Part shown: positions 1-44,518 of the stretch, piece by piece | Layout: every line of letters begins with the position of its first letter | Position numbering within the stretch: the stretch's first letter is position 1 | NCBI GenBank assembly: GCA_003166915.1 | Contig: PMUK01000228.1 | Coordinates: 1,212 to 45,729, forward strand | Source of the DNA: Candidatus Cybelea palsarum | GTDB taxonomy: Bacteria > Vulcanimicrobiota > Vulcanimicrobiia > Vulcanimicrobiales > Vulcanimicrobiaceae | Length of the DNA stretch: 44,518 nucleotides | Reading direction: 5' to 3' | Translations under genes and position numbers: made by a program | Notes under the pieces: model-generated | Database searches by the model: none | What the model saw: only the letters and a program-made list of their open reading frames with translations | Told to the model about the DNA's origin: nothing

Positions 1-1
1 C

Positions 2-112
2 CGCGCCCAACCGCGCCCAGCCGTGGCCCAACCGCGACCAGCAGCGGCCCAGCCACGGCCAGCAGCGGCGCCGCCGGTGCGACCGGTTCCGGTCGGACAG
101 CCACCGCGATAA
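2..112 (+). CDS. 3' end of a Pro/Ala-rich repeat protein (partial)
   Basis: Only the C-terminal 36 codons lie in the window, ending at TAA 110-112. This frame reads as a regular tail with three copies of AQPRPA followed by a PPVRPVPVGQPPR-like end, typical of a low-complexity extended tail. A strong terminator follows 26 nt later, which supports a plus-strand gene ending here. The +1 frame is also open to TAA 121-123 but gives an irregular Thr/Ser/Ala-rich tail, so the frame choice rests on the repeat regularity. Function is unknown. Confidence 0.45.
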   Translation, partial: RAQPRPAVAQPRPAAAQPRPAAAPPVRPVPVGQPPR

Positions 113-137
113 CGCTCCACTAACGGCGAAATAACGC

Positions 138-187
138 ATGCGCCTCCCGGCGAACAAAAAAGAAGCTCGCGAGGCGCATTCTTTTTT
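138..187 (+). terminator. intrinsic terminator of the partial upstream gene
   Basis: ATGCGCCT (138-145) pairs perfectly with AGGCGCAT (172-179), followed by TCTTTTTT. An alternative nested pairing of CCCGG (146-150) plus the A-run with the T-run and CCGGG (188-192) also exists. Either way the element reads as a rho-independent terminator on the plus strand. Confidence 0.7.
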
Positions 188-400
188 CCGGGTGCTTGCC
201 AATCTGCAGCCACGAAGGCGGTAGCGATTGCGACTTGATCCAGGGTGAAATTGCACGCTGGAGGCATACCGGCGGCGCAAACCGACGAACTACGTGACTT
301 TTGACAGGCGGCTAGAACATCGAGCTTCCGTTGTTCGACTACGCCGAACGCAAACGTGACCGCGGAAAAGTCGGCGCTTTAGAGATCTTTAACGCGTCTC
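188..400. other. intergenic region, no gene seen
   Basis: About 210 bases between the terminator and the promoter of the FAD monooxygenase gene. There is a TTGACA at 301-306 but no acceptable -10 at 16-18 bp from it. I see no ORF with coding character, no repeat and no recognisable RNA element. Confidence 0.5.
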
Positions 401-409
401 TGCGATAAT
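401..409 (+). promoter_or_regulatory. extended -10 element, likely leaderless transcript
   Basis: TGCGATAAT gives an extended -10 (TG at 401-402, GATAAT at 404-409) ending 9 nt before the ATG at 419. Transcription would start around 416-419, so the mRNA would have almost no 5' leader. This agrees with the absence of a Shine-Dalgarno sequence. No good -35 hexamer is visible, which is normal for extended -10 promoters. Confidence 0.5.
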
Positions 410-418
410 GGCCGGAAC

Positions 419-1678
419 ATGCGCGATCCTCAGGTGATTGTCGTCGGGGGCGGGCCGGCCGGTCTGGTGCTTGCATTGCTGCTCAGCCGAAGCGGGATAC
501 GGGTGACGGTACTAGAGCAGGCGGCGACGTTCGCGCGCGAGTTCCGCGGCGAATTGCTTCAACCGGGCGCGAACAGGATATTCGGCGATTTGAACCTTCG
601 CGAGCAGATCCTCGCGCTGGGCTACGTTTTCCCCCCAGGCATGGATATCCGGGACGGCCGCAAGACCATCCGCTTCGAACTGCCGCCGGTCTTCGACTCG
701 CGACGGGGCGACGGAATCATGATCGTTCCGCAGCAAAAGCTTCTCGAACTGCTTGCTGCCGAAGCGTCGAAGCGGTCGAACTTCCGGCTCGTCATGGGTT
801 GTTTCGCACGCGAGCTGTTGCGCGGCGAGGATTGCGTATGTGGCGTTCGAGCGCAGCTGCGCAGCGGCGAAGAAATGATCGTGCGCGCCCCGCTCGTCAT
901 TGCATGCGACGGTCGTTTTTCGGCGATTCGGCGCGCGGCCGGAATCGGGGTACGAGAGAGTTCGGTGCCATTCGATCTCGTGTGGTTCTCCGCGTTCAAT
1001 CCCGGCACTCTCCCGGACAGGATACACCTCAGGATCGCGCGCGATCAGATGTTCGTTGCATTCGCCAGCCGCAGCAATCAACTGCAAATCGGCTGGTTCG
1101 TTCACAAAGGTAAATACGCTCGGTTACGCGCGCGGCCATTTGCGGAAACCGTGAGTCACATTGCGGCGCACGTGCCCGTTCAGTTGGATCGCACCGTACG
1201 GCAGGCGCTCAAAGGCTGGCACGATTTGTCGCTTCTGCCCGCGGTCAGTCAGGTCGCGGAGACGTGGTCGCAGCCGGGCCTGTTGCTTCTCGGCGACGCC
1301 GCGCACCCGATGTCACCGTCGATGGGGCAGGGCATTAACGTAGCGATCTACGATGCCGTCGCCGCGGCGCAGCGCCTCGTGCCGGCGTTTGCCGCCGGGG
1401 CATCACTCGATGAGGCCGCGCGCACAATCGAGAAGCAACGGCGCCCCGCCATCGCTGCGACGCAGCGGACTCAAAATATCATTACCGGCATCATGTACGC
1501 GCTCGGCCCGAATGCGACGCTGAAGTTCGCGAGCGCCCTGATCGGCCTTGGCGTGCGTACGCGGTGGTGGCCGGGATGCATGAAAAGGGAGGCGGACCGC
1601 CTGTTATGGGGCGACCCGCGAGTACGCGCGAATCACGGGCCATGGGCACTCGCCGGCAACAAATCGGCATCCAGGTGA
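419..1678 (+). CDS. FAD-dependent monooxygenase (PHBH fold)
   Basis: A 419-residue flavoprotein of the p-hydroxybenzoate hydroxylase/UbiH superfamily. The N-terminus carries the Rossmann dinucleotide motif GGGPAG (about residues 10-15), ending in an acidic VLEQ strand. The second FAD site GDAAHPMSPSMGQG starts near residue 292, with D293 contacting the flavin ribityl/pyrophosphate. Length is normal for single-component monooxygenases. The enzyme would be cytosolic and use NAD(P)H and O2 to hydroxylate or epoxidise a small, probably aromatic or polyketide-like substrate. The substrate cannot be read from sequence. There is no Shine-Dalgarno; an extended -10 just upstream suggests leaderless expression. 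The next gene starts 28 nt downstream on the same strand. Confidence 0.85.
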   Translation: MRDPQVIVVGGGPAGLVLALLLSRSGIRVTVLEQAATFAREFRGELLQPGANRIFGDLNLREQILALGYVFPPGMDIRDGRKTIRFELPPVFDSRRGDGIMIVPQQKLLELLAAEASKRSNFRLVMGCFARELLRGEDCVCGVRAQLRSGEEMIVRAPLVIACDGRFSAIRRAAGIGVRESSVPFDLVWFSAFNPGTLPDRIHLRIARDQMFVAFASRSNQLQIGWFVHKGKYARLRARPFAETVSHIAAHVPVQLDRTVRQALKGWHDLSLLPAVSQVAETWSQPGLLLLGDAAHPMSPSMGQGINVAIYDAVAAAQRLVPAFAAGASLDEAARTIEKQRRPAIAATQRTQNIITGIMYALGPNATLKFASALIGLGVRTRWWPGCMKREADRLLWGDPRVRANHGPWALAGNKSASR

Positions 1679-1706
1679 GCGCTCGACGGGCAACAAATCA
1701 AGCCAC

Positions 1707-3578
1707 ATGATGCGCACGATCGCCTTTCTTTCTGCCCTGTTCCTTTCAACAATTGTCACCTCGGGAGCCGCGAGCGCCGCGCCGAGCGCCGCCTCAATCG
1801 GCGCCGCACAGGTCGATGAGGTCCTCGTAAAGGCGCACGTCGCGGCCGGCGGGCCGCAGCTCGACGGTTACGCCGCAATCACGCAATCCGGCACGTTCGT
1901 TCAAAATGGCGGCCCGCCCAATCCGTTCGAAGGCGTCGTCGATCTGCGCAACGGCTACTCGCGGATTGCGCTCATCGTCGGCCCCGCAACATTCCTCCAG
2001 GGCTACGACGGCACACAGTGGGGTCAGCAAAACGGCGTGCTCGCAATCGTCAGCCTCCCATCGTCGGTCGCCGATGCCGTGACGCAGGCTTACCTGAGCA
2101 GCTTCGCCTTTTTTCGCCCCGATCAGCGCTCGACACTCAAATCGGGACGCGAGGAGAGTGTCGACGGCCAGCCGGTATACGTCTTGCGCGCCGAACCTCG
2201 CGGCGGCTCTCCTGCCGATCTGTACTTCGACGCATCGTCATATCGCCTCGTGAAGGTCGTCGCGCAGACGGCGCAAGGTCTCGACACGACCACGAACTCC
2301 GATTTTCAGATCGTGCAGGGCGTGCCGGTGGCAATGCGCTCGGTGGACGTCAATGCGTCCGGCACGACATCGGTCACGACACTGAAGACGATCCAGTTTT
2401 CCACGAGCCTCGAACCCAGTGCGATTGCGCGTCCGTCGTACGTTTCGCATGGAACTCTCGCGGCGCCCGTATCGATTCCATTCGTCAGCGATCTCGTCGG
2501 CGGGCTCGGGCATATCGTCGTTCCGGTTTCGCTCAACGATAAGCGAGCAACGCTCGTCTTCGATTCCGGCGGCGCGAACTTCTTGGTTCCCGAGGCCGCG
2601 AAAAGCCTTGACCTGCAAGCCTCCGGCGGCATCGCCACGGGCGGCGTCGGCACGCAGCAACAGATGACCGCCTTCGCCCACGTTGCATCGGTCGATTTCG
2701 GCGGGGCGCGTCTGTCGGACCAGAACTTCGTCGTCACGCCGTTGGGCTATCCGCTACTGCATCCGCGCAAGGACGTCGCAATCGAAGGTCTGATCGGCTT
2801 CGAGTATCTCGCCAACTTCCGCGTCAGCGTACGCTACGCGGATCGCCAAATGGACCTCGCACCATTCGCCGGGCCGGCACCTTCCGGCGGCGTCACGCTG
2901 CCGTTCAAAACCGATGGCTCGCACGCCTACGTGCTCGCGACCCTCGATAACGTATCCGGCTACTATCTTCTCGACACCGGAAACGCCGGCAGCATCGTGC
3001 TCACCGCGCCGTTTGTGAAAGAGCATCACCTCTTTCCCAAGGGCGGCCTGATCTACCGCTCGCCAGGGGGAGTGGGCGGCGGCTTTTCGGAGATGCACGC
3101 CGCGGCAAAAACGTTTGCGTTCGCGGGGCAAACCTACCACGACGTTCCAGTCAGCGTCCCGCAGGTGACTTCAGGCTTCTTCGCAACACGCGGCGTGGCG
3201 GGGAATCTCGGTTCAGGCTTCCTCTCGCGCTTTACCGTCGTCTTCGATTACAAGGCGCAAACCGTCACCTTCATTCCAAATCGTAACGTTGCGATACCGT
3301 TCCGCGCCGACCGCATCGGGTGGAGTCTCGGGCAAGACGATCTCAGCGGTTTTGAGGTCAACCAAGTCGTGCCGGGCAGCCCGGCTGCCAACGCCGGCAT
3401 CGCGATTGGCGACCGCATCACCGCGTTTGCCGGAAATCAGGTGGCTGCAGGCTTCGGGTTAGGCGATTTGTCACCGTACTCGACCGGCAGCGCGCCGTTT
3501 GTGGTAACTGTGAATCGCGCGGGCATCGGCAGAACCGTCACCCTGACGCCGCACAACCTTCTTCCGCTGCCGCAGTAG
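1707..3578 (+). CDS. secreted retropepsin-like aspartyl protease with PDZ domain
   Basis: A 623-residue exported protein. A Sec signal peptide ends near ASA-AP (about residue 25). Residues 35-240 form a beta-rich N-terminal domain with no family I can name. Two retropepsin-type lobes follow: LVFDSGGANF with Asp about 286, and YYLLDTGNAG with Asp about 423. Each Asp sits in the hydrophobic D-[ST]-G context of the Asp_protease_2 family. A PDZ domain closes the protein (about 530-610, around VVPGSPAANAGIAIGDRI). The usual reading is an envelope protease that recognises unfolded or C-terminal substrates through the PDZ. The start codon is one of two tandem ATGs (1707 or 1710) without a clear ribosome binding site. 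It may be co-transcribed with the peptidase that follows 36 nt later. Confidence 0.85.
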   Translation: MMRTIAFLSALFLSTIVTSGAASAAPSAASIGAAQVDEVLVKAHVAAGGPQLDGYAAITQSGTFVQNGGPPNPFEGVVDLRNGYSRIALIVGPATFLQGYDGTQWGQQNGVLAIVSLPSSVADAVTQAYLSSFAFFRPDQRSTLKSGREESVDGQPVYVLRAEPRGGSPADLYFDASSYRLVKVVAQTAQGLDTTTNSDFQIVQGVPVAMRSVDVNASGTTSVTTLKTIQFSTSLEPSAIARPSYVSHGTLAAPVSIPFVSDLVGGLGHIVVPVSLNDKRATLVFDSGGANFLVPEAAKSLDLQASGGIATGGVGTQQQMTAFAHVASVDFGGARLSDQNFVVTPLGYPLLHPRKDVAIEGLIGFEYLANFRVSVRYADRQMDLAPFAGPAPSGGVTLPFKTDGSHAYVLATLDNVSGYYLLDTGNAGSIVLTAPFVKEHHLFPKGGLIYRSPGGVGGGFSEMHAAAKTFAFAGQTYHDVPVSVPQVTSGFFATRGVAGNLGSGFLSRFTVVFDYKAQTVTFIPNRNVAIPFRADRIGWSLGQDDLSGFEVNQVVPGSPAANAGIAIGDRITAFAGNQVAAGFGLGDLSPYSTGSAPFVVTVNRAGIGRTVTLTPHNLLPLPQ

Positions 3579-3614
3579 AATACGGCGGGTCGACATAAAT
3601 ATCGGAGGATCGAG

Positions 3615-5771
3615 ATGACGTTGAAGAACCGGGCCGTTCTTTCAATTCTTGCAATCGGGCTGGTTGCCGCGGCGACTCCGACGCCCCCGCCCCCGCCTGC
3701 CGTTCGCGACGTTAGGACCGTGTATTACGGGGTTTCCGTGCCGGACCCGTACCGATACTTTGAAGATCCAAAAGATCCCGGCCTGGCAGCGTATTTCCGA
3801 GAGCAAAGCGCATACACGCGACAGATTCTCGACGCGCTTCCCGGTCGAGCGGCGCTCCGCGCCCGCATTGCGCAACTCGATAACGCTAACGAGGGCCTGA
3901 ACTCGGTCCAGGTAGTCGGTTCGTACTACTTTTACCTGAAACGAGCTCCGGGAGCGAATACGACGAAGCTCTACCGCCGGCGTGTTGCCGGAGGTCCCGA
4001 ACGTCTCGTCTTTGATCCGGATACGTTTGCACGATCGTCGATGCAGCACTACACGTTCGACTACTACTCCGTATCGCCCGACGGACGCTATGCAGCGATC
4101 GGGACCGCCGAAGGCGGCTCTGAAAAGACCGTATTGCACGTCGTCGACGTGCAGGACGGGCACTTACTATCGGACGTTATCGAAAACGCGATTTACTTTG
4201 GTCCGCGGTGGCTTAGCGACTCTCGCTCGTTTTATTACTTTCGAACGCCGGAGCTCGGGCCCGACGCGCCCCAGAGCGCGCGTGACACAAAAGGCGTCGT
4301 CCGATTGCACGTCCTAGGGCGCAACCCGAATCTCGACCCGGCTATCTTCGGCTACGGCCTATCGCCGCGGATTCCGTTCGCGCCCGAAGATGCGGCCATT
4401 ATCAGCGTATCGCCGAGAACGAGATGGGCCGTTGCCGCGATCTACCATGGCGTGCAGAACGAAATAGCCCTCTATGCTGCGCCCGCCTCCCAGGCAACAA
4501 ATGGGCAGGGGCTCTGGCACAAAATCGTGGGTTACGAGGACGACGTCACCGATTTCGAAGTCGTCAACGATACACTGTACTTAAGCTCGCATCTCGGCGC
4601 TTCACGCCATCGGATCCTCGCCGTCGACTTAACTGACCCCTCGCTGGCAAATGCGCGAGTGGCCGTCGCCCAAAGCGGGCGAGTGATCGAAGATTTGAGC
4701 CTTGCCGCCGATGGCATTTATCTCCAAGATCTCGATGGTGGGATCCCTAAGCTGCGCCGCCTCGCGATACGCTCCGACGGAACTCCCGGAAGCACCACAG
4801 AGATAGCGCTCCCATTCGCCGGTACGATTTCAGAGATCGCAACGGACCCGTTGCGCCCAGGCGTGACCTTCGACATGGAGTCGTGGACCAAATCGCCGTT
4901 GTGGTACCGCGCTTCGGCAACGACTCCGGTTCGCGATACGGGGCTTCGAAGGAGGTCGCCAGTCGATTTTTCGGGGATCGTCGCTCGCGAAGTTCTCGCG
5001 AAAAGCGCCGACGGGACCGACGTGCCACTTTCGATCGTCCTGCGCGCCGACATCACGCGCAATGGCGAAAATCCCACGCTGGTGGACGGCTACGGCGCCT
5101 ACGGGATTGCCATCACCCCATCGTTTAGTCCCACTCGTCTCGCATGGCTCGAGCGTGGCGGAATTTTCGCAGAGTGCCACGTTCGCGGCGGGGGCGAGTT
5201 CGGAGAGGATTGGCATTTTGCCGCTCACATCGCCACCAAGCAGCGTACCATCGACGATTTTGTTGCTTGCGCGCACTACCTGATCGATAACCGATACACG
5301 ACGCCGGCAAAGCTTGCCGGCACCGGCACGAGCGCCGGCGGCGTCACGATCGGCAACGCGATCGTGCAGCATCCAGAGCTTTTCCGCGCCGCGCTCGATG
5401 TGGTTGGCGATACGAATCCCACCCGCGACGAGTTTGCCGAGGGCGGACCCGCAAATATTCCCGAGTTTGGAAGCGTCACCGACCCGGTCGGATTTAAAGC
5501 GCTCTACGAGACCGACCCGTACATACATATACGAGACGGGGTTGCCTATCCAGCCGTCCTTGCAATCACGGGAGCGAACGACCCACGCGTCGCGCCGTGG
5601 ATCGTGGCGAAGTTCGCGGCGCGCCTACAAGCGGCGACGTCGAGCGGTAGGCCCGTGCTGCTGCGCGTCTACTACGACGCGGGACACGGGGCCCTGGGCG
5701 CGTCTCGAGCGCAAACGCAGCCGCTCATCACCGACGAGTACGCCTTCCTGTTCTGGCAATTGGCGAACTGA
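3615..5771 (+). CDS. S9A prolyl oligopeptidase family serine peptidase
   Basis: A 718-residue serine peptidase. An N-terminal hydrophobic stretch (residues 8-22) followed by Pro-rich TPTPPPPPA suggests export. The N-terminal beta-propeller spans roughly residues 70-420. The C-terminal alpha/beta-hydrolase domain shows the family signature GTSAGG with nucleophile Ser573. The acid is Asp656 in ANDPRVAPW and the base is His691 in DAGHGALG. Length matches prolyl oligopeptidases (about 680-720). It would cleave short peptides after proline and fits with the upstream secreted aspartyl protease in a peptide-utilisation set. The start is supported by GGAGG 7-8 nt upstream. Confidence 0.9.
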   Translation: MTLKNRAVLSILAIGLVAAATPTPPPPPAVRDVRTVYYGVSVPDPYRYFEDPKDPGLAAYFREQSAYTRQILDALPGRAALRARIAQLDNANEGLNSVQVVGSYYFYLKRAPGANTTKLYRRRVAGGPERLVFDPDTFARSSMQHYTFDYYSVSPDGRYAAIGTAEGGSEKTVLHVVDVQDGHLLSDVIENAIYFGPRWLSDSRSFYYFRTPELGPDAPQSARDTKGVVRLHVLGRNPNLDPAIFGYGLSPRIPFAPEDAAIISVSPRTRWAVAAIYHGVQNEIALYAAPASQATNGQGLWHKIVGYEDDVTDFEVVNDTLYLSSHLGASRHRILAVDLTDPSLANARVAVAQSGRVIEDLSLAADGIYLQDLDGGIPKLRRLAIRSDGTPGSTTEIALPFAGTISEIATDPLRPGVTFDMESWTKSPLWYRASATTPVRDTGLRRRSPVDFSGIVAREVLAKSADGTDVPLSIVLRADITRNGENPTLVDGYGAYGIAITPSFSPTRLAWLERGGIFAECHVRGGGEFGEDWHFAAHIATKQRTIDDFVACAHYLIDNRYTTPAKLAGTGTSAGGVTIGNAIVQHPELFRAALDVVGDTNPTRDEFAEGGPANIPEFGSVTDPVGFKALYETDPYIHIRDGVAYPAVLAITGANDPRVAPWIVAKFAARLQAATSSGRPVLLRVYYDAGHGALGASRAQTQPLITDEYAFLFWQLAN

Positions 5772-5804
5772 CCGATAAGCCTACTCGCCGTGCAAGGTGC
5801 GCGG

Positions 5805-6980
5805 CTACGGGTTAATGGCCGTGGACGAAATGTCGATCACGCCTTTTTCCTGGGTTATGCGTTTGAGAAGTTTTTTCGAGCCGCCTTCGTAGGCCGAAAT
5901 CGAATTATCATTGTAGTCCGTCACGTAAAGACGGCGCTGATTATCGACGGCAACCTGCGGAAAGGCGCGGGTTGGCAAGACAAAGGAAAGGCTATCGTTC
6001 GGGCACGATTGACTCGAATCGTAATCGATCAGAACGCCCTCGTCGCTGGTGTTTTGAGTTCCGATGTAGATCCTTCCCGAGGAATCGACCGCAACTGAAA
6101 GGCCGCCGCCGGCGAACACGGGACTATCGCTCGTCGAACTGTAAAGGTGCCTAACCAACGTACCCTTCGAAAACTCTTCCGCCCCTTCGAAGCGTTTGAT
6201 GGAACCACTTGGATCGGGAATGCACGTTTTCTTATCCTTGAAATACACGACCGTTGGATTGGGATCGTGGGTGCTCCAAACGTTGCCGTGAGAATCTACG
6301 ACCATCTGCGTTACGGCTTGGCTCTGCCCGGTCGCGAAGGCAATGCTACCCTTCGTAGTTCCAGCAGCGAAATAGGTCACGCCGCCGCCGTCGTCCCCGA
6401 CGTAAAGATCGCCTTTGGGATCGACCGTCGCGTAGGTAGGCAGGACGTTGCCGGTGAGGTTTCCCCCCGCGTAGGTCGCGATCGGCTTCTTCGCCTTCCC
6501 GCCTTTCTTGGCTCCGGCAGAAAACTCGAGCACGTTCCCAGAGCAATACTGAACGACGTAGAAGTTGCCCGTCGGGCCGGTGGCGAGCGACGAACTTACG
6601 CATGGTACGCCAAAGAACTGCTCCTTTGCCGGCACCGTGCCGTTCTTTACGGGCTGCAGATAGACCGCGAAATCCCCTTGAGGGGCCTCATCCACGAAAA
6701 ACGGCAGGCCGGTGGTTCCGAATGCTGTCGGGCTTGCCACGCCATCCCCTTCCGTGGTTTCCTGCAACTTCAGGTCCGGCAAACTGTAGCGCGCATGCTG
6801 TCCGTAGTAGAGGCCGGGCGATCCGGTATTATAGACGTATAGGTACTGCACCGACTTCGTCTTCGCCAGAAGCGCTTCCGGAGTTGGTCCTGTAACCGAT
6901 GGAACGGTGGTCGCCGCCGAACAGCCGCAAATCAAAAAGACGAACGCGCAAAGCGCGGCATGTCTAACTCGCTTGGTCAT
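5805..6980 (-). CDS. NHL/beta-propeller lipoprotein
   Basis: A 391-residue protein. I start it at the ATG at 6980, not at an upstream in-frame codon, because AAGGAGT at 6986-6992 is well placed and a lipoprotein signal (ALCAFVFLICGC) then begins the protein. The mature part has repeated strand units of the type GNFYVVQYCSGNVLEF, GDLYVGDDGGGVTYF and GRIYIGTQ, typical of NHL/SMP-30-like six-bladed propellers. No catalytic signature is evident, so an extracytoplasmic binding or scaffold role is as likely as lactonase activity. It lies 17 nt downstream of the phosphoesterase gene on the same strand, so the two are probably one operon. It has five relatives in the window. Confidence 0.75.
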   Translation of the reverse strand: MTKRVRHAALCAFVFLICGCSAATTVPSVTGPTPEALLAKTKSVQYLYVYNTGSPGLYYGQHARYSLPDLKLQETTEGDGVASPTAFGTTGLPFFVDEAPQGDFAVYLQPVKNGTVPAKEQFFGVPCVSSSLATGPTGNFYVVQYCSGNVLEFSAGAKKGGKAKKPIATYAGGNLTGNVLPTYATVDPKGDLYVGDDGGGVTYFAAGTTKGSIAFATGQSQAVTQMVVDSHGNVWSTHDPNPTVVYFKDKKTCIPDPSGSIKRFEGAEEFSKGTLVRHLYSSTSDSPVFAGGGLSVAVDSSGRIYIGTQNTSDEGVLIDYDSSQSCPNDSLSFVLPTRAFPQVAVDNQRRLYVTDYNDNSISAYEGGSKKLLKRITQEKGVIDISSTAINP

Positions 6981-6997
6981 CCTGCACTCCTTGTCGG

Positions 6998-8548
6998 CTA
7001 GTCGCCGTCGTCCATTCGGAGCCACCGCGACGTGGAATTCGGTTTAGACTTGGGCAGGACGCTACACGGGAACGAGATTCTGATTGGGATTTTAATCTTC
7101 GTAAACGGCTGCGCCTGCGTCTGGAAGAAATCGTCGAGATCGTGGAGATACGGAGAGGCATCCGTAGCGCCGAGGGATTTGAGCCCGAGCGTCTCTTCCG
7201 TGAACTTGAGCAGCGTTGCGAACTCGATGTCGGTGTGTGCGACGTGTCCATGCTTTGAATAGGGGGAAACCACCAGTAGCGGTACGCGGAAACCAGGGCC
7301 CTGTTGATCGCGGACCACGTACGGCCGCATGTGATCGTAATATCCGCCCCAGTCGTCCCACAAAATGAAGATCACGGTCGAATCCCAATACTTCTTGTTC
7401 AAGCCGATCGCGTTGACGACGTTCGCGACCCACCACGGCCCGCAATAGCCTGCCGGCACGCCGGGATGGTCGGATGTGACGAGACCGGGCAAAACCCACG
7501 TGACGTCTGCAAGCCCGTGACTATCGCCGACGTCGGTGAGGAACGTGGTTTCCGGCGTGCGAAAGTTCGTGGTGTCGATCCGATTTGGGAGAAAGGCTTC
7601 GAACGGAGTCCGGAAGTGGCAGCGGGACATCCAGTTTCGCGACTTTGGCCAGAGGGACGTCATGCTGATCGAAGCGTTCGCGTCGAGCCCATTGATGTTC
7701 GCGCACAGCGAGTGCGCGTAGAGGCGCCACTTCAGGCCCGCTTCATCGACACGATTGGCAAGCGACGGGTACTTGAAGCACGGGAATGGTCCGTCCGGCT
7801 TCACCATACCCTGCGCATCGAGCAGGGACGTCGTCGTTCCGGCGGGAGAATCGCAGCCCCATGGGGTGTAGGCGCAACCGAGATAGAGAGCGCCGCAATA
7901 CCCCGAATCCTTGTGGTAGTCCGGTGCGCTAGCGACTTTGTTCGACTGGGCCGAGAAGAGGAACTGGTGGGCCGTGTACGACTCGCTATTGTGGCCCATG
8001 AAAAAGTGGTCGCCGAGCGTGAACTGCCGCGCGATGTTCCAATACGGTTCGGTCTGCGGGTAATCAACGTACGAGTAAATCGTCTCCGTGGAGGCTGTCG
8101 GCGTGTAGTCGGGATGTGGGGACGCGGCGACGTTAAAGCCATCCATTTTACATGGCGATACTTCGCCGACCTTAAACGGCGGTTGTCCGGCGGGCGGATT
8201 GCACGCCCACAGCCACGGCCGATGAAAGTTGTCTGGATCCTGCGTACCCGTCAGAGTTCCGAGGTCGATCTTCGTGAGTGCGATCGTTTTGCCGTCGATC
8301 GTCTTCCCGCTCGAGGCAGCGTCGGCTCCGGGGAATGGCTTGGGACCTCCGAAGATATTGTCGAGCGTCCGGTTCTCTTGAATGATGAAGACAATGTGCC
8401 TGATCTTCCCTGACGGGAGCGTGGAGCGTTCGACCTGCGCCATTGCACCGGTGGGCAGCGCCGGAAGCGCCGGCCCGGGCGACGGCGCTCGCCCACATGC
8501 AACGAGCGTAACCGATACCATTAGGGCGATCCAAAATCCGCGCAGCAT
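6998..8548 (-). CDS. exported phosphoesterase (phospholipase C / AcpA family)
   Basis: A 516-residue lipoprotein with a lipobox at LVAC (about residue 18). The phosphoesterase-family N-terminal metal-binding motif is [20 protein letters not shown] near residues 48-68. Further family blocks are visible: [18 protein letters not shown], then [13 protein letters not shown] with a likely metal-binding Asp cluster, then [23 protein letters not shown]. Members hydrolyse phosphodiesters or phosphomonoesters outside the cytoplasm, including phospholipase C and acid phosphatases. A phosphate-scavenging role is inferred. GGAGGG lies 5 nt before the ATG. The gene is divergent from recQ and heads an operon with the propeller lipoprotein. 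Confidence 0.87.
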
Positions 8549-8729
8549 GAGACCCTCCGATTCGGAGCAACGTAGCGATATTTGCGGAGGTTCCGGCCAA
8601 TCCTCCGCGGGACGATATCACGCGCGCGAGTTGCACGAACTCTTTTCCGAGCGCGAGCTCGACCCATTCGTCGACGACGTGGACGCGCGAATGAAGGTTC
8701 GCACCCGGGAAGTAGGGCACGACCGCATC

Positions 8730-10550
8730 ATGACGCTCGACGAGGCACTGAAGCATCACTTCGGGTATACGACGTTTCGTCCGCTGCAGCGCGAGATCGT
8801 AGAGGCGACGATGGCTGGAGGCGATGTCGTGGCACTCCTGCCGACCGGCGGCGGGAAGTCGCTCTGCTATCAATTGCCCGCACTGCTCGAGCCAGGACTC
8901 ACGCTGGTTATCTCGCCACTGATCGCACTGATGAAGGATCAAGTCGATGCGCTCGAAGCCAATGGCATTCCGGCAACGTTCCTCAACAGTTCGCTCGATC
9001 CGGCGGCGACCGCGCATCGTCTGGCAGCGCTCGACCGTGGTGCGTACCGCCTGCTCTATGTCGCTCCGGAGCGCACGGTGATGGCGGCGTTTCTCACCTC
9101 CTTGGCGCGCTGGAGCTTGCGCCGCATTGCGGTCGATGAAGCGCACTGCGTCAGCGAATGGGGGCACGACTTTCGGCCCGAGTACCGCCAGATCGCATCG
9201 CTGCGTTCGCGTTACCCCAACGTTCCGATGTTGGCCCTCACCGCGACGGCGACCGCGCGCGTGCGCGACGATATCGAGCGCTTTCTCGAGTTGCGCAAGC
9301 CGCGCCGCTTCGTTGCAAGTTTTAACCGGCCGAATCTGCGTTATGCCGTCTTCGAAAAAACCGACGCGGTTAAACAACTGCTGTCTTGGTGTACGGCCCG
9401 TGCCAATGAGAGTGGTATCGTCTATGTGCAGAGCCGCAACTCGGCAGAAGAGCTGGCGACGAAGCTTTCTGCGGCGGGCATCTCGTCTCGCCCGTACCAC
9501 GCAGGCCTCGTGCCGCAGCAGCGTGCTCGTCACCAGGAGCTATTCATTCGCGACGAGATCCGCGTCATGTGTGCGACGATCGCCTTCGGTATGGGCATCG
9601 ACAAACCTAACGTGCGCTACGTCGTACACCACGATCTGCCCAAGAACCTCGAAAGCTATTACCAGGAGACCGGTCGGGCCGGCCGCGACGGACTCGCCAG
9701 CGATTGTGCGCTCTTCTTCAGTGGAGGCGATGCGGCGAAGCAGCGCCATTTCATTCGTCAAATAGTGAATCCGCAGGAACGCGAAAAGGCCGAACGCCTT
9801 CTGCGACAAATGCTCGATTTCGCGGCGACGACGCATTGCCGGCGGAGCCACCTGCTGCGCTATTTCGGCGAGGACGCAGTCGCCGAGCAGTGCGCCAACT
9901 GCGATAACTGTCTGCAGCCGCCGGAGCGAGTCGACGGCACGCAGATCGCTCGAAAGCTGCTCTCATGCATCTATCGCGTGCGCGAACACGGCGGCTTTTC
10001 AAGCGGTGCGCACCACATCGTCGACGTGCTGCTCGGAAAGCGTACTGAGAAGGTCATCGCATGGGGGCACGATCGCCTATCGACCTTCGGAATCGGTGCC
10101 GAGCATGGTAAAGGCGAATGGATGGCGGTGCTCTCGGAGCTCATGCGGATTGGTTGCATCGAACAGGGCTCCGAACATAGAGCCTTGTTCGTAACCGAGG
10201 AGGGATTGCGTGCACTCAAGGAGCACCGTGCATTCGCTTTTTCCATGCCGCGCTTCGTAGCCAAGACCGAGAAGCGGCGCACCCACCGGCTTCGGGCACT
10301 TCCTACCGTCCATGATGATGCACTGTTCGAGAGACTGCGCAGCTTGCGCAAGCGTCTCGCGGACGATCAAGGCGTTCCACCCTATGTCGTTTTTTCTGAC
10401 GCGACCTTACGCGAGCTGTGCACGCACCAACCGGTCACGCTGCAGGCGTTCCGGCAGATCGGTGGTGTTGGTGACGTCAAGCTCGAGCGCTATGGCACCG
10501 CCTTCGTCGGAGCAATACGCTCGTTTGATACGGCCGACGCCGCGGATTAG
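8730..10550 (+). CDS. recQ: ATP-dependent DNA helicase RecQ
   Basis: A 606-residue 3'-5' superfamily 2 helicase. The frame is open further upstream (from 8382), but conserved sequence begins at [13 protein letters not shown], so I take the ATG at 8730. An ATG at 8691 is the alternative. Order of elements: motif 0 FRPLQREIV, Walker [15 protein letters not shown], the DEAH box in [17 protein letters not shown], motif VI in [10 protein letters not shown]. Next come the RecQ zinc-binding Cys cluster ending ANCDNC, a winged-helix RQC region, and a C-terminal HRDC domain (about 535-606). It acts in recombination, fork repair and suppression of illegitimate exchange. The domain set and length equal the E. 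coli-type enzyme. Confidence 0.95.
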
Positions 10551-10562
10551 CGTACCGGCTGT

Positions 10563-11621
10563 TTAGATCGAGAACTGCCCAAGCCGGCTGTTTTGATAGT
10601 CAGCGAACCAAATCTGAAGGCGTTTGCCGCCGCTGGTCGTCAATCCGTACGGCGCGGTCGGAAACTGACCCGAACCCTGTGACAGCGGGAACTCTGTGAT
10701 CCTTCCTGACGGCTTGATGCGCCCGAGTTGACCCGCGTACGCTTCGGTAAACCAGACGTTTCCGTCGCCCGCCAGAATCGGCGACCCCGGCCCGGCATTG
10801 GTGGTGGGCGTGTCGTACTGCGTGATTGTCCCGCCGAGCGTCACGTTCGAGATCTCGTAGATCGTTTGACTGATGGCATTGAACTGCGTGAACCAAAGCT
10901 TGCTGCCGGCTCCGACCGTGATGTCTTCTGGAACGTTCTGCCAGCTGTTTGGCGCGATGTCGTACGTCGCGTAGATCGTTCCGTCGGTATTAACGCGCTC
11001 GATTCGTCCGCACGTCTGATGCCCACTGCTCTGGTTAAGCGCTCCCTGCTCGCATATCCAGAGGCGGCCGTCCGGACCACTGATGATGCCGTTGGGGGCA
11101 CCGATGTCCTCGAACGGAAACTCCGTAATCGTTCCGCTCGGTGTGATCCGACCGAACTTATTTGGACTGTGCTCGGTGAACCACAAGTTTCCGTCCGAAC
11201 CGACAGTTATGTATCCCAGATTAGCTCCGGATGTGGGGAGCAGATACACGGTGATTCGACCGGATGGCGTTATCTTAGCAACTCCGCCCTTCCCCGGATA
11301 CGCATCGACCGTTGCCCAGAGATTTCCATCCGGTCCATTCACGATTCGCAGTGACACGTTCCAGCCAGACGGAGGCAGCGGAAACAGGCGTACGGCATGC
11401 CCCCTCGGCGTTAGCCGGCCGATGCTGCCCGGCGTGTCAGCCGTCGTGAACCAGAAAGCCTTCCGAGGTCCGAGCGAACGGGACGTAATGTAAAATGGCG
11501 TGGTACCCGGAATCGAAACGTACTGGATGAGATGCGGACCAGTACGCGGCTGGCCAAGCCGCATTGAGGTGGGTGGGGCGGACGGAAGCGGTTGCACGAG
11601 AATCGGGCCGGGCCTCGTCAA
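10563..11621 (-). CDS. virginiamycin B lyase-like beta-propeller
   Basis: About 352 residues made of repeated blades of the form GNLWFTE...GRITPSGTITEF, the hallmark of the streptogramin lyase (Vgb) fold. Known Vgb enzymes linearise type B streptogramins by C-O bond elimination and are cytosolic. The first in-frame start after the upstream stop is a TTG at 11621; an ATG at 11564 is the next choice. Neither gives a signal peptide, unlike the other propellers here. The last blade reads PYGL where I remember Vgb enzymes having a catalytic His (PHG), so activity is doubtful. I have not aligned it. The gene converges on recQ with only 12 nt between stops and diverges from the secreted protein at 11757. 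Confidence 0.7.
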   Translation of the reverse strand: MTRPGPILVQPLPSAPPTSMRLGQPRTGPHLIQYVSIPGTTPFYITSRSLGPRKAFWFTTADTPGSIGRLTPRGHAVRLFPLPPSGWNVSLRIVNGPDGNLWATVDAYPGKGGVAKITPSGRITVYLLPTSGANLGYITVGSDGNLWFTEHSPNKFGRITPSGTITEFPFEDIGAPNGIISGPDGRLWICEQGALNQSSGHQTCGRIERVNTDGTIYATYDIAPNSWQNVPEDITVGAGSKLWFTQFNAISQTIYEISNVTLGGTITQYDTPTTNAGPGSPILAGDGNVWFTEAYAGQLGRIKPSGRITEFPLSQGSGQFPTAPYGLTTSGGKRLQIWFADYQNSRLGQFSI

Positions 11622-11756
11622 GATGGCCGACCACTGATTTTAGCACGTTCGAGAGTCCCGGCATATCGGTGAAATTAGGGATGCGGAGCGCAAACTCTCA
11701 TTTCCGACCGGGTGTGCTAGACTTCTCCTTAGCTGGAAAATCAATGGAGGACCTTC

Positions 11757-12455
11757 GTGAAGTCAGGAATTCCCGTCGCTCTATTCCTTACCGGACTTTT
11801 CGTCTATACAACACCTAGTATGGCGCAGGATGCCTCGCTTGCGCAAAAAGTGCAGCAAGTGAAGCAGCTGATGCTAGCCAACAAACAGCAGCTTTCGCAC
11901 TACACGTGGCAGATGCAAGAAACAGTTAGCGTTAATGGCGGCGTCAAGGAGCAGAGCGTATACCAGATTCAACTCGGGCCGGATGGGCAGCAGGTACGAA
12001 CGCTGATCGCGCAACCCGTCGCTCCGTCGAGCGGTGGGCGGCAGCACGGCATCATACACCGGGTCAAAGAAGATTTCAAGGCGTACGCGCAGCAAGTTGG
12101 TGCGCTCGCGAAGAGTTACTCGCCTTTGAACCCGGCGAAGATTCAGCAGCTATACGCACGGGGTTCGGTCACGGTTAAGTCGCCGGGAAGCCCCGGCTAT
12201 TCAACCATCCGGATTTCGAACTACCTCAAGCAGGGCGATGCGATCGCGCTAACCCTACGCAACAACCCGAAAACGCTGACTTCGATCGACGTTTACTCGT
12301 ATCTAGCTCAACCGTCTGATTTCGTAACGATGCAGGTGCGCTTCGCGAGTCTGCCCGACGGCACACGCTATGCCTCGACTACAACGGTGAACGGGCAGAG
12401 TAAGAACCTCACGATCGTCGATCGGAGCATGAACTTCACACCGCGGACGCGATAG
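11757..12455 (+). CDS. secreted protein of unknown function
   Basis: A 232-residue protein starting at GTG with GGAGG 6 nt upstream. A Sec signal peptide ends near SMAQDA (about residue 23). The mature part begins with a helix rich in Gln and Lys (QKVQQVKQLMLANKQQ), followed by YTWQMQETVSVNGG and strand-rich sequence. It lacks cysteines and any lipobox. Similar secreted proteins occur in Acidobacteriota as far as I recall, without assigned function. It is followed after 81 nt by the sulfatase gene, which appears to have its own promoter. Confidence 0.7.
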   Translation: MKSGIPVALFLTGLFVYTTPSMAQDASLAQKVQQVKQLMLANKQQLSHYTWQMQETVSVNGGVKEQSVYQIQLGPDGQQVRTLIAQPVAPSSGGRQHGIIHRVKEDFKAYAQQVGALAKSYSPLNPAKIQQLYARGSVTVKSPGSPGYSTIRISNYLKQGDAIALTLRNNPKTLTSIDVYSYLAQPSDFVTMQVRFASLPDGTRYASTTTVNGQSKNLTIVDRSMNFTPRTR

Positions 12456-12469
12456 CGAGAGATTGCGCT

Positions 12470-12498
12470 TTGGGGACCAATACCAAAGGTGCTATTAT
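12470..12498 (+). promoter_or_regulatory. sigma-70-like promoter of the sulfatase gene
   Basis: TTGGGG (12470-12475), 17-bp spacer, TATTAT (12493-12498), with TGC directly before the -10 as an extended element. Transcription would start near 12505, giving a roughly 30-nt leader that includes the GAGGAGG ribosome binding site. Confidence 0.5.
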
Positions 12499-12536
12499 CA
12501 ATTTCCCTTCGCGTAAGCTCCTGAGGAGGTCGCCTT

Positions 12537-15032
12537 ATGTCCGCCGCGCAGTCCAACGGTGAAGCGCTCGACCGTACCATCCTGCCCATTCCCGATCGGC
12601 CCTTCAAGGGTATCGCAAACCGAACGCTCGCGGGCAGTGTGGCAGACTTTCCGATCCCCGTGCAGGCTCCCAACGGGGCACCGAACATCCTTCTGGTGCT
12701 CGTTGACGATGCCGGATTCGGGAACGCGGCTACGTTCGGTGGCTCTAGCGCGAGCCCGACACTCGAGCGGCTCGCACAGGAAGGCCTTCGCTATAATCGC
12801 TTTCACGTAACCGCCCTCTGCTCGCCAAGCCGCGCCGCGCTGCTTTCCGGCCGCAACCACCATGCGGTCGGATTCGGTTCGATTGCAGAGTTCTGTGGTG
12901 GGTGGCCCGGATACAACGCGATGTGGCCCAAGAGCGCCGCGTCGGTCGCGGAGATATTGCGAAATAATGGCTATAACACCGCCGCCTTCGGGAAGTGGCA
13001 CTTAACGCCGGACGACCAGCAGGGGCCGGCGGGACCGTTTCGCCGCTGGCCCAACGGCCTTGGGTTCGACTACTTTTGGGGGTTCCTCGGCGGCGAAGCA
13101 AGCCAATACGACACCGTGATTACGGAGAACAACACGGTGCTGGGTCCGCCGCAAGACGAGGACTTCTACTTCCCCGATGCGATGGCGGATAAGACGATCC
13201 AGTGGATTCGCGGGCAGAAGTCTCAGGATCCCAATAAGCCGTTTTTCATTTATTTCTCGACGGGAGCCAGTCACGCGCCGCACCACGTGGCGGGCAAGTG
13301 GGCCGACAAATATAAGGGGAAGTTCGATGCCGGCTGGGACGCTCTGCGCGTGCAAACGTTCGAGCGGCAAAAGAAGCTCGGTGTCATTCCGGCCGACGCG
13401 CAGCTGACGCCGCGTAACGAGGCAATGCCCGCCTGGGACTCGCTCTCCGCGGCGGAGAAGGCGCTCTATGCGCGCCAAATGGAAGTCTTCTGCGGCTACC
13501 AAGAGAACGCGGATTATAATATCGGGCGAGTCGTCGCTGCCATCGAGGAGATCGGTATCCTCGACGACACGCTGGTTATCTACATCTACGGCGACAACGG
13601 CTCGAGCATGGAAGGCACGACGACGGGCTGCTTCAACGAGATGACCGTGCTCAACGGAGTCCCGCTGACCGCCGAACAGCAACTGGACCTCGCCGACGTC
13701 TACGGCGGTGCCGCCAACTGGGGCGGCCCCGGCAGCGCCCCTCACTTTTCTTGCGCTTGGGCTTGGGCCGGCAACACGCCGTTCCAATGGGGCAAGCAGG
13801 TCGCATCGCATTTTGGCGGGACGCGCGATCCGATGGTCGTCCGCTATCCGAAACGCATTACCGACAAGGGTGGCCTTCGATCCCAGTTCACCCACGTGAT
13901 CGACGTTGCTCCGACTATCCTCGAGCTCGCCGGAGTTCCGGCGCCCAAGCTCGTCAATGGTATCGAACAGATGCCGATGCACGGCACGAGCTTCGCGTAC
14001 ACCTTCGACGACGCTAAGGCCGTGGAGCGCCACACGCAGCAATACTTCGAGATTCTCGGCAATCGCGCGATGTATAAAGACGGCTGGATTGCGAGTTGTA
14101 AGCTCGGTCGCATTCCGTGGGCATTAGACCCCAAGGCCTTGGAGAATTTTGCGCCGGGCGTTTGGGACCCGGAGAAAGACGTCTGGGAACTGTACAACAC
14201 GGTAGAGGATTTCTCGCAGGCAAACGACCTGGCGCAGAGGTTCCCCGAGAGGTTGAACGAGCTGAAAGCGCTCTTCTGGGAAGAGGCGGAGCAATATAAC
14301 GTTACGCCTTTGCTCGGTGGAATGGCGAGCTTCTTCGGCGTGCTGCCGCCCGGTGCAGGCAAAACGACGAAGTTTACGTTCTATTCGGGCGTGGAGAACA
14401 TCGGACCCGGAATGATTCCGCATATCTACGGCACGTCATACTCGATCGAGGCGGATATCGTCATTCCGACCGGCGGCGCGGAAGGCGCCATCGTTGCCAA
14501 CGCGGACTTCCTCGGCGGCTTCTCGCTGTACGTGCAGAACGGAAAACTGCATCACACGTACAGCTTCTTGGGCATTCCTCTCGTGCAAGACTCGTCCCAC
14601 CCGATGCTGGTAAAGCTTTTGGAGAAGTTGGGCGACACGAATGCGCTTCTGCGCGGTATGGCTAAAGGCGGGACGATCTCGTCACCGCAACCACTTCCAG
14701 CGGGCCACGTAATAGTACGGTTTGAGTTCAGCGCGGATGCGCCGAAACCGGCGACCGGCGGCGCCACGAAACTGCTAGTGAACGGCGCGACCGTTGCCGA
14801 GGGAAGGTTGGAGCACACCGTCCCCGGGCGTTTCTCCGGTTACGCCGGTATGGATATCGGCAGAGACAATCGGGCGCCGGTCTCGCCAACCTATAAATCT
14901 CCGTTCGCGTTTACGGGGACGATCAATACCGTGACGTTCGACCTAGAGCCGGTGCCGAAGAGTCCTGCGGAACACGCGGCCCTTCATGAAGCTGCGCATC
15001 AGACGCGCGTTCTTAACGGAGTGAACGGCTGA
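12537..15032 (+). CDS. type I arylsulfatase
   Basis: An 831-residue sulfatase of the alkaline-phosphatase superfamily. The metal-binding start of the catalytic domain is NILLVLVDDAG (Asp57, Asp58). The formylglycine site is CSPSRAALLSGR with Cys95 as the residue oxidised after translation. Further metal ligands are Asp353 and Asn354 in YGDNGSS. The C-terminal ~200 residues are beta-rich and may help bind substrate. There is no signal peptide, as in the cytosolic Pseudomonas/Mycobacterium AtsA group, which it also matches in length. It would release sulfate from aryl or alkyl sulfate esters. A formylglycine-generating enzyme is needed and is not in the window. GAGGAGG precedes the start. Confidence 0.92.
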   Translation: MSAAQSNGEALDRTILPIPDRPFKGIANRTLAGSVADFPIPVQAPNGAPNILLVLVDDAGFGNAATFGGSSASPTLERLAQEGLRYNRFHVTALCSPSRAALLSGRNHHAVGFGSIAEFCGGWPGYNAMWPKSAASVAEILRNNGYNTAAFGKWHLTPDDQQGPAGPFRRWPNGLGFDYFWGFLGGEASQYDTVITENNTVLGPPQDEDFYFPDAMADKTIQWIRGQKSQDPNKPFFIYFSTGASHAPHHVAGKWADKYKGKFDAGWDALRVQTFERQKKLGVIPADAQLTPRNEAMPAWDSLSAAEKALYARQMEVFCGYQENADYNIGRVVAAIEEIGILDDTLVIYIYGDNGSSMEGTTTGCFNEMTVLNGVPLTAEQQLDLADVYGGAANWGGPGSAPHFSCAWAWAGNTPFQWGKQVASHFGGTRDPMVVRYPKRITDKGGLRSQFTHVIDVAPTILELAGVPAPKLVNGIEQMPMHGTSFAYTFDDAKAVERHTQQYFEILGNRAMYKDGWIASCKLGRIPWALDPKALENFAPGVWDPEKDVWELYNTVEDFSQANDLAQRFPERLNELKALFWEEAEQYNVTPLLGGMASFFGVLPPGAGKTTKFTFYSGVENIGPGMIPHIYGTSYSIEADIVIPTGGAEGAIVANADFLGGFSLYVQNGKLHHTYSFLGIPLVQDSSHPMLVKLLEKLGDTNALLRGMAKGGTISSPQPLPAGHVIVRFEFSADAPKPATGGATKLLVNGATVAEGRLEHTVPGRFSGYAGMDIGRDNRAPVSPTYKSPFAFTGTINTVTFDLEPVPKSPAEHAALHEAAHQTRVLNGVNG

Positions 15033-15188
15033 CCGCAACCGATATCGCCCGCCGGCCACGATCAATGGGGCTCCTCGACGTGCTGATTCTCGCGCAACAG
15101 CGCTTTTCGTAAGAGCCCGTACGCTCCGGGACGGGCGCCTTGCTACCATGGCGTTAGAATGACCCAATGCCAGCAAGGAGACCTCATC

Positions 15189-15698
15189 ATGTCCAACGCC
15201 ACTATAACTCGCTGCCTCACGGCGCTAGCGATCGTCGCTCTCGCCGGCTGCAGCGGCCAGACTCCCAGCGGATCCGGTTTTGCTCCGGCGGCGCCGGCGA
15301 GCTCAGCGACCACCACCTCCGCACCGGGACTCCGCTCGCTCTTCCAGCCTCTGGGGGATGTGATCGAGAACACCACATGTCCTGGAAAGGACATTGCCTG
15401 TCTCACCGTCGCGTACCACTATCCGGTTCAATACTACTTCTGCTTCATCCCGAGCGGCAGCCAGTGCACCCTCGGCCCGTTCACGTGGTCGTCGACCATT
15501 CGTACCAAGAAGGGGAAAGTCTTTAAGGGACTCTCCGCGACCTTCTACCCGAACCCCGGCGATCCGAGCACCGACACCATCGTCGAAACCAAACCGTTGC
15601 CGTCGAGCCACGGCGAAGAGAAGTACCAACAGACGATCCTCGCCTGCCGGAGCTCGGGCTGCGAGGGGCCGTACCACATCGGCATCATCACGCAATAG
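15189..15698 (+). CDS. small lipoprotein of unknown function
   Basis: A 169-residue protein begun at the ATG at 15189 because AAGGAG stands 8 nt upstream and the lipobox LAGC (about residue 20) then falls in the right place. The mature protein has four well-spaced Cys pairs or singles (TTCPGKDIAC, FC, QC, ILACRSSGC), suggesting disulfides outside the cytoplasm. Residues 60-160 look beta-rich. No family recognised. It stands alone between the sulfatase and a propeller lipoprotein on the same strand. Confidence 0.65.
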   Translation: MSNATITRCLTALAIVALAGCSGQTPSGSGFAPAAPASSATTTSAPGLRSLFQPLGDVIENTTCPGKDIACLTVAYHYPVQYYFCFIPSGSQCTLGPFTWSSTIRTKKGKVFKGLSATFYPNPGDPSTDTIVETKPLPSSHGEEKYQQTILACRSSGCEGPYHIGIITQ

Positions 15699-15807
15699 CG
15701 TCGTTGCGCGCGGCCGTTCCGGAGCAAAATGGCGCTCGCCCGGCAATAAATTGAATATCTCGGCCAGAAAATAAAGAGCCTCCATGCAATTCTTTGAAGG
15801 AGGACTC

Positions 15808-16773
15808 GTGAGAACATTCGGCAGGGCTCTTGGTTTCTGGACTCTCGGCGTGATTCTCGCGTCGTGCGCTGGCCCGCAATCGCCAATCGCAGGACCCGGA
15901 GGGGTAAACCTCAACGCGCCGTCCGCCGGCGTCGGTCGAGCTCGTTCGTGGATGGATCCACAAGCGCAGAGCAAGAGCTTGCTTTACGTTTCGTCCGTCT
16001 TGACCGGCGACGTTTACGTCTATTCCTACTCGACGCAGAAGCTGCTCGGCACGCTCACCGGATTCACGCAGCCCTATGGGCTCTGCGCGGACAAATCCGG
16101 GAACGTCTGGATCGTTAACGACGGAGCTTCGCAGATCGTTGAATACGCCCACGGCGGCACCAGTCCGATCGCCACGCTCACCGATACCGGCGAGTATCCG
16201 GAGGGCTGCTCCGTAGATCCCACGACCGGTAACCTCGCGGTCACGAATTTCTACAGCACATCCGGCGCGGGCAGCGTCTCCATTTATGCCGGCGCTCGAG
16301 GTAACCCACAAGTCTACTCGGACCCCGGCATGGCGAACTATCGTTTCTGCGGTTACGACTCGAGCGGCAACCTTTTCGTCGATGGCGTCAACAACAGCTC
16401 GTCTTTTGTCCTCGCCGAGCTTCCCAAGGGGAGCAGCTCGTTTACGAACATCAACTTCACCCAGAAGATTGAATGGCCCGGCGGCGTGCAGTGGGACGGA
16501 AAATTCATCGCAGTCGGCGACACAGACACGGGGACGATCTATCGAACGAACGCCGCCGGCACGGTGAAGGGCTCGACACGACTCACCGGTTCAAACTACG
16601 TCGACCAGTTTTGGATCGTTACATCGAGCGGTAGGAAGAAACACAAGGCTGCGAGCGTCGCCGCCCCGAGTCAGGACGGCAACGTCCTCGGCATTTACAA
16701 ATACCCCGCGGGCGGTTCGCCCACTACGACAATCAGCGTTTCGGAGCCCTTCGGCGCGACCGTCAGTAAATAA
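15808..16773 (+). CDS. NHL/beta-propeller lipoprotein
   Basis: A 321-residue protein. I use the GTG at 15808 because GAAGGAGG lies at 15796-15803, 4 nt upstream; an ATG at 15784 would contain the ribosome binding site inside the gene. The lipobox is LASC. Blades such as GNVWIVNDGASQIVEYAHGG and GNLFVDGVNNSS mark an NHL-type propeller. Repeated GG-[TS]-SP loops link it to the other propeller lipoproteins here. It converges on a second such gene at 16848-17819, with a terminator between them. Confidence 0.75.
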   Translation: MRTFGRALGFWTLGVILASCAGPQSPIAGPGGVNLNAPSAGVGRARSWMDPQAQSKSLLYVSSVLTGDVYVYSYSTQKLLGTLTGFTQPYGLCADKSGNVWIVNDGASQIVEYAHGGTSPIATLTDTGEYPEGCSVDPTTGNLAVTNFYSTSGAGSVSIYAGARGNPQVYSDPGMANYRFCGYDSSGNLFVDGVNNSSSFVLAELPKGSSSFTNINFTQKIEWPGGVQWDGKFIAVGDTDTGTIYRTNAAGTVKGSTRLTGSNYVDQFWIVTSSGRKKHKAASVAAPSQDGNVLGIYKYPAGGSPTTTISVSEPFGATVSK

Positions 16774-16785
16774 TCGATTGAAAAA

Positions 16786-16813
16786 GAACGTGCGTCCCGA
16801 AGGGCGCACGTTC
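16786..16813. terminator. bidirectional hairpin terminator
   Basis: GAACGTGCGTCC (16786-16797) pairs over 12 positions, one of them G-T, with GGGCGCACGTTC (16802-16813), leaving a CGAA loop. TCTCTTT follows on the plus strand and AAAAA precedes it, so it can serve both of the convergent lipoprotein genes. Confidence 0.75.
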
Positions 16814-16847
16814 TCTTTGCGCATGTGCCGCGAGTTAGCCGAAGCGA

Positions 16848-17819
16848 TTAAAAGACCGCGTTGGGCGATTCGCCGACGCCTTCCCCGGCGCCGCCGGTGT
16901 TCACGGTCTGCTGGAGTGAACCCAACGGGTACGAGTAGACCGTAACATCCCCGCTGCCCGAGTTGGCGTTGAAGAGAAGGTTCTCTTTCTCGTTGAGCGA
17001 GCAGTGGAACGGATCGCTCAAACCGCTAACCAGCACCGTGGCACTGGAGTACGGCGGGGCGATGACCAGAATGTCACCCGCCTGGTCATCCGCGATAAGA
17101 TTCCGCTTCTTATCGATGATCAGGCCGGCTGACTCAACAACGCTGGCGCCGAGCGGCGTGCCCGTGGTCGATCCGCCTTTGAACTCTTCAAGGCTGCCGC
17201 CGCTATAGGCGACGAAGAGATCGCCGGACTTGTCGACGGCCGCGCCTTCGACGTCGGCTGCTTGGAATTGTTTCTCGATCGTGTTCGTGCACTGGGCATA
17301 CTCGTCGACAAAACCTCCTATTATGTCCACGACGTAGACGTTGCCTTTCGCATCCGTCGTAACGTTGATCGGATCGGTCGCACCGGTATAGATGCAGATC
17401 GGTGACGAGCCGCCCTTCTTATATTCGACGACGTTGGTCGAGACATTGGCGACGTAGACGTTGCCTTTCTCGTCGACCCAGACGCCGTCTGTGCCGCTAA
17501 GGCCGTTGGTAAGCTCACCGATCTCGCTATAGGTCTTGTTCGAGTAGATGAGCACGTCTGATGAATCGGTACTGACGAAGAAATCCTTTTCAACTTTTCT
17601 CTTTCCCGGCATCGCGCGCAGGCTTCTCATGAGCCGGCTTTGCGGGCCGCTGAAAAAGCGCGTATCGTTGCCGGCGAGCGTGAGCCCGTGTGGCGCCGCA
17701 ACGCGTGACATTTGCGATGCAGGCAACGTAGGACCTGCGTTCGGTGCGCCGGAGCACGCCACCAACAACATAACGGAGCAAGCTGTAATTCCGACGGTGA
17801 AGATCGGAGCACGTTTCAT
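16848..17819 (-). CDS. NHL/beta-propeller lipoprotein
   Basis: A 323-residue lipoprotein; the ATG at 17819 has AGGAG 7-8 nt upstream and places the lipobox LVAC near residue 21. Mature sequence has blades GNVYVANVSTNVVEYKKGGSSP, GNVYVVDIIGGFVDEY and GDLFVAYSGGSLEEF, a clear NHL-type pattern. It is a paralogue of the convergent gene at 15808-16773, sharing the ligand-free loops and the GGSSPI-type turn. No enzyme signature is visible. The role is unknown and probably outside the cytoplasmic membrane. Confidence 0.75.
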   Translation of the reverse strand: MKRAPIFTVGITACSVMLLVACSGAPNAGPTLPASQMSRVAAPHGLTLAGNDTRFFSGPQSRLMRSLRAMPGKRKVEKDFFVSTDSSDVLIYSNKTYSEIGELTNGLSGTDGVWVDEKGNVYVANVSTNVVEYKKGGSSPICIYTGATDPINVTTDAKGNVYVVDIIGGFVDEYAQCTNTIEKQFQAADVEGAAVDKSGDLFVAYSGGSLEEFKGGSTTGTPLGASVVESAGLIIDKKRNLIADDQAGDILVIAPPYSSATVLVSGLSDPFHCSLNEKENLLFNANSGSGDVTVYSYPLGSLQQTVNTGGAGEGVGESPNAVF

Positions 17820-18077
17820 GTTCGACTTCTCCTGTAATGGCAAGTGGGGGGACGGGGCACTTCGCTACGCGGCGGCACCGTCCTATCAACGCACGTCCGT
17901 TACTCGACTTGGAGCGCCGAGCGATGGGATCCGACGCCGTGAGGCGTCGCCGAACCCGAACCGCCCTTTGCTGAGAGAGCGGCGCTGCATCGATCCACTC
18001 GACGGCATGTTGGCGTGGGAAGGGACGAAACGGCGGAGAAACTTGTCACCGTCATACCTTCAGGAGGAACGAGGCTT

Positions 18078-18788
18078 ATGAGTAAATCGACATCACATGA
18101 CCGTATGCTATTCAATCGCGCGGCATTCTTGGCGGGTGGGGCAGCAACGATAAGCGCCGCGCTTCCCGAGCGGAGCCGAGCTGCACCGCCGGTGCCGGCC
18201 GGCGTTACACCAGAGCGGCTGCTGGGACGATTGATGGCCGGCAACAAGCGCTTCATCGACGACGACTTTCCAAATGTAAACAGGCTTGCGGAGAAACGAG
18301 AACTCCTCCAAGCGAGCCAGGCGCCCTTCGCAGCGATTCTCGGCTGCTCCGACTCGCGAGTCATCCCTAACCTCGTCTTTGTTCAGGGCATCGGAGACTT
18401 GTTCGTCGCAAGAGTCGCCGGAAACGTTCCCGACGATTTGGTGATCGCGTCCCTCGAATACTCGGTAGAACACTTAGGAACGAGACTCATCATGGTGCTC
18501 GGTCATGAGGGTTGTGGAGCCGTTAAGGCCGTCTACTCAGCGATTGAGACCAACACATCCTTGCCGACCCACCTCGCGGAGATTCAAAGGCTCATGGCTC
18601 CTGGGATTGCCGCCGTAGTGCAAGCGCGCGGCACGCAGGACGCGGCAGTGGAGGCAAACGTGCGCGCAGCGGTCGCGAGGCTCCGAACGAGTCCCCCGGT
18701 GATGTCGAGCGGTGCAGCCTCCGGTCACCTACTCATCGTCGGAGGAATCTACCGCCTTGGAACGGGAGAGGTTAGGCTAGTTGAGTAG
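18078..18788 (+). CDS. exported beta-class carbonic anhydrase
   Basis: A 236-residue enzyme, started at the ATG at 18078 behind AGGAGG. The zinc-site pattern of beta-carbonic anhydrases is complete: Cys90 and Asp92 in CSDSR, His143 and Cys146 in GHEGCG. It interconverts CO2 and bicarbonate. Residues 10-35 form an export-like segment (FNRAAFLAGGAATISAALP) followed by an Ala/Pro linker. The segment resembles a Tat signal with only one arginine, so the export route is unclear. Family members with such leaders are known and act in the periplasm. It is divergent from the propeller lipoprotein at 16848-17819; the 258-nt gap holds a 6-bp hairpin (17933-17948) and no gene. Confidence 0.9.
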   Translation: MSKSTSHDRMLFNRAAFLAGGAATISAALPERSRAAPPVPAGVTPERLLGRLMAGNKRFIDDDFPNVNRLAEKRELLQASQAPFAAILGCSDSRVIPNLVFVQGIGDLFVARVAGNVPDDLVIASLEYSVEHLGTRLIMVLGHEGCGAVKAVYSAIETNTSLPTHLAEIQRLMAPGIAAVVQARGTQDAAVEANVRAAVARLRTSPPVMSSGAASGHLLIVGGIYRLGTGEVRLVE

Positions 18789-18811
18789 GCTTATGCGCGG
18801 CCGCGCGTGCG

Positions 18812-19174
18812 TCAGCACTTACTCTGGGCGAGTTTTCCAGGAAGAATGCTGATGACTCCGGACGAGGCCGCCCCCATATGCACGTTTTCCAGGACGAAGC
18901 CAACTCCGCGGATGGTGGCGCCGTACTTGGACGAAAATGCGGTCGTAGAACAGTATCCGAGGGAATTCCAGAGACTCCCGACGTTGGACGCGCCCTGCAT
19001 CGTGTACGGCTTCCCTACCTTGAGTGACTTGCTCGCCAGACCGCCGGCAGCCGGGAGTTTCGCACCAAAAATCACGCCGGTCTTATTGAGCACAAACTGT
19101 ATATAGAAGATCGGGGTCACGGAACCCGCGGGCGGAAATAGGGCCGGATTATACGCCGTCGTGCTGCTGATCAT
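18812..19174 (-). pseudogene. C-terminal part of a frame-broken lipoprotein
   Basis: A 120-codon stretch beginning MISSTTAYNPALFPP at an ATG (19172-19174) that overlaps the TGA of the ORF upstream as ATGA. It carries no signal of its own. Content is that of an exported domain (VTPIFYIQFVLNKTG, ending LAQSKC) and it reads naturally as the continuation of the lipoprotein encoded by 19171-19455 in the neighbouring frame. Either one base has been lost or gained near 19175, or a frameshift is programmed there, or the two parts are made separately by coupled translation. I think a single-base change is most likely. Confidence 0.5.
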
Positions 19175-19455
19175 CCCATGGAGGAACTCGAGGCGCCGGG
19201 ATAGTTCATGCTGCCACCCCAACCACCGAACCTCGGAACGCAAAGAATGCCACCCTTGGTCGAGAGCGGCTTCGCGCCAATACTCGCGTACTGTTTCGTG
19301 CTCTTCTGGCCCTTGCAAGCCGGGATTGGCGCAATGTCCGGCGCGGCGAGACTCGCGGGAGCGGCGTTCGTTTGAGTCAGGACTTGGGAGCCACCGCATG
19401 CGGCGAGTGATATGGCCGTGACCGCGACGATGAGGTGTTGCCGTGAGGAAAGCAT
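19171..19455 (-). pseudogene. N-terminal part of a frame-broken lipoprotein
   Basis: A 94-residue ORF with a lipoprotein signal (lipobox LAAC near residue 20) and mature sequence with CKGQKSTKQY and LCVPRFGGWGGSMNYPG. It ends abruptly at SSSSMG-TGA. The frame immediately next to it continues with plausible secreted sequence for another 120 codons (18812-19174). Together they would make a lipoprotein of about 210 residues. AAGGGG 6 nt before the ATG acts as the ribosome binding site. No family recognised. Confidence 0.55.
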
Positions 19456-19533
19456 AATAGCCCCTTACATTCAGAAAGGTCGTTCCCGGAACTTCTCGTC
19501 GTGACGGACCACAGACCTCTCGGAAGGCATGAA

Positions 19534-20124
19534 ATGACTACTCAGCTCTTAAGGTCTGCGCTCGTGGTAGCGAGCCTCTCTTGTTTGTTACTGGCTGCGT
19601 GGCCACACCTCGGCGCTAACGTGGCTGCGGCTGCCACTACGTCGCCCGCGCCCTTTACGCTCTGTAAGAGCACTTACGCGCTGTGCACCACTGCGCGATG
19701 CACGCCGATCGCTGGGCACGCAGGATCGATTTCTTGTGGATGCAGCGTTCACACTGGGTATTCCGCAGCAACAACAGCGTGCCGAGCGGTCGCGCAAACA
19801 AACGCCGGCAGGTCGATCGTGTCGCGCTATTATCCCGTAAAGGCGTATGCGATCTGCGCGAACGACCGCCCGTGGGCCAATTGCCTGGACTCGCCCTGCC
19901 TGATCGACAAGAACGACCCATCGAAGGCAACGTGCACGTGCGCGATCGCGAAGAATCAACATCCCTACGTGATCGTCACAAGTAAATACAGCAAGTCCAC
20001 GTGCGCGACTGGAATTATTTCGTCGGCAACGGTTCAGGGCAGCGAGCGGATTTCAAACTTCATCCAGGAGCAGAAACTCATACCACCCTTTACCATCAAG
20101 GTGCTCAATAGCCCGTCACCGTGA
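19534..20124 (+). CDS. secreted 12-cysteine protein
   Basis: A 196-residue exported protein; I choose the ATG at 19534 because GGAAGG lies 6 nt upstream and a clean signal peptide follows (cleavage near VAAAAT, about residue 35). The mature part has 12 cysteines in clusters (LCKSTYALCTTARC, SCGCS, ICANDRPWANC, SPC, TCTC), an even number that suggests a disulfide-rich fold. No family recognised. Its stop overlaps the start of the DsbA-like gene as GTGA, so the two are translated together. I infer that the oxidoreductase serves this protein. Confidence 0.7.
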   Translation: MTTQLLRSALVVASLSCLLLAAWPHLGANVAAAATTSPAPFTLCKSTYALCTTARCTPIAGHAGSISCGCSVHTGYSAATTACRAVAQTNAGRSIVSRYYPVKAYAICANDRPWANCLDSPCLIDKNDPSKATCTCAIAKNQHPYVIVTSKYSKSTCATGIISSATVQGSERISNFIQEQKLIPPFTIKVLNSPSP

Positions 20125-20942
20125 CCCGACTACGGTTATTCGCTTTGCTCGCGGTCGCAATGGTGGCGGCTTGCGCTGCTAAAGCCAATCCAGTCTCGAA
20201 AATGGCCTTCAGTTCTGAGCAGCGTGCGCAAATCGTCCAGATCGTGCGCGACGCGATGAAGAAGGATCCGAGTATTCTGCGCGACGCGATCGTCGTCGTG
20301 CAAGCCGATAACGATCGGATTGAGGCGCAAGCCCAGCATGACGCGCTTGCAAACCATCAAGATATCCTCTTTGACGCGAACGATCCGTTTGCAGGCAACC
20401 CTCGCGGCGCCACGACGATCGTCGAGTTCTACGATCCGCGGTGTCCCTATTGCCGGCAGCTGTCGCCGATGCTCGCCAGATTTGTTGCGAAAGACGGCAA
20501 TATTCGGCTGGTATATAAAGATCTGCCGATCCTCGGCCCCGCAAGCGAACTGGGGTCGCAGGCACTGCTCGCCGCCGCCCGGCAGGGCAGGTACGACGCA
20601 CTACGTGCTGCACTCATGCGCAGTTCGTCCGAAGACTCAGAAGACTTGACTGAGGCTTCGATCCGGAGAGCCGCCGCAAAGCTTGGTCTCGATTGGCTGC
20701 GCCTTCACCAGGACATGGAGTCGCCCGCGATCGCGAAACAACTGGCGGCAAACAAACAGTTGGCGCAGGACCTCGGTATCCAAGGCACTCCGACACTCGT
20801 AATCGGGAAAAAGATCGTCGAGGGAGCGGATATGCCGACGATTGCCGCAGCCGTTGCCAACGCTCGTCACGACCACTCGCTGGATCAGTCGAAGGCGGTG
20901 GTCCCAGTGAGCGGCACTCGCGGCCGCACTCAGCGCCGCTAG
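20121..20942 (+). CDS. DsbA/DsbG-like thiol:disulfide oxidoreductase lipoprotein
   Basis: A 273-residue thioredoxin-fold protein starting at GTG 20121, 4-nt overlap (GTGA) with the 12-Cys gene. Lipobox VAAC near residue 18. A helical N-terminal region (EQRAQIVQIVRDAMKKDPS, with the pattern of DsbG/ScsC-like dimerisation segments) comes before the active site RCPYC (about residues 108-112). The helical insert and cis-proline loop IQGTPTLVIG (about 220) follow. It would oxidise or isomerise disulfides outside the membrane. A DsbB or DsbD partner is not in the window. The Ser/Arg-rich C-terminal tail (SGTRGRTQRR) looks unstructured. Confidence 0.85.
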   Translation: MTRLRLFALLAVAMVAACAAKANPVSKMAFSSEQRAQIVQIVRDAMKKDPSILRDAIVVVQADNDRIEAQAQHDALANHQDILFDANDPFAGNPRGATTIVEFYDPRCPYCRQLSPMLARFVAKDGNIRLVYKDLPILGPASELGSQALLAAARQGRYDALRAALMRSSSEDSEDLTEASIRRAAAKLGLDWLRLHQDMESPAIAKQLAANKQLAQDLGIQGTPTLVIGKKIVEGADMPTIAAAVANARHDHSLDQSKAVVPVSGTRGRTQRR

Positions 20943-20991
20943 CGGAAGCATCGAGTCCACACCGAACCGTTCTTACGGGAGGAGTGACCCA

Positions 20992-21837
20992 ATGCGAAAG
21001 CTTTGCTCGTTTGCAACGGTCGCGGCGATCGCACTTACAGCGTGCGCATCGCCTCTGCCGGCACCGCGTCCTCCGGCGTCAAGTCCTCCTGCCGATGCCT
21101 TCCCCGGTGTGCTCACCTGGCATAACGACCGTGCGCGAACGGGACAGAATCGCGCCGAGACGCTCCTCACGCCAACGCTCGTGAACCGCGAACGCTTCGG
21201 CAAACTCTTCTCCTATCGCGTCGACGGCCAGATCTACGCGCAGCCGCTGTACGTGCCGCGCGTTCGCGGTCATGGGACGCACGACGTCGTGATCGTCGCA
21301 ACCGAGCACGACAGCGTCTTCGCATTCGACGCCTTGGTCGCCCGCGCTCCGCTGTGGCACGATAGCTTCATCGATCCCGGCCGCGGTATCACAACAGTTC
21401 CCTGCACGAGCCCGCGTCAACCTGAGTGCGATCCGACCATCATGGCGCCGGAACACGGGATCACCGGGACGCCGGTGGTCGATCCCGCAACGGGACGCCT
21501 CTACGTCGACGTACAAACCGACGAACGCGGCAGGTTTGTCCACCGGCTGCACGTGCTCGATGTCGCGAGCGGTGCCGAAGTACCCGGCAGCCCGGTCACC
21601 GTGCATGCGACCGCGCCCGGCTTCCCCGGAGTGGATTTTCATCCGCACACTGCGTTTCAACGCTCGGGTTTGGCGCTGGACCGCGGAATCGTCTACGTCC
21701 CATATGCGTCGAATGACGACGCGCGCGGATGGATGATCGGGTTCGATGCCGCGACACTCGACGTCGTGCGCGTCTTCTGCGTAACGCCGAAGGGCACTCG
21801 GCGGGATCTGGGAGGGTGGGGCCGCGCCAGCCGTTGA
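20992..21837 (+). CDS. PQQ-type beta-propeller lipoprotein, N-terminal part (frame broken)
   Basis: A 281-codon ORF with lipobox LTAC and mature sequence starting WHNDRARTGQN, followed by blades RVDGQIYAQPLYV, VVIVATEHDSVFAFDA and GRLYVDVQTDERG. These are the marks of the PQQ-binding-like propeller group found as exported proteins in soil bacteria. It ends at TGA 21835-21837 after GGWGRASR. In the next frame the expected family sequence GGAAPAVDDGGNLYVSTGNG appears straight away. The break lies in a G-rich run (about 21809-21821), and the whole region 20992-22606 is one base too long for a single frame. I see one ancestral gene of about 537 residues. Confidence 0.65.
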   Translation: MRKLCSFATVAAIALTACASPLPAPRPPASSPPADAFPGVLTWHNDRARTGQNRAETLLTPTLVNRERFGKLFSYRVDGQIYAQPLYVPRVRGHGTHDVVIVATEHDSVFAFDALVARAPLWHDSFIDPGRGITTVPCTSPRQPECDPTIMAPEHGITGTPVVDPATGRLYVDVQTDERGRFVHRLHVLDVASGAEVPGSPVTVHATAPGFPGVDFHPHTAFQRSGLALDRGIVYVPYASNDDARGWMIGFDAATLDVVRVFCVTPKGTRRDLGGWGRASR

Positions 21838-21910
21838 TGACGGCGGCAACCTGTACGTCTCGACGGGAAACGGCGCGTTCAATGCTGCGGTCGGCGGACC
21901 AAATCACGGC

Positions 21911-22606
21911 ATGTCGGTTTTACGCCTCGCGGCGAAGAGCCAACTAAACGTCGTCGATTACTTCGCGCCGTACAACGAACGTCCGATGTCGCGGCGTGAC
22001 GGCGATTTAGGATCCGGCGGCGTCATGCTGCTGCCCGACCATCCCGGGCCCCATCCTCACGAAGCCGTCACGGGTGGCAAAGAGGGCGTGCTCTTCGTGC
22101 TCGACCGCGACGCCATGGGCCGCTTCCATCGCGATGGAAACCACGTCGTGCAGCAACTCGACGCCAATCTCCGCAACGGCTATTACAGCAGCCCGGCTTA
22201 CTTCGGCGGCGCGGTTTATTATGCGGCCAACGGCGCGCATCTGGATCGTTACGCCGTTCACGGCGCGCGGCTATCCGGGACGCCGGTCTCCCAGAGCGAT
22301 GAGTCGTTCAACTATCCCGGCTCAACGCCGTCGGTCTCCTCCAATGGCGAGCAGAACGGGATCGTTTGGGTCGTCGGAGTCTCCGGCAGAGTTCGTGGCG
22401 GCCCACCTGCGGTATTGCGCGCGTATGACGCGCGTGACGTCACTCAGGAGCTTTACGCCAGCGATCAGGCCGGCGCTCGCGACCGCGCCGGCCCCGCGAA
22501 CAAGTTCTCCGTTCCTACGATCGCAAACGGCCGCGTCTACGTCGGCACGCAGACCGAACTCGACGTGTACGGCCTACGCCCGCCAGCGGTCACTTGGCGA
22601 CACTGA
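21911..22606 (+). pseudogene. PQQ-type beta-propeller protein, C-terminal part (frame broken)
   Basis: The remaining blades of the propeller begun at 20992: homologous reading resumes near 21818, but the first ATG in this frame is 21911. Blades include VLFVLDRDAMGRFHRDGNH and AVYYAANGAHLDRYAVHG, and the last ends VYVGTQTELDVYGL. The part lacks a signal peptide and would not form a closed propeller alone. It overlaps the TTG that may begin the next gene (22594). Confidence 0.6.
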
Positions 22607-23370
22607 CCGTTGCGCCGATTCGGCCGATGTCGTCCGGCTTTGCGTGGGCGCTGGGCCTGCGGCTGCGCGGCCTGATTGACGCCGCCGATATCGACGCGAT
22701 CGATATCGAAAGCGCGGTGCAGACCGCGATGCAGTTGCGCGAATCGCAACTGATCGCGGCGCTGACGGGCGCTGCCGCGCGCACGCTTCTCGAACACGGC
22801 GAAATCCAACGGGCTCGCGCGATCGCCGAAAAAGCTATGGAGATCGTCGAGGTCCCCGACCAGGCGTACTGGCTTTGCGATGTCGCGGCCGAGGTTCTTT
22901 CCGACGACAAAGTTGCGGCGGCCCGCGCCCTCCTCGAGCAAATCGCAAAGGATGCCTCCAACCCGCTCGCCGCCGCATTTTTGCTCCTCTTTGACGCGCG
23001 CCGGACCGGCGATGCGCCGACCGCATTGCGCGCCGCCGGTGCATTCCATTCGCTGGGCTGGCAGATCGAACAGGCCATCGCCTCGGAGGCAGGTGGGCAG
23101 CTCGCCCGGGCCGCCATTTACGAGAGACTCGGCGCCACGCGCGCGTTGCGCCGGATACGGACCGGAAGCGTACAGCGTTCGGAACGGTCGAGCGCGTCCG
23201 AGCTTACGCGCCGCGAACGCGAAGTAGTCGAACTCGCCGCTCGCGGTTATTCAAACAAATCAATCGCCGCGGAGACTGCGATTGGCGAACGCACCGTCGA
23301 GACCCACCTTGCGGCTGCCTATCGTAAACTCGGCGTGCGCTCCCGCGCCGAACTCGCGGCTTTCACGTGA
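22594..23370 (+). CDS. LuxR-type transcriptional regulator with helical repeat domain
   Basis: A regulator of 258 residues from TTG 22594 (overlapping the propeller gene by 13 nt) or 247 from ATG 22627; neither has a good ribosome binding site. Residues 10-190 are Ala/Leu-rich paired helices resembling TPR units. The C-terminal 60 residues are a GerE/LuxR helix-turn-helix: LTRREREVVELAARGYSNK, IAAETAIGERTVETHL, YRKLGVRSRAEL. There is no receiver Asp pocket, so the signal input is unknown. Overlap with the propeller gene suggests co-expression. A perfect hairpin follows 12 nt after the stop. Confidence 0.8.
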   Translation: MATLTVAPIRPMSSGFAWALGLRLRGLIDAADIDAIDIESAVQTAMQLRESQLIAALTGAAARTLLEHGEIQRARAIAEKAMEIVEVPDQAYWLCDVAAEVLSDDKVAAARALLEQIAKDASNPLAAAFLLLFDARRTGDAPTALRAAGAFHSLGWQIEQAIASEAGGQLARAAIYERLGATRALRRIRTGSVQRSERSSASELTRREREVVELAARGYSNKSIAAETAIGERTVETHLAAAYRKLGVRSRAELAAFT

Positions 23371-23381
23371 AGACATGAGCC

Positions 23382-23410
23382 GGAGGCGCCCGCAAATCGC
23401 GGGCGCCTCC
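23382..23410. terminator. 12-bp perfect hairpin between convergent genes
   Basis: GGAGGCGCCCGC (23382-23393) and GCGGGCGCCTCC (23399-23410) pair perfectly around AAATC. There is no T-run on either side, so it may end transcription poorly or protect 3' ends. It separates the LuxR gene from the convergent cupredoxin gene. Confidence 0.55.
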
Positions 23411-23441
23411 ATGGGGCACGATGTTGTAACGCGTGACTTCA

Positions 23442-24026
23442 CTACGCCGGTGGCGTCGCCTCTGGTCCCGGCGTCGCGTTCGGCTTAATGACGATCACGT
23501 CGTGCATGCCTTCACCGTAATGGAAGGCACAGCCGAATAAGTAGGTGCGGGCCTTCGAGAGCTTGATCGTCACCGATTTGCCCGGAGAGATCGGACCACT
23601 AGCGAATCCCTTCCCGAAAACGCCGTTCCCGTGAGCCGAGATGGGGAGGTTCGGGTTCGCCGGAAACTTCGCAGGCGGTCCCTTGATTTTCTTGACGTAA
23701 TCGAGCGTATGGGTGATGTTCTTGGAAATATTCATGAGCGTAATCTTCGTGCCGGGCGAGAAACCGAGGGCTTGCGAAAAGCTCGATTGCGTGAATCCTC
23801 CCAGCGTCGCGCTCCAAAAGGAGTCGTCAATCGTTCCCAAACCCTCGGTCGGCAGTTCCTCGCCGATCGTATTCTGCGGGAGCGTTGCGGTGATCATTAG
23901 ATTCTTATCGAAGGAAGGCAGCAGGACCGAACCGTCCCCGGCCGCGCTCGGTGAGCTGTGCCCAGCGCAAGCAGCGAGCATGGCAGCACCTGCTGCGAAC
24001 AAGAGAGCCGCGATTCGTTTTGACAT
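23442..24026 (-). CDS. cupredoxin-like blue copper lipoprotein
   Basis: A 194-residue lipoprotein (lipobox LAAC, Cys20). All four type-1 copper ligands can be read: His106 in THTLDY, Cys166, His169 and Met174 in FGCAFHYGEGMHD. This Cys-x2-His-x4-Met order is that of plastocyanin and related cupredoxins. Residues 32-85 form an extra N-terminal segment before the cupredoxin fold. A Pro/Thr tail ends the protein. It would carry electrons or bind copper at the cell surface; no oxidase or reductase partner is adjacent. GGAGG lies 5 nt before the ATG. Confidence 0.8.
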   Translation of the reverse strand: MSKRIAALLFAAGAAMLAACAGHSSPSAAGDGSVLLPSFDKNLMITATLPQNTIGEELPTEGLGTIDDSFWSATLGGFTQSSFSQALGFSPGTKITLMNISKNITHTLDYVKKIKGPPAKFPANPNLPISAHGNGVFGKGFASGPISPGKSVTIKLSKARTYLFGCAFHYGEGMHDVIVIKPNATPGPEATPPA

Positions 24027-24108
24027 AAAACCTCCAAAAAGTTTCGGTTGGTAGAGATGAGCCTATCGGGTTGAGATGAAAAAAGTCTAAAGTGAGCGGG
24101 AACCCCGA

Positions 24109-25254
24109 CTAATGCTCCAGGGCTTGGACGTTGTTGTCGTTGTCGTCGTTGAAGAAAATCTTTGTGTTGGAATCGTTCGTTCCCGTGGCGACGATACCGA
24201 AGAGCGCTCCAGCCGCACCCGTGTCGACGTTGCGTACGTCCAAAAGCTTGCCGGCGGCGGATAACTCGATCATCAGATTCTTCCCCGCGGGATCGAGCGT
24301 GTTGCCGACCACGAGATTACCGTCGGGCAGCAGAGCCATGCTGATCGGCCCATTGAGCGGTTTCCCGGCGAAGACGACGCGCGCATCGCCGGCCGAAGGG
24401 CCTGAGAATTTCATTCCGCCGTCGATGGCTTTGATTCCGCCCTTCGGGATCTTCGAGACGTTCTTGAAGGCGACGACCGTGTTGTTTTTGCCATCGGCGA
24501 AATAGAGCGTATCGCTGCTCTCGTCGTAGGCCAGGCCCGACGGGGCCATTGCGGTTCCGGGCACGCCGTGGTTGACCGGAAACCCCTTTGCGATGACGTC
24601 GTAGGTGAATTTGGAGCCCAGATTGATACGGACCACGGTACCCGTTCCGGCATTCGTAGCGTAGAATGCCGGCGGTCCGGCTTTAGTCTCCGCGTAAATT
24701 TGCCCCCATGGTTGGTTGAATGGTTTGCCCGAGATATTCGTGACGAGCTTGCCGCCGGCGGAAAGCACCGGATTATCGTTGGCGACCATTGCAGCAGCCC
24801 AGATGCCGTCGCCGGTGTCAAGCGCTAATGCATCGCAGCCGACGAGCGTCTTGTCGGACGACACGTGAGCCGGGGTCGAGCCCGCAACGGGATGCAAGGC
24901 AACGATCGAAGCGCCCGTTCCCTGTTTGTTGGACTTTGCATTGAAGTTGCAAACGACCAAATCGTCTTTCTTAAGGAGTCCGGAGGTAATCGGGGCGACG
25001 GTCAAGCCGTACGGGTTCTGCGCTCCGTTCTGCGGATCGACGGTCGAGCCGATAACGACCTGCTTTTTGAGCTCCTTTAACAGCGAGACGTCCGAAGAAA
25101 TGGCGTCGCCTGAGGGAGCGTTGCGCGAAAGCGCCGGTTGGGGAGCGGCCGGTGTAATGCTGCGACCGATGCCTGCGTTGCAGCCGGCCATGATAAAGAG
25201 CGCGGCGAGCGCAAATGCGCCGTTGCGTTGGAATTCCTTGGGAAACATAAACAC
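24109..25254 (-). CDS. NHL/beta-propeller lipoprotein
   Basis: A 381-residue lipoprotein starting at GTG 25254 (GAGGTG 6 nt upstream) or ATG 25248. The lipobox is MAGC (about residue 24). Blades include SDTLYFADGKNNTVVAFKN and the GNLVVGNTLD unit, and the C-terminal blade has FFNDDNDNNVQAL with many Asp/Asn residues. It belongs to the same broad propeller group as four other lipoproteins in the window but is longer and has a distinct N-terminal segment (SDVSLLKELKKQVVIGSTVD). Function unknown. Confidence 0.75.
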   Translation of the reverse strand: MFMFPKEFQRNGAFALAALFIMAGCNAGIGRSITPAAPQPALSRNAPSGDAISSDVSLLKELKKQVVIGSTVDPQNGAQNPYGLTVAPITSGLLKKDDLVVCNFNAKSNKQGTGASIVALHPVAGSTPAHVSSDKTLVGCDALALDTGDGIWAAAMVANDNPVLSAGGKLVTNISGKPFNQPWGQIYAETKAGPPAFYATNAGTGTVVRINLGSKFTYDVIAKGFPVNHGVPGTAMAPSGLAYDESSDTLYFADGKNNTVVAFKNVSKIPKGGIKAIDGGMKFSGPSAGDARVVFAGKPLNGPISMALLPDGNLVVGNTLDPAGKNLMIELSAAGKLLDVRNVDTGAAGALFGIVATGTNDSNTKIFFNDDNDNNVQALEH

Positions 25255-25374
25255 AGAAGCACCTCAACGGTTGGCGGCAGGGGTTTCGTCGCAGTTTAGG
25301 TGCTCGGTGTAAAGGAAGTCTGAAAACGTAGCGAACTCACGTAGCCGGAGCCGCCCGTAACGTCCAGCTAGCCC

Positions 25375-25755
25375 TTACGGGCTAGTCGCCGCCGTTGTAA
25401 TGATCGTGGCATAGAAATTGTTGGCATCCCAGTAGCCGTGTGCCACGATGCGGCGGCCTACAGCCACTCTTCCCGAGAACTGGTTGTTTAGCGCGGGAGT
25501 GTCGTCAACGACGACCGTCCCCGTACTTTGCTGAACCGTCACGAGATGACCCTTGACGATGGTTATCGTGCCCGCAATGACGGCGTGACGCTTCACGTCT
25601 CCGGCGCACGTTCCATTCGGGGTCCACGTATCTCCCTGCCAGGTACCGCAGGCGGTGTCGATATAGGGGGGCCCCTGAGGGACTTGTGCATATCCCGCCG
25701 TCGACAGTGCCAAGCCAAAGAAAGCGCTTGCTATTAAAGAACTAAATATTCTCAT
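25375..25755 (-). CDS. small secreted protein, DUF5666-like beta fold
   Basis: A 126-residue exported protein. The ATG at 25755 begins a signal peptide (RIFSSLIASAFFGLALSTAGYAQ); the longer in-frame ORF start has none. The mature part has one Cys pair (ACGTWQ and GTCAG) and a five-strand pattern (AGTITIVKGHLVTVQQ, VVVDDTPALN, VGRRIVAHGYWD, FYATII) resembling DUF5666/OB-type domains that bind no known ligand. A 7-bp inverted repeat CTAGCCC/GGGCTAG (25368-25385) spans the stop codon and may act as its 3' hairpin. Confidence 0.6.
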   Translation of the reverse strand: MRIFSSLIASAFFGLALSTAGYAQVPQGPPYIDTACGTWQGDTWTPNGTCAGDVKRHAVIAGTITIVKGHLVTVQQSTGTVVVDDTPALNNQFSGRVAVGRRIVAHGYWDANNFYATIITTAATSP

Positions 25756-25836
25756 GCCGCTGTTTTTTCCTACGCAACGCCAACTCAACACCGAACGTGC
25801 GCTCGACAGCGCGTCTAAGTGTCAATGGGGCGAGGG

Positions 25837-28101
25837 TTAGTGTGGACGGAGCACGAGCGTGTCGGCCGCGCTTCGCCGAACCGCGGCGCGACCAAATGGA
25901 AGCGCTTGGAGACGGCCGGCGACCCAGGCGCGCGTGAGATCCGTGTAGTGCGCGGAGCCCGGCTCCCTCGACTCGCCGCTCGGAATCGCGATGCCGCCGC
26001 GGTCCCAGTCACCGACGTCCCATACGGCGCGGAAGCTCTGCGCGAAGCCCGGCTCCTGCAGGCGAATCGTATACTCGTCTCCGGCACCAGGGAGCCACGC
26101 GCCGTTAAGAAACGCGAAGTTCATCGGCGCGAGCGGATGCTCGATCCGCATGCCTCCGGCCTCTCGCCATACGCGGCGCTGCGCGAACGCAAACGAAAAC
26201 CACCCCTCGAGGTCCGATTCGAGGTCGCGCGCAGCCGCGTCGTCGACGCCTCGCAACTCATTGAGCCGCGCGCTAAACTCGGGGGCATCCCCGAGCACCG
26301 CAACACGAAGCATATGCTCTAGCGCTGCCGCCTGCGAATCCGGCTCGTAGCGGCCGTTCCATCGGCCGAGCACTGCGAGTACGTCCGCGCGGGACTCCTG
26401 CTGGGGGTGCGCGCGGACGAATCGCACGACGTCGCGCGCAATCTCCAGATCGATTGGTGAAAGTGTGTCGAGCTGCATCCGCTCAAAATACGCGGCGTCG
26501 TACCTCGGACGCGAGTGGAGCAACTCCACAATGCGATAAGCGCGGTACGGCGGTTCGAACTGCGCGGACAAACGGAATGGATAGGCAGAGGTGTACGCCT
26601 TATTATTGGCAGAGGCGAGGATGACGTCGCGAGCCGGATCCTTTCGCGGAAGCCGCGCGAACGGAATCGGCGCGAACACCGTGCGCAAATCGGGCGCGGG
26701 GTGGACGTAACGCCCCCACGCCGGATCGTCGGGGACCAGACCGGCGACGTGGAAGGCGATCCTGCCGCTGCGATCGGCAAGGATGAAATTCTGCGGCGAG
26801 CCGCGGTAGTTTGCGATAATCCCCAATGCGGCGTCTATGTCGCGCGCGCGATCGAGCGCGAGCACCGTCGCAATCGTCGAGCGCCGTTCCGTGTAAATCG
26901 GCCACCGCACGAGGGCAATCGCGGAACCTCCTTCCTCATCATCGGGCACCGAGAAGTCACGCGACGTGCGATAGTAACGTGCGCTAGCGTCGCGCGAAAA
27001 ACGCACGCGGAAACGCTCGGTAACCCAGGATTTCCGGTTGAGGTGCCCCGCTTCGAATGCGCTCGTCGTTGCCATCTCGGCGTTCGTCAACGCCCAGGCG
27101 ACGCGCTCGTTGTGCCCGAGGAGGACCCCCGGAATCCCGGGAATCGTCGCGCCGGCGGCGTGCACTTGCGGCGATTCGATGTCGACGACGTACCAAATGC
27201 CGGGAATCGTCAAGATGAGGTGCGGGTCGTTTGCTATTAGCGCGTGCCCATCGACGGCCCGCATCGAACCCGCAGCCCAAGCATTGCTGCCGATTGCGGG
27301 CCGCTGCGGCCGCATCGCCAATCCCACGGTACCGCAACCGCTCTCGGGCGCGGGTGCGCGGGGCGAGTTTCGCATGCCGTCGATCGTCACGTCGTAACGG
27401 GCATCGGACAACGGGAAGAGGCTGTCGAAGCAGCGCGGTCGCTGCCGCCAAACGGCATCGCGCGCGAAGATGTCGTGCCATGAGTCGGCGAGCTCGAGCG
27501 AGACCACGATGGAGACTGCCAGGGAATCCTTCGGCGTCCAGGGCGCGGGCTGGTAGAGCAGCATGCGGAACTCGACCGGCAGCGACTGCGTTACCGCGGC
27601 CGAGTTGACCCCTTCGCTGAATGCGACGATCGCTTCACGGTCGTGCGGCGCCATCGCGCGCAGCTGGCGCTCGGCGATACCGTTGATATCGACCGCGCGC
27701 TGCGCCCTGTCCAGTGCGAGCGCCTTCGCTCCGAACACCTCGGCGAGCCGGCCGTACGCGTAGCGACGGGTCAAATCAAGCTGGAAGAGCCGATCCGAGC
27801 CCTGCACGTAACCCTCGGCAAAGTACAGATCGTGCTCGTTTGCGGCCCGAATATGCGGGATGTCGCGCGTGTCGCGTTCGATCGTGACGAGAGCGTCAAG
27901 CCCGGTCGCCACGATGCTGCCGCGCGTCGCGGCGCTTGGATGCAGCCCCGCTTCGACATTTGCTGCGTACGCGCCGGCGCTCGCGACGAAGCAAATCGCG
28001 AACGCCAGCACGTGGCGTTTCAACGCGCCGACGACCGCTGCCGGCGGCGTGGGGTCGGCGCTTTGGACGACTCGAGGATCGGGTCGCTCGAAGAAACCCA
28101 C
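25837..28101 (-). CDS. penicillin acylase family N-terminal nucleophile hydrolase
   Basis: A 754-residue precursor of the penicillin G acylase/acyl-homoserine-lactone acylase/aculeacin acylase family. A single hydrophobic segment (about residues 32-47) suggests export. The small-subunit sequence GLDALVTIERDTRDIPHI and the ...ALYFAEGYVQ-type block (here LYFAEGYVQGSDRLFQLDL) match the family. Autocleavage would expose Ser272 in IGSNAWAAG as the nucleophile, followed by HALIANDPHL. Length is normal. It cleaves an amide such as a penicillin, N-acyl-homoserine lactone or lipopeptide; which one is not readable. The start is GTG with no obvious ribosome binding site. Confidence 0.88.
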   Translation of the reverse strand: MGFFERPDPRVVQSADPTPPAAVVGALKRHVLAFAICFVASAGAYAANVEAGLHPSAATRGSIVATGLDALVTIERDTRDIPHIRAANEHDLYFAEGYVQGSDRLFQLDLTRRYAYGRLAEVFGAKALALDRAQRAVDINGIAERQLRAMAPHDREAIVAFSEGVNSAAVTQSLPVEFRMLLYQPAPWTPKDSLAVSIVVSLELADSWHDIFARDAVWRQRPRCFDSLFPLSDARYDVTIDGMRNSPRAPAPESGCGTVGLAMRPQRPAIGSNAWAAGSMRAVDGHALIANDPHLILTIPGIWYVVDIESPQVHAAGATIPGIPGVLLGHNERVAWALTNAEMATTSAFEAGHLNRKSWVTERFRVRFSRDASARYYRTSRDFSVPDDEEGGSAIALVRWPIYTERRSTIATVLALDRARDIDAALGIIANYRGSPQNFILADRSGRIAFHVAGLVPDDPAWGRYVHPAPDLRTVFAPIPFARLPRKDPARDVILASANNKAYTSAYPFRLSAQFEPPYRAYRIVELLHSRPRYDAAYFERMQLDTLSPIDLEIARDVVRFVRAHPQQESRADVLAVLGRWNGRYEPDSQAAALEHMLRVAVLGDAPEFSARLNELRGVDDAAARDLESDLEGWFSFAFAQRRVWREAGGMRIEHPLAPMNFAFLNGAWLPGAGDEYTIRLQEPGFAQSFRAVWDVGDWDRGGIAIPSGESREPGSAHYTDLTRAWVAGRLQALPFGRAAVRRSAADTLVLRPH

Positions 28102-28161
28102 GTAGATTTAGCGCCCGCCGCGACCACCGCGTGACGGGCTACGACTTCGTGGGGGTCTTCG

Positions 28162-29409
28162 TCAGGCGCACGCGTCGACGCGCTTTTTGAGGAAGCGCTG
28201 CTCCACGGGGTTGCGAGCCAGCGCGAGCGCAGTCTGAAAGTAGTCGCGAGCGATCGCGTTGTTTTTGCGGCGCAACTCGAGCTCGCCCCGAGCTGCATAA
28301 TAGAACGGATACTCGGCCAGCCGATCGCGGTCGTTGACGGCATCGATCGCTTCCAAGCCGCTTTGAGGCCCGCGCAGCTGCGCAACGGCGATCGCGCGGC
28401 TGAGCGCGACGACCGGAGAGGGCGCGATCTCCATCAATGTGTCGTAGAGCGAGACGATCGCCGCCCAATCCGTCTCCTCAAAGCGCGGCGCATCAGTGTG
28501 GACCGCGGCGATAGCCGCCTCGACGTGATAGCGGCTCAGTTCGGTGCCGGATGCCGAACGTTCGAGCCACGCCCGGCCTTCGTCGATCATTTCACGATCC
28601 CAACGCGAGCGATCCTGATCGAACAACGAGCTCAAATCGCCCGAAGCGTCGAGACGGGCCGGCAAGCGAGCCGCGTCAAGGTACATTAGCGCACAAAGCG
28701 CGAGCGTAGAGGGCACTGCGCCCAGCGGATGTTCGGCGAGCTGACGCGTGAGCCGGATCGATTCGCAACACAAGTCCGTGCGAATGACGGCGTGGGCCGA
28801 CGCGCCGTGATAACCTTCACTAAAGATAAGATACAGGGCCCGCTGAACCACGGGGAGCCGAAGCGCAAAGTCGGCAGCGTCGGCGATATCGAAGAGCACC
28901 CCCGATTCCGCCAGCGTCTTCTTGGAACGGCTCAAACGCTTCTCAACTGCCGCGGGGCTACTAACGAACGCACTCGCGACCTCTCGCGCGCCAAATCCGC
29001 CGACGAGTTGCAATACCAGCATCACTTGTGCCGGCGCTGAAAGTCGCGGATGGCAGCATGAAAACATCATACGAAGCTGGTCGTCTTTGATGCCTATAGG
29101 ATCGAACATCTCCTCGACCGCGTTGGCGAGGGTCCACTCGGTTTGCAGCAGTCGTCCCAAATCCGGCGCAAAAGTCAGGGCGGTACGTTCGCGCCGCAGT
29201 ACGCCGACTGCGCGATTTTTCGCGGTCTTCATGAGCCACGCGGATGGGTTTTCAGGAATGCCTCGGAGCTTCCAAACCTCCAGCGCTCGGCAGAAGGCGT
29301 CTTGGACCACGTCTTCTGCCAGCGCGAGATTGTGAAGGCCAAATGCCCGCGTGAGGGCGGCGACCATACGTCCCGCTTCGCGGCGGAAGAGATGGTCGCT
29401 TAGCTCCAT
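28162..29409 (-). CDS. ECF42-type RNA polymerase sigma factor
   Basis: A 415-residue ECF sigma factor with sigma2 at the N-terminus (LALAEDVVQDAFCRALEVW, then the -10-binding stretch NPSAWLMKTAKNRAVG). Sigma4 follows (LVGGFGAREVASAF with VEKRLSRSKKTL). A long C-terminal helical domain (about 190-415, DUF6596/TPR-like) ends in ARGELELRRKNNAIARDYF. This extended C-terminus and the DGPF-protein partner directly upstream define the ECF42 group, which has no anti-sigma factor. The ATG is 1 nt after the stop of the DGPF gene, so translation is coupled. Confidence 0.9.
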   Translation of the reverse strand: MELSDHLFRREAGRMVAALTRAFGLHNLALAEDVVQDAFCRALEVWKLRGIPENPSAWLMKTAKNRAVGVLRRERTALTFAPDLGRLLQTEWTLANAVEEMFDPIGIKDDQLRMMFSCCHPRLSAPAQVMLVLQLVGGFGAREVASAFVSSPAAVEKRLSRSKKTLAESGVLFDIADAADFALRLPVVQRALYLIFSEGYHGASAHAVIRTDLCCESIRLTRQLAEHPLGAVPSTLALCALMYLDAARLPARLDASGDLSSLFDQDRSRWDREMIDEGRAWLERSASGTELSRYHVEAAIAAVHTDAPRFEETDWAAIVSLYDTLMEIAPSPVVALSRAIAVAQLRGPQSGLEAIDAVNDRDRLAEYPFYYAARGELELRRKNNAIARDYFQTALALARNPVEQRFLKKRVDACA

Positions 29410-29410
29410 T

Positions 29411-29752
29411 TTACATATCCATTTTCATGACGGGCCGTACCTCGACGCAGCCATCTACGTCGAGAATCGGGCAACCGCCCGCGAGTTTCGCTGCGTGCGC
29501 GAGAGAATCGGCTACTACAATCGTGAATCCGCCGACGAGATCCTTTGCTTCGGCGAAGGGACCGTCCGTCACCGTAGCCCCTTTACCTTTGACGACCTTG
29601 CCCTCGGTCTCGAGCGGCTGCCCGGGATCCTTCAGATTGCCGCTGGCGGTGAGATCTTTCATCCAGGCAAGCCATTTCTGCATGATCTGCTGTGACTGGT
29701 CCGGACTCTCGCCTCGTTGACCACCGCGATAGAGATAGAGAAATTCATTCAT
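29411..29752 (-). CDS. DGPF/YCII-family protein, partner of the ECF sigma factor
   Basis: A 113-residue protein with the YCII fold and the namesake TDGPFAEAKDLVGGFTI motif. The start ATG at 29752 follows AGGAGG (29759-29764); an upstream in-frame start would include the ribosome binding site. Such proteins nearly always accompany ECF42 sigma factors, but their biochemical role is not established. YCII relatives have a His-Asp dyad and dehalogenase/lactone-cleaving activities in a few cases. It is transcribed first, with the sigma factor directly behind. Confidence 0.9.
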   Translation of the reverse strand: MNEFLYLYRGGQRGESPDQSQQIMQKWLAWMKDLTASGNLKDPGQPLETEGKVVKGKGATVTDGPFAEAKDLVGGFTIVVADSLAHAAKLAGGCPILDVDGCVEVRPVMKMDM

Positions 29753-29786
29753 AACGGTACCTCCTAGAAGAGTGTAATACGGCCTA

Positions 29787-29813
29787 GACGTTTGAGAGGC
29801 TCCGAGGCGGACA
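29787..29813 (-). promoter_or_regulatory. candidate ECF42 promoter of the DGPF-sigma operon
   Basis: On the minus strand TGTCCG (29808-29813) and CGTC (29787-29790) are separated by 17 bp. This is close to the TGTCGA/CG[AT]C pattern I recall for ECF42 sigma factors, and fits autoregulation. Transcription would start near 29780, 28 nt before the start codon, leaving the AGGAGG in the leader. Confidence 0.5.
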
Positions 29814-29889
29814 TTTTCACCAAACATTGGTCCGAGAATCCTGTCGGGCGGAACAGGGGCCGGCCCAGAATTCCGGAGAAGTCACGGCG

Positions 29890-30588
29890 ATGGAAACAAT
29901 TTCATCGCGATTTCAAGAGCAAGTTCGTTCGGTCATCACGGACCGCCATCTGCTCGGGCACCCCTTCTATGTTGCGTGGTCGAAGGGTGAACTCTCGTAC
30001 GAGCAGCTCGGGCAGTACGCGGGTCAGTATCTACATTACGTGTTGGCGGAGCCGACGTATTTGAGTGCCGTTCACTCAAACACGCCGCACTTTGCAAGCG
30101 ATGGAAGGAGCGACCTAAGCTCCCGGCAGGCAATCCTCCAGAACCTCATCGATGAAGAGCTCGGCCCGGAGAACCATCCGGCGCTCTGGAAGCGCTTCGC
30201 CGCAGCATTGGGACTCTCGGAGGACGACCTCGCTGCCGCGGCGCCTCTGCCGGCGACCCACTGCCTCGTGAAAACCTTCACCGATCTTTGCCGAAATCGG
30301 CCGTACTACGCAGGCTTGGCCGCGCTGCACGCGTTTGAATCGCAAGTGCCGGCGATCGCGGCCGTCAAGATCGATGGGCTCCGGCGATACTACGGGTTCA
30401 CCGATCCTCGCGAGTACGAGTTTTTCACCGTGCACGAAGAGGCGGACATCTTCCACTCCGCCGCCGAGTGGCGTTTGATCGAGCGGGCCGCCGATGCCCC
30501 GGCAAAGCAGGCGGAGGTTCTGGCAGCGACAACCGAAGCGTGTGAAGCACTTTGGAATTTTCTGGGCGGCGTCTACAAGGAGAGTTGA
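29890..30588 (+). CDS. CADD/PqqC-like diiron oxidase family protein
   Basis: A 232-residue all-helical protein of the haem-oxygenase-like superfamily, nearest in pattern to PqqC and Chlamydia CADD. Likely metal or cofactor residues are in EELGPENHPALW and HEEADIFHSAAEW, which provide the Glu/Asp-x3-His pattern. CADD family members act in para-aminobenzoate synthesis for folate using tyrosine-derived atoms; the role here is only inferred. No pqq genes are nearby. Start at the ATG at 29890 with GGAGAA 9 nt upstream. The stop overlaps the start of the zincin gene as TTGA. Confidence 0.78.
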   Translation: METISSRFQEQVRSVITDRHLLGHPFYVAWSKGELSYEQLGQYAGQYLHYVLAEPTYLSAVHSNTPHFASDGRSDLSSRQAILQNLIDEELGPENHPALWKRFAAALGLSEDDLAAAAPLPATHCLVKTFTDLCRNRPYYAGLAALHAFESQVPAIAAVKIDGLRRYYGFTDPREYEFFTVHEEADIFHSAAEWRLIERAADAPAKQAEVLAATTEACEALWNFLGGVYKES

Positions 30589-30944
30589 CGCGTCGGGAGT
30601 TCGAACGCGTGGTCGACGAAGCGTTGGAGTCGCTTCCAAAACGGTTTGCCGACCTCGTTGAGAACGTTCTCATCGCCGTCGAAGAGGAACCGACCGCCGA
30701 GGACCTCGATAGCGTCGAGGACGATGCTGACGACGATTCGGAACTTCTGGGCATCTACCGCGGCGTGGCGCTTACCGAGCGAACGCACGACATGCCCTTG
30801 TTACCGGACGAGATCGCCATATTTCGTGGCCCGATCAGCCGAATCGCCTCCACGCGGGAGGAGGCCGTGCGGGAAGTGCGCGAGACCGTTATTCACGAGC
30901 TCGGCCACTATTTCGGCCTCGATGACGACGAGATGCCGCATTGA
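30585..30944 (+). CDS. minimal metallopeptidase-family zincin (HExxH)
   Basis: A 119-residue protein of the PF06262-type minimal zincins. It begins at TTG 30585, overlapping the TGA of the upstream gene by 4 nt. From there the sequence TRREFERVVDEALESLPKRF matches the usual N-terminus of the family, whereas earlier starts do not. The active site is HELGHYFGLDDDEM, giving His-x3-His with a downstream Gly/Asp as third-ligand region. An acidic linker (DDADDDSE) and LYRGVALTER-like strand precede it. AAGGAG ends only 2 nt before the TTG. The physiological substrate of this family is unknown. Confidence 0.82.
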   Translation: MTRREFERVVDEALESLPKRFADLVENVLIAVEEEPTAEDLDSVEDDADDDSELLGIYRGVALTERTHDMPLLPDEIAIFRGPISRIASTREEAVREVRETVIHELGHYFGLDDDEMPH

Positions 30945-30957
30945 TAGGGGCGCTCGT

Positions 30958-32142
30958 TCAGCCGTGCCCGGGAACCGAGTCGAGCGCGCTAGCCAGATCG
31001 GCTACGAGGTCCTCCACCTCTTCGATGCCCACCGAGAGGCGCAGCAGATCGTCGGTGATATCGAGCTGCGCGCGCTGCTGGGGGGTGAGCGACCCGTGCG
31101 TCATTCTGGCCGGGCTGCAGATTAGCGATTCGACTCCCCCCAACGAGACTGCGAGCGCGAAGATGGAGGTCGAAGTTGCGATCGCACGGGCGCGCTCGGG
31201 GCCGCCCTTCGGACGGAACGAGACGATGCCGCCAAATCCGCTCATTTGACGCTTTGCGAGTTCGTGCTGCGGATGCGCGGCAAGACCCGGATAGTGGACC
31301 TCCGCGACGTCACCGCGTCCGGCGAGAAACTCCGCAATGACCTGCGCGTTTCTCGAGTGTGCGCGCATGCGCAAGCCGAGTGTCTTCGCTCCGCGCATCG
31401 TGAGATAAGCATCCCACGGGCCGGGCACCGCGCCCACGCAGTTCTGGTGATAGGCGACTTGCTCGGCGATCTCGCGATCGTTCGTGATGACCGCACCGCC
31501 GATAACGTCGCTGTGTCCACCGATGTATTTCGTCGTCGAATGAACGACCATATCGGCCCCCAACGCAAGCGGCTGCTGCAGAAAGGGCGACGCAAACGTA
31601 TTGTCGGCCACGATTAGGGTACCTGCCGGCCGCAGTCGCGCGAGGGCCTCGAGATCGCAGAGCCGCAAGAGCGGATTGCTCGGCGTCTCGAGCCAGAGCA
31701 GCCGCGTATTCGGCCTCGCCGCCGCCCAGGTTTCGCAAGCATTGCTCGTATCGACGAACGTCACGTCGATGCCGTAGCGCGAGAGAACCGTCGTAAAGAG
31801 GCGATGCGTGCCGCCGTAGATGTCGCGCGTTGCGATGATGTGGTCGCCACAGGAGAGCAGCGACGTCGCGCCCGCGACCGCGGCCATGCCTGAAGCAAAG
31901 GCCGAGGCGAACGTGCCGCCCTCGAGCGCGGCGAGCTGACGCTCCATCGCGCAACGCGTCGGATTTACGGTTCGCGAATAGTCGAAGCCCTTCGTCACGC
32001 CGATTTCCGGCAGCGTAAACGTCGCGGTTTGATAGACGGGAACGATCGTCGCTCCCGTTGCGGGACACGCCTCCTGCCCGCTCCAAACCGCTCGGGTCGA
32101 GAAGCCGAGCGGCGAAGGGTGGTTCGATCCTCCATTGCGCAT
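30958..32142 (-). CDS. cystathionine gamma-synthase / O-acetylhomoserine sulfhydrylase family enzyme
   Basis: A 394-residue PLP enzyme of the Cys/Met metabolism family. Lys205 in HSTTKYIGGH holds PLP; Asp180 in IVADNTFASP contacts the pyridine nitrogen; ETPSNPLLRL is the substrate-side block. I start it at the ATG at 32142, whose A is shared with the TGA of metX (TGATG), although the frame is open 63 codons further. It would combine O-acetylhomoserine from MetX with cysteine (MetB-like) or sulfide (MetZ/MetY-like). Sequence alone does not separate these. It is third in the hom-metX operon under the Met leader. Confidence 0.88.
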   Translation of the reverse strand: MRNGGSNHPSPLGFSTRAVWSGQEACPATGATIVPVYQTATFTLPEIGVTKGFDYSRTVNPTRCAMERQLAALEGGTFASAFASGMAAVAGATSLLSCGDHIIATRDIYGGTHRLFTTVLSRYGIDVTFVDTSNACETWAAARPNTRLLWLETPSNPLLRLCDLEALARLRPAGTLIVADNTFASPFLQQPLALGADMVVHSTTKYIGGHSDVIGGAVITNDREIAEQVAYHQNCVGAVPGPWDAYLTMRGAKTLGLRMRAHSRNAQVIAEFLAGRGDVAEVHYPGLAAHPQHELAKRQMSGFGGIVSFRPKGGPERARAIATSTSIFALAVSLGGVESLICSPARMTHGSLTPQQRAQLDITDDLLRLSVGIEEVEDLVADLASALDSVPGHG

Positions 32143-33125
32143 CAGTTGCTCCGGACAGCCGACGTAGCGGGCGTTCTGGTAAGTGGTTCTAAGATTGCTC
32201 GCAACGCATTGGGCTCGGCTAAAAATGCGTCGTGACCGTGATGCGATTGGAACTCGAGATACTGCGCGTCGAAGCCGTAGAGCGCAAATCGCTGCGCCGC
32301 TGCCCGTACGTCCTGCGGGCGAAACAGCCAATCCGACGTGATCCCAACGAACGTCAGCTTGGGTTTTCTCGCGCCGCTTCCATTTAGGAGCAACTCTCCG
32401 GCATCGCGCACGTCGAAGGAGTCCATAGCGTGAGTGAGCGTGGCGTAGCTGGCGGCGTCCATGCGAGCTTCGAAGAGATCCGCCTGACGTTCCAGGTAGC
32501 CCTCAACGTCAAAACACGCTTTCCCACCGCGATCGTCGCGGCGGCCGTGGCGCTCGTTGAAGAGCTCTTCGCTCTTGTACGAGAGCATCGCAAGCTTGCG
32601 CGCGAGACGCAGACCGCGCACCTGGTCGAGCGCGAGCGCTTCTCGCTGCAGCGCGTTGAGCGCGATACCCATCGCGCTGTGATGATCGTGCGCGCCGACC
32701 AACACCGCTTTGCCGATCCGTTGCGGTGCATCGAGCGCCCACTGCAACGCGCGCATACCGCCCAGCGATCCGCCGATAGCGAGCTCGACCCGCTCGAACC
32801 CCAGCTCGCGCAGGGCGAGCATTTCGGCCCGCACGACATCGCGAACCGTGATCCGCTGCGAGGTTCTCGTCGAGCCATAACAACTTCCCAGCGCGTTGAT
32901 GCCGAGCACGCACCACTCGCGCGGGTCAAAAAGCGCGCCCTCACCAACGATGCCCGGCCACCAGTCGGCCGCGCGGCTCGAACCGGTCAGCGCGTGTTCT
33001 ACCAGAACGACGTTTGAGCCGTCAGCCGCGGGGGTGCCGTAAAGAGTGACGCGTTGCTCGACGGCTGGAAGCGTTTGCCCGCAATCGAGCCGCAGTGCGC
33101 CAATAGCCACCGTCTCCTCGCGCAT
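32142..33125 (-). CDS. metX: homoserine O-acetyltransferase
   Basis: A 327-residue alpha/beta-hydrolase acyltransferase. The nucleophile is Ser120 in GGSLGGMRAL, the acid Asp265 in SDWLFRP, and the base His298 in HHGHDAFL. The oxyanion-side block VEHALTGSSRAADWW and the INALGSCYGST stretch are typical. It activates homoserine with acetyl-CoA (succinyl-CoA in a minority of enzymes) for methionine synthesis. Its ATG shares one base with the hom stop (TGATG at 33123-33127) and its own stop likewise overlaps the next gene, so three genes are translated in series. It is slightly shorter than most MetX proteins (340-380). Confidence 0.92.
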   Translation of the reverse strand: MREETVAIGALRLDCGQTLPAVEQRVTLYGTPAADGSNVVLVEHALTGSSRAADWWPGIVGEGALFDPREWCVLGINALGSCYGSTRTSQRITVRDVVRAEMLALRELGFERVELAIGGSLGGMRALQWALDAPQRIGKAVLVGAHDHHSAMGIALNALQREALALDQVRGLRLARKLAMLSYKSEELFNERHGRRDDRGGKACFDVEGYLERQADLFEARMDAASYATLTHAMDSFDVRDAGELLLNGSGARKPKLTFVGITSDWLFRPQDVRAAAQRFALYGFDAQYLEFQSHHGHDAFLAEPNALRAILEPLTRTPATSAVRSN

Positions 33126-34255
33126 CAGGCGTTCACCAGCGCCTGCATCGAAACGTTCGTCAACGCATCGTCCCAGATCGCATAGTTGGGAAGTTCAACG
33201 GTTCGGGAAAGCCGGTCGAAGAACGGCTCGGTGCGGCTCGCCGTTTCGAGCGAGTTCGAGCGGCCACGCAGATCGAAGCCGCGGCCCTGGCCGAGCGCAT
33301 GCAAGACGGTGACCACGTCACCGAGCACGGCCGAAGCAGTCGCGGCGCCGCCCGCACCAATGCCGCGCAATATGAGCCGGCCGGCGTCGCGCGCGACAAC
33401 TTGCACGACGTTCTCCGCATCCGCGGTGCGCGCGAACTCGTGGCTCTCCGCGACAAGAACCGGCGCTACCTCGGCCAAAACGCCGTCGGGCGTGCGGAGG
33501 ACCGCGGCAACGTGACGGATTCTAAATCCCAGCATGCGGGCGCGGGCCACGTCGCGCTGCGTTACCGAAGAAATTCCGGTTCGCGCAATGCGCGGAGAGA
33601 TCACCGCAAGACCAAAAGCCAGTTGCGCGATGACGGCAATCTTGTGCGCCGCATCGACTCCCTCGACGTCGTTGCCCGGATCGGCTTCGGCATAACCAAG
33701 CCGTTGCGCTCGAGCCAGCGACTCGTCGAAACCGGCGCCTTCTTCCATGGCTGAGAGGATCGCCGTGCACGTCCCGTTGACGACACCGGCAACCGAGAGA
33801 ATCTCGTCTCCCGCCAGCGCCTCGCCAAGCGTTCGTACGATCGGAATTGCACCGGCTACGGCGCCTTCGAAACGCAACGCCGCGCGGCGCGATGCCGCCA
33901 GGGCCTGCAGTCGCGGGCCCTGCTCGCCGAGCAAATCCTTATTGGCCGTGACGACGTGGCGGCCGCGCTCGAGCGCGCGCTCGACCAGCTCGGCGGCATC
34001 GGTCGTTCCGCCGATAACCTCGATAACGAGATCGACGTGCGGATCGTCGACGACGGAGCGAGCATCGCGCGTGAAGAGACGGCGTTCGAGCGCGCTCGAA
34101 CGCCTCTTTAATGAATCTTGAATCGCGATCGCGCGAAGCTCGTATCGAACGCCGCTACGGCGTTCGATGATATCGCGCTCGCGTTGCAGACGATCGGCTA
34201 CGTTTGAGCCGACCGTTCCGCATCCGAGCAGTCCGACCCCGACGGTCGTTTTCAT
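33125..34255 (-). CDS. hom: homoserine dehydrogenase lacking an ACT domain
   Basis: A 376-residue NAD(P)-dependent enzyme that reduces aspartate semialdehyde to homoserine. The Rossmann motif is GLLGCGTVGS at the N-terminus. The catalytic domain has GVVNGTCTAIL and GYAEADPGNDVEGVDAAHK, holding the substrate-binding Glu/Asp and the Lys expected to donate a proton. Most bacterial enzymes are 430-440 residues and end in an ACT domain that binds threonine. This one stops about 60 residues earlier and shows no ACT pattern, so threonine feedback is unlikely. AGGAGG at 34265-34270 is its ribosome binding site. First gene of the methionine operon. Confidence 0.92.
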   Translation of the reverse strand: MKTTVGVGLLGCGTVGSNVADRLQRERDIIERRSGVRYELRAIAIQDSLKRRSSALERRLFTRDARSVVDDPHVDLVIEVIGGTTDAAELVERALERGRHVVTANKDLLGEQGPRLQALAASRRAALRFEGAVAGAIPIVRTLGEALAGDEILSVAGVVNGTCTAILSAMEEGAGFDESLARAQRLGYAEADPGNDVEGVDAAHKIAVIAQLAFGLAVISPRIARTGISSVTQRDVARARMLGFRIRHVAAVLRTPDGVLAEVAPVLVAESHEFARTADAENVVQVVARDAGRLILRGIGAGGAATASAVLGDVVTVLHALGQGRGFDLRGRSNSLETASRTEPFFDRLSRTVELPNYAIWDDALTNVSMQALVNA

Positions 34256-34295
34256 ATTTCCAGGCCTCCTGTTGCGATGGGAAAGCGAGGATAAA

Positions 34296-34326
34296 CGCGC
34301 CCCCCGCCGTGGTGGCGAGGGGCGCG
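34296..34326 (-). terminator. attenuator-like hairpin in the hom leader
   Basis: On the minus strand CGCGCCCCTCGCC (34326-34314) pairs with GGCGGGGGGCGCG (34308-34296) over 13 positions with one T-G, leaving an ACCAC loop. TTTATCC follows, a short T-run. The 5' arm plus loop (34312-34321) can instead pair with codons 20-22 of the Met leader ORF (34373-34381: five pairs, one bulged base, four pairs). The two folds exclude each other, as in amino-acid attenuators. Confidence 0.65.
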
Positions 34327-34363
34327 AGAAGCATTTTTGGTTTCCGGACTTAACTTGCGAGCT

Positions 34364-34438
34364 TCACGACGACCCTGCCACATGCATACGCATGCCGCAC
34401 ATCGAGAACATCATTATGCCACTCGCAGGTTGAGACAT
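34364..34438 (-). CDS. methionine-rich leader peptide of the hom-metX operon
   Basis: A 24-codon ORF, ATG at 34438-34436 and TGA at 34366-34364, too short for normal gene calling. Met codons lie at positions 1, 9, 10, 13, 16 and 18; Cys is codon 14. Six Met in 24 is far above the usual 2-3 percent. It stands between a strong-looking promoter and a hairpin before hom, whose operon makes methionine. The ATG falls at or within about 3 nt of the predicted transcription start, so it would be translated as a leaderless message. I infer that ribosome stalling at the Met codons under methionine shortage controls termination downstream. No homologue of the peptide is known to me. Confidence 0.7.
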   Translation of the reverse strand: MSQPASGIMMFSMCGMRMHVAGSS

Positions 34439-34445
34439 GGTCCGA

Positions 34446-34474
34446 AGATTAGCATCTGCGCGGGCTGCTGTCAA
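34446..34474 (-). promoter_or_regulatory. promoter of the methionine operon
   Basis: On the minus strand the -35 is TTGACA (34474-34469, full consensus), the spacer 17 bp, and the -10 TAATCT (34451-34446), preceded by TGC as an extended -10. The start site is expected at 34436-34441, i.e. at the ATG of the Met-rich leader ORF. The divergent gene at 34516 begins 42 bp beyond the -35. Confidence 0.75.
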
Positions 34475-34515
34475 GGAAAGGTAAGAATCGTCCCGTGAGT
34501 GGGTAAAACGCTTGG

Positions 34516-35070
34516 ATGAAGATTGCGGTTTTTGGCTCGGACGCTCGCGCGGTCGCCATCGGCAAGCTCCTGGTCGATGCGGGATATCGCGTCTGCTTCG
34601 GCGATGCGGCTGGCGAGAGTCAGGCCGAGGCGGCGGCCCGGCAGGCGGGGGGCGTCGCGGACACGCCCTACAACGATGCGGCCTCGTGCGAGATGTTGAT
34701 TTTCGCCGGCTCGCGCGCCGATCTCGACAATCTGCTAACGGTAGCGGGCTGCATCTCGCCCAACGCAGTGGTCGTCGACGCCATGGAAGGCACGGATGGA
34801 GACGGGGCGGACGTGCTCGTCCACAAACTCAATACGCACCGAGTCATCCGCGCCCTGATCGTGGCGCCGCAGGTTAATGCCAACATTCCGTACTGCGGCG
34901 ACGATGCCGATGCAATGACCGTGTTCGAGGAGGTCTTTCGCACCGCGGGGTGCCTGACGACGTATCGTGGTCCCCTCGCCAAGGCCGGCGAGATCACTCT
35001 TCCAGGCACGGAAGAGACGGGCGAAGCGTCGTTCAAAGGCGTCAAATCCGCGAATACCGTTAGCACGTAA
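34516..35070 (+). CDS. NADPH-dependent F420 reductase-like / NADP-binding protein
   Basis: A 184-residue Rossmann protein. The nucleotide motif is degenerate (IAVFGSDARAVAIGKLL in place of GxGxxG). SRADLDNLL and VVVDAMEG follow the layout of the NADP-binding domain shared by F420:NADP oxidoreductases and pyrroline-5-carboxylate reductases. The C-terminal half (VAPQVNANIPYCGDDADAM then LTTYRGPLAKAGEI) matches the F420 reductase group in arrangement. Activity is uncertain because of the altered motif. There is no Shine-Dalgarno, and a TAAAAC 6 nt before the ATG suggests a leaderless message. It diverges from the Met leader. Confidence 0.6.
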   Translation: MKIAVFGSDARAVAIGKLLVDAGYRVCFGDAAGESQAEAAARQAGGVADTPYNDAASCEMLIFAGSRADLDNLLTVAGCISPNAVVVDAMEGTDGDGADVLVHKLNTHRVIRALIVAPQVNANIPYCGDDADAMTVFEEVFRTAGCLTTYRGPLAKAGEITLPGTEETGEASFKGVKSANTVST

Positions 35071-35094
35071 CCGCGAGGCAGGCTCCGTCTGCCC

Positions 35095-35115
35095 GCCGGC
35101 AAACGCTTTGCCGGC
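35095..35115 (+). repeat. inverted repeat just before the glycosylase start
   Basis: GCCGGCAAA (35095-35103) and TTTGCCGGC (35107-35115) pair perfectly around CGC. A weaker GGCAG/CTGCC pair lies directly upstream. With no T-run it is more likely a structure near the start codon than a terminator for the preceding gene. Confidence 0.55.
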
Positions 35116-35121
35116 AAATCC

Positions 35122-36036
35122 ATGGCGTTCGCCGTTGCTCAGTACGAAGTGCCGGTTGCCGAACCGTATCGCCTCGATCTTACCGTGAGCGTGCTGAGGC
35201 GCTTGTCAACAAATCTCGTGGACGTGCTCATGCCGGAAGGCGTCTATCTGCGCGTGCTTGGGGATGCCGATCGACCGATGCTGGTACGGGTTTCTTCCCA
35301 GCAGCGGGGCACGCTCTTCGTGAGGCTCGATGGCGAACGCCGCGCCCACCGGCGCGCTCTAGAAACGGTGCACCGAATGCTCGGCACCGACCGCACGCTC
35401 CGAGAGTTCGACCGGGGCGCCGAGCGCATCCCATGGCTGCGCCCGCTGGCGCTGCGCATGCGGGGCGTCAAGCCGCCGCGCTATCCGACGCTTTGGGAGG
35501 CCTGCGTGAACGCAATCGTTTTTCAGCAGGTGAGTATCCATGCCGCCAGCGCGATCCTGCGACGCTACGTCGTCGCACTTGGTTCGCCATTCGAATTACG
35601 CAATGGACCTGCATTGCACGCGTTCCCGGACACCGAGGTCACGCTTCGCGCAAACGATGACGTGCTGCGTGCCGCCGGTTTGAGCACGAACAAGATCGCG
35701 GCGTTACGCCGCGTCGCCGAGGCTCTCGTCTCCGGGACGCTTGACGAGCGAATGCTGGAAGAACGTTCCAGCGTTGAGGCGGCGGCATTGCTTCGCTCGA
35801 TCAAAGGCATAGGGCCGTGGACGGCAACGGTCATCCTGCTGCGGGGACTCGGCCGGCTCGACGTGTTTCCAATGAACGACTCAGGTGTCGCCCGCGGCTT
35901 AACGTTCGTGGGCGGCTCGCCACCGCAGATCGAGAACGTGCTCGACGTACTCGGATCGCAGCGAGGAATGCTCTACTATCATCTCTTGCTCGCCCGGCTC
36001 GAAGCGCGCGGCGAGCTTGGCCCTAGGAACCTCTAA
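35122..36036 (+). CDS. AlkA-type DNA-3-methyladenine glycosylase
   Basis: A 304-residue base-excision repair enzyme of the HhH-GPD superfamily. Residues 1-110 match the AlkA-like N-terminal domain. The helix-hairpin-helix is IKGIGPWTATVILL (about 231-244), followed by the catalytic region RLDVFPMNDSGV with the essential Asp near 254. VFQQVSIHAASAI is a family block before it. It removes alkylated purines. A 9-bp perfect inverted repeat (35095-35115) ends 6 nt before the ATG and may limit initiation. No clear ribosome binding site. Confidence 0.88.
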   Translation: MAFAVAQYEVPVAEPYRLDLTVSVLRRLSTNLVDVLMPEGVYLRVLGDADRPMLVRVSSQQRGTLFVRLDGERRAHRRALETVHRMLGTDRTLREFDRGAERIPWLRPLALRMRGVKPPRYPTLWEACVNAIVFQQVSIHAASAILRRYVVALGSPFELRNGPALHAFPDTEVTLRANDDVLRAAGLSTNKIAALRRVAEALVSGTLDERMLEERSSVEAAALLRSIKGIGPWTATVILLRGLGRLDVFPMNDSGVARGLTFVGGSPPQIENVLDVLGSQRGMLYYHLLLARLEARGELGPRNL

Positions 36037-36038
36037 GG

Positions 36039-36062
36039 AACCTCGGATTAATCAGAGGTTTT
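36039..36062 (+). terminator. short terminator between convergent genes
   Basis: AACCTC (36039-36044) pairs with GAGGTT (36055-36060), followed by TTC, giving TTTT at 36059-36062. GGAACCTC is present twice in tandem here. It would close the glycosylase gene, whose TAA is at 36034-36036; the convergent uppS ends at 36063. Confidence 0.4.
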
Positions 36063-36755
36063 CTAAGTGCCGTAGCGGCGTTGACGTAGCGCGTAGTCGT
36101 CGAGCGCGGCTTTAAGCTCGACCTCGCCAAAATCCGGCCAGTACGTCTCGGTCGCCCAAAACTCCGCGTAGGCGGCTTGAAACAACAGGAAGTTCGAGAG
36201 GCGCAGCTCGCCGCCGGTTCGGATGACCAGATCGGGATCGGGGAGGCCGGCCGTGTACAGCCGGCTTTCGACCGCGTGCTCGTCGATAGAGTCCACGTCG
36301 CGCAGTCCGGCATTTACTTCGCGAACCAACGCGCGGACGGCATCGCCGATCTCGCGGCGCGCTCCGTAGTCGATTGCGAGATTGAGCGTCACCTCATCGT
36401 TGCCGGCCGTCTTCGCGACGAGCTCGGCAAGAGCGCCGCGAGCCGCGGCGGGAAGCCGGTCGCTTCGCCCGCAGAGCCGAACGCGTACGCCTTCGCGAGC
36501 AAGGGTGCGCAGTTCGCCGCTCGCCGCCGCAATGCACAGGCCCATCAGCAGCTCGACTTCGCCGGACGGCCGCTTCCAGTTTTCCTCGGAAAAAGCAAAT
36601 GCAGTGACGATCCGGATCCTCGCCTGCCGCGCGGCCCGCAACGTTCGGCGCAGCGCCGCGACGCCACGCTGGTAACCGTACGCGATCGGAAGCTTTCGCT
36701 CGCGCGCCCACCGACGATTGCCATCCATGATGATCGCAATGTGATGCGGGATCAC
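36063..36755 (-). CDS. uppS: isoprenyl transferase / undecaprenyl diphosphate synthase
   Basis: A 230-residue cis-prenyltransferase that extends farnesyl diphosphate with isopentenyl diphosphate to make the lipid carrier for peptidoglycan. Signatures: IAIIMDGNRRWA with the catalytic Asp11, HRxG-like YGYQRGV (the usual His is Tyr here), FAFSEENWKRP, and DLVIRTGGELRLSNFL. The start is GTG 36755, overlapping the TGA of the winged-helix gene as GTGA. The essential enzyme is last in an operon behind a membrane protein and a regulator. Length is a little short (usual 240-260). Confidence 0.92.
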   Translation of the reverse strand: MIPHHIAIIMDGNRRWARERKLPIAYGYQRGVAALRRTLRAARQARIRIVTAFAFSEENWKRPSGEVELLMGLCIAAASGELRTLAREGVRVRLCGRSDRLPAAARGALAELVAKTAGNDEVTLNLAIDYGARREIGDAVRALVREVNAGLRDVDSIDEHAVESRLYTAGLPDPDLVIRTGGELRLSNFLLFQAAYAEFWATETYWPDFGEVELKAALDDYALRQRRYGT

Positions 36756-37117
36756 GTCGTCGCCAGCTTCGGTCTCGTGACCGAGGTCACCGATCGTTCG
36801 TGCACGTCGCGCACGACCGACTCCAGCTCGTCAACGTATGCGAGAAAACGTTCGCGGCCTCGTTTGGTGATGCGATAGATCGTCGACGGACGGCCGGCTC
36901 CCCGCTGCTTATCCGTCGCCACGATTCCGACTTCCGCGAGCGCGTGAAGATGCCGGTTCAAATTGCCGTCGGTCAAATCGCACGCGCTCTGCAGCTCCGT
37001 AAAGCACAGTCCGTCGGGATGCGCGATCAAACACGTACAGATCGCGAGCCTTCCTCGCTCGTGAAAGATTCGCTCGAGCCCGGCGTAGGCAAACGGCGCT
37101 TGTGGTGACGTACTCAC
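36752..37117 (-). CDS. winged-helix transcriptional regulator (HTH_27 type)
   Basis: A 121-residue DNA-binding protein. I start it at GTG 37117, which overlaps the stop of the upstream membrane protein gene as GTGA; a longer open frame exists but runs inside that gene. The winged helix covers LAICTCLIAHPDGLCFTEL, DLTDGNLNRHLHALAEVGIV and the wing RPSTIYRITKRGRERF. Regulators of this type often sit next to a small polytopic membrane protein. A perfect palindrome over the operon's promoter is a natural candidate for its operator. Effector unknown. Confidence 0.85.
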   Translation of the reverse strand: MSTSPQAPFAYAGLERIFHERGRLAICTCLIAHPDGLCFTELQSACDLTDGNLNRHLHALAEVGIVATDKQRGAGRPSTIYRITKRGRERFLAYVDELESVVRDVHERSVTSVTRPKLATT

Positions 37118-37713
37118 GAAGCGCGATCGAGCCAGATCAGATAGCCGATGGCGAGCTGGCCTGCTCCGAATCCAATCGGCATCACCCACCAGGCGAGGGC
37201 AACGGCGTCGAACGGGCTAGCCAGAAATACCATGGCGAGCAGCGCGAATCCGACCGTTACACCAAACGTCGAAGCCGGGATCGCGCCGCGTGAGGCGAAA
37301 AGTCCGATCGCATAAAAGGCGAACCAGGTCCCCGGCAGCAGCGCGAATGCCGAATGCCCGACGAGCGCAAAGGTAAGCGCGCCGCCCAAGACGATGCTCG
37401 GTGCAATGGAGAGCGCGGCGGTACGAAAACGACTGCGAGCGCCGGGTGCACGGTGCTCGAGGAGCCACACGGCTACCGCGCCGTAGTTGAGCGCCAGCGC
37501 GACGGCTAAACACGAGAGCCAGATCGTGAGATAGGCGTGCAACCCCTCCGAGGTTACCGGCATCGGCACGATTCGCAGCTGAAGAAACGCGACGATAAAT
37601 GCTGCGATGCCGCTGCCCGCGGCTGCGAGACCCGAATAGCCTTCGAAGCGCTGCAGCGCCGCGAGCCGGTCGCGGACTTCCGCAAGATCGGAAAGCGCTC
37701 GCTGCAGTTCCAT
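37114..37713 (-). CDS. polytopic membrane protein of unknown function
   Basis: A 199-residue protein with an N-terminal soluble helix (LSDLAEVRDRLAALQRFEG) and about five to six membrane segments (around residues 30-48, 63-85, 98-115, 120-140, 145-165 and 172-192). No transporter or enzyme motif seen. It is the first gene of a three-gene operon with a winged-helix regulator and uppS, each overlapping by 4 nt. Its ATG lies about 1 nt from the predicted transcription start, so translation would be leaderless. It may work in sensing or membrane homeostasis with the regulator, but this is a guess. Confidence 0.75.
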   Translation of the reverse strand: MELQRALSDLAEVRDRLAALQRFEGYSGLAAAGSGIAAFIVAFLQLRIVPMPVTSEGLHAYLTIWLSCLAVALALNYGAVAVWLLEHRAPGARSRFRTAALSIAPSIVLGGALTFALVGHSAFALLPGTWFAFYAIGLFASRGAIPASTFGVTVGFALLAMVFLASPFDAVALAWWVMPIGFGAGQLAIGYLIWLDRAS

Positions 37714-37718
37714 TATTT

Positions 37719-37735
37719 ACTTTGTATCACAAAGT
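37719..37735. promoter_or_regulatory. perfect 17-bp palindromic operator candidate
   Basis: ACTTTGT-ATC-ACAAAGT is a perfect inverted repeat with 7-bp arms. It covers the whole -10 region (37721-37726) of the promoter for the membrane protein/regulator/uppS operon. A repressor bound here would block RNA polymerase; the winged-helix protein of the same operon is the obvious candidate. Confidence 0.65.
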
Positions 37736-37749
37736 TGCCTTCGAGACAA
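37721..37749 (-). promoter_or_regulatory. promoter of the membrane protein-regulator-uppS operon
   Basis: On the minus strand TTGTCT (37749-37744), 17-bp spacer, TACAAA (37726-37721). The predicted start at about 37714 is next to the ATG at 37713, so the transcript would be leaderless. No Shine-Dalgarno is present. Confidence 0.55.
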
Positions 37750-37828
37750 GAGCGAAACGTCCAGAAAACGAAACGGAGCGCAGAATCGTATGATGGCTTA
37801 GCCGCACGTCGCGGCGCTTACGCTGGCC

Positions 37829-38875
37829 CTACCGGGCAACGCTCACGGCGACGGGATAGCTGATCCCGTGGCTGATCGAACTCTCTAACGTAAGATTCGA
37901 GGCGGCATAGATCGAGACGCCGCTTGGACACGAGTTGGTCACATATAAGTTACCAGTCGTGCTAAGGGTCATGGCGCTCGGGCATTGGATGCCGTCCGAC
38001 TGGACGGCCACGCGAGCCAGCGTCGTTTCATCGTACGCGCTCAGGGTCTTTCTCGCATAGTCGAGGACGTACAGGTCGCCCGCACTGGAGATAAGGGCGA
38101 TCGGCTTGGCCACCCCTTTCGTGATCTGCCGCGGGTGTTTTCGCTTCTCGAATGGATAAATCGAGATCGACCTGCTTCGCTGATTGGCCACGTAAAGGTT
38201 GTTGGCCGAATCCACCGCCAGCGACGCCGGCCCCGCCACGTCTTGTTTGAAAGTCTCCATCGGCTTGGTTTTACCGGGCGCGTACATGGTGACAGTGTTG
38301 CTGTCAAAGTTCGCGACGTAGAGGTTGCGGCCGCTATCGAATGCGAGCGCCTCGGGGCCGCGAACTCCCTGCGTGAGCGTTTCCGCCGGTGATGTGGATC
38401 CTCGCGCGTAGATGGTGACCGTATCTCCGCCGTTATTTGCGACGTAGAGCTTGCCCGAACGATCGATCGCCAATGCAAACGGCCCGTACACGCCGTTGAC
38501 GATCGTTCGCGCGGGGTTACTGTTACCCGGCGAGTAAACCGATACTGTGCTGGTAAGGCTCCCGCTGGGAGTGCCGTAGTTACCGACGTACAGGTTTCCC
38601 GCGTTATCCAGCGTCAGCGAGTTAGGAAAGGAGATGCCGCTCGAGATCGTGCGGCCCGGTGACTTCTTGCCGGGCGCAAAAACCGAAATCGTGCTCGCGT
38701 AATAGTTCGCGACATAGAACGTGCCGCTCGTCATGGGAACCCCAAGGCTTCCAGCTTGCGCACCAGTACGAGCGAGCGACGCGCTCGGCGGGATTCCTGC
38801 GTCTTTGCCCGCGGAGCACGCAACAAGCAGTAAAGTGAGGAGTAGTCCCCTACAAAAAAACCCGCAGCGCGGCAT
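37829..38875 (-). CDS. NHL/beta-propeller lipoprotein
   Basis: A 348-residue lipoprotein (lipobox LVAC, about residue 20) with AAAGGG 9 nt before the ATG. It is the most regular propeller here. Each blade has the form GNLYVGNYG...SVYSPGNSNPARTI, repeated about six times as KLYVANNGGDTVTIYARGS, NLYVANFDSNTVTMYAPGK and NLYVANQRSRSISIYPFEK. The repeated [VI]-x-[VI]-[YF]-x-x-G turn followed by -P-x-x-T-[IL] is shared with the lipoproteins at 15808 and 16848. It probably binds a ligand or polymer at the cell surface; no catalytic residues are apparent. Confidence 0.8.
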   Translation of the reverse strand: MPRCGFFCRGLLLTLLLVACSAGKDAGIPPSASLARTGAQAGSLGVPMTSGTFYVANYYASTISVFAPGKKSPGRTISSGISFPNSLTLDNAGNLYVGNYGTPSGSLTSTVSVYSPGNSNPARTIVNGVYGPFALAIDRSGKLYVANNGGDTVTIYARGSTSPAETLTQGVRGPEALAFDSGRNLYVANFDSNTVTMYAPGKTKPMETFKQDVAGPASLAVDSANNLYVANQRSRSISIYPFEKRKHPRQITKGVAKPIALISSAGDLYVLDYARKTLSAYDETTLARVAVQSDGIQCPSAMTLSTTGNLYVTNSCPSGVSIYAASNLTLESSISHGISYPVAVSVAR

Positions 38876-38950
38876 TCATAGCCCTTTCTTGACTAAAAAC
38901 GATGGTGAACGAAAACAATGGCCAACCTTCGCCGCAACGCGGAGGTCCGC

Positions 38951-39358
38951 CTAGACGTACGCCACAACGGCCACCGACGCCGCGGCGGTGATGACGTCTT
39001 CCAGCAGTCCCGCAGGTACGCGTCCGATCAGTGTAATGGCCCGCGAACGGATGGCCAATCCGACGTAAGCCCCGATAATGGCGGCGACGGCGCCGGCCAG
39101 CGCCGGGCCCGCAACGGGCGTACCGCTCAGCGATGCCACCGTCCATCCGCAAAAGGCTCCGCTGCACCCCCGAGCGATCAAGCCGGCCGGACGCGTGCGC
39201 GCAGGGGTTTTGGGATAAAGGTCGCCGACGTATTCGACGAGCGCGAGTACGCCTAAGGCATACGCCAAAGGTGAATCGCGCCGCATGAGCCACAAGACGG
39301 CCGGAGCCGTGAACGTGCGCAATCCGGCAAGAAATCCCAGGAGGATTGCGACGAGCAC
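38951..39358 (-). CDS. DUF4126-like small membrane protein
   Basis: A 135-residue, Ala/Gly-rich protein starting at GTG 39358 with AGGAGG 8 nt upstream. Membrane-spanning or re-entrant segments lie at about residues 2-25, 35-45, 66-95 and 115-134. The layout GFLAGLRTFTAPAVLWL at the N-terminus and the ALVEYVGDLYPKTPARTRP block match DUF4126-type proteins, whose role is unknown. It precedes the propeller lipoprotein gene by 75 nt on the same strand. Confidence 0.7.
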   Translation of the reverse strand: MLVAILLGFLAGLRTFTAPAVLWLMRRDSPLAYALGVLALVEYVGDLYPKTPARTRPAGLIARGCSGAFCGWTVASLSGTPVAGPALAGAVAAIIGAYVGLAIRSRAITLIGRVPAGLLEDVITAAASVAVVAYV

Positions 39359-39526
39359 CCCGGCTACCTCCTAACGAAGTAGAGCAATGAAGGGAAGCTG
39401 GCGTTCGCGCCAAGGTTCCGAAAGCCTCGCCCCTCTTTTTGGGTTGCGAGCGATGAACGAGGATGGGTCTGGTCACTCCGTGCCGGTCCAAAGGGCGCCA
39501 GGCAAGCAAGGGCGTAACTCTACCAG

Positions 39527-39550
39527 GCGCGGGAGCCGCGCTTTACTTTA
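39527..39550 (+). other. GC hairpin with T-rich tail upstream of a secreted protein gene
   Basis: GCGCGG-GAG-CCGCGC (39527-39541) is followed by TTTACTTTAT, and the AGAGGAG ribosome binding site starts a few bases later. It resembles a short terminator placed inside the leader of the gene at 39566. The remaining intergenic sequence (39359-39526) holds a UUCG-capped hairpin (39399-39412) but no gene. Confidence 0.35.
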
Positions 39551-39565
39551 TAAGAGGAGCCCCTA

Positions 39566-40099
39566 GTGAAATATTTGCCTCGCTATATTCCAGCACTTTT
39601 TGCATTTGGTCTCATCGCTTTGAGCGCCGGCCCGGCGCCTGCGTTCCAGACACCGGAGTGGCAGCACGGCAACGGCCAAAACCTTACCGGGCAGTACTCC
39701 GGATCGGTAAGCGACAGTGTTCTCGGCTCGGGCACGGCCATCGCTAATTTCGCTGGCGACGGCGGCGGCCTCGGCGGCTATTTCGTCTTCACGTTTGGAA
39801 GCGCGAACTACGATAACCCGACGATCGCAAGCGGCGGCCGTGACGGTCTGCAGGCCAACCGCGGCCGGGGCGGCCACGACTATGTATTTGGCGCTTTCGA
39901 ATCGACGATCGCCAGCACGGCTTGTGAGTTTTACTACTCCGCCTCGTACAGGTCGTCGGACAACGAGCTCACCGGAAGCTATAAGGCGGTCAACGGATGC
40001 TCTGGTGAAACCGGCATCTTCACGCTGACGCAGCAGTGTTACTACAGCAGCGGTAGAGAACAGAACGTTCGTCGCGAGGCCGGCCTCGGTCACTGCTAA
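39566..40099 (+). CDS. secreted Gly-rich protein of unknown function
   Basis: A 177-residue exported protein starting at GTG with AGAGGAG upstream. The signal peptide ends near PAPAFQ (about residue 27). The mature domain begins NLTGQYSGSVSDS and alternates Gly-rich turns with beta strands (GGLGGYFVFTF, LTGSYKAVNGC). Four Cys residues are suited to two disulfides. No family recognised. It stands alone between divergent and convergent neighbours. Confidence 0.65.
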   Translation: MKYLPRYIPALFAFGLIALSAGPAPAFQTPEWQHGNGQNLTGQYSGSVSDSVLGSGTAIANFAGDGGGLGGYFVFTFGSANYDNPTIASGGRDGLQANRGRGGHDYVFGAFESTIASTACEFYYSASYRSSDNELTGSYKAVNGCSGETGIFTLTQQCYYSSGREQNVRREAGLGHC

Positions 40100-40117
40100 C
40101 CTTTCGTCATCGAAGTG

Positions 40118-41776
40118 TCAGAATAACGACGTGAGGGCGGTCGCGCGAGCGACCGCCTCTTCTTCGCACATGGCCGCCCCTGCAGCAAAAAGTTGTGCAA
40201 GTTCCGTATCGGCGAGCCGCCGCGTAAGCGCATCCTGAAGGCCCTCGACTATTGCAAGATCGAGATGGATCCTTTGCCAGCCGGCCACGCGAAGCCGTTC
40301 CTCGGCGTATCCGATAAGGACGGCTGCCTCAGTTGCATTGCGTTCGGCCGCCAGAGCTGCGACGTAGGAAATCGCAGACAGCATTTCGATGGGTTGATGA
40401 AACTTCGCGGCTAACGCAAGCGCTTCGCGTGCAGCCGGCTCGGCCTTCGCGCGGTCGCCTGTGGCCAGGTAACAGGCGGCCACCTCTCCCACGACCGATA
40501 CGACGAGTTCGTCATCGGCAAACGACTTCGCCTCGATCAGCTGCTTCGCCGCCTCGTCATAGTTTCCGACTTCAGCCTCGAACTGCCCCAACCACGTCAA
40601 CGCTCGTGCCGTCTCGTCATCGCGGCCTAGCGATCGAAAGATCGCAACGCTTTCGGCATACATTCCTCGGACGCGCTCCACGCCGTCGGTCAAGAAGCTG
40701 CGCGCACATCGTCGCAGCACATCTGCAAGCAGCCGCTGGTCGCCACACTCGCGGGCGAGCTGCAGAGCGTCTTCCGCAGCCGATTTGGCTTCGCCTAATC
40801 GTTTTTCGCGAGAATGCTGATTGGCGACTTGCGAGACTGCGCGAGCTAGTCCACGGTCGTCGCCAATTTGCCGGTAAAGCGACTCCGCCGCGAGTGCCTG
40901 CGCGAACGCATTTTTCGTCGCGCCCTGATTGTTATACAACATCGAGAGCGTGTATCGCACGCGCGCCTCGACGACTGCCGGCAGCGGTGCGCCGTCGCCC
41001 AGAGCCCGCTCGCACCACAGCGTACCTTCGCTCAAAAGTGAAAGCCGCAGAAAGACGGGCGCCGTGTCGCCCGCAATCTCGGCGCCGAGCTCGCGATCGT
41101 TCTCTTTGCCGACCGTCCAACTCAAGGCCGCGCGGAAGTTCGGCAGCTCGTTTTCTAATCGCGCCAGCCAGTCGCGGCGAGGATTCGTATCCCACTCTTC
41201 GTAACCGTCACGGGCGATTGCCGCATAGACTTGCGCGTGTCGCTGCAAAGCGCCCCGCATTTCGCCGATTTCCTCGAGTTTCTCGCGGGCAAACTGACGA
41301 ATCGGTTCCAGCAAACGATACCGGGGATCCGCTTCCTGCATTTCCCTAACGAATAGAGACTTGTCAACCAGCGATGAGACGAGATCGATCGCGCCGACAT
41401 CATCCGTACCGCAGAGCGCGATCGCACTTTCGAGCGTGAATCCGCCCATGCAGGGGGCGCTGCGCCGCAAAAAATCCTGCTCTTCGGGCGCCAAGAGATT
41501 GTAGCTCCAATCGATCAGGGCGCGCATGGTTTGCTGGCGCGGTTGGCGATCGCGCCCGCCGGAGAGCACTCGCAGCTCCAGGTGCTCGGAGAGCTTTTCA
41601 ACCGATATCGTTCGGACGCGCGCCGCGGCGAGTTCGATCGCCAGCGCGATTCCGTCGAGTCGCCGGCAGATGTCTTCAACGAGCGCCGCGTTCGTCTCGA
41701 TGCGGAAGTCTCGGCTCGCCGCGCGGGCGCGTTCGTTGAAGAGTTGCACCGCGGAATCGAGATTTAGTCCCGACAT
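40118..41776 (-). CDS. winged-helix/TPR part of a split signalling ATPase
   Basis: A 552-codon ORF in exactly the same frame as the cyclase/NB-ARC ORF upstream, separated from it by one TAA. It begins MSGLNLDSAVQLFNERARA, which is the normal continuation of the NB-ARC module, with GIALAIELAAARVRTISVEKL and ALIDWSYNLLAPEEQDFLRR. About ten TPR-like helical repeats follow (about 170-520). Alone it lacks the ATPase. It could be translated separately from the ATG 3 nt after the stop, or the TAA may be a mutation in a gene of about 890 codons. No DNA-binding domain at the C-terminus. Confidence 0.7.
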   Translation of the reverse strand: MSGLNLDSAVQLFNERARAASRDFRIETNAALVEDICRRLDGIALAIELAAARVRTISVEKLSEHLELRVLSGGRDRQPRQQTMRALIDWSYNLLAPEEQDFLRRSAPCMGGFTLESAIALCGTDDVGAIDLVSSLVDKSLFVREMQEADPRYRLLEPIRQFAREKLEEIGEMRGALQRHAQVYAAIARDGYEEWDTNPRRDWLARLENELPNFRAALSWTVGKENDRELGAEIAGDTAPVFLRLSLLSEGTLWCERALGDGAPLPAVVEARVRYTLSMLYNNQGATKNAFAQALAAESLYRQIGDDRGLARAVSQVANQHSREKRLGEAKSAAEDALQLARECGDQRLLADVLRRCARSFLTDGVERVRGMYAESVAIFRSLGRDDETARALTWLGQFEAEVGNYDEAAKQLIEAKSFADDELVVSVVGEVAACYLATGDRAKAEPAAREALALAAKFHQPIEMLSAISYVAALAAERNATEAAVLIGYAEERLRVAGWQRIHLDLAIVEGLQDALTRRLADTELAQLFAAGAAMCEEEAVARATALTSLF

Positions 41777-41779
41777 TTC

Positions 41780-42796
41780 TTAGACGTTTTCGCCGCCGAC
41801 GTTGAGCGGTTCGCGGCTCGTTGCTAGAACCGTAACGTAGCGGCAACGGCTTATCATCGCCGCCACAACGCGCGCGACCTCGCCAATCAGATGCTCGCAG
41901 TTGTCGAGAACGAGCAGCAGCTCGCGTTCTTCCAGATATTTGAGGAGCGCCTCGAGCGGCGCGACACCTTTGGCCTGATCGACGCCGAGCACCGAGAGCA
42001 AGACGCTGATCACGAGCGCTTCGTCGGAGATGGAAGCGAGGTCGACGAACCAGGTGCCGTCTTTCCTATCGTTGAGCACCGATGCCGCCGCCTCGAGAGC
42101 CAGTCGCGTCTTCCCCATACCGCCGGCGCCAACGACCGTGACGAGGGCTTCGGTTTCGAGAAGCCGTTCTATCCGTAGAACGTCCTGCTGCCTTCCGACG
42201 AAACTCGTCGTTTGCAGCGGAAGATTGTTGGGCGGCGTTTCGAGCGCGCGCAGGGCTTTGAACTCGGTGCGCAGCTCCGCACCAATCGCCTGAAAAACGC
42301 GCTCGGGCGCTTTGAGGTCGCGCAGCGCAATGGTGCCGAGTTGGCGCAGCGTTATCCCCGGCGGGAGGCTCCCCGTTATAAGATCGGCGACATCTCCCGA
42401 GACGAGAATCTGGCCGCCGTGACCGGTCGAGACCAGACGCGCCGCGCGATTGACCGCCGTGCCGAAATAATCGCCGGAGCGTTCGTCGGCCTCGCCTGCC
42501 GCAATCGCCATCCGAACGCGCAACTCGTCCACATCGGCGAAGTTCTCGCGGCCAAGGCGTCGCTGCGCATCGACCGCCGCTTCGAGCGCCTCACCGACGC
42601 TCCAGAACGCGGCGCAAAAGGCATCGCCGATCGTCTTAAAAACGTATCCTCGCCGCCGTTCGATCTCGGACCGCACGATCTCGTCATGCCGTCGTACGGC
42701 ATCACGCATCGCCTCGCCATGGGCGTCCCACCGTCGCGTGCTTCCCTCGATGTCGGAGAATAAAAACGCGACCGTGCCCGAAGGAAGAGCCGCCAG
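41780..42796 (-). CDS. adenylate/guanylate cyclase-like + NB-ARC ATPase part of a split protein
   Basis: A 338-codon ORF. A class III cyclase domain comes first: upstream of the first ATG (42709) the frame still encodes SGTVAFLFSDIEGSTRRWD, with the first metal-binding Asp, so the true start must be earlier. The only near-cognate start after the TAG at 42806-42808 is CTG 42796. An AAA/NB-ARC ATPase follows: P-loop VVGAGGMGKTRLALEAA, Walker B LLLVLDNCEH, sensor VLATSREPL. It then stops at TAA 41780-41782, just where the winged-helix region should begin. It would couple nucleotide signalling to the TPR part encoded downstream. Confidence 0.7.
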   Translation of the reverse strand: MAALPSGTVAFLFSDIEGSTRRWDAHGEAMRDAVRRHDEIVRSEIERRRGYVFKTIGDAFCAAFWSVGEALEAAVDAQRRLGRENFADVDELRVRMAIAAGEADERSGDYFGTAVNRAARLVSTGHGGQILVSGDVADLITGSLPPGITLRQLGTIALRDLKAPERVFQAIGAELRTEFKALRALETPPNNLPLQTTSFVGRQQDVLRIERLLETEALVTVVGAGGMGKTRLALEAAASVLNDRKDGTWFVDLASISDEALVISVLLSVLGVDQAKGVAPLEALLKYLEERELLLVLDNCEHLIGEVARVVAAMISRCRYVTVLATSREPLNVGGENV

Positions 42797-42805
42797 GGGC
42801 TTGGC

Positions 42806-44356
42806 CTAAACGTCTTTTCGCTTATGTCGCGTCAAGCTCGTTATTGGAACAACCTGCTTGGAGAGCACGGCGACAAGCTCCGCGCGACTCTTGACGTCGA
42901 AAGTCTGGAAGAGCTGGGCGAGCTGGTTGCGGACGGTGTGCGGGCTACGTCCAAGCTTCTTGGCAATCTCCGCGTTACGCTGGCCCTCGCGCAATAACGC
43001 GAGCACTTCGCGCTTCGCAGGTGGGATGCGCTCGAGCGGAACGACGGTCGACATTTTTGAATCGGAGATTCGGCGGGCGATCCAGCTATTCGGCCAGGGT
43101 GCGATCTTGTGAGCGGCCCGCTCGAGCCAGCGCTTGTCGCGCGTCGCTTCGAAAAGGCCCATCGCGCACAACGCGGCCCGCCACCCGTAATTAAAGTCTT
43201 CGAAGATCGACCACGCTTCCGTAAGCGCAGTTTTTCCTTCTTCCGTATCGCCGAGCCGAAGCCAGGCGATGCCCTGCGAGTAGCTTTCGAAACCGCGAAC
43301 GCGAGGATCGCTGCCGTACGAGAACATCGGGGTGACCGATGACTTAAGCGAGCGAAAACGCGCTAAATATTGTTCGGCCACCGCAGGGTTTTCGTTGGCG
43401 TGCAGCTCGGCGAGAACCAGGAGCGCCTCACGCTCTTCGCCGGTCACTTCATTCCACGAGATGCGTTGGGCGATCTCGCTGGCCTCCTGCAACTGCTCGG
43501 CGGAAAAGGCCGTTTCGCCGGTATTCCGGGCGAGAAGCGCTCGATCCAAGTAGCACAGGACGCCCCAATGCTCGGACGGCGCCAGCGTGCCTGCCTTTTT
43601 GAAGGAACCGAAAGCGGCCAGTTCATTGCCCTGCAACTCATCGACCGCCGCAAGGAAACGGGTAACTTGAAAGTGCTCGAGTGCGAGCCCCGTCGTCCAG
43701 GGCAGCGCGTTGTAGGTATGACGAACGCGCGCCGCTACGTCGTGCAGCGGCATCTCCCGGCACAGCAGGGCAAGCGTGAGGAGCGCGTTCCCGCGGAGGT
43801 ACTCATCAGGCATTTCCGAGCCGTCGAGCTCGTCAAGGGCCTTTTCCAGCTCTTCGACCTGCCGGAGCACGTCGCTGCGCCGCAACGCAATCCACGAAAG
43901 CATGATGTGGGCCCTGGCTCGGTTGTTCGGATCGTTCGACCGCAGTTGGACCGTCGCGGCCTCTTCGGCCGTGCGATGATCGTGCTGCATCCACGCGATT
44001 GCAGCCGTGTAGAAGTACGCTTCATCGTACAGGGAATCGCCTGGCAGTAAGTCGTCCAGGGCACGATTGATCAGCCTTTGTCCCGCTACGTAGTCACTCG
44101 TGTATCCCAAAGCGGCGCCCAAAAAAACGTCGCGGGCTACACGAAGGCGGCCGGAATCCTCGGGAAAGTCCGAAAGCGAGCCGATGACATCGAAAAATCG
44201 GCGCTCGCGCGAGGCTAGCCGCGCAGCTGCGATGACGCCATCGGGCGTCTCGTTGCCGTCGATAATTTGATGGCAACGGTCAAAGTCTGCCGCTCTTAGA
44301 GCGCCTTCGAATTCGGCGTTATCGAACGTCGGGACTGGTCGAACGGTTGTCTGCAT
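42806..44356 (-). CDS. TPR-containing LuxR-type regulator
   Basis: A 516-residue regulator with a long helical-repeat N-terminal region (about 20-430, with TPR-like units such as DEAYFYTAAIAWMQHDHR) and a C-terminal LuxR/GerE helix-turn-helix. The latter reads LERIPPAKREVLALLREGQ, AEIAKKLGRSPHTVRNQL, FQTFDVKSRAELVAVL. There is no ATPase domain. Its stop (TAG) is 10 nt from the probable CTG start of the cyclase gene, in the same frame. The layout resembles the regulator at 22594-23370, only with a longer repeat region. The ATG at 44356 has no strong ribosome binding site. Confidence 0.82.
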   Translation of the reverse strand: MQTTVRPVPTFDNAEFEGALRAADFDRCHQIIDGNETPDGVIAAARLASRERRFFDVIGSLSDFPEDSGRLRVARDVFLGAALGYTSDYVAGQRLINRALDDLLPGDSLYDEAYFYTAAIAWMQHDHRTAEEAATVQLRSNDPNNRARAHIMLSWIALRRSDVLRQVEELEKALDELDGSEMPDEYLRGNALLTLALLCREMPLHDVAARVRHTYNALPWTTGLALEHFQVTRFLAAVDELQGNELAAFGSFKKAGTLAPSEHWGVLCYLDRALLARNTGETAFSAEQLQEASEIAQRISWNEVTGEEREALLVLAELHANENPAVAEQYLARFRSLKSSVTPMFSYGSDPRVRGFESYSQGIAWLRLGDTEEGKTALTEAWSIFEDFNYGWRAALCAMGLFEATRDKRWLERAAHKIAPWPNSWIARRISDSKMSTVVPLERIPPAKREVLALLREGQRNAEIAKKLGRSPHTVRNQLAQLFQTFDVKSRAELVAVLSKQVVPITSLTRHKRKDV

Positions 44357-44518
44357 CGATTCCGATCTGCGGGGTAAAGCAAGGGACGGTCAGCCCGGCA
44401 GTTCCCCGTCAAGTCGGGCCCTTTCTATGGTACCTTCGTACCGGCCTTCGGGCAAGGATTTTTTCCCGAATGCCGGCACGAGGTGAGGAGTTTACAGGAT
44501 CGAGCCGCCTACCGAGGA

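Follow-up and report, generated by a model that had tools for sequence, protein, structure and literature searches.

A probable methionine-sensing attenuator with a leaderless, Met-rich leader peptide before a hom-metX operon of Candidatus Eremiobacterota

Introduction

Could a leader peptide that must itself start with methionine report a shortage of methionine? Methionine operons are known to be controlled by SAM riboswitches, T-boxes and repressors, and leader switches that rely on ribosome stalling are textbook matter for other amino acids. To our knowledge, a leader-peptide switch for methionine has hardly been reported, the one known proposal being a weak one. The case of methionine is special in that starvation should lower the initiator Met-tRNA as well, and how such a leader can report the shortage is a testable question. 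It is raised by a locus in a 44,518-nucleotide stretch of DNA (the window) from a member of Candidatus Eremiobacterota, a little-known phylum from soil, in which a short Met-rich open reading frame (ORF) lies ahead of hom. The leader is very likely a ribosome-mediated transcription attenuator that senses methionine, and probably also cysteine, through charging of the elongator tRNA.

The leader and operon in the window

The features of the locus are listed in Table 1. A TGC upstream of the hexamer TAATCT makes an extended -10 element (TGC-TAATCT), although the hexamer itself matches TATAAT at merely three of six positions. Owing to this weak -10, a generic sigma-70 promoter scan reports no promoter at 34446-34474, and the support for the promoter is its conservation among relatives rather than the scan. 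Only 7 nt (TCGGACC) separate the -10 from the leader ATG, a distance into which a Shine-Dalgarno site would not fit. The transcript is thus inferred to start at the ATG or one to two bases from it, in the absence of a mapped start site.

The leader ORF has Met at codons 1, 9, 10, 13, 16 and 18 and Cys at codon 14, and the internal ones, Met 9, 10, 13, 16 and 18 together with Cys 14, are its control codons. A preliminary description of this locus had given the same promoter elements, the same 24-codon ORF with the same Met positions, a long hairpin and, behind it, hom, metX and a cystathionine synthase gene. Its coordinates and Met positions are right, its hairpin is the intrinsic terminator, and the genes do follow in that order; the one qualification concerns the poor match of the -10 to consensus. 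The metB-like ORF was called from a TTG, and its real start probably lies further in.

Table 1. Features of the leader and operon (positions in the window)
Feature	Position	Strand	Remarks
Promoter	34446..34474	minus	-35 TTGACA 34474-34469, 17-nt spacer, -10 TAATCT 34451-34446; from sequence and conservation
Leader-peptide ORF, MSQPASGIMMFSMCGMRMHVAGSS	34364..34438	minus	24 codons; ATG 34438, TGA 34366-34364
Region 2, putative antiterminator 5' half, AGGGTCGTCGTGAAGC	34361..34376	minus	Spans the leader stop codon; from fold z and co-variation
Region 3, GCTTCTCGCGCCCCTCGCC	34314..34332	minus	Common to the predicted antiterminator (with region 2) and the terminator (with region 4)
Intrinsic terminator	34296..34326	minus	13 bp, 12 of them G-C; tail TTTATCC; 37 nt past the leader stop codon
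Region 4, terminator 3' arm, GGCGGGGGGCGCG	34296..34308	minus	TTTATCC next
Conserved block, CCTCGCTTTCCCATCGCAACAGGAGGCC	34261..34288	minus	Includes the hom Shine-Dalgarno site; kept across genera
hom, homoserine dehydrogenase	33125..34255	minus	NCBIfam NF004976
metX, homoserine O-acetyltransferase-like	32142..33125	minus	Best NCBIfam match NF001209, under its cut-off
metB-like cystathionine gamma-synthase	30958..32331	minus	Top NCBIfam match NF005871 at 508 bits, its cut-off being 513

Conservation of the leader among relatives

We searched for hom in 99 family genomes and in 149 from the phylum, and for metX in the family, and read the DNA upstream. In most of the related genomes with this operon, the corresponding position holds a short Met-rich ORF, in which the Met codons are kept and the rest varies; the leader proposed earlier thereby withstands the comparison with relatives that its description had named as a possible refutation. 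In total, 51 Met-type (Met/Cys-rich) leaders were recovered from about 17 genera of the family (g1, g2, g5, g6, g9, g11, g12, g15, g18, g19, g20, g24, g31, g34, g35, g37) and a sister family, ahead of hom-metX-metB, hom-metY-metX or metY-metX operons. The sister family, f3 of the same class, contributes two genomes, with the leaders MNLTSMSAMMCMCETCMVSHAEARALSK (L121) and MKRRRTCCTMMTGTRREFRSRCMREE (L122); the former has a Shine-Dalgarno-like site and is therefore not leaderless.

Near relatives (L080-L083) have hom genes 89-95% identical to that of the window. Between many genera, the DNA 5' of the promoter is unrelated, and in several it holds an apparent thrB end. Nearly all leader-bearing relatives nevertheless have TTGAC-N17/18-TANNNT within these unrelated flanks. 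Kept across genera are TTGAC, the spacer, the -10, the 7-nt gap, the ATG and the Met (and Cys) codons of the middle third, whereas the rest of the peptide mostly varies. Within the family, almost every Met-type leader has this distance of 7 nt from -10 to ATG, which predicts a leaderless transcript, with the start site unmapped.

Analysis of 19 representative Met leaders revealed that 75 of their 81 internal ATGs lie in frame, against five and one in the other frames, and that base shuffles of the ORFs would give only 6.7 +/- 2.5 in-frame Met. A chance origin of the Met-rich ORF is ruled out by this in-frame bias and these shuffles. As the representatives are related, the frame and codon counts are not fully independent events; judged from their sequences, the leaders of different genera are nonetheless too divergent for descent alone to preserve the frame.

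Cysteine is enriched as well, which leaves room for the same attenuator having a shortage of cysteine, or of sulfur amino acids in general, as its main signal and the Met codons in a secondary role. The 19 leaders contain 42 Cys codons where shuffles predict 18.9 (2.2-fold), frequently as CC beside Met; those of genus g11 have Cys-Cys and just two internal Met, and leaders with CCC stand ahead of cysH, sulfite reductase and a peroxiredoxin-like gene. However, the enrichment of Met is far stronger (75 against 6.7), the window leader has five internal Met and one Cys, as does L019, and the multi-Cys, Met-poor leaders precede cysteine-pathway genes rather than met operons, g11 excepted. We regard cysteine as the main signal as unlikely, though it remains the most serious of the alternatives.

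A short ORF of conserved composition ahead of an operon could also act through its peptide: by binding Met or SAM within the exit tunnel, the peptide would stall the ribosome as TnaC does. Beyond Met and Cys, however, the peptides are little alike across genera (compare MSQPASGIMMFSMCGMRMHVAGSS with MNRRSLAMMMCCCSPRGTV and MFRLTMRMFGFMCCSQKRAARAVFA), and their Met codons have been repositioned by frame-preserving changes. Such an arrest is hardly credible, because only Met and Cys are common to the peptides.

The leader is not universal. In genera g8, g10, g25, g29, g30, g33 and g38 and in family f2, hom has a short leader-free UTR, and inspection by eye of sampled phylum members outside the class found no such leader before hom. 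Two genomes, G014 (L008) and G077 (L024), lack both ORF and terminator, and their promoter abuts the ribosome-binding block CTCGCTTTCCCATC. Joint loss of ORF and terminator is to be expected of a switch whose parts depend on one another, and the two operons, having lost it, should be constitutive.

In genome G002 (L097), a Met leader with terminator is followed directly by an apparent hom 3' end and then metY-metX. This genome, 74% complete, has no hom match and seems to have lost hom yet kept the switch for metY-metX.

Terminator and predicted antiterminator

A classical attenuator has a short ORF in which codons for the end product of the operon are over-represented and an intrinsic terminator separating this ORF from the first gene, both of which are present. 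Among the relatives, the terminator stem mostly lies 19-38 nt past the leader stop codon, and a strong G-C stem with a U-run occurs in almost every leader. A classical attenuator further has a competing antiterminator, which a ribosome that has reached the stop codon masks; this too appears to be satisfied, on prediction and co-variation without probing.

For the antiterminator, the ribosome was assumed to be stalled at the first control codon, and the free segment up to the terminator 5' arm was folded. Pairing of region 2 with the terminator 5' arm beats shuffles of the upstream half in 46 of 47 distinct leaders (mean z -3.4), and this upstream half spans or flanks the leader stop codon across them. 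Moreover, region 2 co-varies with region 3, with a mean of -28.8 kcal/mol for cognate pairs against -21.4 for cross-genus pairs (Wilcoxon P = 1.7e-6). In L046 (g12) the antiterminator does not outdo shuffles, and three leaders, L016, L015 and L102, give weak values in either the shuffle fold or the co-variation.

In Met leaders, region 3 is predicted to pair with upstream RNA at a median of 0.77 with a stalled ribosome against 0.16 with a ribosome at the stop codon; the means are 0.76 and 0.19, and 0.54 without a ribosome. The corresponding predictions for the window are 0.62, 0.14 and 0.18. Its antiterminator (z -1.90) is among the weaker of the leaders tested, and its U-tract (TTTATCC) is short. 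According to these predictions, upstream RNA would hide region 2 of the window when no ribosome is present and the terminator would prevail, as in classical super-attenuation.

The whole leader of the window folds better than its shuffles (z -2.96), and the RNA is conserved around the ORF end, as might be expected of a structured RNA that binds a metabolite, for example a SAM riboswitch, with incidental ATGs. But it is the reading frame and the complementarity that are conserved, without a common core, and the ATGs are in frame. No Rfam family was found by cmscan of the window at the gathering cut-off, a permissive cmscan of the 461-bp region gave chance-level matches only, and cmscan of 20 related loci with all Rfam families was negative save for one tRNA elsewhere in L052. 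Models of SAM-I (RF00162) and the T-box (RF00230) match none of the 99 related genomes, although both do match in control genomes. On these negative searches, which were genome-wide for SAM-I and the T-box alone, the riboswitch was rejected, and we give it next to no weight.

Another possibility is that the position of the ribosome gates access to the hom Shine-Dalgarno site, that is, translational control as described for mycobacterial Cys uORFs. The block CCTCGCTTTCCCATC-CA-CAGGAGG (34288-34261) is kept across genera, including the loci L008 and L024 that lack leader and terminator; with its CCTC..GAGG, it might hide this site. Against this stand the G-C terminator and U-run of almost every leader, as well as the co-variation of region 2 with the terminator arm and not with the Shine-Dalgarno site. 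Translational control is accordingly given a very low probability, and transcription attenuation remains the preferred reading. The exact block has one match in the window's genome. Similar blocks in other genera also precede cysH (L178), an NMT1-like gene (L163) and a sulfite reductase operon (L142).

Proposed mechanism

We propose that the transcript starts at or near the ATG, so that a 70S ribosome would load on the bare 5' end. With ample Met-tRNA (and Cys-tRNA), the ribosome would reach the stop codon and cover region 2, upon which regions 3 and 4 would pair, the terminator would form and RNA polymerase would halt ahead of hom. When Met-tRNA is scarce, the ribosome would stall on codons 9-18 and leave region 2 exposed; its pairing with region 3 would prevent the terminator and allow hom-metX-metB to be transcribed. 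The start site, the stalling, the methionine response and termination in vivo are inferred, there being no data on expression, start site or methionine response for these uncultured organisms.

The preliminary description had likewise inferred sensing of Met-tRNA charging by stalling on a leaderless ORF. Comparative evidence now strongly supports this (ORF, Met codons, 7-nt gap and, going beyond that description, the predicted antiterminator and a swap of codons between operon types), but a methionine response has not been shown, and the enrichment of Cys codons means that Met and Cys may together form the signal. The ORF, its control codons, the promoter spacing and the link between codons and operon come from sequence and comparison, and the two competing, co-varying hairpins are predicted.

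Comparison with known systems

The thrL, ilvL, hisL and trpL attenuators of Proteobacteria similarly have a leader peptide rich in control codons, a region 2 near the stop codon, and mutually exclusive antiterminator and terminator. They differ from the present leaders in signal, which here is methionine (with cysteine), in the leaderless start without a Shine-Dalgarno site, and in phylum.

Leaderless poly-Cys uORFs of mycobacteria are reportedly the subject of work by Canestrari in 2020. They have been described by Shell (2015, PMC4633059), and resemble the present leaders as leaderless ORFs rich in the pathway's sulfur amino acid; their signal is cysteine, however. Conserved terminators are absent from the mycobacterial cys operons (PMC1262725), whose control has been described as translation attenuation (PMC13236596), whereas here an intrinsic terminator and a putative antiterminator are found. 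Similar in architecture is ilvB1 of Mycobacterium tuberculosis (PMC13236596), with a translated uORF containing control codons, competing hairpins and a stop-codon ribosome that masks the antiterminator, but with branched-chain amino acids as the signal. For the cysS candidate uORFC-8-2 (PMC8632094), ribosome-mediated attenuation at Cys codons, together with an intrinsic terminator, has likewise been predicted; it belongs to a cysteinyl-tRNA synthetase of Rhodobacterales, and its proposed signal is cysteine rather than methionine.

Methionine operons of Actinobacteria were found by Seliverstov et al. to have no conserved upstream RNA structures (PMC1262725). The preliminary description knew of no methionine example, which needs amending: one earlier proposal exists, the metL leader peptide before metNIQ of Streptomyces lividans (PMC8079986), and it is the sole Met leader peptide that we found in the open literature, subscription papers not being covered. 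The metL ORF, too, is short and leaderless, contains Met and Cys codons and stands ahead of a set of methionine genes. It precedes a transporter, though, has two internal Met only and no typical Rho-independent terminator that its authors could see, and it is a single-species proposal for which we saw no comparative support. The mechanism proposed here is classical ribosome-mediated attenuation; what is new, within open papers and without experiment, is methionine as main signal together with leaderless ORFs.

Control codons and operon context

The control codons mostly follow the type of operon. Ahead of hom-metX-metB and hom-metY-metX operons, the leader is Met/Cys-rich; where no met genes stand behind hom (g37, g26, g15 and g3), it is Thr/Ile-rich (MPALCVIMTTTITTTTTLGEGRSGSTSA, MSRWMIRSITIITGSEESRSGW; a further example is MAAISMITTTTITTTLGEGRSGLTSA), and in g37 and g15 metY-metX carries a separate Met/Cys leader of the MNGRCMAIMAMCASREGRCRSSSP type. 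In g20, metY-metX has a leader and hom has none. One Thr/Ile-type leader, L058 of g15, also has several Met. A search for thr genes behind Thr/Ile-type hom found none, so the threonine link of these genes is only inferred from the pathway. In codon content, g37 and g26 have Thr/Ile leaders of the thrL type.

The Thr/Ile-rich leaders before stand-alone hom (L048-L059, L061) have a terminator and a predicted antiterminator, and are thrL-like and leaderless or nearly so. The -35 of those in g37 is weaker (TTGCGC).

Patterns not anchored to any gene (promoter, 7-nt gap, ATG, then ATGATG or ATGTGY) were searched in 149 genomes and gave about 45 sites, nearly all ahead of genes of Met or Cys metabolism; a reversed control pattern had no match in the same genomes. 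Two full-length genes in f14 aside, the examined sites stand before hom-met operons and metY-metX, further PLP enzymes of the Cys/Met type, cysH together with sulfite reductase, a binding protein resembling NMT1, and one gene whose first residues we read as those of a peroxiredoxin.

Altogether, we consider it likely that leaderless attenuators run sulfur and aspartate-family genes throughout this family of Eremiobacterota with interchangeable control codons (Met/Cys, Cys or Thr/Ile), that Met serves as a tRNA-charging signal although it is also the initiating residue, and that orthologous hom switched between Met and Thr/Ile signals with its operon context. Orthologous hom genes with a Met-type leader, a Thr/Ile-type leader or none, together with two natural deletions of the whole switch, amount to a natural experiment.

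The promoter-plus-ATG pattern found no further amino-acid leader in the window's own genome. Two pattern sites, L153 and L154 (G136 and G137, f14), were discarded as leaders: both are genes of full length, and the second half of the pattern matches an Asp-rich stretch within them. With an ATG 7 nt from the promoter and the antitoxin-like start MRTTL(D/T)IDDDV, they appear to be leaderless genes.

Leaderless leaders rich in Cys, such as MLHRRKGRGMCCCVSSFCKGAEVIAT, also have terminators and stand ahead of cysH, sulfite reductase and a peroxiredoxin-like gene at L178, L179, L142 and L192; they are probable cysteine attenuators in the same family.
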